Source of the DNA: an uncultured bacterium | GTDB taxonomy: Bacteria; Cyanobacteriota; Vampirovibrionia; Gastranaerophilales; Gastranaerophilaceae | DNA length: 64,000 nt | Direction: 5' to 3' | Assembly (NCBI GenBank): GCA_902765215.1 | Contig: CACWZA010000005.1 | Span: 62,001 to 126,000, forward strand | Shown here: positions 1-64,000 of the stretch, in pieces | How positions within the stretch are numbered: position 1 is the stretch's first letter | Layout: every line of letters starts with the position of its first letter | Notes under the pieces: model-generated | Seen by the model: only the letters and a program-made list of their open reading frames with translations | Databases searched by the model: none | Told to the model about the DNA's origin: nothing | Program-made: the position numbers and the translations under genes

Positions 1-1
1 C

Positions 2-1528
2 CTATCTCATGAATATATTTAGTCCGTGGGTATCGTAACTACCCGTTCTTAGTAGTTTCAGGGCTTTGCAGACGGTTTTTAAAAACTTCTGTGTTGCGGT
101 TGATTCGTTAAACTCTTTTCTTCCCGTCTTATAACTTTGATAATATGCTTCCGTGAATTTTGCTTTTTCCTTGCAGTTTTCTTTGAAGTTTTTGAACAGG
201 TCTGTTAAAAACTCGTATTTTTTGCCCTCGTCTTTTATATTTTTTGTTGTATCTATCGGATGTGCAACTCCTAATATTGCATCCGGCTGACATTTCAGTT
301 CCTTATATATTGTTGCAAAATTCGGCATATAATCGTATTTGGGGTTTATCGTTGTTTTGTATTCTTCAATGTTTGATTTTAACAAGTTTCTGAACGATTT
401 ATATTCCTCGTTATCCAGTCTTTTTAATACTGTTTTTTCTTTCATCCCTGTTAATTTGTTGATAAATTCGGGCAGGGTGACTGTCGGCGGCTGAATTTTG
501 TTGTTTCCGTCTTTTCCTGTGTGGTATTCGCTCAGCCTTTCCATAAACTCGTTTGTTGTAGTCGGTGCGTTGTGCTTTTTCAGTTCTTTTACGATATATT
601 TATCTTTCAAAAGCACTTTATCAACCGCAATTTTTGTATCAAAATATGCATCCATTCCGTTAAAGATACCTATAATGTTTTTGCTTACGGTGTTATATTG
701 GTGTTTTGCTTCTCCGACAGAGAAGAAGTTTTCTTCCCCAAAATGTTCTTTAACTGTTTCGTTTGCGGTTTTAACCATCATATTTTGTAAGTTCAGTTTC
801 TTTTCTTTTGTACCTTCTATGAACTCTTTGAAGGTCTTTTCGTTCGGGTCAATTCCGTAGGCAAGAACATGGACATTTGTCGGTGCATCAACTATATTTA
901 GTCCGACATTATTAAAGGTTGTGATTTCTGTTCCCAATATTACCCTTAAATTTGCATATTTCATTGGCTTTTCAGAGATTACTTTAATCGCTTCTTTTGC
1001 CCCTTCGGTTGTGTCGTGGTCTGTTATTGCAACGATAAATGGCTCTTTGATTTTTGGGTTCTCTCGTTTTACGCTGTTGGCGTAGTCTGCCGCTTTGTCT
1101 AATAATCCTGTTACCGTAAGTGAGCCGTCTGATGAGGTTGTGTGCATATGAAGATTTGCCCTCATTATGTGGTTATTTACATTGAACCAGTTTTCGCCTG
1201 ATGTGAACACTTCAGGTTTGTTGTCAAATTCTTTTATTATGTGTTCTGTTTCCTGTGGCCCTATAATTGCACGCAGTTTGTGTTGGTTTAGCGGGTTTAG
1301 TCCTGCGTTCGCCATTAGTTGTTTTCTGTATTCGATATCCTTTGGGAACTCTTTTGTTTCTTCTTTTAGTTTATCCATCTGATAGAGGTGGATAAGCGCA
1401 AGTCCGTAGTCGCCGTCGGGGCGTGCAGATTTGAACGAAACAGGTTTAGTCACCTGTGGTTGTTGTGATTGGTTGTTTATTTGATATTTTGTGATGTTGG
1501 TGTTGTATGTTACGGATGATATTCTCAT
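2..1528 (-). CDS. PHP-domain metal-dependent phosphoesterase, lineage-specific N-terminus
   Basis: A PHP-type protein of about 508 residues. The metal-binding motif LHMHTTSSDGS lies near residue 128 and is followed by AITDHDTTEGA (about 168) and by HPID in the C-terminal half, as expected for the polymerase-and-histidinol-phosphatase fold. That family hydrolyses phosphoesters with a metal cluster; the substrate here is unknown. The first 40 residues are Asn/Gln-rich and end in a PVSFKS segment, a pattern that recurs in other unusual proteins of this window. I chose the ATG at 1528 because AAGAGG lies 6 nt upstream; a GTG directly before it (1531) is the alternative. There is no signal peptide. 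The stop codon is at 2-4, so the gene is complete. It is longer than small PHP hydrolases (about 280 residues) because of insertions between the metal motifs. Confidence 0.8.
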   Translation of the reverse strand: MRISSVTYNTNITKYQINNQSQQPQVTKPVSFKSARPDGDYGLALIHLYQMDKLKEETKEFPKDIEYRKQLMANAGLNPLNQHKLRAIIGPQETEHIIKEFDNKPEVFTSGENWFNVNNHIMRANLHMHTTSSDGSLTVTGLLDKAADYANSVKRENPKIKEPFIVAITDHDTTEGAKEAIKVISEKPMKYANLRVILGTEITTFNNVGLNIVDAPTNVHVLAYGIDPNEKTFKEFIEGTKEKKLNLQNMMVKTANETVKEHFGEENFFSVGEAKHQYNTVSKNIIGIFNGMDAYFDTKIAVDKVLLKDKYIVKELKKHNAPTTTNEFMERLSEYHTGKDGNNKIQPPTVTLPEFINKLTGMKEKTVLKRLDNEEYKSFRNLLKSNIEEYKTTINPKYDYMPNFATIYKELKCQPDAILGVAHPIDTTKNIKDEGKKYEFLTDLFKNFKENCKEKAKFTEAYYQSYKTGRKEFNESTATQKFLKTVCKALKLLRTGSYDTHGLNIFMR

Positions 1529-1618
1529 CACATACCTCTTTTCGTTGTTGTGATTATATTTTACACGAAAAGTTTTTATATATCGACCACTTATTAATAT
1601 ATGTAAAATTTTTTACAG

Positions 1619-1755
1619 GAATATTCCCCCCTGCCGCAGGGGGGATAAAGGGGGGTGGTGATTTATATTTAAAATAATTGCCACCCACCCCTGCCCTCCC
1701 TTCGTTAGGGAGGGGGAAAGAAATGTTTTTCCTTCCCCGCAGGTGAGGGGTGAGT
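1619..1755. repeat. Hairpin-rich intergenic repeat (REP/MITE-like)
   Basis: The 317-bp gap between the PHP gene and nifJ holds G/C-rich hairpins in an otherwise AT-rich background. One is ATCCCCCCTGC/GCAGGGGGGAT near 1623-1645. The second is CCCTCCCT/AGGGAGGG near 1694-1715. A GGGGGTGG/CCACCCACCCC pair joins them. In translation it gives Pro/Gly-rich nonsense peptides, a pattern I associate with dispersed intergenic repeats and not with genes. No second copy was seen in this window. Confidence 0.55.
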
Positions 1756-1848
1756 TTATAAAAATTTCTTGATAACAAACTATGTTTGCGTTACATTTGA
1801 ATTATAGTAAGAAGATAGATAGTGGTTAAATAAAGTAAGGAGGGCAAT

Positions 1849-4800
1849 ATGCCAAAGAATACTATTACTGTTGACGGTAACTACGCTGCAGCACACGTTG
1901 CGTATGCTTTAAGTGAAGTTTCCGCAATTTACCCAATCACTCCTTCATCTACAATGGGTGAATGGATTGATGAATGGGCATCACAAGGAAAGAAAAATAT
2001 TTGGGGAAAAGAAGTAAAAGTTGCTGAAATGCAATCAGAAGCAGGTGCAGCAGGTGCTGTTCACGGTTCTCTTGCAGCAGGTTCTTTGACTTCAACATAC
2101 ACAGCATCACAAGGTTTATTGCTTATGATTCCTGTTATGCACAAGGCAGCAGGTGAAATGCTTCCGCATGTTATACATGTTTCTGCTCGTGCACTTGCAG
2201 CTCAATCATTGGCAATCTTTGGTGACCACACTGACGTTATGGGCTGCCGTAACACAGGTTATGCAATGCTCGCTGCTAACAGTGTTCAGGAAGAAATGGA
2301 TATGGCTTTAGTTGCACACTTGTCAACTTACAAAGCAAAAGTTCCGTTCTTGCAATTCTTTGATGGGTTCAGAACTTCTCACGAAATTCATAAAATTGAA
2401 GAAATTTCTTATGAAGATATTAAATCTTTAGTAGAACCTAAATATATTGAAGAATTCAGAGCAAGAGCATTAAGACCTGAAGCTCCTGTTTGTAAAGTTG
2501 GTGCACAAAACACTGACGTTTACTTCCAAGGTCGTGAAACAGTTAACAAATACTATGACGCTGTACCTGATATCGTTCAGGAATATATGGACAAGGTTGC
2601 TAAGGTTACAGGTCGTCAATACCATCCGTTCGATTATGTTGGTGCTCCTGATGCTACTGATGTAATCGTTGCTATCGGTTCAGGTTGTGAAACTATTGAA
2701 GAAACAATCAACTACCTCAACTCTACAAGAGGCACAAAATACGGTTTGGTTAAGGTTAGATTATACAGACCGTTCGATGTTAAGAGATTTAATGAAGCAC
2801 TTCCTTCATCAGTTAAGAGAATTGCTGTTCTTGACAGAACAAAAGAACCTGGTTCTATCGGCGAACCTTTATACTTAGATGTTGTTGCTGCATTAGCAGG
2901 TAAAGACATCAGAGTAATCGGCGGCCGTTATGGTTTATCTTCTAAAGAGTTTACACCATCAATGGTTCTCGCTATTTACAAGCACTCTGAAGCAAACGGT
3001 TTCCACGGCTTCACAGTTGGTATTGAAGATGATGTTACTCACAAATCATTACCTATAGATGAACAAATCGTTACAGAACCTGCAGGTACTACAAATTGTA
3101 TGTTCTGGGGCTTAGGTTCAGACGGTACTGTTGGTGCTAACAAAAACTCAATCAAGATTATCGGTCAATATACAGATAAAGATGCTCAGGCATACTTTGC
3201 ATATGACTCTAAAAAATCATTTGGTGTAACCGTATCTCACTTGAGATTTGGTGATCAACACATCAAATCTACATATTTGATTACCGCACCTGATTTCGTA
3301 TCTTGTTCAGCACATGCTTATATCGGAAGATATGACTTGTTGAAAGGTATCAAAGAAGGCGGTACATTCCTGCTTAACTCACCTTGGTCAAAAGAAGAAG
3401 CATTCTCTCATTTGACAAGAGATATGCAGGAAACTATCGTTAACAAGAAGATTAAATTCTACAATGTTAACGCTGAAGAATTGATTAAACAACAACCTGG
3501 CTTACGCGGTAAGGGTGCTAACACAGTTATGATGGTAGCATACTTCAAGGTTTCAGGTATCATACCGTTTGAACAAGCTTTAGAAGGTATGAAAGCTATG
3601 ACAACTAAGACCTTCAAGAAGAAAGGTGATGATGTTGTTAACATGAACCTTGCTCTTATCGATGCTGCAGTTGATGCAACAGAAGAAGTTGTTGTTCCTT
3701 CTTCATTAGACGGTGTTGCTCACGCTGACGAAATTAAATTGATTTCTGACGATGCTGACGATTTCGCTAAGAAGATTATAGAACCTTCAATGAGACAAAA
3801 AGGTGATGATATCCCTGTTTCAGCAATGAGCGTTGACGGTGTTATCCCTACAGGCACAGCTTGTTTGGAAAAACGCGGTATTGCTCCAAGAGTTCCACAC
3901 TGGAATTCGGAAACTTGTGCTCAATGCGGCGTTTGTGCATCTGCTTGTCCTCACGCTGCAATCAGAACTAAGCTGGCTGAAAAGGATAGCTTATCAAATG
4001 CTCCTGCATCATTCAACACAGTTGATGCTAAGCCAAACGCAAACGGCGAACAGTTTAAGGTTCAGGTTTACTGCGAAGATTGTACCGGCTGCGGTGTATG
4101 TTTAGACCAATGTCCTATGAACAAGATTCCTGGTAAAGAAGCATTAACTTGGTCAACTATTGAAAAAGAAGTTGAAGCAGGCGAATTGGTTAACGAAAAA
4201 TACTTTGATGAGTTACCTGATAATGTAATGGGTAAAAACACAATCAAGACAGTTAAAGGCGCTATGTTGAGAAAACCTTTATTTGAATTCTCAGGTGCTT
4301 GTGCAGGTTGTGGTGAAACACCTTATGTTAAACTCGTTTCTCAATTATTCGGGGAAAATGCTATCGTTGCTAACGCAACAGGTTGTTCATCAATCTATTC
4401 GGGTACATTCCCTACAATTCCTTATACTAAGACTAAAGAAGGCAGAGGTCCGGCTTGGGCTAACTCATTGTTCGAAGACAACGCAGAATTTGGTTTTGGT
4501 ATGAGATTAGCAGTAGATGCAAACAGATCAACCCTTAAGACTTATGTTGAAAAGGCAATTGAAAATCCTGATGCACCTGCTGAAATGAAAGACGCATTCA
4601 AGGCTTGTCTTGAACACTGGGATAATTCAAAAACTCCTGAAGCACTTGCTGCTCAAAACAGAGTAAAAGAATTGTTGGCTAAGAAAGACGATTGCGGTTG
4701 TGAAGTATGTGCTAAGATTAAAGAACTTCAAGACTACTTCACAGATAAGTCTATATGGATTATCGGTGGTGACGGTTGGGCTAACGATATCGGTTACGGC

Positions 4801-5382
4801 GGTATTGACCATGTTCTTGCACAAAACAAGAATGTTAATATCCTCGTACTTGATACGGAAGTATACTCTAACACCGGTGGTCAGGCTTCTAAGTCAACAC
4901 CTACAGGTGCTGTTGCGAAGTTTGCTACAGGCGGTAAACCTACATATAAGAAAAACATGGGCTTGATGAGTATGTCTTACGGTTATGTTTATGTTGCATC
5001 AGTTGCACTTGGTGCTGACAGAAACCAAACACTTAAGGCATTCCAGGAAGCAGAAGCTTATGACGGACCTTCTATCATATTTGCTTATGCTCCTTGTATC
5101 GCTCACGGTATTGATATGAGTAAAACCCAAACTGAACAAAAGAGAGCAGTTGAAGCAGGATACTTCCCGCTTTACAGATACAACCCATCTCTTGAACAAC
5201 CGTTCAGCTGGGATGCTAAAGACCCTAAGGGTAGTTATCAAGACTTTATCAGATCTGAAGGTCGTTATAAGTCATTGATGAAGACTAACCCTAATGAAGC
5301 TGAAGCATTGTACGCTCAGGCTGAAGCAGATGCTGCTAAGCGTATGGAAATGTACAAAGCAGTTGGTGAATTAGTTAAGTAG
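1849..5382 (+). CDS. nifJ: Pyruvate:ferredoxin (flavodoxin) oxidoreductase
   Basis: This single-chain PFOR of 1177 residues has the usual length for the homodimeric enzyme. It converts pyruvate and CoA to acetyl-CoA and CO2 and reduces ferredoxin or flavodoxin, a hallmark of anaerobic metabolism. The N-terminal domain begins with AYALSEVSAIYPITPSS (TPP/pyruvate binding). Two [4Fe-4S] motifs, CAQCGVCASACP and CTGCGVCLDQCP, lie near residues 690-760. The C-terminal TPP domain carries GGDGWANDIGYGG and LDTEVYSNTGGQ. The extra cysteine cluster CGCEVC around residue 950 is also normal for the family. AAGGAGGGC precedes the ATG. The gene is monocistronic, with a strong terminator directly downstream. 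Codon use is regular and G-light, consistent with high expression. Confidence 0.97.
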   Translation: MPKNTITVDGNYAAAHVAYALSEVSAIYPITPSSTMGEWIDEWASQGKKNIWGKEVKVAEMQSEAGAAGAVHGSLAAGSLTSTYTASQGLLLMIPVMHKAAGEMLPHVIHVSARALAAQSLAIFGDHTDVMGCRNTGYAMLAANSVQEEMDMALVAHLSTYKAKVPFLQFFDGFRTSHEIHKIEEISYEDIKSLVEPKYIEEFRARALRPEAPVCKVGAQNTDVYFQGRETVNKYYDAVPDIVQEYMDKVAKVTGRQYHPFDYVGAPDATDVIVAIGSGCETIEETINYLNSTRGTKYGLVKVRLYRPFDVKRFNEALPSSVKRIAVLDRTKEPGSIGEPLYLDVVAALAGKDIRVIGGRYGLSSKEFTPSMVLAIYKHSEANGFHGFTVGIEDDVTHKSLPIDEQIVTEPAGTTNCMFWGLGSDGTVGANKNSIKIIGQYTDKDAQAYFAYDSKKSFGVTVSHLRFGDQHIKSTYLITAPDFVSCSAHAYIGRYDLLKGIKEGGTFLLNSPWSKEEAFSHLTRDMQETIVNKKIKFYNVNAEELIKQQPGLRGKGANTVMMVAYFKVSGIIPFEQALEGMKAMTTKTFKKKGDDVVNMNLALIDAAVDATEEVVVPSSLDGVAHADEIKLISDDADDFAKKIIEPSMRQKGDDIPVSAMSVDGVIPTGTACLEKRGIAPRVPHWNSETCAQCGVCASACPHAAIRTKLAEKDSLSNAPASFNTVDAKPNANGEQFKVQVYCEDCTGCGVCLDQCPMNKIPGKEALTWSTIEKEVEAGELVNEKYFDELPDNVMGKNTIKTVKGAMLRKPLFEFSGACAGCGETPYVKLVSQLFGENAIVANATGCSSIYSGTFPTIPYTKTKEGRGPAWANSLFEDNAEFGFGMRLAVDANRSTLKTYVEKAIENPDAPAEMKDAFKACLEHWDNSKTPEALAAQNRVKELLAKKDDCGCEVCAKIKELQDYFTDKSIWIIGGDGWANDIGYGGIDHVLAQNKNVNILVLDTEVYSNTGGQASKSTPTGAVAKFATGGKPTYKKNMGLMSMSYGYVYVASVALGADRNQTLKAFQEAEAYDGPSIIFAYAPCIAHGIDMSKTQTEQKRAVEAGYFPLYRYNPSLEQPFSWDAKDPKGSYQDFIRSEGRYKSLMKTNPNEAEALYAQAEADAAKRMEMYKAVGELVK

Positions 5383-5404
5383 GGTACTTTAAACCTATAT
5401 AATT

Positions 5405-5443
5405 AAAACGGCGGGGCTGAATTTCACCCCCGCCGTTTTTTTT
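5405..5443 (+). terminator. Intrinsic terminator of nifJ
   Basis: The stem AACGGCGGGG/CCCCGCCGTT is followed by a long T run, 23 nt after the nifJ stop codon. Confidence 0.9.
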
Positions 5444-5464
5444 ATTTATATTCGGCGGTAACGG
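5441..5464. repeat. Direct repeat copy of the tRNA-Glu 3' end (distal copy)
   Basis: These 24 bp match 5571-5594 with one mismatch. Bases 5451-5464 (TTCGGCGGTAACGG) equal the reverse complement of the tRNA-Glu 3' end (acceptor strand plus start of the T stem) and its immediate flank. The copy bounds the structured element at 5465-5570 on the side away from the tRNA. Confidence 0.85.
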
Positions 5465-5570
5465 ACTCTGCCGAACAAAACAATTAAGTATTGTTTTGTG
5501 AGAGGTAAGAACCCGCGAGATTTTTTGCAAAAAAATCGAGGGGTTCAATTCCCGAGCAACCCCTCAATGA
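5465..5570. other. Structured element inserted between tRNA-Glu 3'-end repeats
   Basis: This is a short element of about 106 bp. It starts with ACTCTGCCGAA, then a perfect 9-bp hairpin CAAAACAAT-TAAGT-ATTGTTTTG (5476-5498), then TGAGAGGTAAGAACCC. It continues through an A/T hairpin and an 8-bp hairpin GAGGGGTT/AACCCCTC. The head, hairpin loop and tail match the element beside tRNA-Arg (45867-45934), while the stem differs with compensation. No reading frame is apparent. It may be a small RNA, a mobile-element relic or an attachment-site structure; the transcribed strand is unknown. Confidence 0.65.
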
Positions 5571-5582
5571 TTTAATTATATT

Positions 5583-5654
5583 CGGCGGTAACGGGAATTG
5601 AACCCGTGTTTGCAGAATGAGAATCTGCCGTCCTGACCACTAGACGATACCGCT
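5583..5654 (-). tRNA. tRNA-Glu (CTC anticodon)
   Basis: The 72-nt cloverleaf reads on the minus strand. The D arm is GTCT/GGAC. The anticodon stem GCAGA/TCTGC carries loop TTCTCAT with anticodon CTC. The T arm is ACGGG-TTCAATT-CCCGT and the acceptor strand is TACCGCC with discriminator G. CCA is not encoded. Position 1 is A and position 72 is C, so the terminal pair is an A-C mismatch where G-C would be expected. The other six acceptor pairs are good. Confidence 0.9.
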
Positions 5655-5748
5655 GTGTGCCATCATTATACACCAAAAACGAAACTGCATAAATATTTTA
5701 TATCTATGCAGTAAGTTACGTTGAGTGTTAAATCTTTGTTTTAAATGT

Positions 5749-5982
5749 CTATATTCTTATAGGTCCTTTTGGTACAAAAGCGTATGTTTTCGGTCTGTAT
5801 ATTCTTGTCATATTCTTTGGCACTCTGTTTCGGATGTTCCCGTATTCAACAATCGTTCCGTCTTTTTGAACAATATTATTTGTGTCCTTGTTCATAACAA
5901 ACCCGTTATCACTGCGGTTCATTGATATTAGCGCGCAGCCTGCCGTGAATATTCCAGCCATGTATAAAAGTGCTTTGTTCAT
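5749..5982 (-). CDS. Small hypothetical protein with N-terminal membrane/lipoprotein-like segment
   Basis: A 77-residue protein that I do not recognise. It begins MNKALLYMAGIFTAGC, a short hydrophobic stretch ending in a cysteine. This could be a weak lipobox (TAGC; position -3 is not the usual Leu/Val/Ile) or a single membrane anchor. The remainder is polar with a basic, proline-containing C-terminus. No clear ribosome binding site precedes the ATG, so the start and even the gene are uncertain. It stands alone between tRNA-Glu and rpmI and is transcribed divergently from rpmI. Confidence 0.45.
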   Translation of the reverse strand: MNKALLYMAGIFTAGCALISMNRSDNGFVMNKDTNNIVQKDGTIVEYGNIRNRVPKNMTRIYRPKTYAFVPKGPIRI

Positions 5983-6054
5983 ATCATTATAATACCGCTG
6001 AAAAAATTTTTTATCCCCCTATATTTACAAAGTTTAATAAAATCTTTTACCCGC

Positions 6055-6082
6055 TTGCATATATATTTTGATATATTATACT
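6055..6082 (+). promoter_or_regulatory. Predicted sigma-70 promoter of rpmI-rplT
   Basis: TTGCAT (6055-6060), a 16-nt spacer and TATACT (6077-6082), about 68 nt upstream of the rpmI start. The leader between them could hold the L20 autoregulatory site known in other bacteria, but I cannot identify one by eye. Confidence 0.55.
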
Positions 6083-6149
6083 AATAGAACAGTCGGAGTA
6101 TAGTGCGTTGGTATGCCTTGCCCGAATTAAGCAGAAAAGGAGAATTAAA

Positions 6150-6359
6150 ATGCCAAAAATGAAAACACACAAATCTGCTGCAAAGAGATACAAAATCACT
6201 GCAACAGGTAAAATCACAAGAAGACATGCAGGTATCGGACACTTGCTTCAACACAAGTCAGAATCAAGAAAACGTAAACTGTTCGGCGATATCGAAATCG
6301 CTAAAGGAAACGTAGACTTGGTTTCTAAAGAGTTACCATACAAGAAGTATTCAAGATAG
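6150..6359 (+). CDS. rpmI: 50S ribosomal protein L35
   Basis: L35, 69 residues, a small basic protein of the large ribosomal subunit. The start is the ATG at 6150, which gives the canonical MPKMKTHKSAAKRYK. AAAAGGAG lies 5-10 nt upstream. An upstream in-frame start at 6108 would add a non-conserved leader and is rejected. The typical core TGKITRRHAGIGHLL and C-terminus KELPYKKYSR are present. It is followed 12 nt later by rplT, the usual gene order. The third gene often found in this operon, infC, is not upstream here. Confidence 0.95.
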   Translation: MPKMKTHKSAAKRYKITATGKITRRHAGIGHLLQHKSESRKRKLFGDIEIAKGNVDLVSKELPYKKYSR

Positions 6360-6371
6360 GAGTGTTGAACA

Positions 6372-6733
6372 ATGAGAGTAAAACGTGGAAATGTATGTCG
6401 CAACAGACACAAAAAAATATTAAAGTTAGCTAAAGGTTAGCTAAAGGTTTTAAGGGCGCAAGAAGCAGAATATTTAAGGTTGCTAACTGTGCCGTTATGA
6501 AAGCATTAAAATATGCTTACAGAGACAGACGTACTACAAAACGTAATATGCGTCGTTTATGGATTGTAAGAATTAACGCAGCTGTTAGAGCTCAGGGTAT
6601 GAGCTACTCAAGATTCGTTAATGCTTGCAAAAAGGCAAACATCATCGTTAACAGAAAAATGTTAGCTGATTTGGCAGTAAACGATAAAGAAGCATTTGAA
6701 GTTATTGTAGAACAAGCAAAAGCTGCTTTATAA
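6372..6733 (+). CDS. rplT: 50S ribosomal protein L20, frame broken by an 11-bp tandem duplication
   Basis: L20 binds 23S rRNA early in large-subunit assembly and represses its own operon in several bacteria. Translation from ATG 6372 gives [22 protein letters not shown] and then TAG at codon 23 (6438-6440). The rest of L20 continues in another frame from 6449 ([28 protein letters not shown] and onward) to the stop at 6731-6733. The cause is a perfect tandem repeat of GTTAGCTAAAG (6425-6435 and 6436-6446). Removing 11 nt restores an ordinary L20 of 116 residues. L20 is normally indispensable, so this is a sequence or assembly error, a very recent mutation, or a recoding site: the GGT before the stop recurs 11 nt later. 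An internal start at 6497 would lack the conserved N-terminus. Confidence 0.85.
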
Positions 6734-6748
6734 TAATATTTGTCTATA

Positions 6749-6783
6749 AAACGGGAACTGTGATAACACAGTTCCCGTTTTTT
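6749..6783 (+). terminator. Intrinsic terminator of rpmI-rplT
   Basis: Stem AACGGGAACTGTG/CACAGTTCCCGTT with an ATAA loop and a T run, just after rplT. Confidence 0.9.
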
Positions 6784-6798
6784 CGTGTTAATATATTT

Positions 6799-7151
6799 AT
6801 TGATAAAGCAGTCGGATAATCGCGCCGGAAATGGTGAGGAAAGTCCGTGCATTCAAGAACAGGGCTCCGGAGAAACTCCGGACGGCGTGAGCCGGTGGAT
6901 AGTGCCACAGAAATGTTAACTTCCGATGGAATACTTTGTGTTCACAGGAGATGGTGCAACGGTGAGGTAAGAGCATCACCAGCGGTATCGAGAGGTACCG
7001 GCTAGGTAAACCCAGCCAGAATGCAAGATTAAATCTAAGGTTAAAGGTTGTTCGCCCACTTAGGAAAAATCGCTAGAGATTGCAAGTAATTGTAATACCA
7101 GACAGATGATTATCGAGAAACAGAACACGGCTTATGAGCTGCTTTATCAAT
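6799..7151 (+). ncRNA. rnpB: RNase P RNA (class A)
   Basis: The catalytic RNA of RNase P, which cuts the 5' leader from pre-tRNAs. The two ends pair to form P1 (ATTGATAAAGCAG with CTGCTTTATCAAT). Conserved blocks are GAGGAAAGTCC near 6836, ACAGAA near 6909, GGTAAACCC near 7005, and the CR-V-like tail AACAGAACACGGCTTATGAGC near 7120-7140. The length of about 353 nt is typical for the ancestral A type. It lies directly after the rplT terminator and has its own terminator. The boundaries are set by P1 and may be a few bases off. Confidence 0.95.
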
Positions 7152-7152
7152 A

Positions 7153-7182
7153 AAAAAGACCGTCTTGCGACGGCCTTTTTTA
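7153..7182 (+). terminator. Intrinsic terminator of rnpB
   Basis: AAAAGACCGTC-TTGC-GACGGCCTTTTT hairpin with T run. The A run on the other side could let it also serve the convergent gene ending at 7200. Confidence 0.8.
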
Positions 7183-7199
7183 TGCGTCAATTTAGATTT

Positions 7200-7850
7200 T
7201 TATTTAGATTCACCCGGCGCATCTGTCATAACAAGGTATAATGCCCCTGTTGCCAAACCGGTGATTCCTGCTGCAATTGCAATAGATTTTGACTGTATTT
7301 TGTGTGCAGTTGCTTTCAACATCTTAAAGACTCTTTCTGATGTGTTAGGATTTTTAACAAGTCTTTTGCTTGATGCATCAAAGTTGTCATTAAGTAACTT
7401 TAATGATGTTGTTCTGCCTGCTTTCTTATCGCAGGTTGTTTTATATTGCAGATTGAGTAATTCTTGTCTTGCTTTGTCTTTCGGTTGAGAGAATACTCTT
7501 TCTAATGCTTCGTCAAGAGTTTCTTCTTTTGAAATTTTTATTGCTTCAGAAAGCTCTTTGCTGTCTTTGATTTGTGGCTTCAATGATTCCATGTCAACAT
7601 CAGGATCAATAACCTTAGCAATAAATCTGCTGATTTTTGATGATTCTTTGAGCTCATCTGAAGTTAAGTCTTTTCTGAGGTTAGCGCTTACCGCCTTTAC
7701 AAAGGTGTCAGAAGGCGTACCTTTATATAACCAGTTCTTTTGGTTTGATTGATACAATCCGCCTACAATAGCTCCCGCTGCTGATGTAGCTAATAATCTA
7801 TTTGTGTAGTGTGCTCTTGTGTCATCGTTGGACACTCTATTTATACTCAT
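7200..7850 (-). CDS. Hypothetical protein with two terminal membrane segments
   Basis: A 216-residue protein that I do not recognise. Near the N-terminus is a short hydrophobic, glycine-rich stretch (LLATSAAGAIVGGLY, residues 19-33). Near the C-terminus is a clear membrane-spanning segment (SIAIAAGITGLATGALYLV, about 187-206). The 150 residues between are charged and helical, with several Lys/Glu-rich stretches. The start ATG at 7850 has AGAAGGA 8 nt upstream. It is monocistronic and convergent with rnpB. The topology suggests both ends in the membrane and a central domain on one side; no function is proposed. Confidence 0.75.
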   Translation of the reverse strand: MSINRVSNDDTRAHYTNRLLATSAAGAIVGGLYQSNQKNWLYKGTPSDTFVKAVSANLRKDLTSDELKESSKISRFIAKVIDPDVDMESLKPQIKDSKELSEAIKISKEETLDEALERVFSQPKDKARQELLNLQYKTTCDKKAGRTTSLKLLNDNFDASSKRLVKNPNTSERVFKMLKATAHKIQSKSIAIAAGITGLATGALYLVMTDAPGESK

Positions 7851-8058
7851 AACAAAATCCTTCTAGTATCTTATATTCTTTTTATCTTATATTTAATTAA
7901 ATGTCTATTATAAACACTTGAGGTATAGCGGACATATTATAGCATGTATTCTACTAAAAAGCAAGTAATTTTTTATAAAGTTGAAAAACTCTAAAACATT
8001 GAATTTTCGCTGTTTTTGGAGTATTCTCTTAAAGAGAAACTTTTTAAGGATTGAGAGC

Positions 8059-9375
8059 ATGACAACTAATCAACTACTAAAACCTGTAACACTAAAACGA
8101 GATAAAAATTTATATATTGGCGGCTGTGATATGACAGAACTGGCTAAAAAGTATGGCACACCGCTTTATGTTATTGATGAAGACACACTCAGATCTGTCT
8201 GTCGTGACTACAAAAAAGCATTTGAACGTTATCCTCATACCCGTATGATGTACGCATCTAAGGCTTTGTGTACAACTGCAATATCAAAATTGCTCGACAG
8301 CGAAGGGTTTGGGTTTGATACTGTTTCCATAGGCGAAATCTATACCGTATTAAAAGCAGGCATATCATTAGACAAGGTTTTGTTTAACGGGAATAACAAA
8401 ACAGAAGAAGAACTCGATTTTGCAATTAAAAACGGTATTGGCAGAATTTCTGTTGATAATTTTGCCGAAGTTGATTTGATTTCAAAAGTCGGCGGAAGAT
8501 ATAACAAAGTGATTGATGTTCTTTTAAGAATAACTCCGGGAATTGAATGTCATACGCATGAGTATATTCAGACAGGGCAGTTAGACTCAAAATTTGGGTT
8601 TGATTTATCTCAAATTGATGATGTTATTACTAAAATCATAACCGAACATCAAAATATCAGAATTCGCGGCTTACACGCGCATATCGGTTCACAGATTTTT
8701 GAACCTCAGTGTTTCCATGATGAAATTGAAGTTCTTATAAAGGAAATTTCAAGAGTTGATGAGAAATTTAATATTAAACTTGATGAATTAAATATCGGCG
8801 GCGGACTTGGGGTTAAATATACGGAAAGTGATAACCCGCCTTCAATTAACGAAGTTGCGGATGTTATTATCGATTCTTTGGAGAAACATACCGAAATATA
8901 CGGAACAGAACCTCCGACATTATTCCTTGAGCCGGGGAGAAGTATAATTTGTACTTCGGGGGTTACCCTCTATACGATTGGAAGTATGAAACAGGTTCCG
9001 AATATGACTAAGTATGTTACTGTTGACGGTGGTATGGCTGATAACCCAAGACCAAGTATGTATCAGGCCGAATATGTTGCAGATGTTGCAAATGATGCTG
9101 AGGACAGAGAAAAAGAAAAAGTTACAATTGCAGGTCGTTTTTGTGAATCGGGTGATATATTGATTAAAGATATTACCCTTCCAAAACTTGAAACAGGCGA
9201 CACTCTCTGCGTTTACAACACAGGCGCTTACAATTATTCAATGGCAAGTAACTATAACAGGGTGGAAAAATCTGCCATGGTACTTGTAAAAGATGGAAAA
9301 TCTGATATTATAGTATATAGAGAGACACTTGATGATTTGATTTCTCATGATGTAATTCCTGACAGGTTAAAATAA
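8059..9375 (+). CDS. lysA: Diaminopimelate decarboxylase
   Basis: The PLP enzyme that decarboxylates meso-diaminopimelate to L-lysine, the last step of lysine synthesis. The start at ATG 8059 follows AAGGATTGAG and gives 438 residues, close to the family norm. Visible motifs are MMYASKALC (PLP lysine, about residue 60), HAHIGSQ (about 210), the phosphate-binding glycine run LNIGGGLGVKY, LEPGRSI, and GRFCESGDIL near the C-terminus. The stop overlaps the next ATG by one base, so lysA, cdaA and yitT look like one operon. I recall lysA next to cdaA in cyanobacteria, which would fit the proposed affiliation. Confidence 0.95.
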   Translation: MTTNQLLKPVTLKRDKNLYIGGCDMTELAKKYGTPLYVIDEDTLRSVCRDYKKAFERYPHTRMMYASKALCTTAISKLLDSEGFGFDTVSIGEIYTVLKAGISLDKVLFNGNNKTEEELDFAIKNGIGRISVDNFAEVDLISKVGGRYNKVIDVLLRITPGIECHTHEYIQTGQLDSKFGFDLSQIDDVITKIITEHQNIRIRGLHAHIGSQIFEPQCFHDEIEVLIKEISRVDEKFNIKLDELNIGGGLGVKYTESDNPPSINEVADVIIDSLEKHTEIYGTEPPTLFLEPGRSIICTSGVTLYTIGSMKQVPNMTKYVTVDGGMADNPRPSMYQAEYVADVANDAEDREKEKVTIAGRFCESGDILIKDITLPKLETGDTLCVYNTGAYNYSMASNYNRVEKSAMVLVKDGKSDIIVYRETLDDLISHDVIPDRLK

Positions 9376-10265
9376 TGTACGAAAGTCTATTAATACCTTT
9401 ACAACAACAATTATTAAGCATTTTTTCTCATTTTAATTGGAGAAATGCCCTTGAAATTTTGGTGATTGTATTTGTGGTTATGCTTTTTTACAGAAAGTAT
9501 ATAAGACATACTCAGTCTGAAAAGTTAGTACGCGGACTGATGTTTCTCTTTATTGCCTGGATTCTCAGTGAAATTCTTTATTTGTTGAATCTGCCTATTT
9601 TAGGTATGTTCCTTAAAGCATTAGTTGCTCTTATTTCTTTGAGTTTGATTGTTATCTTCCAGCCTGAACTCAGAAGATTTTTAGGTTACCTCGGACAACC
9701 CGGGTTTCTCAGTAAAACCTTCTTTGGGATAAATTCACAATCTCAAAACGGCAAAGATGAAAGTGTTGATGTTATAAAAGAATTAATTGAAGCGGTAAAA
9801 TATTTTACAAAAACCAGAACCGGTGCGCTGATTGTGTTACAAACAGGGTTGAATACGGGAACTTATTCTGAAGTCGGAACTAAGTTAGATGCTGTTGTTT
9901 CAGCAGAACTTTTGATAACCATTTTTCACCCGAAAACTCCGTTACATGATGGTGCAACAATAATTAAGGATAAAAAGGTGTTATCTGCAGGTGTACTGTT
10001 GCCTTTAACAGAAAATCCGAAATTGAGCTGGAAATACGGAACAAGACACAGAGCCGCATTAGGGCTTACGGAAATCAGCGATTCTGCTTGTCTTGTTGTG
10101 TCAGAAGAAACGGGTGATGTTTCTATTTGTATGGACGGTGCCCTCAAAAAATATGATGACTTGGTTACCTTAAAGGAAGATTTAGAAAAGATTTTGAATA
10201 TTAATAATGATATTACCGAAAAGAAAAACGGTTTCTTTGGGTTTAATTCATTTATGAAAAAATAG
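9375..10265 (+). CDS. cdaA: Membrane diadenylate cyclase, CdaA type
   Basis: It makes the second messenger c-di-AMP from two ATP. It has 296 residues. The N-terminal third holds three hydrophobic segments (about 26-42, 55-75, 78-95), followed by the DAC domain. The catalytic motifs HDGATII (about 192) and GTRHRAALG (about 221) are both intact, as in active DisA/CdaA enzymes. The C-terminus carries a short charged tail. The start overlaps the lysA stop by one base. In other bacteria c-di-AMP controls potassium and osmolyte balance and wall homeostasis; its partners are not visible here. Confidence 0.93.
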   Translation: MYESLLIPLQQQLLSIFSHFNWRNALEILVIVFVVMLFYRKYIRHTQSEKLVRGLMFLFIAWILSEILYLLNLPILGMFLKALVALISLSLIVIFQPELRRFLGYLGQPGFLSKTFFGINSQSQNGKDESVDVIKELIEAVKYFTKTRTGALIVLQTGLNTGTYSEVGTKLDAVVSAELLITIFHPKTPLHDGATIIKDKKVLSAGVLLPLTENPKLSWKYGTRHRAALGLTEISDSACLVVSEETGDVSICMDGALKKYDDLVTLKEDLEKILNINNDITEKKNGFFGFNSFMKK

Positions 10266-10280
10266 AAAAGGTTCGGTTTT

Positions 10281-11189
10281 ATGTTTAGATTAGCGAGGAG
10301 AAAAAAGAAGGTTGAAAAGAAACCAAGAACCCCTTTTGAAATTTTTACAGAAATTTCTGCAAGATTCTTAACTCTGACCGTTGCAGCCTTTATTGTTGCT
10401 TTTGCTCTTGAATGTATTTTGCTGCCGAATAAAGTCATTGACGGCGGTGTTATCGGGATATCAATGATGGTGAATTATGTAACAAAGGCAAACCTTGGTC
10501 TTGTTATCTTACTGCTGAATATTCCTTTTATATTTCTTGCATGGACAAATTTAGGCAAAATGTTTGTTTTGCAGACATTTTATTCAGTATCAATGCTTGC
10601 AATTGCGACAAACTTCTTTGAAAGTTTGCATCATCCTGTTATTCTTGATGAACTTCTTCTGGTTGTTATCTTTGGCGGTATTATACTGGGTTTAGGTGTC
10701 GGTTTGATATTAAGAAATAGTGCCTCATTAGACGGAACAGAGATTCTCTCTATTAAGTTGTCAAAGAAATTCTCATTCCTTACGATTGGCGAATTCTTAA
10801 TGGGTATAAATTTGCTGATATATACGGCAGCTGCTTTTGTTTTCGATTTAAAACAGGCGCTGTATTCAATTTTGACTTATTTTATCGCATCTAAAGCAAT
10901 TGATGCCGTTATTGACGGGTTTAATTCATCAAAATCTGTCCGTATAGTTTCCGAGTCCTATAAAGATATCGGAAATGCCATAATGAAGGAATTAGATGTC
11001 AGTGTTACTTACATGAAGGCGCGTGGCGGATATTCAGGTGAAGAAAAAATCCTGACTTATTGTGTTGTTTCCCGTCTTGAAATGGCAAAAGTAAAAGCTA
11101 TCGTAAAAGGTATCGATCCAAAGGCCTTTTTGGTAATTGAGGCCGTTCACGAAGTTGAAGGTGTACGGGTTAACACAAGAGGTAAATAA
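10281..11189 (+). CDS. YitT family membrane protein (DUF161/DUF2179)
   Basis: 302 residues. A basic N-terminal tail is followed by five or six hydrophobic segments beginning ALECILLPNKVIDGGVIGISMM, a YitT-like opening. Further segments lie near residues 75-90, 95-115, 130-150 and 165-190. A soluble C-terminal domain (about 220-302) with SVTYMKARGGYSGEEK and VNTRGK matches the DUF2179 domain seen in this family. Its transport role is not established. It follows cdaA after 15 nt, so it is probably co-transcribed. Confidence 0.85.
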   Translation: MFRLARRKKKVEKKPRTPFEIFTEISARFLTLTVAAFIVAFALECILLPNKVIDGGVIGISMMVNYVTKANLGLVILLLNIPFIFLAWTNLGKMFVLQTFYSVSMLAIATNFFESLHHPVILDELLLVVIFGGIILGLGVGLILRNSASLDGTEILSIKLSKKFSFLTIGEFLMGINLLIYTAAAFVFDLKQALYSILTYFIASKAIDAVIDGFNSSKSVRIVSESYKDIGNAIMKELDVSVTYMKARGGYSGEEKILTYCVVSRLEMAKVKAIVKGIDPKAFLVIEAVHEVEGVRVNTRGK

Positions 11190-11602
11190 TTTTATTATTA
11201 AGTTTTGTAAACCCCTAGAAGGCTTGTATAGTCTTATTCTTGTGATTTATTTATAATTCGGGGCAATTATTTTATAAAAAATAACTTTATATTAGTACGG
11301 GAATTAAGATAGATTATTGTATGCTTAAAATGCATTCTCGACTAGGTCAATAAAAATTACTCTTTGGTGATTAGAATATTGACAACAACTAAATAAAACG
11401 GATATTAAAAGAGAATTAGTAAGATTATTTAACAACGCACAATTAGCAGGTTTGTGATGCTTTGTCGACCTTTTGTCGGCTTAGTTTGACTTGCATTTTT
11501 ATATAGATCAGCTGAAACAATTTCATATATTACACACACTATTAATTTCATTTACACATTTACAAATTTATTGGGAAAACTAGTAACACGAAAGGGATTA
11601 TT
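11190..11602 (+). other. 413-bp intergenic leader without recognisable gene
   Basis: A very AT-rich gap between yitT and the next gene. I see no coding frame, no convincing terminator and no tRNA-like fold. CGAAAGGG just before 11603 is the likely ribosome binding site of the next gene. A GTCGAC/GTCGGC pair near 11460-11485 is the only compact inverted feature. The long leader may hold the promoter and regulatory region of the downstream gene. Confidence 0.5.
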
Positions 11603-13303
11603 ATGGTTACAGGAGTAAATTCAGGTTACTACGGCTATTATAATTACCCACAACAACAGCAGCAACAGCAGGTGCAGCAGTACGGGAATTATCAGTCGCA
11701 ACAACTACAACAACAGCCTTCATTCACAGGATTGAAGGAACAAAGTGCAGCCGTAAAAACATCCGCAGACGGATGTGATGACGGTAAGTTATCTATTGCC
11801 TCAATATTAGGCAATATTGGTAAAGGTGCAGTAAAATTCGTGACCGGAATGTTTACTGACGAAAGCGGGAATTTTAGTTTAGGTCAAACATTAAAATCAG
11901 CATTAATTGCAGCCGGAGTGGGTGCTGTCTGTGTATTAACAGCAGGTACAGCAGTTCCGGCAATTTTGGCAGCAACGGGTATAGGTGTAAGCGGCTTAGG
12001 TGTTGCTAAGGCAGGTTTAAATGCTGCATTAGCAGACAGCGACGCTGAGGCAGAACAGGCTTGGCAGAACTTAGGTTCTAACGGTTTGGCTCTCGGTTTA
12101 TCTATCTACGGTGCTAAGTCAATTGCAAAATCAAATGCTGCAAACGCTAAAGAGGCAACAAAATATGATGGCATATTAAAAGGCTCTTGGGAATCTGTGA
12201 AACATGTGTTTAAAAAGTCTGCGGAACCGTTCCAAAACTCATTTAAAGGTGTTGGGAACGCTTATAAAGGTGCTTCTCTTACAGAGAAGGTTACTAATGC
12301 CGCAAAACATGTAAAAGACAACGCAATCGCTGAAGGCAAAGCATTTGGTAAGCAGGTTCACAAGAATGCAAACGATATTCTGTTTGGTTCAAAAACAACT
12401 GTTGCAGACAAAAAGACGAAATTGTCAGAAGAAAAAGAAAATCTTCAAAAGCAAGTTAATGATCCGAAGATTGATAAAAAATCAATTGAATATAAGAAAG
12501 CTCAGACAAGATTAAAAACAATCGAAGCTGAACAAAAAGCAATTGCCGAAATGGAAAACATAACTTCCTGGGAAGAAGGATACAGACAAGTTAAGTCTGC
12601 AAAAGACGAATTGTCACAACTCGAAAAATCACTTGGTGGTCTTAAAGGTGCGGCAAAAGCGAAAGTTGAAGCAAAGATTGAAAATCTTAAGGTTCAAATA
12701 GAAGCAAAAGAACAAATCTTAAGTGTTAAATCATCAGAAGCAGCAGCAATTCGTGATATGGAATCAAGACTTGTAAAACTTCAGGAAAAACCAACCGAAA
12801 ACGCTAAATCTATCGAAAGATTAACAGGCGAAATCGCTGAAGCAAAATCAAGAGCAGGTGAATTTAAACTCCCTGATATCGTATCAAAATCTGATATAAA
12901 CAAGCTCGCAAAGGTTATGAAAGATAATAAAGCAAGATGGGCTAAGGTTAACGAAGATACTCCTAATATTATCAGAGATGGCATACTTGATGATATCGCT
13001 GAAAGTGCAGGAAAATATGCAAGTGCAAAAGCGAAGTATGATATACAGGCAAGTACAAACTTACAATCTAAAGGGTTCTTCAATAATGTAAGATCTACGC
13101 TCCAATCTAAAGTAATAAATGCTTATAAAACTGATAATACAGTAAGAGTATTAGGCGCAGGTATAACAGGTACTCAGTTTATAACTACCCCTGAAGCATA
13201 CTTCTACGAACAGTTATCCGCTGAAGAACAGGCTGTATACAAGAAATTACCTTTCGAGCAAAAAGCACAACTCGCTCAGGTATACAGACAGGCAATCCAA
13301 TAG
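11603..13303 (+). CDS. Lineage-specific repeat/coiled-coil protein with Q-rich N-terminus and hydrophobic domain (paralogue 1)
   Basis: A 566-residue protein of unknown function. Residues 1-45 are Tyr/Gln-rich and end in PSFTGLKE. Residues 65-170 form a domain shared with the proteins at 14325 and 31343: an amphipathic GKGAVKFVTGMFTDESG, then a Gly/Ala-rich hydrophobic hairpin, then DAEAEQAWQNLGS. The rest is long, charged and helical with strong coiled-coil character (about 270-420). There is no signal peptide. The start has CGAAAGGG upstream. The N-terminal architecture suggests membrane insertion or non-classical export, but nothing in the sequence proves location. Confidence 0.85.
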   Translation: MVTGVNSGYYGYYNYPQQQQQQQVQQYGNYQSQQLQQQPSFTGLKEQSAAVKTSADGCDDGKLSIASILGNIGKGAVKFVTGMFTDESGNFSLGQTLKSALIAAGVGAVCVLTAGTAVPAILAATGIGVSGLGVAKAGLNAALADSDAEAEQAWQNLGSNGLALGLSIYGAKSIAKSNAANAKEATKYDGILKGSWESVKHVFKKSAEPFQNSFKGVGNAYKGASLTEKVTNAAKHVKDNAIAEGKAFGKQVHKNANDILFGSKTTVADKKTKLSEEKENLQKQVNDPKIDKKSIEYKKAQTRLKTIEAEQKAIAEMENITSWEEGYRQVKSAKDELSQLEKSLGGLKGAAKAKVEAKIENLKVQIEAKEQILSVKSSEAAAIRDMESRLVKLQEKPTENAKSIERLTGEIAEAKSRAGEFKLPDIVSKSDINKLAKVMKDNKARWAKVNEDTPNIIRDGILDDIAESAGKYASAKAKYDIQASTNLQSKGFFNNVRSTLQSKVINAYKTDNTVRVLGAGITGTQFITTPEAYFYEQLSAEEQAVYKKLPFEQKAQLAQVYRQAIQ

Positions 13304-13319
13304 GTTAATATAATATATA

Positions 13320-13354
13320 TAAAGCTCTCTGATAAATCTCAGGGAGCTTTTTAT
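13320..13354. terminator. Bidirectional intrinsic terminator
   Basis: AAAGCTCTCTGA-TAAA-TCTCAGGGAGCTTTTT hairpin between the convergent genes at 11603 and recO. It overlaps the last codons of recO. Confidence 0.8.
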
Positions 13355-14133
13355 ATTACTTCCGCAAGAACTTTATCCGTTTTGAATTTTTTGTCAGAGT
13401 GACTTGCTATATATTCTTTAAGCAGGTTGAAACATACAATACAGACTTTGTCTGTCGCTTTTATGTCGTAGTCGCTTATATAATTAAAATCAAACTGAAG
13501 CATTGCAGTCAGGAAATCTCTTATTTTGTGGTGAAGTTTAAGTGATACATAATATTTTGTGTTGCATTCCGAACAAAATACCCCGCATCGTTCCTTTGAA
13601 AAATACATATCTTCGTCAAGAATACGCTTACCGCAGCATAAACATGTATCAAGTTCGGGACTTATCCCCGCAATAAGCATCATTTTGAGTTGGAACTTGA
13701 TAACTGCAATCAATACATCTTTTTTTTCTTTTGATTCTGCAATCTTATTTAACGCAGAATAAAGTAAGTTGTAGGTTTCATTTGAAGAAGGGTCGCCCTC
13801 CAGTCCGAAATTCGCCACAATCTCAGAGATATATGAAGAACACATTAGTTTTAGCATGTCTTCTCTTATCTTTTTAAAAGAATTTATTGTCTGTGCCTGA
13901 CAAATTGTATCAAGGTTTCTCCCTCTTGAGAATTGAAGTGTGTTTGCAATGAGAGAATCCATTCTCGCCCCGAGTTTGCTCTTAGGTCTTTTTACTCCCT
14001 TTGCAACAGAACGAATAAGGCCTCTGTCCTTTGAATACATAACAACGATTTTGTCAGCATCACTAAGGTCATACGAGCGTAAATTGATTGCATCAGTTGT
14101 ATAATTTTTATCCACTATCCGTTCTTCTCCCAT
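13351..14133 (-). CDS. recO: DNA repair protein RecO
   Basis: RecO loads RecA on SSB-coated DNA during gap repair. It has 260 residues. The N-terminal OB fold holds LRSYDLSDADKIVVMYSKDRGLIRSVAKGVKRPKSK. The C-terminal helical part has a zinc-binding set CLCCGK (about 165) and CGVFCSEC (about 183), as in many RecO proteins. The ATG at 14133 has no strong ribosome binding site, but the N-terminus fits the family. It sits between two paralogous lineage-specific genes with no functional link to them. Confidence 0.9.
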   Translation of the reverse strand: MGEERIVDKNYTTDAINLRSYDLSDADKIVVMYSKDRGLIRSVAKGVKRPKSKLGARMDSLIANTLQFSRGRNLDTICQAQTINSFKKIREDMLKLMCSSYISEIVANFGLEGDPSSNETYNLLYSALNKIAESKEKKDVLIAVIKFQLKMMLIAGISPELDTCLCCGKRILDEDMYFSKERCGVFCSECNTKYYVSLKLHHKIRDFLTAMLQFDFNYISDYDIKATDKVCIVCFNLLKEYIASHSDKKFKTDKVLAEVI

Positions 14134-14324
14134 TTATATTTTATATAGAAATATAAGTCATGTCTATTTGTGTAAAACTGTAATGTTAAGAAATGTAAAT
14201 CTGAAAACCCGCTAATAGTACATTTTTTTTAATTTTTATAATTTACCTGAAACAAATTAATCAATTCTTTAAAGAAAATAAACTTTATAGAAACATAGGG
14301 GAATTATTTAAGGGGATTATTAAG

Positions 14325-15716
14325 ATGAGTACAAATGCAATCGGACAACAAACTTACAATCAGTATGTACAAAACTATGGTATACCGGGTTTTAGAAGTC
14401 AAGTGCTTGAAAATTCATGGGTTATACCGGTAAATGCATCTAATTTTGGTGCATCTTCAGCACAACAAGTATACCCAACAGTACAACAACCAGTTGTTCA
14501 ACCTTATGCTCAACAACCTGCTGCAGCAACTCCGGCATCAGCACAAACCGGTGAAAAAGATGACGGTAAAATCGGCTTCGGCAAGGCACTTTTAAATGTT
14601 GGCAAAGGTGTTGTTAATTTCTTCAAAGGTATGGTTTGCGATGAAAACGGTGTAAGCGGTACTCAGATTGCTAAAACAATCGGTATTGGTGCTTTAATCG
14701 GTGCAGCATCATTCTTAATCCCTGGTGCAGGCGCAGCAATCGCATTAGGCTTCTTAGGTTTAGGTATCGGTCACACTGCTAAAGCAGCATACGATATCGT
14801 AACAGCAAAAACTGATGCAGAAGATGAACAAGCTTGGCAAAACTTAGGTTCAGGCTTAACTGAAGCAACTCTCGCTTATGTTGGTTGTAAGAAAACAGGT
14901 GCTTTCGAAAAAGCAGGCAGAGTTCTCAAAGGTACTAAAGCTTCAGCAGGCAGAATTTATGATTCATATAAAGCAGGTGGTATTGATACAGCAAAACATG
15001 CAGCAGCAACTGAATTTAAAGCAGCACGCACTACAATCTCTGATCAATTCCATACATCAGTTGAAGCAGCAAAAAATAACTGGAAATCATTAACAGATAA
15101 AGATTCACTGAACTTAAAAGATTTGGAACGCAATACTAAAAAATCTAAAAACCCTTCTGTAGACAGAGAATACAACAAAGGTATTCAGGAAATCGCTAAC
15201 AAAAATCAGGCTGATGCTCTTAAATCAATCGAAGGATTACAAAAGGCTGTAAGAGATGCTAAGACTGATGCAGCAAGAACAAAAGCACAAGCAAAACTTG
15301 ATGGGGCAGTTAAAGCATACAATGAATCAGTAAATCACAGAGTATACGAATCAAAAGCATCAACTGCAAGAATTGATAAATCAATCGAAAGACAAGGTAA
15401 GAATGTAAATAAAATCGCTCAGGATCTCGCAAAAGAAGTTGCAGAATTAGAAAAGAACCCTAAGAGTGCAGCACAAAAAGCAAAAGTAAATGCTCTTAAG
15501 AGTGACTTAGCAAAAGCGCAAGACGAGTTATCAATCCTGAATCTTAAGAAAAATGGTATCCAAGGCCCTGGCGAACACGCAGTAAGATACACATCAACAA
15601 AAGCAATCAGAAACGGTTATAAAAACCCTGCAACAAAATGGATAACACTCGCAGGAGCAGGCAGAGGATCTGAAAACTACACAGCACAGCAAGTTCAAAT
15701 GATGCGAGTAGCATAA
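14325..15716 (+). CDS. Lineage-specific protein with hydrophobic domain and coiled coil (paralogue 2)
   Basis: A 463-residue protein of unknown function, clearly paralogous to the one at 11603. The N-terminal 80 residues are Gln/Pro/Ala-rich and disordered. Then come GKGVVNFFKGMVCDENG, a long Gly/Ala-rich membrane-like stretch (about 120-155), and DAEDEQAWQNLGSG, which matches the paralogue almost residue for residue. The C-terminal 280 residues are Lys/Ala/Glu-rich helices. AAGGGGATTATTAAG precedes the ATG. Unlike the paralogue it lacks the polyglutamine run. The two copies flank recO in opposite context, suggesting an old duplication. Confidence 0.85.
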   Translation: MSTNAIGQQTYNQYVQNYGIPGFRSQVLENSWVIPVNASNFGASSAQQVYPTVQQPVVQPYAQQPAAATPASAQTGEKDDGKIGFGKALLNVGKGVVNFFKGMVCDENGVSGTQIAKTIGIGALIGAASFLIPGAGAAIALGFLGLGIGHTAKAAYDIVTAKTDAEDEQAWQNLGSGLTEATLAYVGCKKTGAFEKAGRVLKGTKASAGRIYDSYKAGGIDTAKHAAATEFKAARTTISDQFHTSVEAAKNNWKSLTDKDSLNLKDLERNTKKSKNPSVDREYNKGIQEIANKNQADALKSIEGLQKAVRDAKTDAARTKAQAKLDGAVKAYNESVNHRVYESKASTARIDKSIERQGKNVNKIAQDLAKEVAELEKNPKSAAQKAKVNALKSDLAKAQDELSILNLKKNGIQGPGEHAVRYTSTKAIRNGYKNPATKWITLAGAGRGSENYTAQQVQMMRVA

Positions 15717-15738
15717 TCAAAGAAACATAAATAAATAA

Positions 15739-15768
15739 GAACCCTCAAAGAAATTTGAGGGCTCTTTA
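15739..15768 (+). terminator. Intrinsic terminator
   Basis: GAACCCTCAAA-GAAA-TTTGAGGGCTCTTT hairpin after the gene ending at 15716. The facing gene ends at 15778, so it may work in both directions. Confidence 0.75.
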
Positions 15769-15777
15769 ATTTTGGTT

Positions 15778-16998
15778 TTATAAAACGATTTGTGTTCCAA
15801 TCATTATTTTGTGCGAGTTTCCTGCAATACTGTCTTCTCTGAAAATGTAGTTTACCATAAGTTTCAGAGCCTGCCCTTTTATAAACCAGTTGAACCCTGT
15901 TGAGTATTCTCTTGTGTGGTGGGCCGAGTCGTGACAGTTTGGGGTGAAATCATCGAATCTGGCAACCAGTTGAAGTTTCTTTGTTAAATCATAATAAAGT
16001 GTTGTATAGTACCCGCGGGCGTGTATGTTATCAGCACCCATTCTGCCGTTATAGCCGTCTCCGTTTGCACATTCAAAATCAATTTTGACTTTTTTGTATT
16101 TGTAGCTAATATAGGCTCCTATGTTATTGTAGTTAAAGTGTCTGCGGCCTGCTGTTATACCTCCGCCAATTTTAAGAGTTCCGTATTTTCCGTTGGTGTT
16201 TGCAAGCGGTTTAAAGTTTACCCAGCCGCAAAATTCTGCACCCGGGAAGAACGATGTGAAATAAGTTCCGGATGAGTTTCCTGCAATATCATAATCTACA
16301 TATTTTGTTTCCCCTGATAATCTTACTCCGAGTTTTCTGATATTCCCAAACTGTCTGCTGATTTGCGAACGGGAATAAAATGGAATTAAAAGTTCACTCC
16401 AGCTTCCTTCTTCCCCTGTGTGGGTTCTTGTGTTCCCGATTGTCAGAACTGCGTGTTGGTTAAACCTGTGTCTGATAAACGTATCCGAAAAAAGATTTTG
16501 CATAAAATTAAACTCTTTTTGCGGTACATATCTTGTTGTTATAACAAACGATGTCTTTTGGTTTCTGAAGGTTCCGTGCAGTCGTGATTCGAGAATGTCG
16601 TAGCTTATATTTGTGTGGTTGTCACCCTTCACAAATGTTTCGCCGAGTCCGCCACGCCATAGTCCCCATACTCCTATGTTATCAAGCGGCCCTTTTTCAA
16701 ACTTTTTGGTTAAAATATTGTCTAAAAGATATTCGACATGGTCGTTATCGGATACCTGCAAGTTAAAAACATCGTGTAGTTTTTCTTTAAGAGTTTTTTG
16801 GGGGGTAATATCAATTTCCTGTACTTCCCCCTCTTCAACATTATCTTCCATTGTATCTTCTTTTATTACCTGCGTTTCAAAAGGAGTTTCATGTACATCC
16901 AGCACAATTTCCCGCAGGGTATTATTTCCTGCATAAGAAATTCTGCAGGTAGATAGTATAAATAAAAATACAAGTGCTATTCTTAATCCGACTCTCAT
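15778..16998 (-). CDS. Outer-membrane beta-barrel (porin-like) protein
   Basis: 406 residues. It has a signal peptide (MRVGLRIALVFLFILSTCRISYAG, cleavage near 23-24), an acidic linker (about 45-65) and then a region of alternating aromatic and polar strands to the C-terminus (GTQIVL). Examples are LESRLHGTFRNQKTSFVITTRYV and LKIGGGITAGRRHF. Such composition is typical of outer-membrane barrels. It lacks the S-layer-homology domain common in cyanobacterial porins. A transport or surface role is likely; the substrate is unknown. It is divergent from ldpA, with 81 bp between the starts. Confidence 0.75.
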   Translation of the reverse strand: MRVGLRIALVFLFILSTCRISYAGNNTLREIVLDVHETPFETQVIKEDTMEDNVEEGEVQEIDITPQKTLKEKLHDVFNLQVSDNDHVEYLLDNILTKKFEKGPLDNIGVWGLWRGGLGETFVKGDNHTNISYDILESRLHGTFRNQKTSFVITTRYVPQKEFNFMQNLFSDTFIRHRFNQHAVLTIGNTRTHTGEEGSWSELLIPFYSRSQISRQFGNIRKLGVRLSGETKYVDYDIAGNSSGTYFTSFFPGAEFCGWVNFKPLANTNGKYGTLKIGGGITAGRRHFNYNNIGAYISYKYKKVKIDFECANGDGYNGRMGADNIHARGYYTTLYYDLTKKLQLVARFDDFTPNCHDSAHHTREYSTGFNWFIKGQALKLMVNYIFREDSIAGNSHKIMIGTQIVL

Positions 16999-17033
16999 AT
17001 TAACAGTATATCACTAACATTGTTTGTACAAAG

Positions 17034-17063
17034 TTAGCAAATGTTTTATATGTGTAATATAAT
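17034..17063 (+). promoter_or_regulatory. Predicted sigma-70 promoter of the ldpA-like gene
   Basis: TTAGCA (17034-17039), 18-nt spacer, TATAAT (17058-17063). The resulting leader is very short, but a strong AGGAGAGG still fits before ATG 17080. Confidence 0.45.
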
Positions 17064-17079
17064 TAGGTCAGGAGAGGAT

Positions 17080-18006
17080 ATGCTGAAAGAGTTTTTAGAA
17101 AGTAATAAAAAGTGTTTTAAACTTGTATGTGGTGCAGGTAATGAGTGTGCCGAGGATGTTGAAAAACTCGTTTCTCTCTATTCCTCTGCAGGCGCGGAAA
17201 TATTTGATATTTGTGCTAAACCAGAGATTTTATCTGCTGCAAAAAAAGGTCTGGAAAAAGCAGGCATATATGATAACAGATTTATTTGTGTAAGTGTCGG
17301 GATGAAGGGCGATCCGCATATTTTTAAAGCGGGTATTGACGAGAAAAAATGTGTGTCCTGCGGTAAATGTGAAGAGGTTTGCCCCAATGATGCTATTGCT
17401 TGCCCTAAAATTAACAGGTCAAGATGTATTGGTTGCGGTAAATGTAAAAATGTTTGCCCTAATGCTTCGATTGATATGTATGAGTGCGATGTTGATTTAA
17501 ACATAGTGTTACCGAAACTGGTTGAAATGGGGATTGATTGTGTAGAGCTGCATGCGACATCCGAGTTTGATGAAGATATATGGGAAAAATGGGAGATTAT
17601 AAATAACTGTTTTGACGGGGTTGTTTCAATCTGTATTGACAGGCTGAATCTCGGGAATAAACAGGTTCTTGACCGTTTGAAAAAAATGATTTCAATAAGG
17701 AAACCATATTCGACGATTATTCAGGCTGACGGGATACCGATGAGCGGCAGTAATGATGATTACAAAACAACCTTGCAGGCGGTTGCTATGGCAGAAATAA
17801 TTCAGGATGCTAATTTGCCTGTCTATATTCTTATTTCAGGCGGAACTAATTCCAAAACCTCAGAACTTGCAAAAATGTGTGATATTAGATGCAGTGGTAT
17901 TGCTGTTGGTTCTTATGCAAGAAAAATTGTTAAACCATATATTGAGGCAGATTTTAGTAAAGCATTAGAGTTGGCAAAAAAATTGGTTGATGTGAGTAAA
18001 TTATGA
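17080..18006 (+). CDS. ldpA: LdpA-like iron-sulfur protein (cyanobacterial clock-input family)
   Basis: 308 residues. I chose ATG 17080 because AGGAGAGG sits just before it; an upstream ATG at 17041 has no such site. Two [4Fe-4S] motifs, CVSCGKCEEVCP (about 91) and CIGCGKCKNVCP (about 119), are followed by a barrel-like domain. It contains IQADGIPMSGSNDDYKTT, VYILISGGTNSKT and GIAVGSYARK, which match LdpA as I remember it. In Synechococcus LdpA senses redox state and feeds the circadian clock. Here no clock genes are seen, so the likely role is redox sensing or an unknown enzymatic reaction. It overlaps the next gene (ATGA). Confidence 0.8.
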   Translation: MLKEFLESNKKCFKLVCGAGNECAEDVEKLVSLYSSAGAEIFDICAKPEILSAAKKGLEKAGIYDNRFICVSVGMKGDPHIFKAGIDEKKCVSCGKCEEVCPNDAIACPKINRSRCIGCGKCKNVCPNASIDMYECDVDLNIVLPKLVEMGIDCVELHATSEFDEDIWEKWEIINNCFDGVVSICIDRLNLGNKQVLDRLKKMISIRKPYSTIIQADGIPMSGSNDDYKTTLQAVAMAEIIQDANLPVYILISGGTNSKTSELAKMCDIRCSGIAVGSYARKIVKPYIEADFSKALELAKKLVDVSKL

Positions 18007-18707
18007 GTGCAGATAAAATTATTAAAGAAGTAAAATCTCATCGTGACAGCGACTTTGCAGAGTGGGTTTCTCCGATTTTGCAGGTGTCTAAAGGCGGGTA
18101 TGGTGAATCTGATAAATTATACGGGGTCAGAACTCCCGTTTTGAGAAGGATTGCAAAGGATAATCAGGATACGGATATTGCTGTTGTTGAAGAACTTCTG
18201 CATAATGATTATCACGAAATAAGAATGACCGCTTTGCTTATTCTGATTTTAAAATACAGAAACAATAAGTATGACAGAGATTATATTGTTGATTTGTATC
18301 TGAAAAATGCCGATTATATCAATAATTGGGATTTGGTTGATGTTTCAGCACCTAATATTGTCGGGCAATATGTCTACGAAAACAGAGATAAAGTTGATAT
18401 GTTGTATGAGTTATCCGAAACTGACCACTTATGGAAACAACGAATTGCTGTTGTTTCTACCCAATATTTGATTAAACAGGGGTTTTATGAGCCAACCATA
18501 AAACTTGCCGAAAAGTATTTTTATCACCCTCATCATTTGATACACAAGGCAACAGGGTGGATGTTGAGAGAACTCGGAAAAAAAGATATTGACGAACTCT
18601 ACAGTTTTCTTGATAAATTTGCTCCGAATATGCCAAGGGTTATGTTACGGTATGCCCTTGAAAGGCTTCCTGAAAACAAAAGAAAATATTATATGATGTT
18701 GAAATAA
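18003..18707 (+). CDS. AlkD-like DNA alkylation repair protein
   Basis: A 234-residue helical-repeat (HEAT-like) protein of the DNA alkylation repair family. AlkD members are glycosylases that remove N3- and N7-alkylpurines without base flipping. It contains YGVRTPVLRRIAK near residue 39, ADYINNWDLVDVSAPNIVG (about 102), WKQRIAVVSTQYLI and HKATGWMLRELGKKD, which are typical. The Asp of NNWDLVD corresponds to the catalytic position of AlkD. The ATG overlaps the stop of the ldpA-like gene, so they are translationally coupled. Confidence 0.85.
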   Translation: MSADKIIKEVKSHRDSDFAEWVSPILQVSKGGYGESDKLYGVRTPVLRRIAKDNQDTDIAVVEELLHNDYHEIRMTALLILILKYRNNKYDRDYIVDLYLKNADYINNWDLVDVSAPNIVGQYVYENRDKVDMLYELSETDHLWKQRIAVVSTQYLIKQGFYEPTIKLAEKYFYHPHHLIHKATGWMLRELGKKDIDELYSFLDKFAPNMPRVMLRYALERLPENKRKYYMMLK

Positions 18708-18735
18708 AAAAAACTCTCTTTTGAGAGTTTTTTTT
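18708..18735. terminator. Bidirectional intrinsic terminator
   Basis: AAAACTCTC-TTTT-GAGAGTTTT with A and T runs, between the convergent alkD-like gene and atpC. Confidence 0.85.
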
Positions 18736-18740
18736 ATTTT

Positions 18741-19139
18741 TTATTTACCGTCGTTGAGTGCAACCTTTAGTCTTGCTTTTGCTCTTGCAAGTGCTGACTC
18801 TGCTCGTTTTTCATCGATTTCTGCCTGTTTGTCCGCTAGCCTTGCCTCTGCTCTTTCCTTCGCCGAGCGCGCTCTTGTTACATCGATATCGTCACCTGTT
18901 TCTGCTATGTCAGTCAAAATGAGTGCGTTATCGTCTTTAAACTGAAATATACCGCCCATTGTTGTGAACATTTTGGCTTTGTTATTTTGAATTGCTTTTG
19001 TAACACCGATATCTAATGCTGACATGACGGGAACATGCCCTTTTAAGATACCAAATTCACCGTCAACACCGCGGGTGTAGATTTCATCGACATCTTCATC
19101 AAATACAATTTTATCGTGTGTGATTATCTTTAGATGCAT
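18741..19139 (-). CDS. atpC: ATP synthase F1 epsilon subunit
   Basis: 132 residues. It starts MHLKIITHDKIVFDEDVDEI, with the beta-sandwich core GEFGILKGHVPVMSALDIGV and a C-terminal helical hairpin rich in Ala/Arg/Glu, which regulates ATP hydrolysis in the family. It lies 16 nt downstream of atpD in the same orientation. Only this pair is present and no other ATP synthase genes are next to it. This is the cyanobacterial and chloroplast arrangement, where beta and epsilon form their own operon. Confidence 0.95.
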   Translation of the reverse strand: MHLKIITHDKIVFDEDVDEIYTRGVDGEFGILKGHVPVMSALDIGVTKAIQNNKAKMFTTMGGIFQFKDDNALILTDIAETGDDIDVTRARSAKERAEARLADKQAEIDEKRAESALARAKARLKVALNDGK

Positions 19140-19155
19140 AATTTTACCTCACGAA

Positions 19156-20622
<1,467 letters not shown>

Positions 20623-20673
20623 TCAGAATTATTATTTTGGCAATTGCTTAATATTTTATGCTATTATTGTTTT

Positions 20674-21207
20674 ATGGAATTTGAAGAGAAAACTTTATCA
20701 TCAGAATATGTGTACAAAGGCAGAGTAATTGACGTAAAGCGTGATGAAATACTTGTTCCAAACGGGCATAAATCGGATCGTGAAGTTGTCGAGCACTCTG
20801 GCGGGGTTGTTATTGTTGCTGTTAAAGATGGTAAACTTATGCTGGTAAAACAGTATAGATACCCGTTGAAGAGTATATCTGTTGAACTTCCGGCGGGCAA
20901 GCTGGAAAGGGGAGAAGATCCTGATTTGGCTGCAAAACGAGAGTTAGAAGAAGAAACAGGGTATATCGCAAATGACTGGCTCTCTTTGGGCTATATATTT
21001 ACGACACCGGGGTTTTGTGATGAGAAACTGCATCTTTATTTAGCAAGAGATTTACATTATAAAAAGATGAACCCTGATGAAGACGAAATTATTGAATGTT
21101 ATGAGTATCCGATTCAGGATGTTTATTCTATGATAAATAATAATATTATTAACGATTCAAAGACAATTTGTGCGTTATTCAGAGCAAGGAATTATATCGA
21201 TGATTAA
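20674..21207 (+). CDS. Nudix hydrolase, ADP-ribose pyrophosphatase type
   Basis: 177 residues from ATG 20674, which is preferred over the upstream ATG at 20620 because the conserved fold begins with EEKTLSSEYVYKGRVIDVKRDEI. The Nudix box GKLERGEDPDLAAKRELEEE-TG (about 91-113) fits G-x5-E-x7-REUxEExGU, and PAGK precedes it as in NudF. It probably cleaves ADP-ribose or a related nucleoside diphosphate. The 3' end overlaps the next gene by 8 nt, starting a run of four closely spaced genes ending with the glyoxalase. Confidence 0.9.
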   Translation: MEFEEKTLSSEYVYKGRVIDVKRDEILVPNGHKSDREVVEHSGGVVIVAVKDGKLMLVKQYRYPLKSISVELPAGKLERGEDPDLAAKRELEEETGYIANDWLSLGYIFTTPGFCDEKLHLYLARDLHYKKMNPDEDEIIECYEYPIQDVYSMINNNIINDSKTICALFRARNYIDD

Positions 21208-22012
21208 ACTGGTCGCAACTGATATAGACGGAACAATTTTGCCTCCAACCGGTGAATTTACCTGCGGAGTGAGGAACTGTATTGAAAAAATGCAGAAGAT
21301 GGGGGTTAAGGTTGTTATTGTAACCGGAAGAATGTACAAAGGTGCACTAAAAATTGCAGAAAGGCTGAACCTGACTACCCCAATTGTTGCGTATAATGGC
21401 GGCTATGTTAAAGATTTTGACGGAACAGTTCTTTATGAACGATATTTACCTGAAGATTATACAATTCAGATAATTGAATGGGCAAGAAGAAACAGAGTTC
21501 ATTTAAACCTGTATTCTGAAGATACTTTGTTCTCGGAAAAAGATAATGATGAAATAAGACGATATGCAAGATATCAGCAAATAAATTATATTGTTGAGGA
21601 TTTTTCGGAAATACCTTTCAATAAAATTCATAAACTATTGGCGATTGACTATAATGATGCGGACAGGGTAACAGGCTGGGTAAATGAGATGTCAGCAAAA
21701 TTCCCTGATTTGTATATAATAAAATCAACTCCATATTTTTGCGAGTTTTCTACCCGCGATGCAACTAAGGCATGTGCGGTTAAATGTTTGCAAAAACACT
21801 GGGGGTTGGCTGATGATGAAATTCTTACAATCGGCGATCAGGATAATGATATAGAATTATTAAAAGCAGGCGGTATTCGTGTAGGAATGGGTAACGGTAC
21901 GGAAGGACTTAAAGCAGTTGCCGACTATATTACCGATACTGTCCAAAATGACGGATTTGTTGCTGCGATGGAAAAGTTTGTTTATCCGGGATATGAAATG
22001 GAGAATGTGTAA
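21200..22012 (+). CDS. Cof-type HAD hydrolase
   Basis: 270 residues from ATG 21200. Motif I is VATDIDGTILPP, motif II VTGR, motif III a lysine in NKIHK or RDATKACAV, and motif IV IGDQDNDIELL. A C2-type cap lies between motifs II and III. The family dephosphorylates sugar phosphates, flavin precursors or nucleotides; the substrate cannot be named from sequence. It overlaps both neighbours (8 nt upstream, 1 nt with ispF downstream), so it is translationally coupled. Confidence 0.88.
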   Translation: MIKLVATDIDGTILPPTGEFTCGVRNCIEKMQKMGVKVVIVTGRMYKGALKIAERLNLTTPIVAYNGGYVKDFDGTVLYERYLPEDYTIQIIEWARRNRVHLNLYSEDTLFSEKDNDEIRRYARYQQINYIVEDFSEIPFNKIHKLLAIDYNDADRVTGWVNEMSAKFPDLYIIKSTPYFCEFSTRDATKACAVKCLQKHWGLADDEILTIGDQDNDIELLKAGGIRVGMGNGTEGLKAVADYITDTVQNDGFVAAMEKFVYPGYEMENV

Positions 22013-22494
22013 TGATACCATACAGAATCGGAATGGGATACGATATCCATAGATTAGAAGAAAACAGAGATTTAATTATTGGCGGGGTTAAAATCCCTTA
22101 TGAAAAGGGATTGCTCGGCCATTCAGATGCAGATGTTCTTATACATGCAATAATTGATGCTCTTCTTGGGGCGGCAGGGTTACCTGATATCGGCACTATT
22201 TTTCCTGATACCGATGAAGCTTTTAAAGATGCTGACAGTACCGTGTTACTCGGTAAGGTTTGCGACATGTTGTCAGAAAAAGGCTATAAAATAGGGAATA
22301 TTGATTCAAATATTATTGCACAGGCACCAAAGATGATGCCTTATATTAAAGATATGAAGCAAAGACTGTCTGAGGTTATGAATATTCCTGCTGAAAATAT
22401 TTCCGTAAAAGCAAAAACAAATGAAAAAATGGACGCAGTCGGTGAAAAACTGGCAATTGAGGCAAATGCTGCTGCCATAATTTATAAGGAGTAA
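22012..22494 (+). CDS. ispF: 2-C-methyl-D-erythritol 2,4-cyclodiphosphate synthase
   Basis: Fifth enzyme of the MEP isoprenoid pathway. 160 residues, the normal size. GMGYDIHRLEENRDLIIGG carries the metal Asp and His, LLGHSDADVLIHAIIDALLGAAGLPDIG is the family signature, and KAKTNEKMDAVGE near the C-terminus completes the active site. The ATG overlaps the preceding TAA by one base. No other MEP genes are seen in this window. Confidence 0.96.
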   Translation: MIPYRIGMGYDIHRLEENRDLIIGGVKIPYEKGLLGHSDADVLIHAIIDALLGAAGLPDIGTIFPDTDEAFKDADSTVLLGKVCDMLSEKGYKIGNIDSNIIAQAPKMMPYIKDMKQRLSEVMNIPAENISVKAKTNEKMDAVGEKLAIEANAAAIIYKE

Positions 22495-22496
22495 AT

Positions 22497-22880
22497 ATGA
22501 AGTTTTTACATTCAATGATAAGAGTCAGAAATTTAGAAAAAGCATTAGATTTTTATACAAAGTTGTTAGGTTTAAAGCTGACTGAAGAAAGAAGGCTTGA
22601 CGATTGTACACTTTACTTTTTGACTGATGAAGAAAGCGGTGTTCAGGTTGAGTTGACCTATAATGATGAAACTCCGGAAGAAGGGTATGTAAACGGAAAT
22701 GCGTTTGGTCATTTTGCATTTTATTGTGATAATTTGGATGAATTTACAAATAAAGTCACTTCTATGGGATATGAATATCTTCATGAACCGTTTGATTTAA
22801 ACGGAAAAGGCTCTAAAATCGCATTTATAAAAGACCCCGACGGGAATGAAATTGAATTGATTGAAAAAGTGATATGGTAA
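22497..22880 (+). CDS. gloA: Lactoylglutathione lyase (glyoxalase I) family protein
   Basis: 127 residues of the VOC fold in two halves. HSMIRVRNLEKALDFYTKLLG supplies the first metal His. VQVELTYN gives a Glu, GHFAFYCDNL the second His and NEIELIEK the final Glu, so the four metal ligands of glyoxalase I are in place. The enzyme isomerises the methylglyoxal-thiol adduct. It starts 2 nt after ispF. Whether glutathione is the thiol in this organism is not known. Confidence 0.88.
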   Translation: MKFLHSMIRVRNLEKALDFYTKLLGLKLTEERRLDDCTLYFLTDEESGVQVELTYNDETPEEGYVNGNAFGHFAFYCDNLDEFTNKVTSMGYEYLHEPFDLNGKGSKIAFIKDPDGNEIELIEKVIW

Positions 22881-22883
22881 TCT

Positions 22884-24254
22884 TCAGGCAGGAATAGTAA
22901 AACTCACTTCCGTTCCTTTGTTCGGTTCGCTTTTTATTTTAATTGATCCGTCATGTGCTTCAATAATATTTTTTGATATTTTCAGTCCCAGACCGAACCC
23001 TATCTTTTTGTGTTCTTTAGATAGTGATACATATTCCTCAAATACTTTGTCGTATTTATTAAGGTCTATCCCTGTTCCGTAGTCTTTTATTGTGACCTTG
23101 TAAAACTCTGAATTATTACTCAGGGTTATATCAACCTGACTTCCGTTTTTAGAGTACTCTATTGCGTTAGAGAGAAGGTTATTTATCACGCGCTTTATTT
23201 CAATTACATCAACAGGTACGGCCTTATTCTCGCTAACATTGTTATATCTTATTTCGAGCTCTTTATCGACTGCTAAATATTTCAGTTCTTCTATACTCAT
23301 AAGAATAATTTTATTAAGACTGATTTCTTCTTTTATCAGTTTTAGAGTAGTTTGCTCCTGTTTGTAGTGGCTGAGTATTTGGTCTGTTATATGTTTCATA
23401 TATTTTGCTGAATTAAGAAGTCCGTCTACCATTTCTGAACTGTACTCTTTGTCTTTACTCAGGTATTTTAGTGCGTTTATTTCTGCAAGAATGGGGTTTT
23501 TAAGGTCGTGGGTGAGAGCCGCAACAAAACTGTCTTTTTCTCTCTCTTTTTGCTGCTTATCTGCCTCTGTTTTTAATAAATTATATATTTGTGCTTTTAC
23601 AATATGCGGGGAAAAAGGCTTTTCTATATATGAGCATGCCCCGAGTTGGTATCCGTTAAGAATGTTTTCTGTTCCGGAAACGGCACTTATAAAAATTATC
23701 GGTGTGTTTTTATTTGGTGATGACTTTCGTGCATATTCGGCAAGTTCAAACCCTGATATATTCGGCATCAGAATATCTAATAAGAGTAGATCAAACTTTT
23801 CATTTCCTATTATCTGAAGTGCTTTTTGTGATGATTCCGTGCAGGTTAGTTTTGCCCCTGTATCTTTTAAAGTTTCTTTCAACAGGGTTATATTCATATC
23901 GTTATCATCTGCAATCAGAACTTTTGAATTTGTGAGAGGCGGGTAATTTGTTATTATGTCCTTTTCTTTTTCCTTATTTGCAAAAAATTTCTCAATAATA
24001 TTTGTGCTTATCGGATATTTGACGATATTTTGGATACCCAGTTTTGCAACAGTTTTTACATACTCTTTTGAGAAATTATCTGATACTGCCCAGAATGTTG
24101 TATGTTTATTTTTTGATATAAGATTCTTAACATAATCTGTGTTGTTAATTATGTCAAAGTTTATAATACATAGTTCCGTTTCAATCTGCGGAATATTATC
24201 CTCTTTTTCAAGTATAGTGTATTTTTCACTCGTAATCATATTTTTAATATACAC
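22884..24254 (-). CDS. Hybrid sensor: receiver domain plus histidine kinase
   Basis: 456 residues with no membrane segment. Residues 1-100 look like a degenerate receiver without the acceptor Asp. Residues 107-225 are an intact receiver: IADDNDMN acidic pair, LLLLDILMP phosphoacceptor, and KPFS lysine. Next come a HisKA dimerisation helix with FVAALTHDLKNP (about 244) and an HATPase domain with N box RVINNLLSNAIEYS, G1 DYGTGID and G2 GFGLGLKISK. The order REC-HK with the kinase last is that of cytoplasmic relay proteins. No partner regulator is adjacent; its input is unknown. Confidence 0.88.
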   Translation of the reverse strand: MYIKNMITSEKYTILEKEDNIPQIETELCIINFDIINNTDYVKNLISKNKHTTFWAVSDNFSKEYVKTVAKLGIQNIVKYPISTNIIEKFFANKEKEKDIITNYPPLTNSKVLIADDNDMNITLLKETLKDTGAKLTCTESSQKALQIIGNEKFDLLLLDILMPNISGFELAEYARKSSPNKNTPIIFISAVSGTENILNGYQLGACSYIEKPFSPHIVKAQIYNLLKTEADKQQKEREKDSFVAALTHDLKNPILAEINALKYLSKDKEYSSEMVDGLLNSAKYMKHITDQILSHYKQEQTTLKLIKEEISLNKIILMSIEELKYLAVDKELEIRYNNVSENKAVPVDVIEIKRVINNLLSNAIEYSKNGSQVDITLSNNSEFYKVTIKDYGTGIDLNKYDKVFEEYVSLSKEHKKIGFGLGLKISKNIIEAHDGSIKIKSEPNKGTEVSFTIPA

Positions 24255-24325
24255 TTTTGACTAAATATTTTTAACTGCCTGCGTTGGCAATTTTATCAAA
24301 ATAATGTTAATAATCTCAATAATAC

Positions 24326-24354
24326 TTGCAATTATTTGAATTTAGTTGTATTAT
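24326..24354 (+). promoter_or_regulatory. Predicted sigma-70 promoter of the Zn-ribbon/RG-rich gene
   Basis: TTGCAA (24326-24331), 17-nt spacer, TATTAT (24349-24354), 68 nt upstream of ATG 24422. Spacing is optimal and both hexamers are close to consensus. Confidence 0.65.
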
Positions 24355-24421
24355 GTAAAGTAGTCATCCAATTTGGAGGGAGACATTTTATTATATTAAC
24401 CGTAATTAAGAGGCTTGTATT

Positions 24422-25474
24422 ATGTATGTAAATAAATGCATTAAGTGTGGTGCTGAATTTGAAACAAAGAACCCCAAACGTGTAATTTGCCCAAATTGTT
24501 TATACGCAGAGAAGGGTGCAGAAGACGCTGCACAAGGGGAAAAGAAGACTTATTCATCTTATTCTGCAGGTGAAGACAGAAGTGACAGACCTCGTCAGTA
24601 CAATAATGACAGAGGTGGTTATAACAGAAATAATAACCGTTCATTTAATAACAATCGCCGTTTTGATAACAGAGGCGGTGAAGGCGGTTATCAACAAAAA
24701 CGCAGTAATTATAACCAGGGCGGCGGATACGGCGGTAACCGTCCGGGTGGTAATAACAGATTTCAACAGGGTGGTCAAAGACGTCCTAACAACAGATTCC
24801 AGCAAGGCGGAAACAGACGTCCGAAGCCGCAACCTAAAAAACAGGCTAAACCATTACTTATTAGTAAGGAGCAGTTAGAAAAGATTGAAGCACTTTATAA
24901 GACAATGCTTCCTTTACCTAACCCTGATGCTCATGAGGTAATTGGTGCACACTTAGAAATTGAACCAAGAAAAGTATTCTTTGGTATCAATTTGGTCAGA
25001 CAAAAATTAATGTTGCCTAAGCTTCCGTTCCCTAAACGTAAGCTGGCTGTTACCCCTGATCAAATGACGGCGATTAAGAGCCTTTATGCTCCGTTGTTGC
25101 CGTTACCTCCAATCGGTTGCCACAAGATTATTGCGGCTCAATTGAGAGTTGATGAGTGGAGAGTTCACGTTGCGATTAAGTTGATTCGTGCTCAAATGGG
25201 ACTTGACAGATGGAATGAGGACAGACCTGATAAACCGGCTGATTATTTAGTTCCAAAATATCCTGCACAGGAAGAAGCACTGAAGAAAGCTGAAGCTAAA
25301 ACAGAAGAAAAGGCTGACAAAAAAGCTGAAGAACCTGCCGAGGAGGAAGCACCTAAAAAACGCGGTCGCAAGAAAAAAGAAGAAGCCGTAGAGGAAGCTC
25401 CTGCTGTTGAAGAAGCAGCTGAAGAAGAAAAGCCTAAGAAACGTGGTCGTAAAAAGAAAGAAGATGCAGAATAG
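24422..25474 (+). CDS. Zn-ribbon, RG/N-rich, duplicated-helical-domain protein with AT-hook-like tail
   Basis: A 350-residue protein of unknown function. An N-terminal zinc ribbon (CIKCGAEF and CPNCLYAEK, residues 7-28) is followed by about 95 residues rich in Arg, Gly, Asn and Gln, like RNA-binding disordered regions. Two copies of a helical domain of about 55 residues come next. Copy 1 contains LPLPNPDAHEVIGAHLEIEPRKV and copy 2 contains LPLPPIGCHKIIAAQLRVDEWRV. The tail has two KKRGRKKKE blocks separated by acidic stretches, resembling AT hooks. The composition argues for a nucleic-acid-binding role. It precedes rimM-trmD by 20 nt and may be co-transcribed with them. Confidence 0.8.
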   Translation: MYVNKCIKCGAEFETKNPKRVICPNCLYAEKGAEDAAQGEKKTYSSYSAGEDRSDRPRQYNNDRGGYNRNNNRSFNNNRRFDNRGGEGGYQQKRSNYNQGGGYGGNRPGGNNRFQQGGQRRPNNRFQQGGNRRPKPQPKKQAKPLLISKEQLEKIEALYKTMLPLPNPDAHEVIGAHLEIEPRKVFFGINLVRQKLMLPKLPFPKRKLAVTPDQMTAIKSLYAPLLPLPPIGCHKIIAAQLRVDEWRVHVAIKLIRAQMGLDRWNEDRPDKPADYLVPKYPAQEEALKKAEAKTEEKADKKAEEPAEEEAPKKRGRKKKEEAVEEAPAVEEAAEEEKPKKRGRKKKEDAE

Positions 25475-25494
25475 TATCTTGTCAGAGTTTTGAT

Positions 25495-26004
25495 ATGTCC
25501 AAATATGTTTCTGTAGGTAAAATTCTTAATTTTCACGGGGTTAAAGGTGAAGCGAAGGTTGGCTATTCAAAAAGTCAGCGTGATTTTATGGAGTCTTTGG
25601 ACGATGTCTTTCTGTTCAAAGATAATGAGTATATCCCGTTTTCTGTTCAGTATGTGAAGTTTAATAATAAATTTGCTATTATTAAATTTTCAGGGATAGA
25701 TACAGTCAACGATATTATTGAGTATAAAAACTGTCTTATTTTTGTCGAGGAACAGGATATAAGAGAAAAACTTGACGAAGATGAGTTTCTGATAGATGAG
25801 TTGGTTGGGATGTCTGTCGTGTGTGGCGATAAAAATTTGGGTACTGTTGTCGGGGTTTCTAATAACGGTGCAAACGATTTGTTGTCAGTAAAATCAAACA
25901 GCGGTAAGATTTGCCTCGTTCCATTTGTTAAGGCAATAGTTCCGAGTGTTGATATTAAAACAAAAACTGTTACTGTTGAGGATATAAAAGGTTTGATTGA
26001 GTGA
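25495..26004 (+). CDS. rimM: Ribosome maturation factor RimM
   Basis: 169 residues, binding S19 during 30S maturation. The N-terminal domain opens YVSVGKILNFHGVKGEAKV and the C-terminal PRC-barrel starts DEFLIDELVGMSVV and ends VPFVKAIVPSVDIKTKTVTVEDIKGLI. The start ATG follows the preceding gene closely. It is followed by trmD after 7 nt, the classic pair. The usual flanking genes rpsP and rplS are absent here. Confidence 0.93.
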   Translation: MSKYVSVGKILNFHGVKGEAKVGYSKSQRDFMESLDDVFLFKDNEYIPFSVQYVKFNNKFAIIKFSGIDTVNDIIEYKNCLIFVEEQDIREKLDEDEFLIDELVGMSVVCGDKNLGTVVGVSNNGANDLLSVKSNSGKICLVPFVKAIVPSVDIKTKTVTVEDIKGLIE

Positions 26005-26011
26005 GGCACTT

Positions 26012-26704
26012 ATGCAGTTTGATGTGATGACATTATTTCCTGAAATGATTGAAAATGCTTGTTCTCACAGCATAATGAAGCGTGCCGTTGATGCGGGTAT
26101 TATTTCTGTCAATACAGTCAATCCGCGCGATTTCACTCTTGATAAACATAAAAAAGTCGACGATACCCCTTATGGTGGTGGCGCAGGAATGGTTTTAATG
26201 GCTCAGCCTTATGTTGATGCCTATGAGAGTATTGAAAGGGAAGAGAATTCAATAACCCTTATGATGACTCCACAGGGTACTCCTTTTGATAATGAAATGG
26301 GAAGAAAACTTGCTCAATATAGTCAGATTGTTATTCTTTGCGGCCATTATGAAGGGTATGATGAAAGGATAAGAGAGATAATAAATCCTGTTGAAGTTTC
26401 TATCGGAGATTTTGTTTTAACAGGCGGGGAACTTCCTGCTTTGTGTGTAATTGATAGTGTTACAAGAAAGCTTGACGGGGCTTTGGGTAAAATTGAATCT
26501 ATGGAGGAGGATAGTTTTGAAAACGGACTTCTTGAGTATCCTCACTATACAAAACCAAGAGAATACAGAGGGTTAGTTGTTCCGGATGTATTGTTAAACG
26601 GTAATCACGCCCTGATAGAAGAATACAGACACGCTCAGCAAATTGAGCGGACAAAAAAACGCAGACCCGATTTGTATGAAAAATGGGTTAAGAATCATAA
26701 ATAA
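26012..26704 (+). CDS. trmD: tRNA (guanine-37-N1)-methyltransferase
   Basis: Methylates G37 of tRNAs reading CNN codons, preventing frameshifts. It has 230 residues from ATG 26012; an in-frame TTG 15 nt upstream is rejected because MQFDVMTLFPEM is the family start. The trefoil-knot SAM-binding motifs LCGHYEGYDERI and VEVSIGDFVLTGGELPAL are intact, as is DDTPYGGGAGMV. Confidence 0.97.
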   Translation: MQFDVMTLFPEMIENACSHSIMKRAVDAGIISVNTVNPRDFTLDKHKKVDDTPYGGGAGMVLMAQPYVDAYESIEREENSITLMMTPQGTPFDNEMGRKLAQYSQIVILCGHYEGYDERIREIINPVEVSIGDFVLTGGELPALCVIDSVTRKLDGALGKIESMEEDSFENGLLEYPHYTKPREYRGLVVPDVLLNGNHALIEEYRHAQQIERTKKRRPDLYEKWVKNHK

Positions 26705-26768
26705 TCTTTATTTTTTTGCGTTTGCATGTTAATCTTATATGTAGCAACAGATAAATGGGAAGAAAGTT

Positions 26769-27563
26769 TTGAGTACTAATTCTAATAGTGATGAGTCAAT
26801 TTATCTACAGATACAGGATTGGCTGATTGAATATGGCAAAACGGGTAATCACAAACAAAAGAAACGTTTGATGAACCTTATTGTTGTTGCAATGATGCCG
26901 GTTGTAAAAAAGATTGCTAACTCTATTGCGCGTCGTGCGGAAGACCCTATTGATGATTTGGTACAGGCAGGTTCAATCGGACTTGTTAAGGCAATTGAAC
27001 GCTACAAGGTCGACTTATGTCCTAAATTCAGAATTTATGCAGGTTATTTAATAGTAGGGGAAATGCAGCATTATATGAGAGATAAGGTTTCATTGATTAA
27101 AGTTCCTCGTGAAATTATTGAATTGGCTATGCGTATAAAGAATTTTGTAAAAGATTTGAGTGAAGAAGAAATTGATAACATGACAAGTCAAAAAGTTGCT
27201 GAGGCGCTTGATGTCCCTGTTCAGAAGGTTAATACTGCAATTGATGTTGATCGTCGTAAAAAGATTGCTTCCCTTGATGAAGTAATCAATATTGACGGAA
27301 ATAAGACATCTATTGGTGATTTGACACCTGCGTATGATTATCAGGAGTATTCCGAACAAAAAGACATGCAATTGGAAATTGACGAAATTATTAAAAATCT
27401 TCCTACCGAATATAAAGAAGTTGTCGAGTTGTTTTATTATGAAGATATGAAGCAGACGGAGATTGCCGAAAAACTGGATTTGAATCAGATGATGGTATCA
27501 AGGCGGTTAAAGAAAGCTTTTAACTATATGTACGGTATTATAAAGAAGAATAACGCGGATTAA
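26769..27563 (+). CDS. Group-3 sigma-70 family factor (SigF-like)
   Basis: 264 residues. Region 2 contains PIDDLVQAGSIGLVKAIERYK (core binding) and a -10 recognition helix. Region 3 follows, and region 4 ends with the helix-turn-helix MKQTEIAEKLDLNQMMVSRRLKKAF. Region 1 is missing, as in alternative sigma factors of the SigF/SigB/FliA type. The start is TTG (26769), with GGGAAGAAAG just upstream; no ATG is suitably placed. No anti-sigma factor is adjacent. The gene ends 2 nt before a prepilin peptidase gene, which suggests a link to pili, as reported for cyanobacterial SigF. Confidence 0.87.
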   Translation: MSTNSNSDESIYLQIQDWLIEYGKTGNHKQKKRLMNLIVVAMMPVVKKIANSIARRAEDPIDDLVQAGSIGLVKAIERYKVDLCPKFRIYAGYLIVGEMQHYMRDKVSLIKVPREIIELAMRIKNFVKDLSEEEIDNMTSQKVAEALDVPVQKVNTAIDVDRRKKIASLDEVINIDGNKTSIGDLTPAYDYQEYSEQKDMQLEIDEIIKNLPTEYKEVVELFYYEDMKQTEIAEKLDLNQMMVSRRLKKAFNYMYGIIKKNNAD

Positions 27564-27565
27564 TT

Positions 27566-28465
27566 ATGAGTGTCTTTTTATGGGTAATGATATGTTTAAT
27601 GGGGCTCTGTTGGGGCAGTTTTCTAAATGTCCTTATAGTGAGAACATTATCCGGTGAAAGTATTATCATGCCGCCTTCTAAGTGCCCAAAATGCGGACAT
27701 TCTCTTTACTGGTGGCATAATATACCGTTGGTGTCTTTTCTTATTTTGCAGGGCAAATGCTATTTTTGTAATAAGTCTATTGATATACTCTATCCGATTA
27801 TAGAATTTGTGGGGATGGCGATAGTATTATTCTCGTTTATAAAAAATGTTTCAATAGTTGATGCGTTGTCTGTTGTCATTATTCTTTCCATGTTTTTGGT
27901 TTTATCTTTCACTGATGTTAAAGAAAGAAAAGTATCGGTTATACAGTGCGCGTTTATAATTCTTGCGGGGTTAGTTTTTAACAGACATGACATAATCGGC
28001 TCTGTTATTGGGGGACTTGTTGGCGCCGGTATAGTTATGGCAATTTCTTATATTGGTTCAAAATTCTTTAATAAAGTAACTTTCGGAGTTGGTGATATAT
28101 ATTTACTCGGCGCTTTAGGTGCTGTTGTGGGTATTGACAGATTATTTTTGTTTATAATTTATGCTCTGTTTCTTGAGTTTTTGCTTGTTATACCGCAATA
28201 TGTAATTGGTTTGATAAGATCAAATCAGGGCGAAACTTTAAAATACTTAATAATTTTTGGGATAGCATGCCTTTTTCTTTACGTTTCGCGTAATATATCC
28301 TTCTTCTGCTCAAACTTAATACTGGCGTGCTTTTTGTGGATTGTTCTTTTTGCGGCGTATAAACTTATAAGAAACCTGTTTTCTAATTTAGAAAACCCTG
28401 AAATCCAGTCAGAATGTCCTTTGGCACCTGCTATTGCTATTAGTTGTTTAATCTTTTTATGTTAA
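27566..28465 (+). CDS. pilD: Type IV prepilin peptidase / N-methyltransferase
   Basis: 299 residues, polytopic inner-membrane aspartic protease that cleaves and methylates type IV prepilins. The N-terminal module has GSFLNVLIVR and two CxxC pairs (CPKC and CYFC), the zinc-like cytoplasmic loop. The catalytic aspartates are in FTDVKERKV (about 118) and GVGDIYLLG (about 175). The C-terminus is longer than usual, with two extra hydrophobic segments. It is joined to the sigma gene by 2 nt and probably co-expressed. No pilin gene is in this window. Confidence 0.93.
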   Translation: MSVFLWVMICLMGLCWGSFLNVLIVRTLSGESIIMPPSKCPKCGHSLYWWHNIPLVSFLILQGKCYFCNKSIDILYPIIEFVGMAIVLFSFIKNVSIVDALSVVIILSMFLVLSFTDVKERKVSVIQCAFIILAGLVFNRHDIIGSVIGGLVGAGIVMAISYIGSKFFNKVTFGVGDIYLLGALGAVVGIDRLFLFIIYALFLEFLLVIPQYVIGLIRSNQGETLKYLIIFGIACLFLYVSRNISFFCSNLILACFLWIVLFAAYKLIRNLFSNLENPEIQSECPLAPAIAISCLIFLC

Positions 28466-28539
28466 GTACAAACTTGCACGTCATGCGAAAAAACATTATA
28501 ATAAAATTGCTATTTATATTTCGGCTAGTGTAAAATCTT

Positions 28540-28569
28540 AACAGGAAGGATATCCGACCTGTTTTTTTT
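28540..28569 (+). terminator. Intrinsic terminator after the sigma-pilD operon
   Basis: AACAGG-AAGGATATCCGA-CCTGTT with a run of T, 75 nt after the pilD stop; the inner loop can itself pair (GGATATCC). Confidence 0.7.
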
Positions 28570-28650
28570 ATGCAAATTTTATTTCTTTAGAAAATGTGTT
28601 TTGCATGCCCGAAAAATGTTAATAATTTTACCATAAACCCTTAATATAAC

Positions 28651-28678
28651 TTGATTATGCCCGTGTTTATTATATAAT
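28651..28678 (+). promoter_or_regulatory. Predicted sigma-70 promoter of gyrB
   Basis: TTGATT (28651-28656), 16-nt spacer, TATAAT (28673-28678), 43 nt before the gyrB ATG. Confidence 0.65.
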
Positions 28679-28703
28679 ATTCTTATAAGAATAGTAATTT
28701 TAG

Positions 28704-31163
<2,460 letters not shown>

Positions 31164-31178
31164 TATTGTTTTTAATAT

Positions 31179-31213
31179 AAAAAAGAGGATATCGTTGATA
31201 TCCTCTTTTTTTT
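31179..31213 (+). terminator. Intrinsic terminator of gyrB
   Basis: AAAAAGAGGATATC-GTT-GATATCCTCTTTTTTTT, perfect stem with T run. Confidence 0.92.
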
Positions 31214-31218
31214 GTATT

Positions 31219-31237
31219 AAATTTTGTAACAAAATTT
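31219..31237 (+). promoter_or_regulatory. Palindromic TGTAACAAAA site upstream of the 3192-aa gene
   Basis: A 19-bp perfect palindrome around the motif TGTAACAAAA, 105 nt before ATG 31343. The same motif precedes three other lineage-specific genes in the window. A second inverted repeat, GGTGTA-TTAC-TACACC, lies at 31283-31298, between this site and the start codon. Confidence 0.5.
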
Positions 31238-31342
31238 TTTTCATGTCTAAAGTTGTGTAGAATATATGCCGTTATCTTTAATGGTGTATTACTACACCTA
31301 TGTGAAGAATGTGTAATATGAATAAGATAAAGGAAGTGTAAC

Positions 31343-34300
31343 ATGGCAGACAAGTTCAAAATTTCTGGGTCGAATACCGGTGATTATTACCAAATAAATA
31401 ACGGTAAAAGAGAATATTTTGATAAAAATGGAAATCCATTGGACCAAAGTGTTTTTCTTGATAGGAATAATGCGCAGATAGACAAAAAAGGTGCAATGCG
31501 TAAGAAAGAAAATCTTTCTCAGAACGGACTTGTAAAACATTATGTAAAAGGTTCAAAAACCGGTAGATATTATACAGTTGATGATAACGGAAATAAAGCT
31601 TATTATGCTGCTGACGGAACTTCTTTAAATGAAACTTACTTTTTAAAAGCTGAAGGAGTTACTAAAAATTCTGCAGGTGAAATTGTAAAAGTAAACAAAA
31701 AGAATGGCACTGCTAAAAATCAGCCAAAACAACAGCAAGAAAAAGAAGTCGGATTTTTAGAAGGACTTTGGGAAAGCACGAAGGGTGCTATAAATGGTGC
31801 ATATAATATTGCAAAGAGTGCTGTTACCGATGATGAAGGTAATTTTGACCTGAAAGCAGGGGCTAAAAAAGTCTGGAAAGCAACAAAGAATGTATTCAGA
31901 GATGAAACAGGAAAGGTATCTTTAAAAGGTGCTTGGCAGGCATTAAAGAGTGCCGGAAAAGGTATTTGGGATTCCGGTGCAAAAATGGTAAAGGGAATGT
32001 TCTGTAATCCTGATGGAAGTTGGGATGCATGGAGCATTGCTAAAGGTGTTGGTACTTTGGCAGCATTCGGTGTTGCTATTTGGTTTGCAGCACCTGTTGT
32101 TGCTGCTGCATTAGGTGTTTCTGCTGCTACTGCCGGAGTTATTGTCGGTACGGCTGCAGCTGCCCCATTAATTATTGAAGGTGCTAATAACTTCTTTAGC
32201 GGTGCAAATAAGGTTATGGATACTGCAGAAGAAGAAGATCTCGTAAAAGCGGGTCAGATGGCAAAAGATGCAGTAAGAGAACAATCAGAAGGTGCAACTG
32301 ATGTCGTTATGGGCGAATTAATGCGTCGTGGTATGGCAAAGGGTGCATCTCATCATGTTAAATCTTATGAAGCTAACCTTGCAAAAACAAGTGCAAAAGT
32401 ATCTTCACAGGGTTTAAAAACAACTTATAAGATAAATGCTCGTTCTCAGGCACTTATAAAAACTTATGTTGATGGTGCTAAATCTGCAGCACAAGTAGTA
32501 AGACATCCTGTTAAAACAGGAAAAGCGATTGGTAAAGGTACGGTAGATTATATTGACAGAACTGTTACAAGAAAGACAAGAAAAGGTTTTTCTGAAAGAA
32601 TAAAAGATTCTTCTCCTGATGAAATGCAGGGATTATTTGAAGAAATTGCGCAAGACGAAGTGATGAAACCGAGTTCAAAAGCGCGTGCATTAAAAGAATT
32701 AGCAGAACGCGCAGAAGAAGAAGGTATGGAAGATTTTGCGAATACTGTCAGAGATCAAATCCAGACTAAAAAATATACACAAATAAATTCTGAAATAGAT
32801 AACCTTGCTACAAGACGCAAATTATTTACAAGAAGAAAAGTGGCAAGAACAGAGGTTCCTGAGGGTAAAGTAGAAAAAATTGAAACAAAAATAGATGCAG
32901 CAGTTGAAAAAGGTCAGATTACCGAAAATCAGGCTGATGCGCTCAGAACTAAATTAGCTGAACAACAAGACGGTATTCGTTCTTATTCAAGAGTTAACGA
33001 ACAACTTTCTGATAAGAAACATACTGTTCAATTAGATGAAGATTTTGATTTGAATATCGAAAATATCAAAAATCCGAAACAAAGAGACAGCTTAATGAAA
33101 AAAGTTGAGGGTTCAAAACTTAGCGTTGAAGAAAAGATGACTGTTCTTCAAAAAATTCTCGATAATTGTGAAAGTGAAGCTGATGTATTAGATTTTAATT
33201 TCCGTGTCCGTTCACGCAAGATGGGGTTGAAATCAAAAGATCAAAGAGCATTACAGCGCTTGGCATACCAAAAATTGCAAACAATAAATCCAAAAAGATA
33301 TAGCGAGATTGACGGACTTGCTCAAATGGTTCGTGATGATGCAAAAGATTTTCAGTCAAAAGCAGATAATTTGGTTGATGCATTGGAAAACAGAGCCGGT
33401 AAAAGACATTGGTGGAATAGAAAACGCGATGTTTCTGATGCGGAAAAAGCTAATGCAAAATACGCACAGGAATACGCAGAACAACATCTTGCTGATGTGA
33501 CAAAAGCGGCACAGGCTGAAAGAACTGCCGAATTCCGTGCGCAGATGGAAAAAGGTAAAGGACTTAAAAAACTTGGTGAGAAAATAAATAAAGCATGTGA
33601 TAATAAAGAAATTACAGAAGCACAACGCGATGCACTTTTAGATGAGTTGCCTAAGGCAAAAGAAAATCTTCAAAGTAAGAAGAATTATGATAAGTTAGCA
33701 AAAAAAGCTGCTAAAACAAAAGATATCCAAGCTACATTTGATGAAATAGAAAATGCGCATGCTAATGGTGATATTACTGCTGAGCAGCGTGTGGAACTGC
33801 TTGATAAATTATCTGAGCGTAAAAATCAGTTGCTTGAAAAATCTCAAAAAGCTAAATTTAATGAATTGAAGAAGAAAGTTAAAAATACTGATGATGTGGA
33901 TGTTACCCGTCAAGAGTTAAGTGATGCTTACATGAATGATGAAATCTCTGATGGTCAGTATGCAGAGTTGAAAAATAAACTTAGTCAGCGAGAAGAAAAA
34001 ATCAATAAAGGCAGAAATGAGGAAGCACCTGAAATAGTTGATGACGAAATCATAGAAGAAGAATTACCTGTGGCTGATATGGAAGTTGAACCGACTGCCC
34101 CTCAAATAGAGAGAGCAGAACAACTCGGGAATATGGCAGACAGAGGTATTACTACTTCTGAAGAATTGTGGAATGAATATCTATCAGACAAAATAACTCA
34201 TAAACAATATATTGATTTGATGGGCAGATTAGACAAAGCAGAAAGAACAATACCCGGAAAAGACCCGATTACAACTGATGAAGCGATAGATAATTTCTTG

Positions 34301-37300
34301 AAAGAAACTGAAAAGACCGAGTCTGAACTCAGAAAAGATACTTATTTTGATGAAAACAATGAGTTATATTCAAGAAGACCTGAATCAGAAGAAGTAATAG
34401 GTGCTGAGGAAATAAAAGCACCAAAAGCAGACGAAGTTGCCCCGAAAGCTGAAGAAGTTGTAGCGAAAGCTGAAGACGAAGTTGTAGCGAAAGTTGAAGA
34501 CGATGTTGTAGCGAAAGCTGAAGATGAAGTTGTAGCGAAAGCTGAAGATGAAGTTGTAGCGAAAGGAGAAGTCGTAGATGAAACTTCAACAGAGGCTGTG
34601 ACAGAAGCACCTGTCGAAACTTCAACCGTTGTTGAGGAACCTGTACCTGAGGTTAAAATTCCTGAACTAACAGAGAAATTAGGTGATGCGCAAACAAAAA
34701 CATTTGAACCAACACTTGATGCTGAGGGAAATTTTGAAACAATCGAGTTTAACGGTAAAAAATTCACGCACAGTGTCGAGCAACACAATAAATATATTGC
34801 AGAAGATGGAACAGAAATGTATCATTCGTCTACATTTAACGACAATTATAGAGCATATACGATAAATAAACCTGGGGAACCAACCAGAATAATTCATGTA
34901 ACTCCTGATAATAATATTTATTGCGAAGTCACTGCAATCAAAGGTCAACATGGAACGATTTATAATAAGAGTGTTTCCTACAATAAAGGTAAAATTAGTG
35001 AAATAAAAGAAACAAATACAACATATAATGAACTTGGTAAGCCTAGCCGTGTTGAGACGATTGAAAAAGATCCGTATGGCGAGAATGGTGCTGCGCGCAT
35101 AGGTACAGAAACCCAAACTTTTGAATACAATGATGCAGGAAAAACAACAAAACGAACAACTCAGACAAAATCGAAATACGGTAATGAATCAACAAATGTT
35201 GAAGATTATCAATATGACCTACAAAATAGACAAACCGGATATCAAGAAACTGTTGATGGAGTTGTGAGAAAACAAATTTCCAATGATTTCACTGATACAA
35301 ACAACCCTAAATTGATAACTCATAAAGTCGAAACAAGATATGATATAAATGGTAAAAATCCGACAGTATCAGAATCAAATATGACTTATGATGCAAAATC
35401 ACGCAGAGCAAGTTATGAATATAAGGTTGATGGTGAAACAAGAGTAAAAGCTAAATATTCTGGTTTTAATGACGAAGGCGGTTATGCTTGGGATGGTGAA
35501 ACAGGCGAAGTATTTTCCAGCCCAAGAATAGTAGAGGTTGAATTACCTCAGGGACATCAGCCATTTGATATACCTAAAGGTACAAATATCAAATATACAC
35601 TTGGTGAAAACGGTAAATATACTAAAGTTGAAATCAACGGTAAATCATATCCTATAGAAGAAGATGGCTCGTTTATATACAAAGATGCTCAATTCTCACA
35701 TGGAAGTTATCCGTTAGAAACTGTAGATAGTCATATTTACATGGATATTTCTTGGGTTAAAAAAGGTACAAAACCAACAATCTTAAAAGAGATTGACGGG
35801 ATAGATGTTGCCCAAAAACCAAAAATTGATACATACAGACAAATTTTTGAAAAATGTAACGATGAAACCTCTCTTGATGCTTTGTCTGCAAAAATAAGAG
35901 AGCATAACGATAAATCAGGTTTGTTTGATACGAACGGTAAGCGTAATGCACTTTTGAAAGAAATCGAAGCTAAGAAACAACAACTCAATACGGTTGAGGT
36001 TAAATTTGAAGGTGAAGCACCTGAACTGTTGTCGCAAGACCCTGTGGCAGAAGGGCTTGCAAGAATTGACAGATTGTCTTCAAAAGAAGATGTTCAAGCT
36101 CTTATGGATAAATGTAAGACTCCGGATGAACTTGTAGCGCTTGATAATAAATTATTTGCTCTCCAAGAAAAGACAGGAAAAAGATTGTCTGATGCTGATA
36201 TAAATGCTTTAAGGTTTGAATGCGACATTAGACAACAAGAGTCTTTTGGTGGATTTAAACGAGTATTCGATGATAACGGTAATGTTGTCAAAATTGAAGC
36301 CAACGGCAAAATGTTTGAACTCAAAGACGGCAAATATGTTGCAGAAGACAATTCAACATTTAAACTCGGTCGCATATCAGAAATAACTGATAGTCAAGGA
36401 AGAGAGATTAATACTTATTATACTACAGGAACGAGTGTTAAATACAGTTACTCAGGTAATAATGTAATTAGAATAGAAGCCAACGCCTTTGAAAAGACAT
36501 ATACATATACAAATGATGTAAAAACCGGAGGAACAATAAAATTTACAGATAAAGCCGATGGTTTTAAAAAAGGAGATTTTGTTGAATTTACTTTAAAAGA
36601 AGACGGAACATTCAAAACAGTAAAAATCAACGGTCAAGATATCCCTGTTAGAGAAGATGGAACATTTATTCTTGATACGGAAAACAGTTATTTTAAAACT
36701 CGGAAATATACATTCGACGATGGTGGAATCTATAGTATAAAAGGTGAAGAAACTACAGAAACCACAACTGTAAAACGCCCTGAACAAAGGGTTAATAATG
36801 GGGTAAATGAGAAACCTGTAGAACCTACTGCCAAAGGTACTTCTCAAATTGAAAATGGAAAATTGAAAGTGGAAAATGATGTTCAGGAAGTAGGTCAGGC
36901 AGTGCCTGACGCTACAGGGGCAAAATCTGAAACAACTTGGGATACATCAAGTCCTGAGGCGCTTGACAGACAACTTGCTGTTCGTTTAAGAAAAATGGAA
37001 AAACAAAAATATGATATGGATGCTTATGAAGCACTCAGAAAAGAAATCATGGAGTTAGATATTGAGGATAATGTAAAATTAGACTTGGTTGACCGACTCG
37101 ACTTGCAAGAAAAATCGCACAGAATCAATCCAGATCCGCAAGCAGAAGTGGTGAAACCTGCACAACCTGCGACTAAGCCTGCAAGACAATATAATATGGA
37201 AGATACTATAGTTTGTGAGTATCGTGTTGGTGAACAAGATATATTTAATACGTCAAAATGTGATCATTATGACTATAGAAATTATAAAGAAGACACTGAA

Positions 37301-40300
37301 TACACATTTAAAGGCGAAAAAAGAACTATAATTGTTGAAAATGCCATTGGCAGCAAACGGTCAAAAGTAACAGACGGATATAGAAATGGTGATGTTATAG
37401 CCGTTGATGTCAAAGGTGAAGTTTCAGCCGCAAAACGTAAAGCTATTCATAAAGCTATGCAAGATGCTGTGACTGATGCTGATATGAAAGCTTTACCTAA
37501 AAAAGTTCAAGATATTATGAACGATAATTCTACTACAACCAAACAAATTAAAGTTGGCGACGAGGTAGTTGATTATGTTGTTGATAGTGACGGATGTTTG
37601 GTCAGTGTTGGTAAAGCAAATCTTCAAGGCAGAAACGATAATTTTACCTTTACTATGTATGGAGATGAATATGTATTTTCAGACGGAACAATTAGATTCT
37701 CTAAAAAAGGTACTCCAAAGACTGAACCTCAACCTGGTGCAGAAGTAGGTCAGGCAGTGTCTGACGCTACAGGGGCAAAACCTGCACAACCAGTGGAAAG
37801 TGTGAAACCTGCACAACCTGCAAGACAATATACTACTAATGATATAAGAATTGGTAAAACCTCTGCAAAATGGGGCGGAAATAGTACTGTTGTCAATCCT
37901 GATCAAGGAATGTTACTTGATATAAGACCAGATGGTCATGGTGGTTTTGATTCCAGCGCAAATGTTACAAATTGGTCACAATACGGCGATTATGTTACCT
38001 TTATGGAAAAAGGTGAAGTAAGAACTGCAATTATACAAGATTTAGGTGAAACCCCATTAGGCAAGACCATGAGCGGTGTTCGTGGTGGCGACAATATAAC
38101 AGTTGCAGTCAAAGATAAAATATCTATTGCTAAATGTAAGCGTATTCATCAAGCAATAAAAGATATTAAAACCGAGGCTGAACTCGAAACATTACCTCAA
38201 AAAGTTAATGAAATATTGAATGATAACTCTACAACCACAAAACAAATTAAAGTCGGTGATACAACATACGATTATGTTGTTGATAGTGACGGGTGTTTAG
38301 TTAAAATTGGGAACGACGAAGTTCCATTTAAAAAAGACAATATTCCTTCCTTTAAGATAGAAGGTGATGAATATACCGAATATTCATATGAAAATGGTGA
38401 AATAAAAATTATTAAAAAAGGCGCTCCGAAAACAGAACCAACAGCACAACAACATGCAGAACAATCTGCAACCGGTGGCACTAAGAAACCTGCTGAAATG
38501 AGTGGCAGTGAGCTAGATGCGGCTTATGAACATTTTGAAACTCAAATTGATGGTAGTGAATATTATTTTAAAGACTGGAAGGATTCAAATGGTATTGTTG
38601 AAACTCGTATCATCCGTAACGGAAAAGTCGTTGAACCAAACGCTGAAGGTATCTACGAAATCAACGGTAAAAAATATACTCTGAAAGACGGTGAGCTGAA
38701 AGATGTTACTGAACAACCGTCACCGGAATTCAAGGCTGATGATGTTGCTCCAAATGAAGGTGAACATATCGGCGGCGAAGTTGAAGATCCTGCACTTATA
38801 CAGGCTAATTTCACAAAAGATGTACAGGCTATTGCTAATGAAACAAATGTAACAAGATTAAAGAATCTTAAATCAGAAATAGATACCTCGGACGGGTTCA
38901 AAGACTATTCTTCTGAACAAAAACAAGCACTCAAACAAGCAGTGGCAGACAGAATTGATGAAATACAGGAAAGAAACTATCAATCCTTAGAGGAAAGAAT
39001 TGCTAATGCAGAGACAGAAGAACAGGTTGATGCAATATATGAAGACCAAGTTGAATTATGGAAAAATGATGAAATAAACAGCAACCAATCAATCGAATTA
39101 ACCAAAAAACGACAAGCAAAAATAGATGAAATCAATAATAAATCAACAGCAGAACCAGTAGAAATACCTGAACTTGACGAATTGTTTAGTGTAAGAACTG
39201 AAGATATGTATGTTCATAATATCGGATTGAAGGAAGGTAAATTGGTTCAATTTGATGGTGAACTACTTTCAAAACCTGTGGCTGACGGTGAAACATTTAC
39301 TTTCAAGGGTAAAGAATACAAGTTTGAGAACCGTGGAATTAAAGAGGTAAAAGCAGAAGAAGCTGTTTCTTCCGAAACTCCTGTACCTACCCGTGACGAT
39401 TTGGCAGCAGAAGAAAGTATAAATATAACCTCAGATTTTGATAAGATTGCAGACGAAACTGCCTATAAGACAATGGAAAACCGTATTAAGAACTCAACTG
39501 TTCTTAATGACACTGAAAAAGCAGATTTGTTGGCTCTTTTAGAGCGTGAAAAAGGCGGTTTTAAACCTGCTGAAAGAGTATCTGTAGCTGACGATATTGC
39601 AAAATCTGATGTTGATGGAGCAGTAAGAGAACAAACATTAGGTGATAAAGCAAAATCTTTATTAGGTGCTACAATTATTAAACCTTTTAAAGTTGCAGGG
39701 TTTGTAGCTGCTGCAAATGAGATGGGAAATTTAATACCTGATAACAATGGTGTTGATGAACAATTGCCGATAGCAGATGATGTAGTATCAGAAGAGATTA
39801 CAGATACCGATGATGAAACAGTAATTTCTGACGAACTTATTGAACGAGGCGATGAAACTGAAGAAGTTGATAACGATTCATCTGCTAATGAAAAATCTGA
39901 AGATGATTACAAGCAGGAAATCGAAGGAGCTCAAACTCAGGATGAGCTGGATAATATAGAAAAAGCGATTGAAAATAGTAATTTGTCAGATTCGGTAAAA
40001 GATCAAATTAGAGCATTGATTGAGGCAAGACGTAAGGCGCTTGAAGCAGAAAACAATGCTGCTGACAACGCTACAACTGTTGCAGTTGGTGACGAAACAG
40101 TTACTGTTTCAAAAGCCGGTGATAAGACAGTTGTTAAAGATAGTAATGGTAATGAAATAAAACAAAATAATGATGGTACATATACAATTGGCGGTAAAAA
40201 ATACAATTATCGTGACGGTAAATTCACTCCTGTTCAAGATAATAGTTCTTCAGGCAGCGGTAATAGCGGAGTAACACAAGACAAAGTAAAAAAACAAGTA

Positions 40301-40921
40301 CAACGGGATGACGCTCCTGTATTAAAAGGTTACTTTGCTCATCCGATTAAAGCAAAAGGAAAAGGTCAAGAAATTACCCACAAGCAGGTTACCGACTTTG
40401 TAAATGCAATTAAACAAGCAACAACAGAAGAAGAATTGAATCAAATTTTGTTAGATGTTCGTGAGTTCAAAATGTTTAAGGGCCGTAAACAGTTAAGATC
40501 TGCAATTAAAGCACGTAAAAAGGAATTAGCTTCATCTGATGATGCTTACAAAGCTAAAAAACATGATAAAGCAGAACGCAAATTAGATGTTGCTCATGAG
40601 CGTTATGATTATTCTCAATATAAGAAAACGGGTGAAGCACCTGACGGACACGCTGTTTATAAACAACCAAATCTGTTCCAGAGATACATATTAGGTAAAA
40701 AGGAACACATAAAAGTCAATGATGGAACAACAGAACAAAAATCTGAAAACAATCAGGTTCTGTTTGATGATAGTATCCCTGAAATTGACTCTGCTACTCA
40801 AGAGAAATTGAAAAATTTCACCAATGATGTCGGAAAACCTGATTTAGCTGATTCATCTCAGAATGTTGATGAAAACGAAGTAAAACGCACATTTGATATT
40901 GATGATAATTTCTTCGGATAA
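31343..40921 (+). CDS. Giant modular repeat protein (3192 aa), lineage-specific
   Basis: A single uninterrupted frame; function unknown. Residues 4-118 hold two copies of a 50-residue tyrosine-rich repeat (SGSNTGDYY and KGSKTGRYY). Residues 134-300 contain repeated D-E-x-G modules and a hydrophobic Ala/Val hairpin (about 236-280) shared with the proteins at 11603 and 14325. Residues 300-1000 carry SHOCT-like helical hairpins. An 8-residue repeat (EVVAKAED) lies at about 1038-1075. YD/RHS-like beta repeats follow (about 1120-1375), then several FNGKxY...DG modules. A domain of about 210 residues is duplicated (1936-2135 and 2145-2362). It has no signal peptide, transmembrane C-terminus or recognisable toxin domain. 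A very large secreted or surface protein using a non-classical route is the most economical guess. The ATG has AAAGGAAG upstream. Confidence 0.85.
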   Translation: MADKFKISGSNTGDYYQINNGKREYFDKNGNPLDQSVFLDRNNAQIDKKGAMRKKENLSQNGLVKHYVKGSKTGRYYTVDDNGNKAYYAADGTSLNETYFLKAEGVTKNSAGEIVKVNKKNGTAKNQPKQQQEKEVGFLEGLWESTKGAINGAYNIAKSAVTDDEGNFDLKAGAKKVWKATKNVFRDETGKVSLKGAWQALKSAGKGIWDSGAKMVKGMFCNPDGSWDAWSIAKGVGTLAAFGVAIWFAAPVVAAALGVSAATAGVIVGTAAAAPLIIEGANNFFSGANKVMDTAEEEDLVKAGQMAKDAVREQSEGATDVVMGELMRRGMAKGASHHVKSYEANLAKTSAKVSSQGLKTTYKINARSQALIKTYVDGAKSAAQVVRHPVKTGKAIGKGTVDYIDRTVTRKTRKGFSERIKDSSPDEMQGLFEEIAQDEVMKPSSKARALKELAERAEEEGMEDFANTVRDQIQTKKYTQINSEIDNLATRRKLFTRRKVARTEVPEGKVEKIETKIDAAVEKGQITENQADALRTKLAEQQDGIRSYSRVNEQLSDKKHTVQLDEDFDLNIENIKNPKQRDSLMKKVEGSKLSVEEKMTVLQKILDNCESEADVLDFNFRVRSRKMGLKSKDQRALQRLAYQKLQTINPKRYSEIDGLAQMVRDDAKDFQSKADNLVDALENRAGKRHWWNRKRDVSDAEKANAKYAQEYAEQHLADVTKAAQAERTAEFRAQMEKGKGLKKLGEKINKACDNKEITEAQRDALLDELPKAKENLQSKKNYDKLAKKAAKTKDIQATFDEIENAHANGDITAEQRVELLDKLSERKNQLLEKSQKAKFNELKKKVKNTDDVDVTRQELSDAYMNDEISDGQYAELKNKLSQREEKINKGRNEEAPEIVDDEIIEEELPVADMEVEPTAPQIERAEQLGNMADRGITTSEELWNEYLSDKITHKQYIDLMGRLDKAERTIPGKDPITTDEAIDNFLKETEKTESELRKDTYFDENNELYSRRPESEEVIGAEEIKAPKADEVAPKAEEVVAKAEDEVVAKVEDDVVAKAEDEVVAKAEDEVVAKGEVVDETSTEAVTEAPVETSTVVEEPVPEVKIPELTEKLGDAQTKTFEPTLDAEGNFETIEFNGKKFTHSVEQHNKYIAEDGTEMYHSSTFNDNYRAYTINKPGEPTRIIHVTPDNNIYCEVTAIKGQHGTIYNKSVSYNKGKISEIKETNTTYNELGKPSRVETIEKDPYGENGAARIGTETQTFEYNDAGKTTKRTTQTKSKYGNESTNVEDYQYDLQNRQTGYQETVDGVVRKQISNDFTDTNNPKLITHKVETRYDINGKNPTVSESNMTYDAKSRRASYEYKVDGETRVKAKYSGFNDEGGYAWDGETGEVFSSPRIVEVELPQGHQPFDIPKGTNIKYTLGENGKYTKVEINGKSYPIEEDGSFIYKDAQFSHGSYPLETVDSHIYMDISWVKKGTKPTILKEIDGIDVAQKPKIDTYRQIFEKCNDETSLDALSAKIREHNDKSGLFDTNGKRNALLKEIEAKKQQLNTVEVKFEGEAPELLSQDPVAEGLARIDRLSSKEDVQALMDKCKTPDELVALDNKLFALQEKTGKRLSDADINALRFECDIRQQESFGGFKRVFDDNGNVVKIEANGKMFELKDGKYVAEDNSTFKLGRISEITDSQGREINTYYTTGTSVKYSYSGNNVIRIEANAFEKTYTYTNDVKTGGTIKFTDKADGFKKGDFVEFTLKEDGTFKTVKINGQDIPVREDGTFILDTENSYFKTRKYTFDDGGIYSIKGEETTETTTVKRPEQRVNNGVNEKPVEPTAKGTSQIENGKLKVENDVQEVGQAVPDATGAKSETTWDTSSPEALDRQLAVRLRKMEKQKYDMDAYEALRKEIMELDIEDNVKLDLVDRLDLQEKSHRINPDPQAEVVKPAQPATKPARQYNMEDTIVCEYRVGEQDIFNTSKCDHYDYRNYKEDTEYTFKGEKRTIIVENAIGSKRSKVTDGYRNGDVIAVDVKGEVSAAKRKAIHKAMQDAVTDADMKALPKKVQDIMNDNSTTTKQIKVGDEVVDYVVDSDGCLVSVGKANLQGRNDNFTFTMYGDEYVFSDGTIRFSKKGTPKTEPQPGAEVGQAVSDATGAKPAQPVESVKPAQPARQYTTNDIRIGKTSAKWGGNSTVVNPDQGMLLDIRPDGHGGFDSSANVTNWSQYGDYVTFMEKGEVRTAIIQDLGETPLGKTMSGVRGGDNITVAVKDKISIAKCKRIHQAIKDIKTEAELETLPQKVNEILNDNSTTTKQIKVGDTTYDYVVDSDGCLVKIGNDEVPFKKDNIPSFKIEGDEYTEYSYENGEIKIIKKGAPKTEPTAQQHAEQSATGGTKKPAEMSGSELDAAYEHFETQIDGSEYYFKDWKDSNGIVETRIIRNGKVVEPNAEGIYEINGKKYTLKDGELKDVTEQPSPEFKADDVAPNEGEHIGGEVEDPALIQANFTKDVQAIANETNVTRLKNLKSEIDTSDGFKDYSSEQKQALKQAVADRIDEIQERNYQSLEERIANAETEEQVDAIYEDQVELWKNDEINSNQSIELTKKRQAKIDEINNKSTAEPVEIPELDELFSVRTEDMYVHNIGLKEGKLVQFDGELLSKPVADGETFTFKGKEYKFENRGIKEVKAEEAVSSETPVPTRDDLAAEESINITSDFDKIADETAYKTMENRIKNSTVLNDTEKADLLALLEREKGGFKPAERVSVADDIAKSDVDGAVREQTLGDKAKSLLGATIIKPFKVAGFVAAANEMGNLIPDNNGVDEQLPIADDVVSEEITDTDDETVISDELIERGDETEEVDNDSSANEKSEDDYKQEIEGAQTQDELDNIEKAIENSNLSDSVKDQIRALIEARRKALEAENNAADNATTVAVGDETVTVSKAGDKTVVKDSNGNEIKQNNDGTYTIGGKKYNYRDGKFTPVQDNSSSGSGNSGVTQDKVKKQVQRDDAPVLKGYFAHPIKAKGKGQEITHKQVTDFVNAIKQATTEEELNQILLDVREFKMFKGRKQLRSAIKARKKELASSDDAYKAKKHDKAERKLDVAHERYDYSQYKKTGEAPDGHAVYKQPNLFQRYILGKKEHIKVNDGTTEQKSENNQVLFDDSIPEIDSATQEKLKNFTNDVGKPDLADSSQNVDENEVKRTFDIDDNFFG
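34454..34567 (+). repeat. 24-bp tandem repeat encoding EVVAKAED
   Basis: Four full copies and one partial copy of a 24-bp unit (GAAGTTGTAGCGAAAGCT followed by GAAGAC or GAAGAT), within the giant gene. The copies differ by one to three bases, so the expansion is recent. The antisense frames over this block are low-complexity shadows. Confidence 0.9.
36887..36925 (+). repeat. 39-bp in-frame palindromic repeat, copy 1
   Basis: Contains the palindrome GTCAGGCAGTGCCTGAC and encodes EVGQAVPDATGAK inside the giant protein. It is directly preceded by an AT-rich stretch encoding QIENGKLKVEN. Copy 2 is at 37742-37780 with one base changed. Confidence 0.8.
37742..37780 (+). repeat. 39-bp in-frame palindromic repeat, copy 2
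   Basis: Matches 36887-36925 at 38 of 39 bases; the single change (C to T) breaks the palindrome. It lies at the junction of the two tandem domain copies of the giant protein. Confidence 0.8.
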
Positions 40922-40938
40922 GTCTATATTTTGACAGT

Positions 40939-40971
40939 AAAAAAGAGGTTGATAAAATCAACCTCTTTTTT
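40939..40971. terminator. Bidirectional intrinsic terminator
   Basis: AAAAAGAGGTTGAT-AAA-ATCAACCTCTTTTTT between the giant gene and the convergent uvrC. Confidence 0.9.
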
Positions 40972-40983
40972 GTTTGGTAGTTT

Positions 40984-42645
40984 TTATGCTTCTTTTATTG
41001 CCGCTTTTGAACGCAAATCTCTGTGGTATGTTATTGCGAATCTGTGGGCTTCATCTCTTATCCTTTGAATTAAAAACATCGCATTTGAGTCAATTGGTAT
41101 CCTTATCGGTCTTGATTTGTTTGGCAAAAAGACTTCTTCTTCCCGTTTTGCGAGAGAAACGATATCAATACCCTCAACTCCCATTTCGTTTACTACTTCC
41201 ATTACAGAGGACAGCTGCCCTTTTCCGCCGTCAATAATAATTAAATCAGGTTTCTCCCACTTCTTTTCCCCAAGTCTTGAAAGTCGTCTTGTTAAAACCT
41301 CTTTCATTGATAAAAAGTCGTCAGGTTTTCCTTCAGTCGATTTGATTTTGAATTTTCTGTAATCTGTTTTTTTACTCAGCCCGTTGTAGAATACGACCAT
41401 TGATGCGACTGTATTTGTACCTTGTATATGAGAAATATCATAACACTCAATCCGATGCGGGAAGTTATTCAGCTTCAGTTTTTCCTGTAAATATTTCCCA
41501 ACCTCGTTGAAATCATCTCTTATAGATGCCATTTTCTTTATTCTGGCTGTTTCAAAAAGGTTCTGTACATTCTTCTGCGCAAGTGCTGAAAGTTCTTTCC
41601 CCTGTTTTGCCCTGCCGTAGCCTATTTTAACTTTTTTGTGCGATATTACTTCAAGCCAGTTTTGGTAAAGCTGTTTTTCCCCTGCGTCTTCTAAATCAGG
41701 TGATACTATCCTGTCCGGAAATTCCAGCATAAGGTTTGTGTAATATTCCTGAAAAAATGTTTTGAAAAATTCTGTTTTATCTTCGTTTTCGACAAAATAT
41801 GTGAAGTCTTTTTTGTCTATAAGACGGCCTTCTCTTATCAAAAGAATAGTTATTGCAAAGATACCTTCTTCGTATATGGTTGCAATAATATCCTCGTTTA
41901 ATCGGTTGTTTTCGTATACGACCTTTTGATGTTCCAGTGTGCGTTGCAAATCAAGATAGCTGTCGCGCATTTTTGCTGCTTTTTCAAACTGTTCTGTTTT
42001 AGAGTATTCTTCCATTTGAGATTTGATTTTTTTTATCAGTTCTGTTTGTTTGCCTGATAAAAACAGTTCCACCTGTGATACAAGTTCCTGATATTCTTCA
42101 GGGGTTACTTTGCCCTGACAGGGTGCAAGACACTTCCCTATATGGTAATAAAGGCAGGGCCTGTTTGTGAACTTAGGGGTTTTACATTGTTTTAACGGGA
42201 AGATTTTCTTTAGAAAATCAAGTGTTGAATACATTGCTTTCCCGTTCGTGTATGGCCCGTAGAATCGCCCTTTATCCTGATTCATATTCTTCTTTCGGAC
42301 AACGGTTATTCGCGGATAGTCCTCGTCTGTGATAAGAAAATACGGGTATTTTTTATCGTCTTTTAAAAGAATGTTGTATCTGGGTTTGTGCTTTTTGATA
42401 AGATGTGCTTCCAGAATCAGTGCTTCAACCTCTGAATCTGTGATGATGTATTCCATCTTTTCAATTTTAGAAACGAGTACCGCAACTTTTACGCGGTCGT
42501 GTTTTTTGTGAAAATAACTTGAAACCCTGCGTTTTAGGTTCTTTGCCTTGCCCACATAGATTATTTCCCCGTTTTTGTCGTAATAGATATAGCATCCGGG
42601 AAGTGTCGGTACAAGTTTTAAGGTTTCTTCCAGTTCTTTGTTCAT
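40984..42645 (-). CDS. uvrC: Excinuclease ABC subunit C lacking the C-terminal HhH domain
   Basis: UvrC makes both incisions in nucleotide excision repair. It has 553 residues. The GIY-YIG nuclease (LPGCYIYYDKNGEIIYVGKAKNLKRRV) is at 15-43. The UVR helical hairpin (MEEYSKTEQFEKAAKMRD) is near 210. The RNase H-like 5' incision domain has IECYDISHIQGTNTVASMV and DLIIIDGGKGQL. It ends RIRDEAHRFAITYHRDLRSKAAIKEA, exactly where other UvrC proteins continue into a tandem helix-hairpin-helix of about 60 residues. The stop is followed at once by the terminator, so the domain is not simply out of frame. 3' incision should be possible; DNA binding for the 5' incision may be altered. Confidence 0.95.
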   Translation of the reverse strand: MNKELEETLKLVPTLPGCYIYYDKNGEIIYVGKAKNLKRRVSSYFHKKHDRVKVAVLVSKIEKMEYIITDSEVEALILEAHLIKKHKPRYNILLKDDKKYPYFLITDEDYPRITVVRKKNMNQDKGRFYGPYTNGKAMYSTLDFLKKIFPLKQCKTPKFTNRPCLYYHIGKCLAPCQGKVTPEEYQELVSQVELFLSGKQTELIKKIKSQMEEYSKTEQFEKAAKMRDSYLDLQRTLEHQKVVYENNRLNEDIIATIYEEGIFAITILLIREGRLIDKKDFTYFVENEDKTEFFKTFFQEYYTNLMLEFPDRIVSPDLEDAGEKQLYQNWLEVISHKKVKIGYGRAKQGKELSALAQKNVQNLFETARIKKMASIRDDFNEVGKYLQEKLKLNNFPHRIECYDISHIQGTNTVASMVVFYNGLSKKTDYRKFKIKSTEGKPDDFLSMKEVLTRRLSRLGEKKWEKPDLIIIDGGKGQLSSVMEVVNEMGVEGIDIVSLAKREEEVFLPNKSRPIRIPIDSNAMFLIQRIRDEAHRFAITYHRDLRSKAAIKEA

Positions 42646-42689
42646 AACTTAATTATAGCATATTGTGCAGATAGGGTAAATTCTTGTTA

Positions 42690-43334
42690 TTAAACTAATT
42701 CTAAAATTTCATCAGGTGAATAGATAAGTGTTTCTGCCCCGTTTTCATATAAAAAGCTTATTGGCTTATACCCCCATGTTACGGATAGACAAGGTATCCC
42801 GACATTTTCTGCTGTTTGGATATCAACCTCTGAGTCGCCAACATATATACACTGTTCCTTTGTAACATTTAGTTCTTTTAATACTTCTAAAACCGAGTCA
42901 GGTGCGGGTTTTTTCGCTACATTGTCTCTTTGACCTATTGCAGAGTCGATTAAGCCGTCGAAATAAGTCTTGCACAATTCTTTTACTGCGCTGTCAAATT
43001 TGTTTGAAACAACTGCAGTATTGTAGTCTTGCGCCTTCATAGCTTTCAGCATATCAATTATACCGTCATACGGTTTTGTTTTGTTGTACATGTTTTGTGA
43101 GTAGTGTTCTTTAAATATTTTTAAACATTCATCAAAGTTTGGATCGTCTTTTCCTTGAGGAAGTGCGCGTTCTATAAGCAGGTGCACACCGTTTCCGACG
43201 AAGTTTGTGATTTCTTCAATTGTTCTTTTTGGGTAATTAAATTGTTCCAGCGCATAATTTGTGCTGTCTGTTAAATCTTCTATTGTGTAGAGTAGTGTGC
43301 CGTCTAAGTCAAAAATAACTGTGTTTATTGTCAT
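42690..43334 (-). CDS. gph: HAD phosphatase, phosphoglycolate phosphatase-like
   Basis: 214 residues. Motif I VIFDLDGTLLYT, motif II VVSNK, motif III lysine in AKKPAPDSV, and motif IV YVGDSEVDIQTAENVG are all present. A small helical C1 cap follows motif I. This is the usual form of Gph/PpaX-like enzymes. The start overlaps the end of the upstream metallophosphoesterase gene by 4 nt, so the pair is co-translated. The exact substrate is uncertain. Confidence 0.85.
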   Translation of the reverse strand: MTINTVIFDLDGTLLYTIEDLTDSTNYALEQFNYPKRTIEEITNFVGNGVHLLIERALPQGKDDPNFDECLKIFKEHYSQNMYNKTKPYDGIIDMLKAMKAQDYNTAVVSNKFDSAVKELCKTYFDGLIDSAIGQRDNVAKKPAPDSVLEVLKELNVTKEQCIYVGDSEVDIQTAENVGIPCLSVTWGYKPISFLYENGAETLIYSPDEILELV

Positions 43335-44113
43335 TGCTTAATATCCTTCAGTAAGGTGTATATTTCGCAGCCATTATCGGTTTCTATATCGATAATTTTA
43401 TATGTTCCGTTTTGCGAGCGGGGTGAAGTTATGTGGTAAACCCCGTTGTACATTATTTCATCATTTTTGTCGTAATGCCCCGTTATTACTGCAATTACAT
43501 TTGTATGTTTACTTAGCATCTGCATATATTCTAAAATATTGTAGGTGTAGTAATATTCGTTATTAGGTTTGTTTGCAAGCGGAAAGTGCTGCAATATAAC
43601 GACTTTGTTCTTTTGATATTTAGTCAGTTGTTTTCCCACCCAGTCTATTGTTTGTTGTGTGTAGTAACCGCTTGCTGTTGGTATAAGTTCTTTGCTCCCG
43701 TCCACAACGATAAACACAATATCACCTTTTTTGAAGGTGTAGTTTGTTGATTTTGGATGAAGTCTGTTATATTTTCTAACTATCTTCATATATGTTGCTT
43801 TGTCTAAGTCGTGCGTTTTTGAAACGTCTTTGTTCCCAAGTACAACGTAGTATGGTTTATTTAACCTTTTTGCATCATTAAGAAAGTGTCTGAGGTTTGT
43901 TTGATTTGCTTTCCCGATATTGTTCCCTGTGAATACAACAAAATCAATGTCCGGAGTTTTGTTAATATCCTGAATTATTTTATTAAGAGTTTCAGATTGA
44001 CCTTTGTAGTACATATCCGTAACTTGTGCAAACTTTATATTCTTTGCTAAACAGGTTGTTGCAGTTGATATTATTAGTAAGAACAAGAATAATAGTTTGT
44101 AAAACTTCTTCAT
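43331..44113 (-). CDS. Exported calcineurin-like metallophosphoesterase with degenerate active site
   Basis: 260 residues with a signal peptide (MKKFYKLLFLFLLIISTATTCLA, cleaved after about 23). The fold follows the calcineurin-like family, but most metal ligands differ. D-x-H reads TDMYY (His to Tyr), GD reads FTGNN (Asp to Asn), GNH(D/E) reads LGNKD (His to Lys) and GHxH reads TGHYD (second His to Asp). Only the central LQHFPL histidine and the first Asp remain. The family hydrolyses phosphate esters with two metals; this one is probably inactive or uses a different mechanism. It overlaps the HAD gene by 4 nt. Confidence 0.8.
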   Translation of the reverse strand: MKKFYKLLFLFLLIISTATTCLAKNIKFAQVTDMYYKGQSETLNKIIQDINKTPDIDFVVFTGNNIGKANQTNLRHFLNDAKRLNKPYYVVLGNKDVSKTHDLDKATYMKIVRKYNRLHPKSTNYTFKKGDIVFIVVDGSKELIPTASGYYTQQTIDWVGKQLTKYQKNKVVILQHFPLANKPNNEYYYTYNILEYMQMLSKHTNVIAVITGHYDKNDEIMYNGVYHITSPRSQNGTYKIIDIETDNGCEIYTLLKDIKQ

Positions 44114-44212
44114 TTATGTGCTCCCTAAACTGTCTTTTGTACTATTAGGATACCACAAATAATAATATCTTTCCATTAAAAAAGTGCGTGTTATATGTGG
44201 ATTTTAAGCGAT

Positions 44213-44286
44213 TGTTAACAAATGTAACAAAATAAATACATGCTGAAATTGGATATTTTTTAAATACTTTATATATATGTAACAAG
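44213..44286 (+). promoter_or_regulatory. Three TGTAACAARA-type sites upstream of the coiled-coil gene
   Basis: TGTTAACAAA and TGTAACAAAA are placed head to tail with a 10-nt period (about 44213-44232), and TGTAACAAGA lies at 44277-44286. These are 113-187 nt before ATG 44400. The 286-bp gap is otherwise without a gene. Confidence 0.5.
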
Positions 44287-44399
44287 ATAGAGAGAGTACA
44301 TATACGCGACAGGTGTATTAGCTCAAAAATGATGCACACTGAGTATGCACATTCAATGTCGAGTTACGAGTGTTACTACCCAATAAGGAGCTTTTAGCG

Positions 44400-45635
44400 A
44401 TGGATGGAATAAATCACAGCTATCGACATGGCCGACACGGGGCTGATATGCGAATGGATCAGCTTGAAAGTTTTAAAGCCAATAACTATGTTATTGATAT
44501 TTTTAACAATGGTGGCGGCATCTCTTATAGTGGACCTTCTAAAACAGAGCAAATATTAGGAGGTTTATTCCAGGCCGCAGGGATTGGTTTAGAGCTTTAT
44601 GCTATGTCTAAGTGTTATGCTGCTCCTACTACCGGTGGTGGCGGTGGCGCAGGTGCTGCTGCCATGGGTTCTGCCGTTAATACTAAAATTCAGGCTCAGG
44701 CAACAATTGATATGATTGATGCTGAGCTAAAGGTAAAAGAAGCTGAACTTAAAGAAATTAATGAAGGCACTCAAGAAGCACAGTTAAAGAAAGATTTAGA
44801 AGCTTTGAATCAGTCTGCAGGTTTAGATAAGGCTGCGACAGAAGACCCTGATAATGTAAAACTGCTTGCTGAAGCAAGAACTGAGTTGGCAAATATTAAG
44901 GCTGATAAAGCATCTATTCAGTCACTTGATACACAAATTTCAGGTTTATCAATGACAACGATTACCGGTCAGACTTTGAAGCCTGGTGATAGTATTGATG
45001 AGTCAAAATATAACCCTGGGAAATTAAAGTCTGGCGATGCTGGTTATGATGCTATTCAGCAAAATATAAATGCCGATAAAGCAAAATTAGCTGATTTAAA
45101 TGAGCAAGATAAAAAATTAAAAGAAGATAAAGCAGCAATAGAAAAGAAATATGCTAATGGTATTGAGGCAGCAGAGGCGAAAGCTAAAGAGAATATAGAG
45201 ACACTTGAAGCTAAAAATGCAAATTCAAAAAGTGCTGATTGTAAAATATCATCAAAAGAATATGAAACCAAAAAAGCAGAAATACAGAAGAAAATAGCAA
45301 CGCTTGAATCTAAAAAGTCCGGTAAAGAAACTTTAGAAACTTATATTAAAAGTCTGAAGCAACAAAGGGTGAAAGCCGAAACTTTAATTGTTCAGGCAAA
45401 TGCATCGTTAAGCGGTATTAAAGCAACACAAGCTGAGATACAAAAGACAGATAATGAAATAGATAATTTGCAGGCAACAAAGAAAACGACCAAAAAGTAC
45501 AAGGATGATGGTACTAAACGAAACATGTGGCAGCGTTTCTGGGGAACAGGAAAGTCACAATATACAAAGAATCTTGAACAGCAAATTGCAGATAAAAAAG
45601 ATTACCGAAACGGATTATCCGGTGGTTATTCATAA
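44400..45635 (+). CDS. Lineage-specific coiled-coil protein with Gly-rich hydrophobic head
   Basis: 411 residues from ATG 44400, chosen for AAGGAG 9 nt upstream; an earlier ATG at 44370 is less good. The first 40 residues are polar and rich in His, Arg and Asn. Residues 55-90 are hydrophobic and glycine-rich (ILGGLFQAAGIGLELYAM, then a run of Gly before AGAAAMG). From about 100 to 390 it is a continuous coiled coil rich in Lys, Glu, Ala and Asp with heptad spacing. The C-terminus is basic (MWQRFWGTGKSQYTK). I do not recognise a family. Secretion-apparatus substrates and phage-like tail or tape proteins can look similar, but no partner genes are present. Confidence 0.8.
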   Translation: MDGINHSYRHGRHGADMRMDQLESFKANNYVIDIFNNGGGISYSGPSKTEQILGGLFQAAGIGLELYAMSKCYAAPTTGGGGGAGAAAMGSAVNTKIQAQATIDMIDAELKVKEAELKEINEGTQEAQLKKDLEALNQSAGLDKAATEDPDNVKLLAEARTELANIKADKASIQSLDTQISGLSMTTITGQTLKPGDSIDESKYNPGKLKSGDAGYDAIQQNINADKAKLADLNEQDKKLKEDKAAIEKKYANGIEAAEAKAKENIETLEAKNANSKSADCKISSKEYETKKAEIQKKIATLESKKSGKETLETYIKSLKQQRVKAETLIVQANASLSGIKATQAEIQKTDNEIDNLQATKKTTKKYKDDGTKRNMWQRFWGTGKSQYTKNLEQQIADKKDYRNGLSGGYS

Positions 45636-45668
45636 AAAAAAGACTTCTGAAAAGAAGTCTTTTTTTTT
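45634..45668 (+). terminator. Intrinsic terminator of the coiled-coil gene, copy of the tRNA-Arg terminator
   Basis: AAAAAGACTTCT-GAAA-AGAAGTCTTTTT. The same stem recurs at 45939-45968 beside tRNA-Arg, so the terminator and the tRNA 3' end appear to have been duplicated together. Confidence 0.85.
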
Positions 45669-45672
45669 GTAA

Positions 45673-45697
45673 TTTTTATTAAAAAACACGCCCAGAG
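45673..45697. repeat. Direct repeat of the tRNA-Arg 3' end (distal copy)
   Basis: 25 bp identical to 45963-45987. The last 11 (CACGCCCAGAG) are the reverse complement of the tRNA-Arg 3' end; the rest is the flank. It bounds the structured element at 45698-45855. Confidence 0.88.
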
Positions 45698-45855
45698 AAG
45701 GACTCCGTTGGCGGACAGCAAAAGGTGACTAAATGTCACGTTTTGCGTAGATATATGCTAAATCTTGCGGGAAAGAGTAAGCCAATGGAGGGGAGAACCC
45801 TTGGGTGAGAATCCTGAAAATAATAAAAGAGGCATCTCGTGATGCCTCTTTTATT
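45698..45855. other. Structured element A beside tRNA-Arg
   Basis: No reading frame. It starts GGACTC. The outer stem is CTCCGTTGGC/GCCAATGGAG and the inner hairpin is GCAAAAGGTGAC-TAAAT-GTCACGTTTTGC with one mismatch. The tail GGAGAACCCTTGGGTGAGAATCC is related to that of element B. It ends with its own terminator hairpin AAAAGAGGCATC-TCGT-GATGCCTCTTTT (45825-45852). It looks like a complete small RNA unit on the plus strand, with anti-tRNA sequence at its 5' end, but transcription is unproven. Confidence 0.6.
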
Positions 45856-45866
45856 CACGCCCAGAG
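45856..45866. repeat. Direct repeat of the tRNA-Arg 3' end (middle copy)
   Basis: CACGCCCAGAG, identical to the 3' end of tRNA-Arg in reverse complement, preceded by TTTTATT as in the other copies but without the A6 run. Confidence 0.85.
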
Positions 45867-45935
45867 ACTCTGCCGAAGAAAAAGATTGAGTATCTTTTTC
45901 TGAGAGGTAGAACCCCCGAGGGGGTGAGAATCCAA
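45867..45935. other. Structured element B beside tRNA-Arg
   Basis: Begins ACTCTGCCGAA, then the perfect 9-bp hairpin GAAAAAGAT-TGAGT-ATCTTTTTC (45878-45900), then TGAGAGGTAGAACCC and a CCCCCGAGGGGG hairpin before GTGAGAATCC. Head, loop and tail match the element beside tRNA-Glu, with compensatory changes in the stem. It is followed by a terminator hairpin at 45939-45968. Confidence 0.65.
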
Positions 45936-45938
45936 AAT

Positions 45939-45968
45939 AAAAAGACTTCTCTAAAAGAAGTCTTTTTA
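45939..45968. terminator. Terminator between element B and tRNA-Arg
   Basis: AAAAAGACTTCT-CTAA-AAGAAGTCTTTTT. Symmetric, so it can end tRNA-Arg transcription on the minus strand and any element transcript on the plus strand. Confidence 0.85.
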
Positions 45969-45976
45969 TTAAAAAA

Positions 45977-46050
45977 CACGCCCAGAGGGATTCGAACCCC
46001 CGACCTCTTGGTTCGTAGCCAAACGCTCTATCCAGCTGGGCTATGGGCGC
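45977..46050 (-). tRNA. tRNA-Arg (ACG anticodon)
   Basis: A 74-nt cloverleaf. The acceptor GCGCCCA/TGGGCGT has a G-U first pair and discriminator G. The anticodon stem TTTGG/CCAAG carries loop CTACGAA with anticodon ACG (read as ICG). The T arm is CGGGG-GTTCGAATCC. CCA is not encoded. The 3' terminal 11 bases are duplicated twice on the downstream side. Confidence 0.95.
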
Positions 46051-46121
46051 GTATTTCTTTTTGTATAACTATGTTATCAATAACATAATGTTTTTTCAAT
46101 ACCCGATTTGTAAATTAGGTA

Positions 46122-47291
46122 TTAGTCCTCTTTTTGTTTAAAATGTTCAACCAATTCCTGAAGTTTTGATTTATGATGCTCAACTTTTTCTGTTATTTGC
46201 GGATTTAATTTTGAAATATTAACATCTATAAGCCCCTTTGATTCGTTATAAAGGCTTTCTCTTACATCAGGCAGAGTGAGGGCAATATCACTTAATCCGC
46301 CTCTGTTGATTTTTGATATAAGTTCATCCATATATCTTTGTGTTTGTTTTGGAATATTAGGATATCTTTCAATCATTTCATCAAGCGGAGTTGAGCTTCT
46401 GTAGTTGTTCATTCTCTTGCTGGCTGCAAGGTAATTTGCCCCTTTGCTTTCGCCTCTTTCTGATGACGGCTTAATATGTTCAATTGAAATCTGTGACGGG
46501 CTGACTAAAAGTTCTGCAATTTCTTCCTGTGTTTTGTCTGCGTATTTTACAATAAATGCATCTGCACTTGTTGCTGTGTTTGGAAAATCGTGGCTCAGTT
46601 TGATAATATGGTCAACTGCCGCTTTATTTGGGATATCGTTGTATAACCCTCTGAGCATTTCTATTGATTTTTTGATTCTGAATTGGTCATTGCAAATATC
46701 ATTATTGATTATTTCTAAGTATCTGCCTACGCATTTTTGTTCGTCTTTTGTAAGATTTTTTTGAGCATAATCTCTTATGTTATCTGTTACATTGAATTGG
46801 TTATTTATCAGTCTTGCTTTGGCTATTGGCAGATTTTCCTGTAATATGTCTGTATATGTAAGTCCGTTTGCTGTGCCGTTTTTCTTTGCATCATGGACTG
46901 CGTGTCTGAGCAGATTAAACACTTCTGTTTCTGACGGGAACATGTGTTCTGTGTAGCCATTCATCAAGTTATTCATTGATTCTGCGGAGCTTCTTTTGTT
47001 AATTTTGCCTTGAAGATGTCTGAATTTCTTTTGAGATATCATTATAACATCGCTGTACGGATCGTGAAGTCCGTCGATATTTTTCAGCGTTTCTTCAATC
47101 TTTTTGGACTCTTTTCGGTTAGTTTTTTTACCTGCAAAAACAGGTGCGGTCATTGTGTTCTCACTCTTCTCAAATTTATCGCAGCGAAGGTCATTGGCGA
47201 ATGCTATGCGATTTCCAATAAAATAATTGTTATGGATAGGGGTACTTGTATTGTAAAGTGTCCTAAAATTGTTGTTGATTGATATTTCCAT
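46122..47291 (-). CDS. HNH-like protein with lineage-specific N-terminus
   Basis: 389 residues. The N-terminus is Asn/Thr-rich and ends in APVFAGKK, as in other unusual genes here. Residues 65-270 are helical and unknown. Around residue 275 lies ISIEHIKPSSERGESKGAN, continuing to LAASKRMNNYRSSTPLDE. The spacing of His, Asn and Asn is that of HNH/His-Me endonuclease motifs (H-I-x-P, N-x-L, N). No zinc-binding cysteines are present. A DNase is therefore possible, but the rest of the protein is not a known restriction enzyme or toxin. No immunity gene is obvious. The site TGTAACAAAT lies 56 nt upstream (47347-47356). Confidence 0.75.
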   Translation of the reverse strand: MEISINNNFRTLYNTSTPIHNNYFIGNRIAFANDLRCDKFEKSENTMTAPVFAGKKTNRKESKKIEETLKNIDGLHDPYSDVIMISQKKFRHLQGKINKRSSAESMNNLMNGYTEHMFPSETEVFNLLRHAVHDAKKNGTANGLTYTDILQENLPIAKARLINNQFNVTDNIRDYAQKNLTKDEQKCVGRYLEIINNDICNDQFRIKKSIEMLRGLYNDIPNKAAVDHIIKLSHDFPNTATSADAFIVKYADKTQEEIAELLVSPSQISIEHIKPSSERGESKGANYLAASKRMNNYRSSTPLDEMIERYPNIPKQTQRYMDELISKINRGGLSDIALTLPDVRESLYNESKGLIDVNISKLNPQITEKVEHHKSKLQELVEHFKQKED

Positions 47292-47346
47292 AAGATGACC
47301 TTGCTAATATAACGTTTTAAGAAAAAAAAATTTGCTACCTGTTTTG

Positions 47347-47356
47347 ATTTGTTACA
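47347..47356 (-). promoter_or_regulatory. TGTAACAAAT site upstream of the HNH-like gene
   Basis: On the minus strand the sequence reads AATTTTGTAACAAATC, 56 nt before ATG 47291; it matches sites before three other lineage-specific genes. Confidence 0.45.
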
Positions 47357-47452
47357 AAATTTATTGTTTGGGGGTAAATATATAATTAAGCCTATTTTCA
47401 GTGCAACTTCGTTGCCAGATAAACAATAATTTATTTATGCTAAAATATATTT

Positions 47453-47869
47453 ATGAAACATGAATTTACGGACAAAGTATATTATGCAGATACAGATGCT
47501 TACAGTGTTGTCTGGCACGGGGCATATTTAAGATGGATGGAAAAGGGCAGAGTTCTTTTTTGCGACGAGTTAGGGCTTGATTTGGTTGAACTCAAATCTG
47601 CTGATATTGCAATTCCTGTGGCTAATTTGAATATCAGATATAAATCGTCTGCAAAACTTGATGAAACGATTAAGGTCACGACTTCTGTCAGTAAAATTAC
47701 ACCGCTTGCGGTTACTTTCCATCAGGTGATTTCAAATGCTGAAACGGGGCAGATTTATACTGATGCCGAAGTTGTTGTCGTTGCTGTTACTAATGAGGGT
47801 AAACTTTACAGAAGGTTACCTGAAAAGATAAAAAACATTTTCAATGAGGGGATAATATGCAGCGACTAA
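47453..47869 (+). CDS. 4HBT/YbgC-type acyl-CoA thioesterase
   Basis: A 138-residue hotdog-fold protein. YADTDAYSVVWHGAYLRWMEKGR at residues 11-33 holds the catalytic Asp and the conserved His-x-x-Tyr. The pattern fits YbgC/FcbC thioesterases, which hydrolyse acyl-CoA or acyl-ACP. TTGCCA with an 18-nt spacer and TATGCT (47412-47441) is a possible promoter. No clear ribosome binding site precedes the ATG, which would make the mRNA nearly leaderless. It overlaps the pseudouridine synthase gene by 13 nt. Confidence 0.88.
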   Translation: MKHEFTDKVYYADTDAYSVVWHGAYLRWMEKGRVLFCDELGLDLVELKSADIAIPVANLNIRYKSSAKLDETIKVTTSVSKITPLAVTFHQVISNAETGQIYTDAEVVVVAVTNEGKLYRRLPEKIKNIFNEGIICSD

Positions 47870-48591
47870 ATAAGTATATTGCTGCATCAGGGCTCTGTTC
47901 CCGCCGAAAGGCTGACGAACTTATTGAGTCGGGTGTTGTAAATGTTAACGGTAAAATTGTTAAAGAACTTGGTTTTCAGGTTGGACCGAAAGATAAGGTT
48001 TTTGTGAATAAAGTCTTAATTCACCCTAAAAAACTTGAATATTATAAGTTTTATAAGCCTGCAGGGTATATTACAACCTCTGATGATGAAAAAGGTAGAA
48101 AAACTATATACGATATTATCCCGAAAGAACTGGCTGAGCTTAAACCTGTCGGCAGACTTGATAAAGATTCAACCGGGTTGCTTATTATGACAAATGACGG
48201 CGATTTGATAAATCAGTTAACTCATCCGTCCGTGAAAGTAAGCAAGGTCTATATTGTGTCAGTTGAAGGTAAAGTCGGGGTAAATGATCTTGATACCTTA
48301 TATAAAGGTATTGAAATTGAAAAAGGTAAAATGGCTTTTGCCGATGCCCAAATAATTGAGTTTGATAAAAATACTACAATGCTGCAGGTCGTTTTAACGC
48401 AGGGGTTAAACCGTCAAATCAGGAAAATGTTTGATTATCTGGGGCATCCAGTTGTTTCTCTTAAAAGGATTCAACACGCAACAATTTCAATAGAAGGGTT
48501 AAAAAGAGGTCAGATAAAACCGATAAAACCTGCTCAAATTAAAGATTTAAGAAAGTATTTAGAAAAATTGGAAAAGGCTAAAAATGATTAA
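47857..48591 (+). CDS. rluB: RsuA/RluB-type pseudouridine synthase
   Basis: 244 residues. The S4 RNA-binding domain at the N-terminus (LNKYIAASGLCSRRKADELIESGVVNVNG) is followed by the synthase domain with the catalytic Asp in GRLDKDSTGLLIMTNDG and the C-terminal GLNRQIRKMF. It converts specific uridines in rRNA; RluB (23S) is likelier than RsuA (16S) by general similarity, but this is not certain. It overlaps both neighbours and so belongs to a tight three-gene operon with the thioesterase and coaE. Confidence 0.9.
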   Translation: MQRLNKYIAASGLCSRRKADELIESGVVNVNGKIVKELGFQVGPKDKVFVNKVLIHPKKLEYYKFYKPAGYITTSDDEKGRKTIYDIIPKELAELKPVGRLDKDSTGLLIMTNDGDLINQLTHPSVKVSKVYIVSVEGKVGVNDLDTLYKGIEIEKGKMAFADAQIIEFDKNTTMLQVVLTQGLNRQIRKMFDYLGHPVVSLKRIQHATISIEGLKRGQIKPIKPAQIKDLRKYLEKLEKAKND

Positions 48592-49159
48592 ATATGCAAT
48601 TGTTGGAAATATTGCTTCGGGCAAGTCAGAGATGGAAAGAGTGCTGGATAAAAAAGGGTATGTCGTTCTGGATACAGATTTGATGGCTCACGATATACTA
48701 ACTGATAAACCCGATGTTCCAAAAGCATTTTCTGATTATGATGTTTTTGAATATGGCAGACTTTCAAGAGATAAACTCGGAAAACTGGTATTTGCTGATC
48801 CCGAATTAAAAACAAAACTCGAGGATATTGTACATCCGTTGATAAAAGAGGAGCTTGAATCGGCATTTAATGTATATTCTGATGAGGATGTTCTGTTTGT
48901 ATCTGTTCCTTTGCTATTTGAGGTCGGTTGGGAAAACTTGTTCGATAAAATAGTGTTTATTAAGTCGGATGATAAAATTAGATTAAACCGTCTTATTGAA
49001 AGAAACGGCTATTCAAAAGAGTATGCTCAAACGAGAATTGATTCTCAGTCTGCTCAGGAGGAAAAAGCCAAAAAAGCAGACTATGTTATTGAAAATAACG
49101 GTTCAAAAGAAGAATTTATCGCAAAAATAGAAGAATTTATTGCGACCATTTCTGTTTAG
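48584..49159 (+). CDS. coaE: Dephospho-CoA kinase
   Basis: 191 residues. Last enzyme of CoA synthesis, phosphorylating the 3'-OH of dephospho-CoA. The P-loop is VGNIASGKSEMERVL, followed by DTDLMAHDIL, the lid residues HPLIKEELE, and SVPLLFEVGWENLFD. The start overlaps the rluB stop by 8 nt. The 3' end overlaps the convergent gene at 49137 by 23 nt. Confidence 0.94.
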   Translation: MIKYAIVGNIASGKSEMERVLDKKGYVVLDTDLMAHDILTDKPDVPKAFSDYDVFEYGRLSRDKLGKLVFADPELKTKLEDIVHPLIKEELESAFNVYSDEDVLFVSVPLLFEVGWENLFDKIVFIKSDDKIRLNRLIERNGYSKEYAQTRIDSQSAQEEKAKKADYVIENNGSKEEFIAKIEEFIATISV

Positions 49160-49661
49160 CGCGTTCTCTGAAATTAAGGTAGCGTTCGCACTGTTTTACT
49201 TTGTCGTAACCGAGTAATATCCCGAGCATAAAATCTTCCTGCGGAGTATGTTCGCTCAATTTTGGGTTTAGTGTTTTTACTACATCAACGCAGGGTTTTT
49301 CACCGAAGAACACATTAATTTTATGGTCGTCTACATCATGTATTACATAATCTATTTTTTCGTGTTCAAGTCGTTCTTTTATTACATCCTTGTGCTTTGA
49401 TTTTTCTGTTGTCAAAATAAGAGTTCTTATTCCCTTTTTAAACTCATAAATGTGGTGATTGAATACTTTTAAATCAGTGATTTGTTCAATCTGCTTTGCA
49501 CTAAGCGTTTTCCCTCCGCTAAAGCAGACACAGTCGCTGCAATATGGTTTTGTTTTTAGATTTGTGTTTATATTATTATTTTTTGCAGTATAACTTCTGC
49601 AATTATAGTTGTTGATAGCTCCAATTCTCTTTTTATCCCCTTTGTTAGTTTTATCTAACAA
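49137..49661 (-). CDS. DUF2023-like protein with lineage-specific N-terminal extension
   Basis: 174 residues. Residues 60-170 match what I recall of DUF2023: VFNHHIYEFKKGIRTLIL, HEKIDYVIHDVDDHKINVFFG, TPQEDFMLGILLGYDKVKQCERYL. The function of that family is unknown to me. The first 55 residues are basic and Asn-rich and end in CVCFSGGKTL, resembling the short motif at the N-termini of other unusual proteins here. It converges on coaE with a 23-nt overlap. Confidence 0.7.
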   Translation of the reverse strand: MLDKTNKGDKKRIGAINNYNCRSYTAKNNNINTNLKTKPYCSDCVCFSGGKTLSAKQIEQITDLKVFNHHIYEFKKGIRTLILTTEKSKHKDVIKERLEHEKIDYVIHDVDDHKINVFFGEKPCVDVVKTLNPKLSEHTPQEDFMLGILLGYDKVKQCERYLNFRERAKQKWSQ

Positions 49662-49701
49662 TTAGATTATAATCTCACTTTGGGGTGTTGTCAATAAAGT
49701 G

Positions 49702-50322
49702 TTAAATATATTGAAGAATTTTTGATAAATCTTTTTCTTCAATAATTATATTTGCCTTCTCTTTTAGTACAGGTTTTGCACAGAAAGCAACGCGTTTGCC
49801 GGCATATTTAAACATACTTAAATCGTTTGCACCGTCGCCTACTGTTAAAGTGTCATCCTCTGTTATTCCGAGTATTTTCTGAAGCCGTTTCAGCATTTGT
49901 CCTTTGCTGTCATTAAACATCATTTCACCGCCGACAAGTCCTGTTAAAACTCCGTCTTTTGAGTGCAGAATGTTTGAAAATTCAGCATCAATCCCCAGTT
50001 TTTCACAAAAAGGTATTGTCGCATTTTTAAATCCGCCGGAAAAGCAGACAACTTTGTATCCGTTGTCCTTTAATCCTTTTACGACTTTTTCCGCGCCATT
50101 CATAAGGGGTAAATGTTTACATATTTCATTGATTTTATCGACAGGGAGCCCTTTTAGGTAGGATACACGCTCGGTCAGACTTTCAAAAAAGTCTAATTCT
50201 CCGCGCATTGCCCTGTCGGTTATTGCTTTTACTTTTTCCCCAATACCTATTTCTTTTGCAAAAAATTCCAGAGTTTCGCCGTCCATCAGCGTCGAATCGA
50301 AATCAAAAACTGCAAGTTTCAT
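49702..50322 (-). CDS. serB: Phosphoserine phosphatase
   Basis: 206 residues of the HAD superfamily. Motif I is VFDFDSTLMDGE, followed by a helical cap, VVCFSGGFKNATIPF (motif II) and TVGDGANDLSMFKYAG (motif IV). The DSTLMDGE and SGGF features are typical of SerB, which makes serine from phosphoserine. It is the last gene of a three-gene operon, 7 nt after serA. It has no ACT domain, unlike some longer SerB proteins. Confidence 0.92.
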   Translation of the reverse strand: MKLAVFDFDSTLMDGETLEFFAKEIGIGEKVKAITDRAMRGELDFFESLTERVSYLKGLPVDKINEICKHLPLMNGAEKVVKGLKDNGYKVVCFSGGFKNATIPFCEKLGIDAEFSNILHSKDGVLTGLVGGEMMFNDSKGQMLKRLQKILGITEDDTLTVGDGANDLSMFKYAGKRVAFCAKPVLKEKANIIIEEKDLSKILQYI

Positions 50323-50329
50323 ATTGTAT

Positions 50330-51925
50330 TTACCCCGCTGTCAGATTAACGTATTTAGGATTATGAACCCCGTCAATCTTGTTGATAGCATCAAGTGTTT
50401 TATCATCAACTTCAGTATCAATGTTGATAACCATTATTGACTCTGTTTCGTGCTTATCGTTCTTTTGAACAACGTTCATTGAGCCAATATTTATGCCGTT
50501 TTCGCCGATAACCTGTGCAACTTTTGCAATCATTGACGGTTTGTTTTCGTGCGGAACGATTACCATGTGTTTTTCCGGTCTTATTGTAGTTCCGTAATCG
50601 TTAATTCTGACGATTCTAGGTATATCTTTTGCTATAAGAGCACCTGCAACAACGGTTGTTTCTTTGTCTGTTGTAAGTTTAATAGTCAAAAGTCCTGCAT
50701 AGTTACATTTTACTTTTGAACGGCTTGAAATTACATCAATACCGCGTTTTTTCGCAATTACAGGTGCGTTAACATAATTAACTCCTTCAAGTCTTGCAGA
50801 TAAAGCACCTTTCATAACAGCAACTTCAAGCGGCTGAATGTCTAAATCTGATAAATCGCCCTGTGCTGTAATTTCAATAGATTTTATTACCCCATTTGAA
50901 AGTTGAACTGCAAGTTCGCCTGAATTTTCTGCAATTTGCATGTAATCTTTTACAGGTTCTAACTTGTCTGGTCTTAATGACGGGATATTAACCGCAGATG
51001 ATGCTGACCCGCCTGAAAGAACTTCTTTAATTTGTTCTGCAACATCAATTGCTACATTTAACTGTGCTTCGGTTGTACTTGCCCCAAGGTGTGGTGTTAA
51101 TACAATATTCTTTTCACATTCAAGCAGCGGGCAGGTTTCAATATTCGGTTCGTTTTCGTAAACGTCAATTGCAGCACCTGCAACGTGTCCAGAATTGATA
51201 GCATCTTTAAGATCTGCTTCGTTTATAATACCGCCTCTTGCACAGTTTACAAGTCTGACACCTTTTTTCATTTTTGCAATAGTGTCTTTGTTTATCATAT
51301 TAACTGTGTCTTTTGTTTTTGGAACGTGAACGGTTATGAAATCGCATCTTCCCCAAAAATCGTCGAGGTTTTCTATGTATTCACCGCCCATCTTTTCAAC
51401 AACTTCTTTTGATGTGAACGGATCATATACAACGACTTTCATTCCTAATGCAAGCGCAACTTCTGCTACGTGTGAGCCGATTTTACCCATTCCAATTATA
51501 CCGAGAGTCTTTTTGTATAATTCTGTTCCTGTGAATTTAGAACGATCCCATTTACCTTCTTTTGTTGAACAGGCAGCAGGAGCAATGTTTCTTGCCATTG
51601 CAAGCATAAGAGCAATTGTGTGTTCTGATGCTGCCATCGTGTTGCCGTCAGGTGAGTTCACAACGATTATACCGTTTTGTGTTGCTGATTCAAGGTTGAT
51701 ATTATCAACCCCAACCCCTGCACGGCCGATTATTTTAAGGTTTTTACCTGCCTCAATAATTTTAGGTGTGACTTTTGTCTGGCTTCTTACCATAAGTGCA
51801 TCATATTGAGGGATTACTTTTACTAATTCGTCTTCACTCATTGTAGGCAGAAAATCTACTTCTGCTGCGGCTTCGATGATTTTCCCTGCCGCTTCGTTTA
51901 TTTTATCCGTTACTAATACTTTCAT
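50330..51925 (-). CDS. serA: D-3-phosphoglycerate dehydrogenase
   Basis: 531 residues, the long form. The NAD-binding Rossmann fold has LGIIGMGKIGSHVAEVALALGMK. The catalytic Arg/Glu/His are in NCARGGIINEADL, YENEPNIE and LTPHLGAST. An intervening domain (about 320-450) precedes the C-terminal ACT domain IVPHENKPSMIAKVAQVIGENGINI, which would allow feedback by serine. It stands 2 nt after the aminotransferase gene and before serB. Confidence 0.97.
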   Translation of the reverse strand: MKVLVTDKINEAAGKIIEAAAEVDFLPTMSEDELVKVIPQYDALMVRSQTKVTPKIIEAGKNLKIIGRAGVGVDNINLESATQNGIIVVNSPDGNTMAASEHTIALMLAMARNIAPAACSTKEGKWDRSKFTGTELYKKTLGIIGMGKIGSHVAEVALALGMKVVVYDPFTSKEVVEKMGGEYIENLDDFWGRCDFITVHVPKTKDTVNMINKDTIAKMKKGVRLVNCARGGIINEADLKDAINSGHVAGAAIDVYENEPNIETCPLLECEKNIVLTPHLGASTTEAQLNVAIDVAEQIKEVLSGGSASSAVNIPSLRPDKLEPVKDYMQIAENSGELAVQLSNGVIKSIEITAQGDLSDLDIQPLEVAVMKGALSARLEGVNYVNAPVIAKKRGIDVISSRSKVKCNYAGLLTIKLTTDKETTVVAGALIAKDIPRIVRINDYGTTIRPEKHMVIVPHENKPSMIAKVAQVIGENGINIGSMNVVQKNDKHETESIMVINIDTEVDDKTLDAINKIDGVHNPKYVNLTAG

Positions 51926-51927
51926 TT

Positions 51928-53082
51928 TTACCCCTCTCTTAACGCTTCTATTACTGTTGCAACACCTTTGCCGAGTTCAAACTTATAGCCGAGTTTGTGT
52001 AAAGTGGCTTCAAGTGCACCAACTGCAGAAATTACATCTCTGTCGCATACAAAACCTAATGTACCCATTCTGAAGATTTTATCTTTAAGTGCATTTTGTC
52101 CGTTTGCAACAACGATATCAAAGTCTTTAGTAATTGTTTTTCTGATATCAGGTACAGAAATGCCTTCAGGCGGGAATATAGATGTGATAGAATGACTTGC
52201 GTTTTTGTCTTCTTTTACAACAAGTTCAAGTCCTATCGCTTTTACGGCTTTTCTTAATGCCATTGCATGACGTCTGTGTCTTGCGTTCATGTTTTCTATA
52301 CCTTCTTCTTTTATCATTTCAAGTGCTTTATCCAAACCTACAAATAAGTTAACAGCAGGTGTGAAAGGAGTTGAGTTTGCTCTTGTTGATTTTCTGTATG
52401 CAGCCCAATCCCAGTAGAAGCTTGGGTGTTTGCATTCTTCGTATACTTTCCATGCTCTTTCGTTTGCAGTTAAGAAAGCAAGTCCCGGAGGAATCATAAA
52501 CCCTTTTTGCGAACCTGATACGAGCACGTCGATGCCCCATTCGTCAGGTTTGCATTCCATGGCACAAACTGATGTAACACCGTCAACAACCGATAATGCA
52601 CCGTGTTCTCTGATTATTGAACAAAGTGTTTTTATGTCGTTTGCCGCACCTGTTGAAGTTTCACTGTGAGTTAAGGTTACGATTTTAATCTCTTTGTTTG
52701 TGTCTTGTGCTAATCTTTTTCTTAAAACTTCAGGGTCAATTACTTCGCCTGTTTCAACTTCTATCTTTTCAACGACAGCACCTCTTGCTTCAGCGATTTT
52801 TGCCCATCTGTTTCCAAAGTTACCGAGAACCAAAGATAAAACATGGTCACCTTCGTTGACAAGGTTTTCTAATGCCGCACACATAGCCCCTGTTCCGCTC
52901 GATGTGTATACAAAAACATCATTTTCTGTCTGGAACACATATTTAAGGTTGGAATAAACTCTTTCCAAAACTGCCGAAAATTCGGAACTTCTGTGTCCAA
53001 TAGGGTGTTTTGCAATTTCCATCATTACGCTTTCAGGTACCGGTGTAGGGCCCGGAATCATTAAAAATGTCTTATCTTTCAT
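51928..53082 (-). CDS. Class V aminotransferase, probably the phosphoserine/serine aminotransferase step
   Basis: 384 residues. PGPTPVPESVMMEIAKHPIGHRS is the start of the alanine-glyoxylate/serine-pyruvate group. The PLP lysine is in VSGSQKGFMIPPGLAFL (about 196). It differs from SerC, yet it is the first gene of an operon with serA and serB and no SerC is seen. It therefore most likely transaminates 3-phosphohydroxypyruvate; a serine-glyoxylate or aspartate-type activity is possible instead. A strong AGGAGGAG precedes the ATG. Confidence 0.88.
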   Translation of the reverse strand: MKDKTFLMIPGPTPVPESVMMEIAKHPIGHRSSEFSAVLERVYSNLKYVFQTENDVFVYTSSGTGAMCAALENLVNEGDHVLSLVLGNFGNRWAKIAEARGAVVEKIEVETGEVIDPEVLRKRLAQDTNKEIKIVTLTHSETSTGAANDIKTLCSIIREHGALSVVDGVTSVCAMECKPDEWGIDVLVSGSQKGFMIPPGLAFLTANERAWKVYEECKHPSFYWDWAAYRKSTRANSTPFTPAVNLFVGLDKALEMIKEEGIENMNARHRRHAMALRKAVKAIGLELVVKEDKNASHSITSIFPPEGISVPDIRKTITKDFDIVVANGQNALKDKIFRMGTLGFVCDRDVISAVGALEATLHKLGYKFELGKGVATVIEALREG

Positions 53083-53230
53083 TCTTACTCCTCCTCTTTT
53101 CTATATTATTGCATAAACCCGCAAAAATTTTTCAATATATAAAGAAAATTTAAACACTTGTCTAAGTTCGCTTAATATAGAATTTGTCATTTGCCCCCTT
53201 TTTATTTATAATTATTTCAGGAGATGTATT

Positions 53231-54544
53231 ATGAAAAAAACAACAGTTAATTATCCTTTTTTGGCAAAAGAAGTTGAAATATATGAAAGAGATAACGGTC
53301 ATAAAATAGTTCTTGCACATAAAGAGGGCGGTTTGGTTAATGTCAGCACATGGGTAAGAACAGGTTCCATAAATGAAAATGAGAAAAATAACGGTATTTC
53401 TCACTTCTTGGAACATTTGATGTTTAAAGGCACTCATAAGCACCCGGCAGGAGAGTTTGACAGAACTCTTGAGGCAAAAGGTGCGATAGTTAATGCGGCA
53501 ACATGGAAAGATTATACATTCTATTATGTTACTCTTCCGAGGGCTGAATTTGATTTGGCTCTTGAATTGCATGCCGATATGATGATTGACCCTGTTTTAC
53601 CACCGCATGAGATTGGCGAGCCGTTTGATTTGAACGATAAAAATATCGGAACAAAAAGAGAAAGGCATGTTGTTATTGAAGAAATAAGAATGAGAGAAGA
53701 CCAGCCATGGACAAAGGTTTATAATGCTTGTAACAGGGCAATGTATACTTCTCACCCTTATAAACGCGATGTTATAGGTACTCCGCAAATTATTTCTCAG
53801 GTTACACAGGAAGAAATAATGAATTATTATAAAACCTTCTATTCGCCAAATAATATGACAACTATTGTTGTCGGTGATTTTAACCATGAAGAAGTGTTGA
53901 AAAAGCTTGAAACCCTTTTTGATTTTGGGGACAGAGAAAATTCTGATCATAGAGATTATCCTATTGATGCTCCTACAACACAGACGAAATTTATTGAAAA
54001 TACTGCTTGTATCAATTCGGCGTTTTTGATGTTCGGGTATTTGGGGGTAGTTGCTAAGGATATAAAGAACTGTATTTTACTTGATATGCTCTCAATTATA
54101 TTGGGCGAGGGTGCAAGTTCAAGACTATACAAAAACCTTATTGAAAAACAACCTGAACAGATATTTAATATGATAGATTCTGAACATTATATCTTCAGAG
54201 ATGGCGGAAATTTCTTTGTTCAGGCTAATTTTGCTCCTGATAAGAAGGATGTCGCAATTGAGCTCGTTAAAAAAGAAATTGAATCTATTAAGTCAACAAT
54301 AACTGATGATGAACTTAATAAGGCTAAAAAGAAGATTAAATCAAGATTTGCTGCTAATGCAGAAACGGTTTCCGAAATCGGCGAGAATATCGGTTATTAT
54401 ATGACTGTTTGTAACGACTTGTCTTTGGTTTCTGATTACTTACCGATTGTCGAAAATGTAACAGTTGACGATTTACAAAATGCCGCTGTGAGATTTTTAA
54501 ATATCGATAATGCGACGATTTCGGTTCTTTTACCTGAGGGGTAA
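53231..54544 (+). CDS. M16 family zinc peptidase
   Basis: 437 residues, two M16 halves. The inverted zinc motif HFLEHLMFKG (HxxEH, about 55) plus the distal Glu in EEIRMREDQ are intact, and TWVRTGSINE precedes the motif as in PqqL/processing-peptidase relatives. It may process peptides or proteins; no signal peptide is visible. The start has CAGGAG upstream. It is followed by a strong terminator and not linked to other genes. Confidence 0.92.
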   Translation: MKKTTVNYPFLAKEVEIYERDNGHKIVLAHKEGGLVNVSTWVRTGSINENEKNNGISHFLEHLMFKGTHKHPAGEFDRTLEAKGAIVNAATWKDYTFYYVTLPRAEFDLALELHADMMIDPVLPPHEIGEPFDLNDKNIGTKRERHVVIEEIRMREDQPWTKVYNACNRAMYTSHPYKRDVIGTPQIISQVTQEEIMNYYKTFYSPNNMTTIVVGDFNHEEVLKKLETLFDFGDRENSDHRDYPIDAPTTQTKFIENTACINSAFLMFGYLGVVAKDIKNCILLDMLSIILGEGASSRLYKNLIEKQPEQIFNMIDSEHYIFRDGGNFFVQANFAPDKKDVAIELVKKEIESIKSTITDDELNKAKKKIKSRFAANAETVSEIGENIGYYMTVCNDLSLVSDYLPIVENVTVDDLQNAAVRFLNIDNATISVLLPEG

Positions 54545-54574
54545 ATGAAATTAGAATATTAATACACGCAAAGA

Positions 54575-54608
54575 GAAACCGACCTCGGTGGAGGTCGGTT
54601 TCTTTTAT
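54575..54608 (+). terminator. Intrinsic terminator of the M16 gene
   Basis: AAACCGACCTC-GGTG-GAGGTCGGTTTCTTTT. The facing gene ends at 54629. Confidence 0.9.
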
Positions 54609-54628
54609 ATATATGACTAATACGATTA

Positions 54629-55279
54629 TTATTTGATACCGTATGCAGCCATTCCGTTTTGGATTGCATCTGGAAGTTTTTGCTTTGCGTTGTCTCTGCG
54701 TTGTTCCCACATTGTACAGAGAGTATCTTCGAGGTCTTTCTCTGCTTGCAGGTCTGCTTCTTTTTCTGCGATAGGTGTGAGTTGTGCGTCTTGTTGTGCT
54801 TCGAGTTTGTCTGTTTCTGCTTCTTTTACCATTGTGATTAAGTTTGATAAAGCAGTTCTTGCACTTGTAGTGATTGTGTTAAGTGCTGTCATCAATGATG
54901 ACGGATCGTTTGCTGAAGAGATTGATCCAATGTTAACGAATGCTAACAATGGTACTCCGCCAATTACGATGTTGCCTAATTGACCTTGAATGTAGCCGTA
55001 AGCCATTTGACGTTGTGCATCTGTTAATGCTTGACCTTGAGTGCCTGTGCCTAAAGCTATTTGTGAAGAAATGTTTGACAATGCTGCAGCAGAATTGTTT
55101 TGAAGAGTTGTAAATTGGTTTTCCAATTTAGATTTGTTCTTTTCGAAAACTGACTGCATTTTTTCAACACGTTTAGTGTAACGAGTTACCTGGTTGTCCA
55201 AACGTATGCCAGCACGTTGGTGGACTGATACCTCGCGGGATGCTCTTTGATATTCATATTGTAAAAGCAAAAATCCCAT
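54629..55279 (-). CDS. Lineage-specific helical protein with Ser/Asn-rich centre
   Basis: 216 residues, unknown. Residues 1-75 are helical and charged (QYEYQRASREV, TRYTKRVEKMQSVFEKNKSKLENQ), the middle (75-145) is rich in Ser, Thr, Asn and Gly with a hydrophobic stretch LGNIVIGGVPLLAFVNIG, and the C-terminal part is a Glu/Ala/Lys helix. No signal peptide is seen. This helix-hydrophobic-helix layout resembles secretion-system tip or pore proteins in general, but I can name no family. Two TGTAACAARA sites in tandem lie upstream. Confidence 0.75.
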   Translation of the reverse strand: MGFLLLQYEYQRASREVSVHQRAGIRLDNQVTRYTKRVEKMQSVFEKNKSKLENQFTTLQNNSAAALSNISSQIALGTGTQGQALTDAQRQMAYGYIQGQLGNIVIGGVPLLAFVNIGSISSANDPSSLMTALNTITTSARTALSNLITMVKEAETDKLEAQQDAQLTPIAEKEADLQAEKDLEDTLCTMWEQRRDNAKQKLPDAIQNGMAAYGIK

Positions 55280-55363
55280 TTTTAATATCTCCGTGTTTCT
55301 TGTTATATCCTCGTACTTAAATAAAGTTTTTTTGCTTTTTAAAATTGCCTTTTTTGTTGCATT

Positions 55364-55383
55364 TCTTGTTACATTTTGTTACA
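55364..55383 (-). promoter_or_regulatory. Tandem TGTAACAARA sites upstream of the helical-protein gene
   Basis: On the minus strand TGTAACAAAA is followed directly by TGTAACAAGA, a 10-nt period, 85-104 nt before ATG 55279. It is the clearest example of the motif in the window. Confidence 0.55.
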
Positions 55384-55501
55384 AAGTCTGAAAATGCCCA
55401 CTATTACTGAGTTTTATTTTGGGCAAATTTTTGCGTTTTTAGACTGATTTTTATAAATTTAGTGTTCACCTGCAATTAATTGGGGGTAATTTTGGCAATT
55501 T

Positions 55502-56356
55502 TTACTTGTTTACCTTAAAATATATTTCTTTTAGTCTTTTCTTGCTGACGTGCGTGTATAACTGGGTTGTAGCGACATCGCTGTGCCCTAACAGCTCCTG
55601 AACCACCCTTAAATCTGCCCCGTTTTCGAGTAAATGTGTCGCAAAAGTGTGTCTGAGAGTGTGTGGAGAGATTTCTTTGTGTAGTGATTCCCCCAGTTTA
55701 TGTATCAGTCTGTATACATCCTGACGTGTCATTAGTCTTCCGGTGTCTGTTATAAGAAGTCTTTGGGTATCCAGTCCGTATTTATTAATTAATATATCTC
55801 TTTCACTCAGGTAATCGGTTATTGATTTAAGTGCGTATTCCCCAAACGGAACAAGCCTTTCCTTTGATCCTTTCCCAAAGCAGATAATGTTTTTTGACTT
55901 CATGTTTATATTATTAATATTAAGGCTGCATAATTCGGATACCCTGAGTCCGCAACTGTACAGTAATTCAACGATTACTTTTTCAGTCGGGTTAAGGTTC
56001 TGTCTTAAGAGGTTATTCATTTCGTTCATTGATAAAACCTTTGGCAGGTGTTTTGGTAATTTTGCGGGTTCAATTGATGAAAGCGGGTTTGATGTTAAAA
56101 GCTCGTTTGCACATGCCCATCTGAAAAATGATTTTAAGGCGGATATTTTCCTCGATATGCTTGAAGGGGCAATACCGTTTTCTCTTAAGTCCATTATATA
56201 TGAGCTTATATGAAGCCTTGTTATGTTGGTGATTTCGCTTTCCCCGCAGAAGTCTATAAAGTATGTAATATCCCTGCGATAGGCTTCTGTAGTGTTGTTT
56301 GACAGCCCTTTTTCTATTTCAATATAATCTATGAAATCAGATAGTAATGCGTACAT
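55502..56356 (-). CDS. xerD: XerC/XerD-type tyrosine recombinase
   Basis: 284 residues. The SAM-like N-terminal domain (DYIEIEKGLSNNTTEAYRRDI) is followed by the catalytic domain with the R-H-R-H-Y set: SCGLRVSELC, SPHTLRHTFATHLLENGADLR, LLGHSDVATTQLYTHV. All five residues are intact. The sequence fits chromosome-dimer resolution recombinases; XerD rather than XerC is a guess. It could in principle act on other sites, but there is no element next to it. It is divergent from murC. Confidence 0.9.
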   Translation of the reverse strand: MYALLSDFIDYIEIEKGLSNNTTEAYRRDITYFIDFCGESEITNITRLHISSYIMDLRENGIAPSSISRKISALKSFFRWACANELLTSNPLSSIEPAKLPKHLPKVLSMNEMNNLLRQNLNPTEKVIVELLYSCGLRVSELCSLNINNINMKSKNIICFGKGSKERLVPFGEYALKSITDYLSERDILINKYGLDTQRLLITDTGRLMTRQDVYRLIHKLGESLHKEISPHTLRHTFATHLLENGADLRVVQELLGHSDVATTQLYTHVSKKRLKEIYFKVNK

Positions 56357-56403
56357 AATTTTATATTACCATATTTTTTATTGAGTGGATAGGTAAACAA
56401 TAA

Positions 56404-56432
56404 TTTACCATTTCTCGCTTTTGTACTATAAT
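56404..56432 (+). promoter_or_regulatory. Predicted sigma-70 promoter of the mur-ddl-ftsQ operon
   Basis: TTTACC (56404-56409), 17-nt spacer, TATAAT (56427-56432), 37 nt upstream of the murC start. Confidence 0.6.
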
Positions 56433-56468
56433 TATTATAATAAATATGCATATTAATTGGAGTTAACC

Positions 56469-57848
56469 GTGAATAAGAAATATCATTTTATAGCAATTGG
56501 CGGAGTAGGAATGAGCGGGCTGGCTAAATACCTTTTACAGCAAGGTGTTGAGGTGTCAGGTTCTGATATATCTGACAGTAAATATGTTCAGCAGTTGCGA
56601 GAATTGGGCGGAAAGATATTTATAGGACATTCTGCAGAGAATGTACCTGCTGATGCGGTTATTGTTGTTAGCTCCGCAATCAGAGAAACAAACCCCGAGT
56701 TGAAGATTGCAAGAGAAAGAAATCAAACTGTATTTCACCGTTCTGATTTACTGGCTGAAATATCTCGTTCTGATAAGTGTTTTATCGGTTTTTCAGGAAC
56801 CCATGGTAAAACTACAACAAGCGGGATGACCTCTTATGTTCTTTCTAAGGCAGGACTTAAACCGTCTTATGTTGTCGGAGGTATTATTCCTGAATATCAC
56901 ACAAATGCTGAGTACACTGACGGAAGAAACTTTATTGCCGAGCTTGATGAAAGTGACGGAACAATCGTAAAATATGCACCTGATATCGTTGTAGTTAACA
57001 ATTTAGAGGCTGATCACCTTGATTTCTACACTAACGGTTTAGAGTCTGTGATTGACACATTTACCACTTTTATGAAGGGACTGAAACCGACATCTAAGAT
57101 ACTTATTAATATAGATAATTATGGTGTGGGGTTATTAAAAGATAGTTATACAGATTGTAATTATATTACATACGGCCTAAAGGATGCTGAATATACTGCA
57201 AGAAATATAAGTTATAACTACGGATATACGACTTTTGATGTTTACCATAACGATATACTATTAACTCAGGTAAAAATTATACTACCGGGTGAACATAATG
57301 TATATAATGCGCTTGCAGTTATTTCTGCATTGTCTGAGGACGGGGTAGATGTAAAATCAGTTGCACCTTATTTTGAAACCTTTACGGGTATGGGCAGACG
57401 TTTCCAAAGAGTTGCAGAATTTGACGGCATTGTTGTCTATGATGATTATGCACACCATCCGACGGAAATTAAATCAACTCTTTCTGCGATGAAATCTTTT
57501 ACCGATAAGCAGGTAGTTGCTGTTTTCCAACCTCACAGGTATACAAGACTACAGAGTTTGTGGGATGATTTTAAATCTGCATTGCATAATGTATTAACAG
57601 AAAATGACAGAATTATTGTTACGGATGTTTATGCTGCATCTGAAGATGCAATAGATGGTATAAATTCTGAAAAGTTTACTGCAGAATTGGGCGGTGCTGA
57701 ATATTTATCGGGTGATATGCACGAAGTCGCAAGAAAGTTGCTTCCAACCTTAAAAGAAAATACTGTTGTGATTGGTTTAGGTGCAGGTACAATTACTAAT
57801 TTAGCAAAAGAATTAAAATCAGTTAGAGAGGAATTAGCATGGAAGTAA
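56469..57848 (+). CDS. murC: UDP-N-acetylmuramate--L-alanine ligase
   Basis: 459 residues starting at GTG 56469 (GGAG 6 nt before); an in-frame TTG at 56457 overlaps that site and is rejected. IAIGGVGMSGLAKYLL is the N-terminal nucleotide fold, FSGTHGKTTTSGM the ATP P-loop, DDYAHHPTEI and FQPHRYTR the Mur-ligase C-terminal motifs. It adds L-Ala to UDP-MurNAc. It opens an operon with murB, ddl and ftsQ. Confidence 0.96.
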   Translation: MNKKYHFIAIGGVGMSGLAKYLLQQGVEVSGSDISDSKYVQQLRELGGKIFIGHSAENVPADAVIVVSSAIRETNPELKIARERNQTVFHRSDLLAEISRSDKCFIGFSGTHGKTTTSGMTSYVLSKAGLKPSYVVGGIIPEYHTNAEYTDGRNFIAELDESDGTIVKYAPDIVVVNNLEADHLDFYTNGLESVIDTFTTFMKGLKPTSKILINIDNYGVGLLKDSYTDCNYITYGLKDAEYTARNISYNYGYTTFDVYHNDILLTQVKIILPGEHNVYNALAVISALSEDGVDVKSVAPYFETFTGMGRRFQRVAEFDGIVVYDDYAHHPTEIKSTLSAMKSFTDKQVVAVFQPHRYTRLQSLWDDFKSALHNVLTENDRIIVTDVYAASEDAIDGINSEKFTAELGGAEYLSGDMHEVARKLLPTLKENTVVIGLGAGTITNLAKELKSVREELAWK

Positions 57849-58762
57849 GAGAAATAGAGGCTAAGGAAAATTTTGATATATCCGGTATGACAACCTTTAA
57901 AGTCGGCGGACTTGTTAAAAAGGTGTATTTCCCTGCTAATCAGCAAGAGTTTGTCGTACTCCTTAAAAATATTAAAAACCCTCTTATACTTGGGGCTTGT
58001 TCCAATATTATATTTTCATCGCAGGGTTATGACGGTGAGGTTATTTCGACTGTTAAAATGGATTCAATTGAGGTTAGAGGTACACATATTATTGCGGCTT
58101 GCGGTGTAAAAGGCCCTATGGCGTCTCAGACTGCTTATAATTCATCTTTAAGCGGTTTTGAATTTATGATAGGGTTCCCGGGGACAATAGGCGGGAATGT
58201 CTATATGAATGCAGGTGCGCACGGTCAGAATATTTCTGATACTTGTGTTGAAGTATGTTTATATGATACCAAGTCAAAAGAAGTAATATATATAGGTAAG
58301 GATAAACTTGCATTCGGATACAGACACTCTTTGCTGCAAGATGGCAGATATATATTATTGTCAGCGGAATTTGAATTGAAAAAGGCTTCTCAGAGTGAAA
58401 TTAAAGCACTTATGGACAGAAATCTTGAATTCAGAAAAAATATTCAGCCGTCATTGGCTACTCCAAATGCAGGCAGTGTGTTTAAGAACCCGGAAAATGA
58501 TTCTGCAGGCAGATTGCTTGATAAAGCAGGGGTAAAAGAACTTTGCGCTGATAATGTTAAGGTTTGGGAAAAACATGCAAACTTTATTGTTAACACGGGT
58601 AATGCAACATCTGAAAATGTGTTGGAATTAATATATAAAATGTATTCTACCGTAAAAGATATGTATACAATTGAATTAGAGCCTGAAATTAAGTTTTTTG
58701 GCAAGAAAAGTAAACGAGAGGAAGAGATATGCAAGCAAATATACAAAAAGACTCAAAAATAG
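57839..58762 (+). CDS. murB: UDP-N-acetylenolpyruvoylglucosamine reductase
   Basis: 307 residues. FAD-binding LILGACSNIIF, GFPGTIGGNVYMNAGAHGQ, and the C-terminal domain with SVFKNPENDSAGRLLDKAG and the catalytic Glu region (IELEPEIKFFG) are present. Reduces the enolpyruvyl group to form UDP-MurNAc. It overlaps murC by 10 nt and ddl by 34 nt. It is of the type lacking the Y-loop insertion of E. coli MurB. Confidence 0.95.
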   Translation: MEVREIEAKENFDISGMTTFKVGGLVKKVYFPANQQEFVVLLKNIKNPLILGACSNIIFSSQGYDGEVISTVKMDSIEVRGTHIIAACGVKGPMASQTAYNSSLSGFEFMIGFPGTIGGNVYMNAGAHGQNISDTCVEVCLYDTKSKEVIYIGKDKLAFGYRHSLLQDGRYILLSAEFELKKASQSEIKALMDRNLEFRKNIQPSLATPNAGSVFKNPENDSAGRLLDKAGVKELCADNVKVWEKHANFIVNTGNATSENVLELIYKMYSTVKDMYTIELEPEIKFFGKKSKREEEICKQIYKKTQK

Positions 58763-59661
58763 CAGTGTTATGCGGCGGTTTTTCATCTGAGGCTGATGTA
58801 TCAAGACGCTCAGGCAAGAATTGTTATGATGCCTTAATCAGACTCGGGTATAAAAATGCAAAGCTGGTTGATGTTGGAGAGAATATTGCAAATGATTTAA
58901 AAGGGTTTGATTTTGCATATAATGCGCTTCACGGTAAATACGGTGAAGACGGTTGTATACAGGGCTTGTTGGAAATAATGAAAATTCCTTACACGGGTTG
59001 TGGTGTTATGGCGAGTGCTATTGGGATGAATAAAGAATTTACAAAGAGAGTTCTCAGAGATGCAGGGTTGCCGTTAATTAAATCTGTTTGCGTTTCTAAG
59101 GGTGAAAATCTCTTTGATAAAACAAAGGGGTTGGTATATCCGCTTATGGTTAAGCCTGTTTGCGAAGGTTCAAGTTTTGGTATGAGCAAGGTTAACAATC
59201 AGGATGAACTTGTTAAGGCTGTATTTGAGGCGGCTAAGTTTAAGCAGGATATATTAATTGAAGAATATAAAATCGGTGTAAATGCGACTGTTGGCGTTCT
59301 TGAAAAAGACGGCAAGCCATTTGCTACTGATATTCTTGAATTAAGACCACACAATGAGTGGTATGATTATGAGGCTAAATATACAAAAGGAATGACAGAC
59401 TTTATCCTCCCTGCAGAAATATCAGACGATATGACAAAGCAGGTAAAAGAATGTGCCGTAAATGCTTTTAAGGCTTGCGGTTGTTCAGGAGTCAGCAGAG
59501 TCGATTTCCTTATTGTTGATGATATTCCTTATATTTTAGAAATAAATACATCTCCGGGGATGACTGATACGAGCGATTTGCCTGCTCAGTCAGCATCGAT
59601 GGGTATAAGTTATGATGAATTAGTTGAACTTACATTAAAGAGTGCAGGTTTAAATAAATAA
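58729..59661 (+). CDS. ddl: D-alanine--D-alanine ligase
   Basis: 310 residues of the ATP-grasp family. VLCGGFSSEADVSRRSG, NALHGKYGEDGCIQGLLE, YPLMVKPVCEGSSFGMSK and LEINTSPGMTDTSDLP are the family motifs. It forms the D-Ala-D-Ala end of the wall peptide. It starts 34 nt inside murB, an unusually long overlap, and its stop overlaps the ftsQ start by one base. Confidence 0.96.
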   Translation: MQANIQKDSKIAVLCGGFSSEADVSRRSGKNCYDALIRLGYKNAKLVDVGENIANDLKGFDFAYNALHGKYGEDGCIQGLLEIMKIPYTGCGVMASAIGMNKEFTKRVLRDAGLPLIKSVCVSKGENLFDKTKGLVYPLMVKPVCEGSSFGMSKVNNQDELVKAVFEAAKFKQDILIEEYKIGVNATVGVLEKDGKPFATDILELRPHNEWYDYEAKYTKGMTDFILPAEISDDMTKQVKECAVNAFKACGCSGVSRVDFLIVDDIPYILEINTSPGMTDTSDLPAQSASMGISYDELVELTLKSAGLNK

Positions 59662-60605
59662 TGTATTACGATGACAATATAGACAATACTGAAAATAATA
59701 ACCTTCCGCAGATGCCACAGGATAATCCTGAAGTTCCGGATGGAGACCGCAGAGTAAGTCGTTTTCAGACTGAAAGAAGATTGAAGGAGCGTCAGCTTGA
59801 AAGAAAAGTAAGAAAATCAAACAGACGCATCGTTATTTTCATGTCTTTTGCTAGGATTTTTATTCTGTTTTTCCTGATTTATTCGTGTTTCTATATTGTT
59901 AAATTAAAATACTGGAGATTAAATCCGCATGCGTTTTCAAGTTTGGGTAATACATCAATAAAAATCGAAAACAACTATATTGCTACTTCTGACAGAATTT
60001 TAAAGGCTGTTCAGGAAGTGCCTGTGTCGGACAAACCAATATTTTTGATGAATACTGACAGTATCAAAGAATCAATCTTGAAGATACCTCCTATCGAGAA
60101 TGTGTATATAAAAAGATTTTGGATGCCTGCAAGAATAGAGATACTTGTTCAGGAACGCGAACCTGCGATAACTATCGCACCAAATGAAAATGTTCCGCCA
60201 ATCGCTTTTTATACAAAGGACGGTAAGCTTATCGGAAGGGCATATATGCCGCTTCATCCGTCTTTTAAAACAGTTAAGGTGCTTACTTACGGTAACTATG
60301 CCGGTGACGGTAAAATGGATGCAGAAAAGATAAAATTCATTACGACTATAGCAAAGGATATTGAGCAGGCAACAAAAGAGCCGGTTCAGTATATTGATAT
60401 GAGAAACCCTGATGATATTTATGTTCAGATACCGACCGTTAAAATCAAATTGGGTGCTGTGTCGCCGCTTACTTATCCTGATACTTTGAAGAAGATTAAC
60501 GGACTTCCGTCAACCTTGCCAAAAATAAAAGCGTTGAATAAAAAGGTTAAATACCTCGACTTAAGATGGCAGAATAATTTATTTTTTGTTAAACTTGATG
60601 ATTAG
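59661..60605 (+). CDS. ftsQ: Cell division protein FtsQ (POTRA domain)
   Basis: 314 residues. A cytoplasmic basic N-terminus of about 55 residues, one membrane segment (IVIFMSFARIFILFFLIYSCFYIV, about 57-80), then a POTRA domain and a beta domain. The sequence NVYIKRFWMPARIEILVQEREPA is the typical POTRA end. It recruits FtsB/FtsL in the divisome. The position after murC-murB-ddl fits dcw-type gene order, but here ffh follows and not ftsA/ftsZ. Confidence 0.85.
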   Translation: MYYDDNIDNTENNNLPQMPQDNPEVPDGDRRVSRFQTERRLKERQLERKVRKSNRRIVIFMSFARIFILFFLIYSCFYIVKLKYWRLNPHAFSSLGNTSIKIENNYIATSDRILKAVQEVPVSDKPIFLMNTDSIKESILKIPPIENVYIKRFWMPARIEILVQEREPAITIAPNENVPPIAFYTKDGKLIGRAYMPLHPSFKTVKVLTYGNYAGDGKMDAEKIKFITTIAKDIEQATKEPVQYIDMRNPDDIYVQIPTVKIKLGAVSPLTYPDTLKKINGLPSTLPKIKALNKKVKYLDLRWQNNLFFVKLDD

Positions 60606-60620
60606 ACAAAGGGGAAAATA

Positions 60621-62021
60621 ATGTTTGATAGTCTGGCAGACAGATTGCAGAATATAATACAAAATACGGCACGACAAAAAGAGCTCACTCAGGATAATAT
60701 GAAGGATGCCCTGCGTGAAATCAGGCGTGCACTGTTGGAAGCGGATGTTAACCTGAGAGTGGTTAAGGCGTTTATATCCAATATAAAAGATAAGGCTGAG
60801 GGTGAAGATATTATTAAAGGTGTTAACCCAAGCCAGCAGCTTGTAAAGATAGTTAATGACGAGCTTGTAAATATATTAGGGCAAAATGAAGCACCTTTGA
60901 ATCTTGGAAACAAGCCGACAACGATTATGATGTTGGGGCTTCAGGGTTCGGGTAAAACGACTTCATCTGCAAAACTTGCGGTAAAACTCAAAAATGAGGG
61001 TAAGAACCCGTTACTTGTTGCGTGCGATGTATACAGACCTGCTGCTATTAATCAGTTAAAGACACTTGCAGGTCAAATTGATACGGAATGTTTTACTATT
61101 GACGGTTCAACTGATGTTACACAGATTGTACGTTCCGCAAAAGAATATGCAAAAGAGAATAATTATAATGTTCTTATTCTTGATACGGCAGGCCGTCTGC
61201 AGATTGATACAGATATGATGGCAGAGCTGATGCTCATTGACAGAATGTTTCAGCCTGAAGAAAAATTGCTTGTAATTGATTCAATGGTCGGTCAGGAAGC
61301 GGTTAATGTTGCTGAAAACTTTGATGCTCAACTCGGTCTGACGGGTATTGTTTTAACCAAGTTAGACGGCGACTCAAGAGGCGGTGCTGCCCTGAGCGTT
61401 GCTTATTGTACGGGTAAACCTATCAAACTGACAGGTACTGGTGAAAAACTTAATGCACTTGAGACTTTTTATCCTGAGCGAATCGCAACCCGTATTTTGG
61501 GTATGGGTGATATTGTAACCTTTGTGGAACGCGCTAAAGAGGTTATTGATGAAGAAGATGCAAAAGAACTCCAAAAGAAAATGGAAAAGGCGGAGTTTTC
61601 TTTCAATGATTTTCTTAAAATGAAGAAGCAAATGAGTATGTTTGGCTCACTTGATCAGATTATGGGTATGATTCCTGGGCTGAATATCCCGAAAGATCAA
61701 AGAGAAGAACTTACCCATGAGGGTGAAAAACAGTTCAAAAAGATTGAAGTATTTATCCAAAGTATGACGGAAGAAGAGAGAAATAATCCGCAGTTGATTG
61801 ATTCGAGCAGAAAACGCAGAATTTCAAAAGGTTCGGGGATTCCGCTCCATGATATTAATATATTTATAAAACAGTTTGAACAAATGCGTGAGATGATGAA
61901 AGGTATGAACGGAATGAAGAAAAACCTTTCTAAGTTTGCCAAATTCGGAGATATGGGCAATATGCTCGGCGGCAAACTCGGTATGCAGCAGATGATGAAG
62001 AACATGCGCAAGTTCAAGTAA
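60621..62021 (+). CDS. ffh: Signal recognition particle protein Ffh
   Basis: 466 residues. N domain at the start, G domain with GLQGSGKTTSSAKLA (P-loop, about 104), DTAGRLQID and TKLDGDSRGGAALS, and a methionine-rich M domain from about 330, ending MQQMMKNMRKFK. It targets membrane proteins co-translationally with 4.5S RNA. It begins 15 nt after ftsQ and may be read through from that operon. Confidence 0.97.
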   Translation: MFDSLADRLQNIIQNTARQKELTQDNMKDALREIRRALLEADVNLRVVKAFISNIKDKAEGEDIIKGVNPSQQLVKIVNDELVNILGQNEAPLNLGNKPTTIMMLGLQGSGKTTSSAKLAVKLKNEGKNPLLVACDVYRPAAINQLKTLAGQIDTECFTIDGSTDVTQIVRSAKEYAKENNYNVLILDTAGRLQIDTDMMAELMLIDRMFQPEEKLLVIDSMVGQEAVNVAENFDAQLGLTGIVLTKLDGDSRGGAALSVAYCTGKPIKLTGTGEKLNALETFYPERIATRILGMGDIVTFVERAKEVIDEEDAKELQKKMEKAEFSFNDFLKMKKQMSMFGSLDQIMGMIPGLNIPKDQREELTHEGEKQFKKIEVFIQSMTEEERNNPQLIDSSRKRRISKGSGIPLHDINIFIKQFEQMREMMKGMNGMKKNLSKFAKFGDMGNMLGGKLGMQQMMKNMRKFK

Positions 62022-62029
62022 GAAAAAGA

Positions 62030-62058
62030 TTGAGAAAAACGCCTATTTATGGTGTAAT
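62030..62058 (+). promoter_or_regulatory. Predicted sigma-70 promoter of ndk
   Basis: TTGAGA (62030-62035), 17-nt spacer, TGTAAT (62053-62058), 32 nt before the ndk ATG; a strong AGAGGAG follows. Confidence 0.5.
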
Positions 62059-62090
62059 AATATAAATGAGACAAAAAGAGGAGTTTATAT

Positions 62091-64000
<1,910 letters not shown>

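Follow-up and report, generated by a model that had tools for sequence, protein, structure and literature searches.

What does a short, gene-free stretch of DNA do between two copies of the end of a tRNA gene? The question is raised by the tRNA-Glu locus of a 64,000-nucleotide window (by which we mean the whole stretch of DNA analysed), where the initial annotation saw the tRNA 3′ end and its flank duplicated around a structured element, an arrangement resembling site-specific integration. The local description is exact and the finding real. Repeat search and ARAGORN place the 24-nt direct repeat, with one mismatch (23/24), at 5441-5464 and 5571-5594, 130 nt apart: the proximal copy consists of flank and the 3′ end of an intact tRNA-Glu(ctc) gene on the minus strand (5582-5655; Rfam RF00005, 61.4 bits), and the distal copy repeats both, each read on the plus strand. 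As described, the 106 bp between the copies (5465-5570) are non-coding, with no ORF of 60 aa, and they fold better than dinucleotide shuffles as DNA (z of -5.9 on the plus strand and -4.7 on the minus strand) and better than shuffles as RNA (z of -3.4 on the minus strand and -2.4 on the plus strand). The fold is mainly three hairpins, at about 5475-5499, 5519-5537 and 5538-5565. What lies beyond the initial annotation is that part of the element, the cassette F1, is dispersed through the genome, that the tRNA T-arm is present as an inverted copy, and that the tRNA-Arg locus of the window, along with most tRNA genes, shares the same layout.

Anatomy of the modules

At the Glu locus, the 13 nt of the distal copy that are identical to the tRNA (A; 5452-5464, plus strand) run directly into F1, a 41-nt hairpin cassette (ACTCTGCCGA-stem/loop-GAGAGG; 5465-5505, plus strand) recovered by genome search and covariance model and built of a lower stem CTCT/AGAG, a 5-nt bulge GCCGA and a 10-bp upper stem. 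The copied T-arm then continues (B, GAACCCG; 5509-5515, plus strand), F1 having replaced 5 nt of the tRNA. Next come a fold-back loop hairpin predicted by folding (GATTTTTT.GC.AAAAAATC; 5516-5540, plus strand) and an inverted copy of the T-arm (B′A′; 5541-5554, plus strand), whose 14 nt are 100% complementary to 5592-5605. The F1 pattern occurs twice in the 64-kb window and in none of 100 window shuffles. Nearby, at 6373-6733, an 11-bp tandem duplication (two copies of TTAGCTAAAGG near 6424-6450) seems to interrupt a frame that is probably L20 (rplT), leaving just the C-terminal 78 aa as a single ORF (6497-6733); this break is possibly an assembly error.

The second F1 copy of the window belongs to the tRNA-Arg(acg) locus (45673-46051), which has the Glu-type layout in two stacked modules, F2 outside and F1 inside, next to an intact tRNA gene on the minus strand (45976-46051; ARAGORN). 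Reading inward, the outermost copy of the tRNA-Arg 3′ end (45687-45697, plus strand) ends an identical 25-nt repeat (45673-45697 and 45963-45987), and is followed by the long F2 cassette (AAGGACTCC...GCCAATGGAGG; 45698-45793, plus strand), a fold-back reaching 45814 and a terminator-like hairpin (45822-45855, inverted repeat I5). A middle copy of the 3′ end (45856-45866, plus strand) opens the inner module, with its F1 cassette (45867-45907, plus strand), a fold-back GAACCCCC-GA-GGGGGTGAGAATCC (45910-45933) and another terminator-like hairpin adjoining the tRNA (45936-45970, inverted repeat I3), each module of the pair (45673-45976) having a hairpin of its own.

Along the direction of the cassette, the general order is A, cassette, B, loop, B′A′, spacer and intact tRNA, which again starts with A. 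Here A copies 11-21 nt from the start or the end of the tRNA, B resumes the tRNA bases after a gap of 0 to about 7 lost bases that varies between modules, and B′A′ is an inverted copy of an arm of the same tRNA; the insertion point varies as well, falling in the D-arm, anticodon stem or T-arm. A copied 5′ end goes with a module upstream, on the tRNA strand, and a copied 3′ end with a module downstream, on the opposite strand, the type to which the Glu and Arg modules of the window belong. Several unrelated cassettes share this one layout and stack in tandem, in arrays of up to five units: F1, F2 (about 95 nt; AAGGACTCC...AATGGAGG at other tRNAs of the same genome), F3 (about 130-190 nt; GTCTTGGATTTG...CAAATCCGCT, entering the T-loop with no tRNA bases lost), at least two further cassettes in the genome of the window, and additional ones, including short hairpins at single tRNAs, in G012, a genome of another genus of the same family. 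The same cassettes are found at about 20 tRNA types, and at both 5′ and 3′ ends.

Many 3′ modules have their own terminator-like hairpin, the stems differing between modules of one array. In 5′ modules, a TTGAAAACTAAATAA-like leader, read by eye, precedes each tRNA copy; the motif is boxA-like. It was also seen before tRNA copies and tRNA genes at L066, L079, L161 and other loci. In a table that detects just those copies with at least 11 exact nt, the outermost copy starts at the mature tRNA end in 42 of 48 cases (17/18 five-prime, 25/30 three-prime), and identity past the mature end is short, with medians of 4.5 nt (five-prime) and 3 nt (three-prime), though longer in some. That copies so often stop at the mature end could point to RNA or to selection.

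Distribution among tRNA genes and genomes

The frequency of such copies was measured per tRNA gene, by looking no further than 700 bp away for exact 11-mers taken from its two ends, with other tRNAs masked, and counting as outer copies a 5′-end copy upstream or a 3′-end copy downstream. Outer terminal copies accompany 25 of the 40 tRNA genes of the genome that holds the window (G000), where the controls yield 1 (5′ end downstream), 0 (3′ end upstream) and 2 (tRNA middle, either side) of 40; leaving other tRNAs unmasked gives 24/39, with controls of 1, 0 and 1. In G012 the count is 19/37 (controls 0, 1, 0). It is 3/42 in G040, of family f7 (controls 0), and 0/37 in G046, of family f3, both being other families of the same order.

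F1 itself is repeated and dispersed. With 5420-5600 as query, a BLAST-type search against its own genome (2.15 Mb in 47 contigs, 97% complete) returns many more copies of 5465-5507, and a covariance model built from 16 copies finds 28 strong matches (E below 1e-6) plus weaker, partial ones. Nineteen of the 28 lie no more than 700 bp from a tRNA gene, against an expected share of 2.7% (binomial P about 1e-23, in which neighbours within one array are not independent). Matches extend to 37 of 58 genomes (own plus 57 relatives): by table counts, family f1 has them in 32 of 34 relatives, own genome aside, all but G011 and G015, and outside f1 they occur in three genomes of family f6 and one of f7; families f2-f5 and f8 gave no match in this search. 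In a wider scan of named genomes, among the loci listed (at least 80), the model scores 62 of 80. Most of the listed F1 loci come from records under the names Candidatus Gastranaerophilales, Melainabacteria, Cyanobacteria or uncultured bacterium, which suggests that the window comes from the order Gastranaerophilales; L144 and L152 carry the label Heliobacteriaceae, and L147 that of Muribaculaceae, record labels that may be wrong. A phage origin of F1 was considered and rejected: 109 stretches of viral contigs fit a loose F1 pattern with no convincing copy, and among the 80 of these 109 that were listed and scored with the model, 3 reach E 0.01, the top one at 36.7 bits.

Proximity to tRNAs is strong and not exclusive. 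Of 184 F1 copies, 101 are tRNA-linked and 83 lie away from tRNAs, many of the latter at contig ends or on short loci, and F1 is also located inside hairpins other than tRNAs. In 96 of the 101 tRNA-linked copies (79 on the same strand, 17 on the opposite strand), the intact tRNA lies 3′ of the cassette, and five break this orientation rule. The ends of contigs C38, C21, C19, C32, C15, C16 and C5 of G000 coincide with longer F1-containing repeats, and such repeats seem to break assemblies.

DNA hairpins, RNA signals and the question of a mover

Does F1 act as DNA or as RNA? The upper stem has 10 pairs, and every one of them shows changes on both sides among 39 distinct F1 sequences (covariation score 0.472, versus 0.137 shuffled and 0.030-0.128 slid). 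The F1 core is invariant at positions without pairing. G-T combinations account for 5 of 549 standard pairs in 57 F1 cores of one length, versus 37 of 514 in tRNA acceptor stems (74 tRNAs from the own and a related genome; Fisher P 5e-8); when all 125 cores of any length are paired end to end without bulges, the count is 24/1220. An RNA structure would tolerate G-U, and a DNA palindrome that is needed on both strands, or copied from one arm to the other, would not. In some F1 stems (CGACGAG...GAGGAGAGG), a tandem G-A/A-G mismatch stands in place of two pairs, at the same position. The scarcity of G-U in the covariation favours a DNA-level element, as do the change of strand from 5′ to 3′ modules and the presence of F1 in hairpins that are not tRNAs; judged by sequence, F1 is more likely a mobile DNA hairpin than an RNA gene. 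The stable RNA gene that the initial annotation offered as its alternative is made less likely by the change of strand and the few G-U pairs. Rfam 15, searched with the whole window and, at a loose threshold, with 11 loci, returns nothing but tRNA and RNase P at gathering score, and a known structured RNA family was rejected as the identity of the modules.

RNA might still enter in another way, if modules were cis-acting leaders and trailers in which the inverted tRNA piece and the decoy end tune folding, processing or termination, an explanation that we consider unlikely. It would account for the position of 5′ modules between promoter-like sequence and tRNA, with the boxA-like motif before each tRNA copy, for the good folding of module units and for the segment complementary to its own tRNA that every module contains (15 nt, for example, at Arg(ccg) in G012). 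It sits poorly with an F1 that shares the strand of the tRNA in 5′ modules and lies opposite it in 3′ modules, with stem covariation almost devoid of G-U pairs, with identical cassettes in hairpins that are not tRNAs, with closely related families that have no modules at all, and with the silence of Rfam. Given upstream transcript position, folding and complementarity to the tRNA, a regulatory role of the modules is possible.

Comparison of relatives bears on whether the modules were inserted. In G005, of the same genus, the order PFOR, tRNA-Glu, L35 is kept on one contig, and the 700 bp beside the syntenic tRNA-Glu hold no module; the intergenic sequence differs from that of the window, the exact pre-insertion sequence not being preserved. 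The tRNA-Glu of G006, at a contig end, has a window-like F1 module (GAGAGGGAAGAACCCGCGAG...CGAGGGGTTCAATTTCCG) and then two 261-bp modules with an F3-like cassette adjoining the tRNA, a locus compared by module and tRNA alone. For tRNA-Arg(acg), the two modules of G000 are matched in G001 by sequence resembling the fold-back of the F2 module, and by no terminal copy in the 260 nt inspected in G002, G003 and G004, where gene order was checked for some. Relatives thus include both an empty tRNA-Glu site and a filled one, rather than filled sites throughout, and the insertion that the initial annotation envisaged at the tRNA 3′ end is supported. Its classical, site-specific form is not supported, in view of the lack of an integrase in or linked to the module, the use of about 20 tRNA types, both ends and varied insertion points, and the copies in non-tRNA hairpins.

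Close to that earlier view is the proposal that modules are tiny integrative elements accreting at tRNA attachment sites through a site-specific recombinase supplied in trans. The preference of outermost copies for the mature end, the entry of F3 into the T-loop without base loss, and tandem accretion with another cassette type adjoining the tRNA in G006 are as this would predict; we nevertheless hold it to be distinctly improbable, as insertion points differ between tRNAs and between cassettes, both tRNA ends are used, one cassette serves about 20 tRNA types yet each module carries its own tRNA's end, and the 20 kb lying past the tRNA-Leu modules showed no sign of an integrase.

The search for the machinery covered several candidates. 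With no ORF of 60 aa, the 106-bp Glu module contains no integrase, and none was recognised among the ORFs read across C33:14-46 kb. Modules derived from tRNA-Leu(gag) were observed beside the tRNA-Leu gene itself and again some 23 kb off (L404 4530-7630, equal to G000 C33:18.5-21.6 kb; L405 5720-6140). Between them lies a two-partner-secretion pair, identified by reading, whose secreted protein has 5158 aa. The large element between the gene and the distant fragments on C33, read as a possible source of an integrase, was rejected as such, holding just the secretion pair and other genes. The sole Y1 gene of the own genome, on C30, is a RAYT (NCBIfam REP_Tyr_transpos) amid GTAG-type REPs of its own, and the F1 start motif was not found near it with up to 2 mismatches allowed. 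This RAYT (L029 1270-2060) is flanked by repeats GTAGTAGGGTGCGA..TCGCACC. Y1 is matched in 21 of 58 genomes, incomplete assemblies among them, and RAYT/Y1 was rejected as mover for want of a match in the F1-bearing G006, G016, G020, G021, G027 and G039, also incomplete. Reverse transcriptase (RVT_1 in 20/58 genomes) and IS110 (7/58) were rejected likewise, the former lacking a match in G012 and G027, which have the most F1 matches, and the latter in G000, G012 and G027, all as incomplete assemblies; G027, in its incomplete assembly, has 42 F1 matches and no match to Y1, reverse transcriptase or IS110. Reverse transcription primed by tRNA, to which the resemblance of A to a primer-binding site at 3′ ends had pointed, was set aside, since it is the 5′ end of the tRNA that 5′ modules copy. 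Within 1-2 kb of tRNA-Asp lie genes for reverse transcriptases of about 290 aa (G000 C1:102088; G005 C71:5951), and this tRNA-Asp is flanked by modules on either side.

The mover may be a host activity of replication or repair. A separate reading would make the modules purely host-made quasi-palindromes, born of stalled replication, template switching and fold-backs at tRNA genes with no mobile cassette at all. The inverted piece of the neighbouring tRNA arm in every module, and the Val(tac), Arg(ccg) and Asp modules of G012 that have no recognised family cassette, are consistent with such an origin. It is rendered very unlikely by the recurrence of the same cassettes across many tRNAs and many species, by an F1 core that is invariant where unpaired, and by family f3, which has the same kind of tRNAs and no modules.

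We lean, by a modest degree, toward the element being one module of a lineage-specific class of DNA cassettes, non-coding and hairpin-forming, that occupy tRNA gene ends. It is from the DNA-level signature, the dispersal and the presence or absence in relatives that we infer their mobility. The cassettes would move as DNA hairpins: copying would enter a tRNA arm, the D-arm from the 5′ side or the T-arm from the 3′ side, insert the hairpin, fold back on the tRNA arm and re-enter the template upstream, making the tRNA end again. Events that rebuild the tRNA would be the only survivors, and the intact tRNA would stand on the cassette's 3′ side for that reason. Arrays would grow at the tRNA and through recombination between A repeats, the enzyme acting in trans or being a host replication or repair activity. 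Several points count against mobile cassettes: the enzyme was not identified and transposition was not observed in this analysis; copies away from tRNAs mean that tRNA ends are not the sole home; the variable insertion point and number of bases lost (0 to about 7) are unusual for one enzyme; and the copies that stop at the mature tRNA end, like the five exceptions to the orientation rule, weigh on the same side. More tentatively, and with the balance somewhat against it, the modules may represent a new class of element, in which fold-back copying reads a tRNA arm as a DNA hairpin, grows arrays on both ends, restores the tRNA end at every round and lets several unrelated hairpins spread by one shared machinery. 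Were this so, an array could be read as a dated record of such events, with tRNA genes serving as platform for a system that captures DNA hairpins.

Significance and relation to known systems

Transfer RNA genes are the classic landing sites of large elements that bring an integrase of their own. In the genome studied here, over half of the tRNA genes bear stacks of gene-free hairpin modules that repeatedly copy a piece of the tRNA. If mobile, these modules imply a route of transposition or repair that exploits hairpins within tRNA genes and operates at either end, and the contrast between neighbouring families (25/40 and 19/37 versus 0/37) then provides a direct way toward finding the machinery; if regulatory, they would offer a new way of controlling tRNA transcripts. 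In practical terms, the modules account for breaks in the assemblies of these genomes and for mistaken calls of repeats or tRNA pseudogenes.

Known integrative elements that target tRNA genes form accretion arrays, leave direct repeats of the tRNA end and restore the tRNA. The modules resemble them in being flanked by tRNA-end repeats, in the restored tRNA and in tandem stacking. They differ in being 80-260 bp long and gene-free, in using both tRNA ends and many tRNAs without a single fixed crossover point or target, and in the inverted tRNA piece inside. MITEs and the palindromic elements of Rickettsia are short, non-coding, hairpin-forming and dispersed, as are the modules, which nonetheless seem to lack the pairing of a constant inverted repeat at the termini and a short target duplication, and have local tRNA sequence as flanks: the ends of F1 pair just as CTCT/AGAG, the flanking repeats are 11-60 nt and tRNA-derived, and no parent element was found. 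Integron cassette arrays, and attC clusters without an integrase, are folded hairpin sites that grow at one fixed end. By description the modules are alike in this, except that their fixed end is a tRNA gene and that they hold no cassette genes.

REP and REPIN sequences are associated with RAYT, an IS200/IS605-like Y1 protein, and CGTC-tagged REPs occur without a known transposase (PMC3733652). F1 is similar in its 20-40 nt range, palindromic form, dispersal and high copy number, and in a mover that would act in trans or, as with the CGTC-tagged REPs, is not known. It is unlike the REP/RAYT pair in having neither a GTAG tag nor a flanking or linked RAYT, in its abundance in genomes without Y1, and, compared with REPs and REPINs, in being organised as modules and arrays at tRNA ends. 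In mitochondria, repetitive elements that form hairpins invade intergenic DNA and lie beside or within one another (PMC2800124); the modules are similar hairpin repeats, nested or adjacent and intergenic, and are distinguished by being built on tRNA ends with a fold-back of the target. The open-access literature (PMC) yielded no description of tRNA-end hairpin modules, and the layout itself matches no known kind testable here. Because the mobile step is one that we infer, we group the modules with the short palindromic mobile repeats.

Follow-up and report, generated by a model that had tools for sequence, protein, structure and literature searches.

The stretch of DNA analysed here (hereafter the window) is 64,000 nt long and carries an intact tRNA-Arg(ACG) gene on its minus strand, beside which two structured units, A and B, lie in tandem; a second B unit adjoins a tRNA-Glu gene elsewhere in the window. 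The features on which the analysis rests are the following, with no strand given for terminator-type hairpins:

5464-5507, plus strand: second B unit of the window, seated in copied tRNA-Glu 3′-end sequence and laid out as at tRNA-Arg (covariance model R1, 70.4 bits, E 2.5e-14)
5582-5655, minus strand: tRNA-Glu(CTC) adjoining that unit (tRNA search)
45634-45667: outermost terminator-type hairpin, GACTTCT/AGAAGTC, a diverged copy of the terminator of tRNA-Arg itself (repeat and inverted-repeat search)
45673-45697, plus strand: outer direct repeat, trailer plus reverse-complemented tRNA 3′ end, TTTTTATTAAAAAACACGCCCAGAG (direct-repeat match)
45698-45791, plus strand: core A, AAGGACTCCGTTGGC ... 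hairpin GCAAAA-(GGTGACTAAATGTCACG)-TTTTGC ... GCCAATGGAGG (sequence, fold and copies)
45703-45712 pairing with 45781-45790, plus strand: outer stem of core A (predicted fold)
45792-45814, plus strand: tail of unit A, GGAGAACCC TT GGGTGAGAATCC, a fold-back derived from the T-arm (direct-repeat match, tRNA comparison)
45822-45855: perfect terminator-type hairpin separating units A and B (inverted repeat)
45856-45866, plus strand: middle one of the three reverse complements of the tRNA 3′ end, CACGCCCAGAG (11-mer search)
45867-45907, plus strand: core B, A-CTCTGCCGA-(10-bp variable hairpin)-GAGAGG (model R1, 68.0 bits, E 9.8e-14)
45908-45933, plus strand: tail of unit B, TAGAACCCCC GA GGGGGTGAGAATCC, a fold-back derived from the T-arm (tRNA comparison)
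45936-45970: tRNA-proximal terminator-type hairpin (inverted repeat)
45963-45987, plus strand: inner copy of the 25-bp direct repeat, continuing into the intact tRNA-Arg (direct-repeat match)
45976-46051, minus strand: intact tRNA-Arg(ACG); the repeated segments derive from its 3′ end (ARAGORN; Rfam tRNA, 58.9 bits)

The window also contains a class A RNase P RNA (6804-7150) and an ORF of 3192 aa without a Pfam match (31343-40921).

Since tRNA-Arg(ACG) lies on the minus strand, its 3′ end appears on the plus strand as the reverse complement. The 11-mer CACGCCCAGAG occurs at 45687-45697, 45856-45866 and 45977-45987, against a chance expectation of 0 in 100 shuffles of the window. The outer copies have exactly 25 bp in common and are each preceded by a perfect 15-bp GACTTCT/AGAAGTC hairpin, and the middle copy is preceded by the different hairpin at 45822-45855. 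Folded as plus-strand RNA, element A has a z of -5.6 and element B one of -3.8. Both elements fold as DNA too (z -4.9 for A, -3.4 for B), and also as minus-strand RNA (z -3.0 for A, -2.0 for B). All this agrees with the initial annotation, which had described the three copies, the shared 25 bp, the stem before both outer copies, the two structured elements between them and a unit layout of anti-tRNA end, structured body and terminator. It had also read each unit as the gene of a short RNA that could pair with the tRNA 3′ end, and for this part no support was found. The anti-tRNA segment of unit A is predicted to form a closing stem with the tail, the fold being completed by the core arm and a small hairpin, and in the predicted plus-strand fold of unit B this segment is likewise paired internally. 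A consensus scan of 45500-46200 found no promoter on the plus strand and two promoter-like sites, both on the minus strand. Apart from the tRNA, no Rfam family scored above its gathering threshold over A and B; a sub-threshold match to MCS4 (38.9 bits, gathering score 56) was discarded as reflecting no more than a terminator shape in common.

A search of the genome of origin with window positions 45640-46052 returned 25 matches, both A-like and B-like, many of them adjoining other tRNAs. Core B takes the form A-CTCTGCCGA, a variable hairpin with a loop that is usually TAAGT or TGAGT, and then GAGAGG. The exact pattern was found 27 times in this genome vs 0 for a reversed control, and in all eight genomes of the genus, the matches at C24:27809 of the same genome and C5:37479 of G004 having no hairpin and looking like chance matches within coding sequence. 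Among 89 distinct cores the consensus is ACTCTGCCGA ... GAGAGG, commonly followed by TA, and ACTCTGCCGA is exact in 87 of them. A permissive search of 23 loci, chosen partly for strong matches, yielded 44 matches scoring over 41 bits, with nothing in the range of 25.1 to 41 bits. For core A, 16 distinct full copies were matched in the sequence set; the six inner stem pairs are standard in 16/16, and G-C/T-A and G-C/A-T pair exchanges are seen.

The covariance model R1 detected core B in 139 of the 146 genomes of the family and in 38 of its 41 genera, with 1 to 43 matches listed per positive genome and none in the other seven. In relatives, both bodies recur as conserved structured elements, which is what the initial annotation had required of its reading. 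In a sample of the phylum, 108 of 244 genomes matched R1, all from the same family but one, which belongs to another family of the order; there were no matches in the five members of the class outside the order or in the rest of the sample. Where names were specific, matches with a hairpin in a named contig collection mostly came from Candidatus Gastranaerophilales. Core A is rarer than B: its exact signature is present in 12/146 genomes, which is an upper figure, since the pattern also matches inside coding sequence in other genomes. No match to window positions 45640-45975 was found in the phage and plasmid record collections. A search of papers available without subscription for repeats and tRNA genes in Gastranaerophilales or Melainabacteria found no account of the family. 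A and B are members of a family of small hairpin repeats of the order Gastranaerophilales that is apparently undescribed.

To describe how the cores are seated we used loci fetched by pattern or by model, which are not a random sample. Pattern matches with an unpaired inner part were removed ahead of counting, six loci (L081, L089, L095, L110, L130 and L150) were dropped as chance matches, viral-contig loci were left out except for L278, and near-duplicates were collapsed from 283 to 141 distinct units. These comprise (i) 47 D-type units, in which B lies near the D-loop, within 5′-end sequence copied in sense from the tRNA immediately downstream, (ii) 19 T-type units, in which, as at tRNA-Arg, a reverse-complemented tRNA 3′ end carries B near the T-loop, (iii) 9 units near a tRNA but unmatched and (iv) 66 units without a tRNA nearby. 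In the matched units B faces the intact tRNA by construction of the test; among 59 units near a tRNA for which orientation was not required, the tRNA lay downstream in 52.

The graft is regular. Upstream of the core, the unit matches the tRNA and its flank with no net loss over a median of 18 (D-type) or 20 (T-type) bases, and in 34 of the 47 D-type units the match stops at tRNA base 11 or 12; the downstream match is short. Of the 57 D- and T-type units with a scorable downstream match (9 of the 66 had a weak one and were left out), 51 have the core in place of exactly 5 or 6 tRNA bases; the remaining values are -1 (three units), 3, 4 and 9. At the window's tRNA-Arg, core B stands in for six bases of the tRNA copy, positions 59-64. 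In T-type units the tail folds back on the unit's tRNA segment, of which it is an inverted copy, and a fold-back tRNA copy beat 50 of 50 shuffles in 9/19 T-type and 16/47 D-type units. Direct repeats of at least 10 bases across the two sides occur in 45/47 D-type, 16/19 T-type and 18/65 tRNA-free units. One unit of genome G141 uses what by eye is a tmRNA-like 3′ end. Two sequence details accompany these units: D-type units repeat a TTGAAAATTAAATA-like leader motif, which we take to be boxA-like, 5′ of each tRNA fragment, and T-type tails (e.g., window 45803-45814 and 45922-45933) read GGGTGAGAATCC vs the tRNA's GGGTTCGAATCC, a change that recurs in units at Ser, Arg and Met loci and could give tandem G.A pairs.

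The units also differ between genomes in a way that suggests turnover. Intact tRNA-Arg(ACG) was found in six genomes of the genus (in G002 the search gave a weak match only, in G007 none), and full A and B units follow it only in the genome of the window: within 380 bases downstream there is no unit in G001, G003, G004 and G005 and a tail-like remnant in G006, in a comparison made without shown synteny. In G003, whose tRNA-Arg end differs, a unit on another contig (L439), with no tRNA nearby, has the complement of the end found in that species. Genome G141 holds at least 20 near-identical B cores, mostly dispersed in unrelated flanks, and most of them belong to units closed by a CCCTCCCC/GGGGTGGGG stem. 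On one phage contig, L278, a unit (3446-3494) lies in a structural-gene spacer between two copies of GAGCAATAATA, which form 11-bp direct repeats, an observation from this single contig; the neighbouring ORFs read as tail and terminase-like, and the related L488 has a short spacer without the unit at the matching place. Among the matches listed for a loose pattern on viral contigs, only L278 had acceptable B flanks and context by eye, and two stricter patterns, which the loop of L278 would itself fail, gave 0. No sign of targeting by replication strand was seen, tRNA-free units showing no bias (23 on the G-rich vs 20 on the C-rich strand) by local GC skew, which is weak here. Several other nested palindromic repeats, such as CCCTCTCCC..GGGAGAGGG around GAATTTCTTAG hairpins, also crowd intergenic regions of G141 (L355-L374), by eye with a three-way shape.

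In order to judge whether the hairpin is kept as a DNA-level palindrome or as RNA, the pairs of the B stem were compared. In an alignment of 28 cores, covariation is seen at every one of the 10 stem pairs: 71 cells are changed on both sides and 1 on one side only. The B stems contain 1.6% G-U and 1.2% A-C pairs. For terminator-like stems from these genomes the shares are 7.4% and 0.3%, the G-U share being inflated because G-U pairs were accepted when these stems were picked. The lack of a G-U/A-C asymmetry in a covarying stem favours a DNA-level palindrome. Selection of an RNA strand was not sustained: uncorrected folding favoured the sense strand 94 to 47, and after shuffle correction the preference was kept only in D-type units. 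The corrected sense-minus-antisense differences of the flanks were -0.4 ± 0.8 for T-type and +0.5 ± 0.4 for tRNA-free units, neither clearly nonzero, and -1.41 ± 0.56 for D-type units, a slight sense advantage that may only reflect their sense tRNA sequence. Template switching is described as making or repairing the arms of a hairpin in one step (PMC8794818). Such a process would explain double changes without intermediates and also the fold-back tails.

The search for an enzyme gave no candidate. A Y1 transposase match was present in 5/8 genomes of the genus vs 8/8 for B, and eight fetched Y1 loci contained no intact B, only two loose two-mismatch pattern matches without the core. That B is the REP of the host's Y1 transposase was rejected, the Y1 gene of the window's genome being flanked by a separate GTAG repeat with no B near; at L319 (G000:C30:2114-2473) a RAYT-like Y1 gene is flanked by hairpins of a distinct REP family, which read GTAGGGTGCGATGTTTCGCACC or its complement. 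Reverse transcriptase was rejected as the motor as well, with matches in 3/8 genomes of the genus and none in G006, which has 27 R1 matches. No recombinase could be tied to the units. As a separate observation, tRNA-Asp genes with A units adjoin a retron-type reverse transcriptase at L496 11691-14149 (G000:C1) and L497 4900-6487 (G007:C71); the one in G000 (290 aa, PADLOC RT_II-A) is preceded by a DnaB-like helicase gene, and about 3 kb away G000 has a second reverse transcriptase, this one in fusion with SLFN_AlbA_2 (597 aa).

We favour the reading, to which we give a probability of roughly 0.48, that A and B represent two cores within a single new, lineage-specific family of small palindromic DNA modules, mobile or propagating and similar in kind to REP, REPIN and RPE. 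The core would occupy one arm of a self-complementary copy of a tRNA gene end, displacing 5-6 tRNA bases, so that the folded single strand would consist of a closing stem, the arm with the core and another hairpin arm. The real tRNA would be kept intact because its gene end and terminator (or leader) are duplicated, and the units would then multiply in tandem. The modules may propagate as folded single-stranded DNA recognised by some enzyme, and their stems may be renewed by template switching. The anti-tRNA sequence would be a by-product of the target, lying inside the copied tRNA end, and it is better explained by this seat than by pairing with the tRNA. Several points count against mobile modules: the search gave no enzyme, D-type flanks have a slight sense advantage in folding, orientation follows neither replication strand, the G-U share of the terminator control is inflated, the 11-bp direct repeats come from one phage contig, and selfish repeats should leave decayed copies, yet the B core is near-invariant. 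The near absence of decayed copies leaves room for a functional role, and either each copy is in use or turnover is rapid. It is possible, if rather doubtful, that A and B are folding elements of a new class built from host tRNA and tmRNA gene ends, with the core grafted by replacement of 5-6 bases into a fold-back copy of the adjoining gene. Active use of the folded strand, whether DNA or RNA, would then protect them from decay; the strand might serve in recombination or transposition, for instance, or act as an RNA scaffolded on a tRNA.

The main rival to mobile DNA modules is a role as transcribed RNA. Here the units would be structured non-coding RNA genes that have taken over tRNA ends as scaffolds and promoters, with a core that binds a protein or acts as RNA, ACTCTGCCGA/GAGAGG with its possible tandem G.A pairs being kink-turn-like. 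The near-invariant core with hardly any decayed copies, the strong predicted RNA folds on the strand of B and the duplication, seen by eye, of the tRNA leader, a likely promoter place, in D-type units all speak for such genes. We nevertheless consider them unlikely, given the double stem changes with almost no intermediates and the lack of G-U/A-C asymmetry, the failure to find a plus-strand promoter in this region of the window, the variation from 0 to 43 copies between genomes and the lack of a tRNA near about half of the distinct units. The narrower proposal of the initial annotation, a gene for a short antisense RNA that would pair through its 5′ segment with the 3′ end of tRNA-Arg, can point to the exact 11-base complement in both units and to the G003 unit, matched to its own species' tRNA-Arg. 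It shares the missing plus-strand promoter and the even stem composition; moreover, the anti-tRNA segment is taken up inside the predicted folds, 47 of the 66 tRNA-matched units carry sense sequence of the 5′ half instead, and 66 of the 141 units lie away from any tRNA. It therefore appears very improbable.

Two further explanations start from integration. Were the units folded single-strand recombination sites of the attC kind, the fold-back tRNA end would recreate a double-stranded tyrosine-recombinase site, the core arm would be extrahelical and the 5-6 replaced bases would correspond to the overlap. The constancy of the replacement (51/57), the inverted tRNA copies flanking the replaced segment and the fixed motif beside a variable palindrome fit this scheme, but no recombinase is linked to the units, no cassette-like cargo is seen between them and a placement in D-loops, which to our knowledge are not usual integrase sites, would be unusual. 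We judge it improbable, even though tRNA ends are given as usual targets of recombinases (PMC4383910). Least probable of all, and disfavoured by the conserved core, are ordinary attL/attR-type tRNA-fragment scars of integrated elements combined with chance hairpins. Integration is known to leave displaced tRNA fragments next to intact tRNA genes (PMC4383910, PMC9897764); however, the offset of the 16-base core is constant across copies of many tRNAs and of both gene ends, the same core is found in non-tRNA palindromes as well, and there is no cargo.

If the family is as described, it would represent an order-wide palindromic repeat of common gut bacteria whose home is the tRNA gene. The regular graft of one core in place of 5-6 bases, at D-loops, T-loops and some anticodon arms, is striking. 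If the reading is true, these loci would provide many natural replicates of how small hairpins are copied without an obvious transposase, and would also bear on whether the moving form is folded single-stranded DNA or RNA. A caution follows for annotation: where 'anti-tRNA' sequence lies next to a tRNA gene, it may have arisen as a by-product of an insertion target and need not be a regulatory RNA.

Several known systems resemble the family in part. Rickettsia palindromic elements (RPE) are palindromic modules inserted within genes, RNA genes included; B too is a palindromic module in (copied) tRNA gene sequence, but its lineage is unrelated and the module sits in a truncated copy beside an intact host tRNA. 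The attC sites of integrons work as a folded strand and combine a conserved motif with a variable terminal hairpin, a combination also found in B, to which neither integrase nor cassettes are linked and in which attC core sequences are not seen. Genomic islands that target tRNA genes leave a displaced tRNA fragment adjoining the intact gene (PMC4383910), as do the B units, which in contrast are about 80-200 bp long and gene-free, use both 5′ and 3′ fragments and have a common core. Template-switch hairpins share with B the multi-base compensatory changes made in one event (PMC8794818); template switching is, however, a mechanism of mutation and not an element family, and it would cover only the renewal of the stems and perhaps the fold-back tails. 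REP and REPIN sequences, according to PMC3116915, are short extragenic hairpins in many dispersed copies, apparently mobilised in trans. B resembles that description in its fixed motif beside a variable palindrome and in its high-copy, dispersed, extragenic occurrence. It differs in that the 89 distinct cores have no fixed GTAG/CGTC tag at the foot of the hairpin, no RAYT (Y1) gene lies near, and the units are seated in tRNA gene fragments with 5-6 bases replaced. The B family is thus best filed as a relative of REP/REPIN and RPE in kind, not by membership.

Follow-up and report, generated by a model that had tools for sequence, protein, structure and literature searches.

Elements with a common core lie beside two different tRNA genes, tRNA-Arg and tRNA-Glu, within the 64,000-nucleotide stretch of DNA analysed here (the window), and a third element, larger and of related design, is also found at tRNA-Arg. 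This raises the question of what the core is and how it came to reside at different tRNA genes. The initial annotation had suggested an undescribed RNA or mobile-element family that captures or targets tRNA 3' ends.

Architecture of the elements in the window

The tRNA-Arg unit (element B) begins on the + strand with T1, a copy of the antisense tRNA-Arg 3' end (CACGCCCAGAG, positions 45856..45866) that matches the corresponding stretch of the intact gene at every position. T1 is followed by the small core S (+ strand, 45867..45907), a 41-nt sequence composed of ACTCTGCCGA, a 10-bp stem with the loop TGAGT, and GAGAGG. Alignment to the intact tRNA-Arg indicates that the tRNA copy then resumes as T3 (GAACCCCCGA, 45910..45919, + strand), and that GGATTC of the tRNA is absent between T1 and T3. 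The next segment, GGGGGTGAGAATCC (45920..45933, + strand), is an imperfect reverse complement (12/14) of the intact target GGATTCGAACCCCC and, according to its sequence and fold, forms the hairpin P3 with T3. The intact tRNA-Arg(acg), detected by ARAGORN and Rfam, lies on the - strand at 45976..46051.

The same order of T1, 41-nt core, T3, hairpin, reverse complement of the intact tRNA and intact tRNA is observed at tRNA-Glu. Here T1 is a copy of the antisense tRNA-Glu 3' end plus two flanking bases (ATTCGGCGGTAACGG, 5450..5464, + strand), the small core (5465..5505, + strand) has the loop TAAGT, and T3 corresponds to GAACCC (5509..5514, + strand), the tRNA bases GAATT being absent. The segment GGGTTCAATTCCCG (5541..5554, + strand) is an exact reverse complement (14/14) of the intact target CGGGAATTGAACCC across the insertion point, within a 16-nt match that spans the junction with no more than one mismatch, and the intact tRNA-Glu(ctc) is predicted on the - strand at 5582..5655.

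Element A was proposed to be a larger relative, and this was borne out. On the + strand, a T1 copy of the tRNA-Arg 3' end (45687..45697, from sequence and tRNA alignment) precedes the big core B (45698..45791; AAGGACTCCGTTGGC ... GCCAATGGAGG, with the inner hairpin GTGACTAAATGTCAC), followed by T3, a hairpin and a reverse-complement tail (GAACCCTTGGGTGAGAATCC, 45795..45814). The design is that of the small-core units, with a 94-nt core AAGGACTCC...GGAGG that has its own family of relatives in 15 of 58 genomes. The window also contains a phage-integrase-family gene of XerC/D-like size (55538-56026, - strand), located away from the elements.

The core common to tRNA-Arg and tRNA-Glu (general loop T[AG]AGT) is real and belongs to a large interspersed family of gut Gastranaerophilales, of which 252 copies were catalogued. 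Its exact ends are ACTCTG...GAGAGG. The sequence ACTCTGCCGAA has two exact matches in the window, at 5465 and 45867, and the 51-nt blocks of the two loci are 80% identical (family D8). The bases after GAGAGG are variable (TAG, GTT, TTGG, AAG). The hairpin had been described as 9 bp long; it is present, with a stem of 10 bp, since each copy gains one A-T pair. Direct comparison of the stems GAAAAAGAT/ATCTTTTTC and CAAAACAAT/ATTGTTTTG confirmed that three pairs are changed on both sides, and the stem was found to covary strongly across 65 distinct 41-nt cores, in agreement with the selected hairpin that had been proposed. In these cores, standard pairs occupy 93.4% of the stem cells, vs 74.8% (maximum 77.8%) in controls with the 3' letters re-dealt and 36-58% when the strands were slid. 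Three Watson-Crick types each are observed at pairs 11-35, 12-34 and 17-29, and the core ends are near-invariant while the stem varies with compensation. Folding against shuffled sequences gave z = -5.3 for element A, -3.1 for element B and -3.7 for the Glu element. At the foot of the core, CTC-TGCC-GA opposite GA-GAG would form tandem G.A appositions resembling a kink-turn.

It is important to mention that compensatory stem changes, which characterise structured RNAs, are expected equally of a DNA hairpin. The covariation fits RNA and single-stranded DNA equally well and is therefore no proof of RNA. Of the suggested RNA or mobile-element family, what is supported is that the family is real, that it is apparently undescribed and that its hairpin is under selection.

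Distribution of the core and its link to tRNA and tmRNA genes

A query with the whole core gave 16 matches in the genome of the window and matches in 27 of 58 relatives, which excludes chance. A strict, exact core pattern had matches in 112 genomes out of 386 drawn from across the phylum, and these 112 belong without exception to the window's own family and one neighbouring family; in this sample the pattern was absent from other families, other classes and the photosynthetic cyanobacteria, and a reversed-pattern control gave 0 matches. The number of copies per genome ranges from 0 to 27 and is uneven even inside one genus (0 to 23 in genus g7). At least 114 stretches match among 84,980 species genomes; among the matches listed, most informative titles denote Gastranaerophilales/Melainabacteria MAGs, and a few carry a Firmicutes label. 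A phage- or plasmid-borne element would be expected on viral contigs, but neither the small-core nor the big-core pattern matched any of 2.9 million of them. Only tRNA and RNase P scored above the Rfam gathering threshold, and a permissive Rfam scan of the array loci gave weak, sub-threshold matches only. The open-access full texts searched contained no account of Melainabacteria/Gastranaerophilales repeats, tRNA-end repeats or nested hairpins of this kind, an earlier description elsewhere being possible, and the core family and its landing rule are apparently undescribed. Assemblies often break at core copies (L024-L028, L048 and several contig ends), so that draft genomes probably understate the number of copies.

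In an unselected sample of 104 resolvable copies, 78 have a tRNA within 600 bp, vs a rough expectation of about 3% from tRNA density. Of these 78 copies, 74 point toward the tRNA, 61 being located upstream of its 5' end on the same strand and 13 downstream of its 3' end on the opposite strand. Over all loci, 156 copies are oriented toward the tRNA and 9 away from it, i.e. the core reads from the terminus of the RNA gene inward. At least 12 tRNA isotypes are involved, and copies are also found at the tmRNA 3' end in three genomes (L033, L090, L164). The expectation that the adjoining sequence matches the local tRNA held, as T1 and T3 are copied from tRNA ends of many isotypes. The link to tRNA genes is strong but not exclusive. 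The remaining 26 of the 104 copies, about a quarter, have no tRNA within 600 bp, and such tRNA-free copies also occupy the loops of unrelated palindromic repeats; the expectation that matches always lie beside tRNA 3'-end copies, and with it an exclusive tRNA link, therefore fails. The idea of a family capturing or targeting tRNA 3' ends is likewise retained only in part: the tRNA-end link is strong, but small copies are more frequent at 5' ends (113) than at 3' ends (27), and the core replaces a stretch headed by G-N-A inside the end copy.

The arrays at tRNA genes hold independent insertion events, judging from the entry points and core types. Within the tRNA-Pro array of the genome that contains the window, tRNA position 7 is the entry point of three units and position 12 that of one more; the cores at one tRNA-Lys follow the order small, big, small; and different core types are found in a single array (L093). 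Additionally, a leader, TTGAAAATTAAATA, recurs upstream of many tRNAs, at 0-20 nt from the 5' end of the mature tRNA, and is duplicated with the units (e.g. L054, L103, L182, L210). This leader is possibly a processing or antitermination signal.

Target sites and palindromic hosts

The motif G-N-A heads the replaced stretch at all 32 of the collapsed tRNA-end sites, whereas across these tRNA ends as a whole it occurs at 11% of positions. Three exceptions in the raw data can apparently be put down to a mutation in T1 or to a change in the tRNA. The replaced stretch comprises 3-6 nt depending on the alignment, most commonly 5, with TA kept after the core, and this stretch of the target is lost and not duplicated. 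The big core B of element A follows the same G-N-A rule.

Homologous empty and filled sites, as expected of a mobile hairpin, were identified in dispersed repeats. In the G012 genome, the empty site TTTTGCG/GAAGT/GACCCC corresponds to the filled site TTTTGCG/core+TA/GACCCC, and, at a second site, CAC/GGAGT/GCGAG corresponds to CAC/core+TA/GCGAG. In G420, 21 empty repeats were found by the pattern CATCCTGAGC-N(2-9)-CGAAGGATC, mostly with GCAG, GGAG or GAAG between CATCCTGAGCC and GCGAAGGATC, and three filled copies have the core between CATCCTGAGCC and GCGAAGGATC. When empty, the G420 repeat folds as ATCCT-GA-GCC-(GCA)-GGC-GA-AGGAT, in which GCA is exactly a triloop, and it is thus this triloop that the core replaces. 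The idea of a C(GNA)G DNA triloop as the universal target fits several hosts (G420, G012 site 2) but not all tRNA sites, and we consider it a tendency only. Some filled copies in the G012 family inherited one insertion as the host repeat itself spread. The dispersed repeat TGTCTGAGGCGGCC...GTTGACAATATGAAAT, with 42 matches each in G012 and G334 (L341-L370), carries several nested hairpin insertions with empty and filled siblings. Regarding the tRNA-Glu/nifJ locus of the window, synteny is kept only in G005; this genome lacks the element, and its flanks have diverged too far to define an exact empty site.

The left and right flanks of a unit pair better with each other than with the flanks of mismatched units (p about 3e-6 at tRNAs and 4e-4 elsewhere). 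A junction-spanning reverse complement of at least 9 nt is present in 19% of the tRNA-linked units vs 3.4% of controls (5.6 times) and reaches 17 nt at one tRNA-Lys. These two observations suggest that the host is often either a hairpin derived from the tRNA end or a REP-like hairpin that was already in place. A clear reverse complement of the target survives in only about one fifth of the tRNA-linked units, and some hosts, such as G012 site 1, fold weakly as hairpins.

End copies are detectable at about half of the listed tRNAs in the window's genome, and further insert families are found inside them (3'-end loci L241, L243, L245-L247, L251, L275, L276, L278). Two of these families start with GTCTTG and end with CGCT; their entry point is ATT^CGAAC in the T-loop sequence, where no bases are lost, and they correspond to GTCTTGGATTTGC...GCAAATCCGCT and GTCTTGACCTGTTCGCG...CACAGGTCGCT at tRNA 3' ends of this genome. 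The third family, ...CTCGCGTTAAACGG...CTCTGCTCGGCTTG..., is a long palindrome. One of these inserts has a small core nested within it (L245), and a GTCTTG...CGC insert is also found in the G012 repeat, at ACT^TGTTGCC.

Explanations for the core and its place among small palindromes

The comparisons demonstrate that the core has repeatedly replaced, with exact ends and one strand polarity, a stretch headed by G-N-A in hairpin contexts. The hosts are hairpins or palindromes, namely apical loops of dispersed palindromic repeats, and incomplete copies of the ends of tRNA or tmRNA genes that often carry their own reverse complement. We therefore favour, with a probability of roughly 0.6, the interpretation that the core is a non-coding, non-autonomous mobile hairpin, MITE-like or REP-like, that would substitute for part of another hairpin; all the evidence for mobility is comparative and comes from draft MAGs.

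Several alternatives were weighed against this interpretation. The strong stem covariation and conserved loop, the compensated P1 and P3 helices, and the probable location of the upstream copies within a transcribed leader would all suit a functional three-way-junction RNA (P1 formed by the tRNA end, P2 by the core with its kink-turn-like loop, and P3) in pre-tRNA leaders or antisense at tRNA 3' ends. However, the 3'-end copies are antisense and lie beyond the terminator, those at 5' ends are sense, and about 25% of copies lie far from any tRNA; owing to these mixed strands and positions and to the tRNA-free copies, no single RNA role fits. The patchy occurrence, both from one tRNA gene to another and among the species of a single genus, and the lack of any matching Rfam family, also speak against such a predicted RNA, which we consider unlikely. 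Slightly less likely still is recombination alone, in which homeologous exchange between tRNA-end copies would proceed via A-box and B-box sequences without a dedicated enzyme. Many hosts indeed share GGC..GGTAGCGC or GATTC..GAACC, and arrays grow and shrink, but identical core ends and the G-N-A rule are also found, without flank homology, both in unrelated repeats and at the unusual tRNA positions 6, 7, 8, 21, 26, 36 and 44.

Movement in trans of a REP-type element by a RAYT/TnpA-REP (Y1 HUH) transposase would agree with the small hairpin, the single-strand polarity and a loop replacement in the spirit of Y1 chemistry, and RAYTs do occur in the clade. Nevertheless, no Y1_Tnp match was found in the five copy-richest genomes tested (G078, G129, G334, G259, G134), and the clade RAYT genes are flanked by a GTAG-type REP and not by the core, which makes this explanation improbable. 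Y1_Tnp is present in 12 of 27 core-positive vs 9 of 31 core-negative relatives, and none of the RAYTs checked has the core at its flanks, G012 having a single core in the vicinity; the RAYT was rejected as the driver, there being no consistent link to the core. A reverse transcriptase was also rejected (9 of 27 core-positive vs 11 of 31 core-negative genomes), and the genes of neither enzyme follow core copy number. Integrative cassette arrays, in which att-like tRNA-end repeats would result from a site-specific recombinase and each unit would be a cassette, are in our opinion very improbable. The unit does consist of an insert plus a direct repeat of the tRNA end, and tandem arrays adjoin the intact tRNA, but the four phage-integrase matches of the genome are unconnected with the arrays and none accounts for them, the repeated end differs per tRNA while the core is common to all, and tRNA-free copies occur.

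Two kinds of genes observed in the clade are recorded here. RAYT-like Y1 transposases are encoded at L226 (1973-2521), L219, L236 and L238, and several are flanked by their own GTAG-type REP (e.g. GTAGGTTGGGCATACCTGCCCAAC). A 290 aa reverse transcriptase with YMDD is encoded at L281 (2049-2921, G000:C1) near tRNA-Asp, and likewise at G005:C71; it is retron-like by size only. That tRNA-Asp carries B-type elements in both genomes.

For the mobile hairpin, we propose that the substrate would be a single-stranded DNA hairpin, on the lagging strand or in an extruded cruciform. A putative structure-specific, strand-transferring nuclease may recognise the asymmetric, kink-turn-like internal loop of the core and swap the core in for G-N-A at the hairpin loop. 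The tRNA genes would be hot because they form hairpins and their ends repeatedly duplicate. Only insertions in a spare tRNA-end copy would survive, and slippage between the copies could then generate tandem arrays. Either tRNA-end duplicates may be common and would alone tolerate an insert, or the insertion itself may trigger the duplication; a duplication that leaves the tRNA intact goes beyond simple insertion. A broader version, which we regard as possible but tentative, is that several hairpin families of one clade share a loop-for-hairpin substitution system, in which a hairpin with a kink-turn-like foot would replace the G-N-A-headed stretch. Such a system would nest elements and grow arrays at tRNA and tmRNA ends, and its enzyme would be host-encoded and distinct from both RAYT and reverse transcriptase.

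Tandem units with a copied tRNA 3' end beside an intact tRNA are known from the tyrT/rtT repeats of E. coli. These occupy one locus only and, to our knowledge, have no hairpin core common to different tRNAs. The core resembles REPs (GTAG and CGTC REPs, BIMEs, REPINs) in being a short interspersed bacterial hairpin of high copy number and single-strand polarity, and several of its hosts resemble CGTC/TGTC-tagged REPs (TGTCATTCTGAGC..GAAGAATC). It carries no GTAG or CGTC at the hairpin foot, its ends being ACTCTGCCGA and GAGAGG, and, unlike REPs, it is hosted by other REP-like hairpins and by copies of tRNA ends, takes the place of a stretch headed by G-N-A and has no tie to a RAYT. As in IS200/IS605-type MITEs, the core is small, non-coding and hairpin-ended, with strand-specific insertion without target duplication; it differs from them in lacking a conserved left-flank tetranucleotide, in the loss of target bases, and in having no link to Y1 in core-rich genomes. 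Mitochondrial mobile hairpins (yeast GC clusters, double-hairpin elements and sponge RHEs) are non-coding insertions of tens of bases that merge and shuffle (PMC4478555, PMC2800124). The core is similarly a small non-coding hairpin insertion that nests, but it resides in bacterial chromosomes and has no evident sequence relation to them, and it replaces its target, whereas yeast GC clusters putatively duplicate an AG target. Failing the REP tests of tag and RAYT and the GC-cluster test of target duplication, it is placed in neither group, and stands apart among small mobile palindromes.

CGTC REPs are also found without a known transposase (PMC3733652), and the origin and spread of such transposase-less bacterial palindromic repeats is a long-standing question. 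The many nested empty/filled comparisons of this clade, the sharp target rule and the compact 41-nt donor make the mechanism testable. In these bacteria, the ends of tRNA and tmRNA genes are hotspots where end copies and structured inserts accumulate, and such pile-ups can mislead the annotation of tRNAs, small RNAs and attachment sites and can break assemblies.
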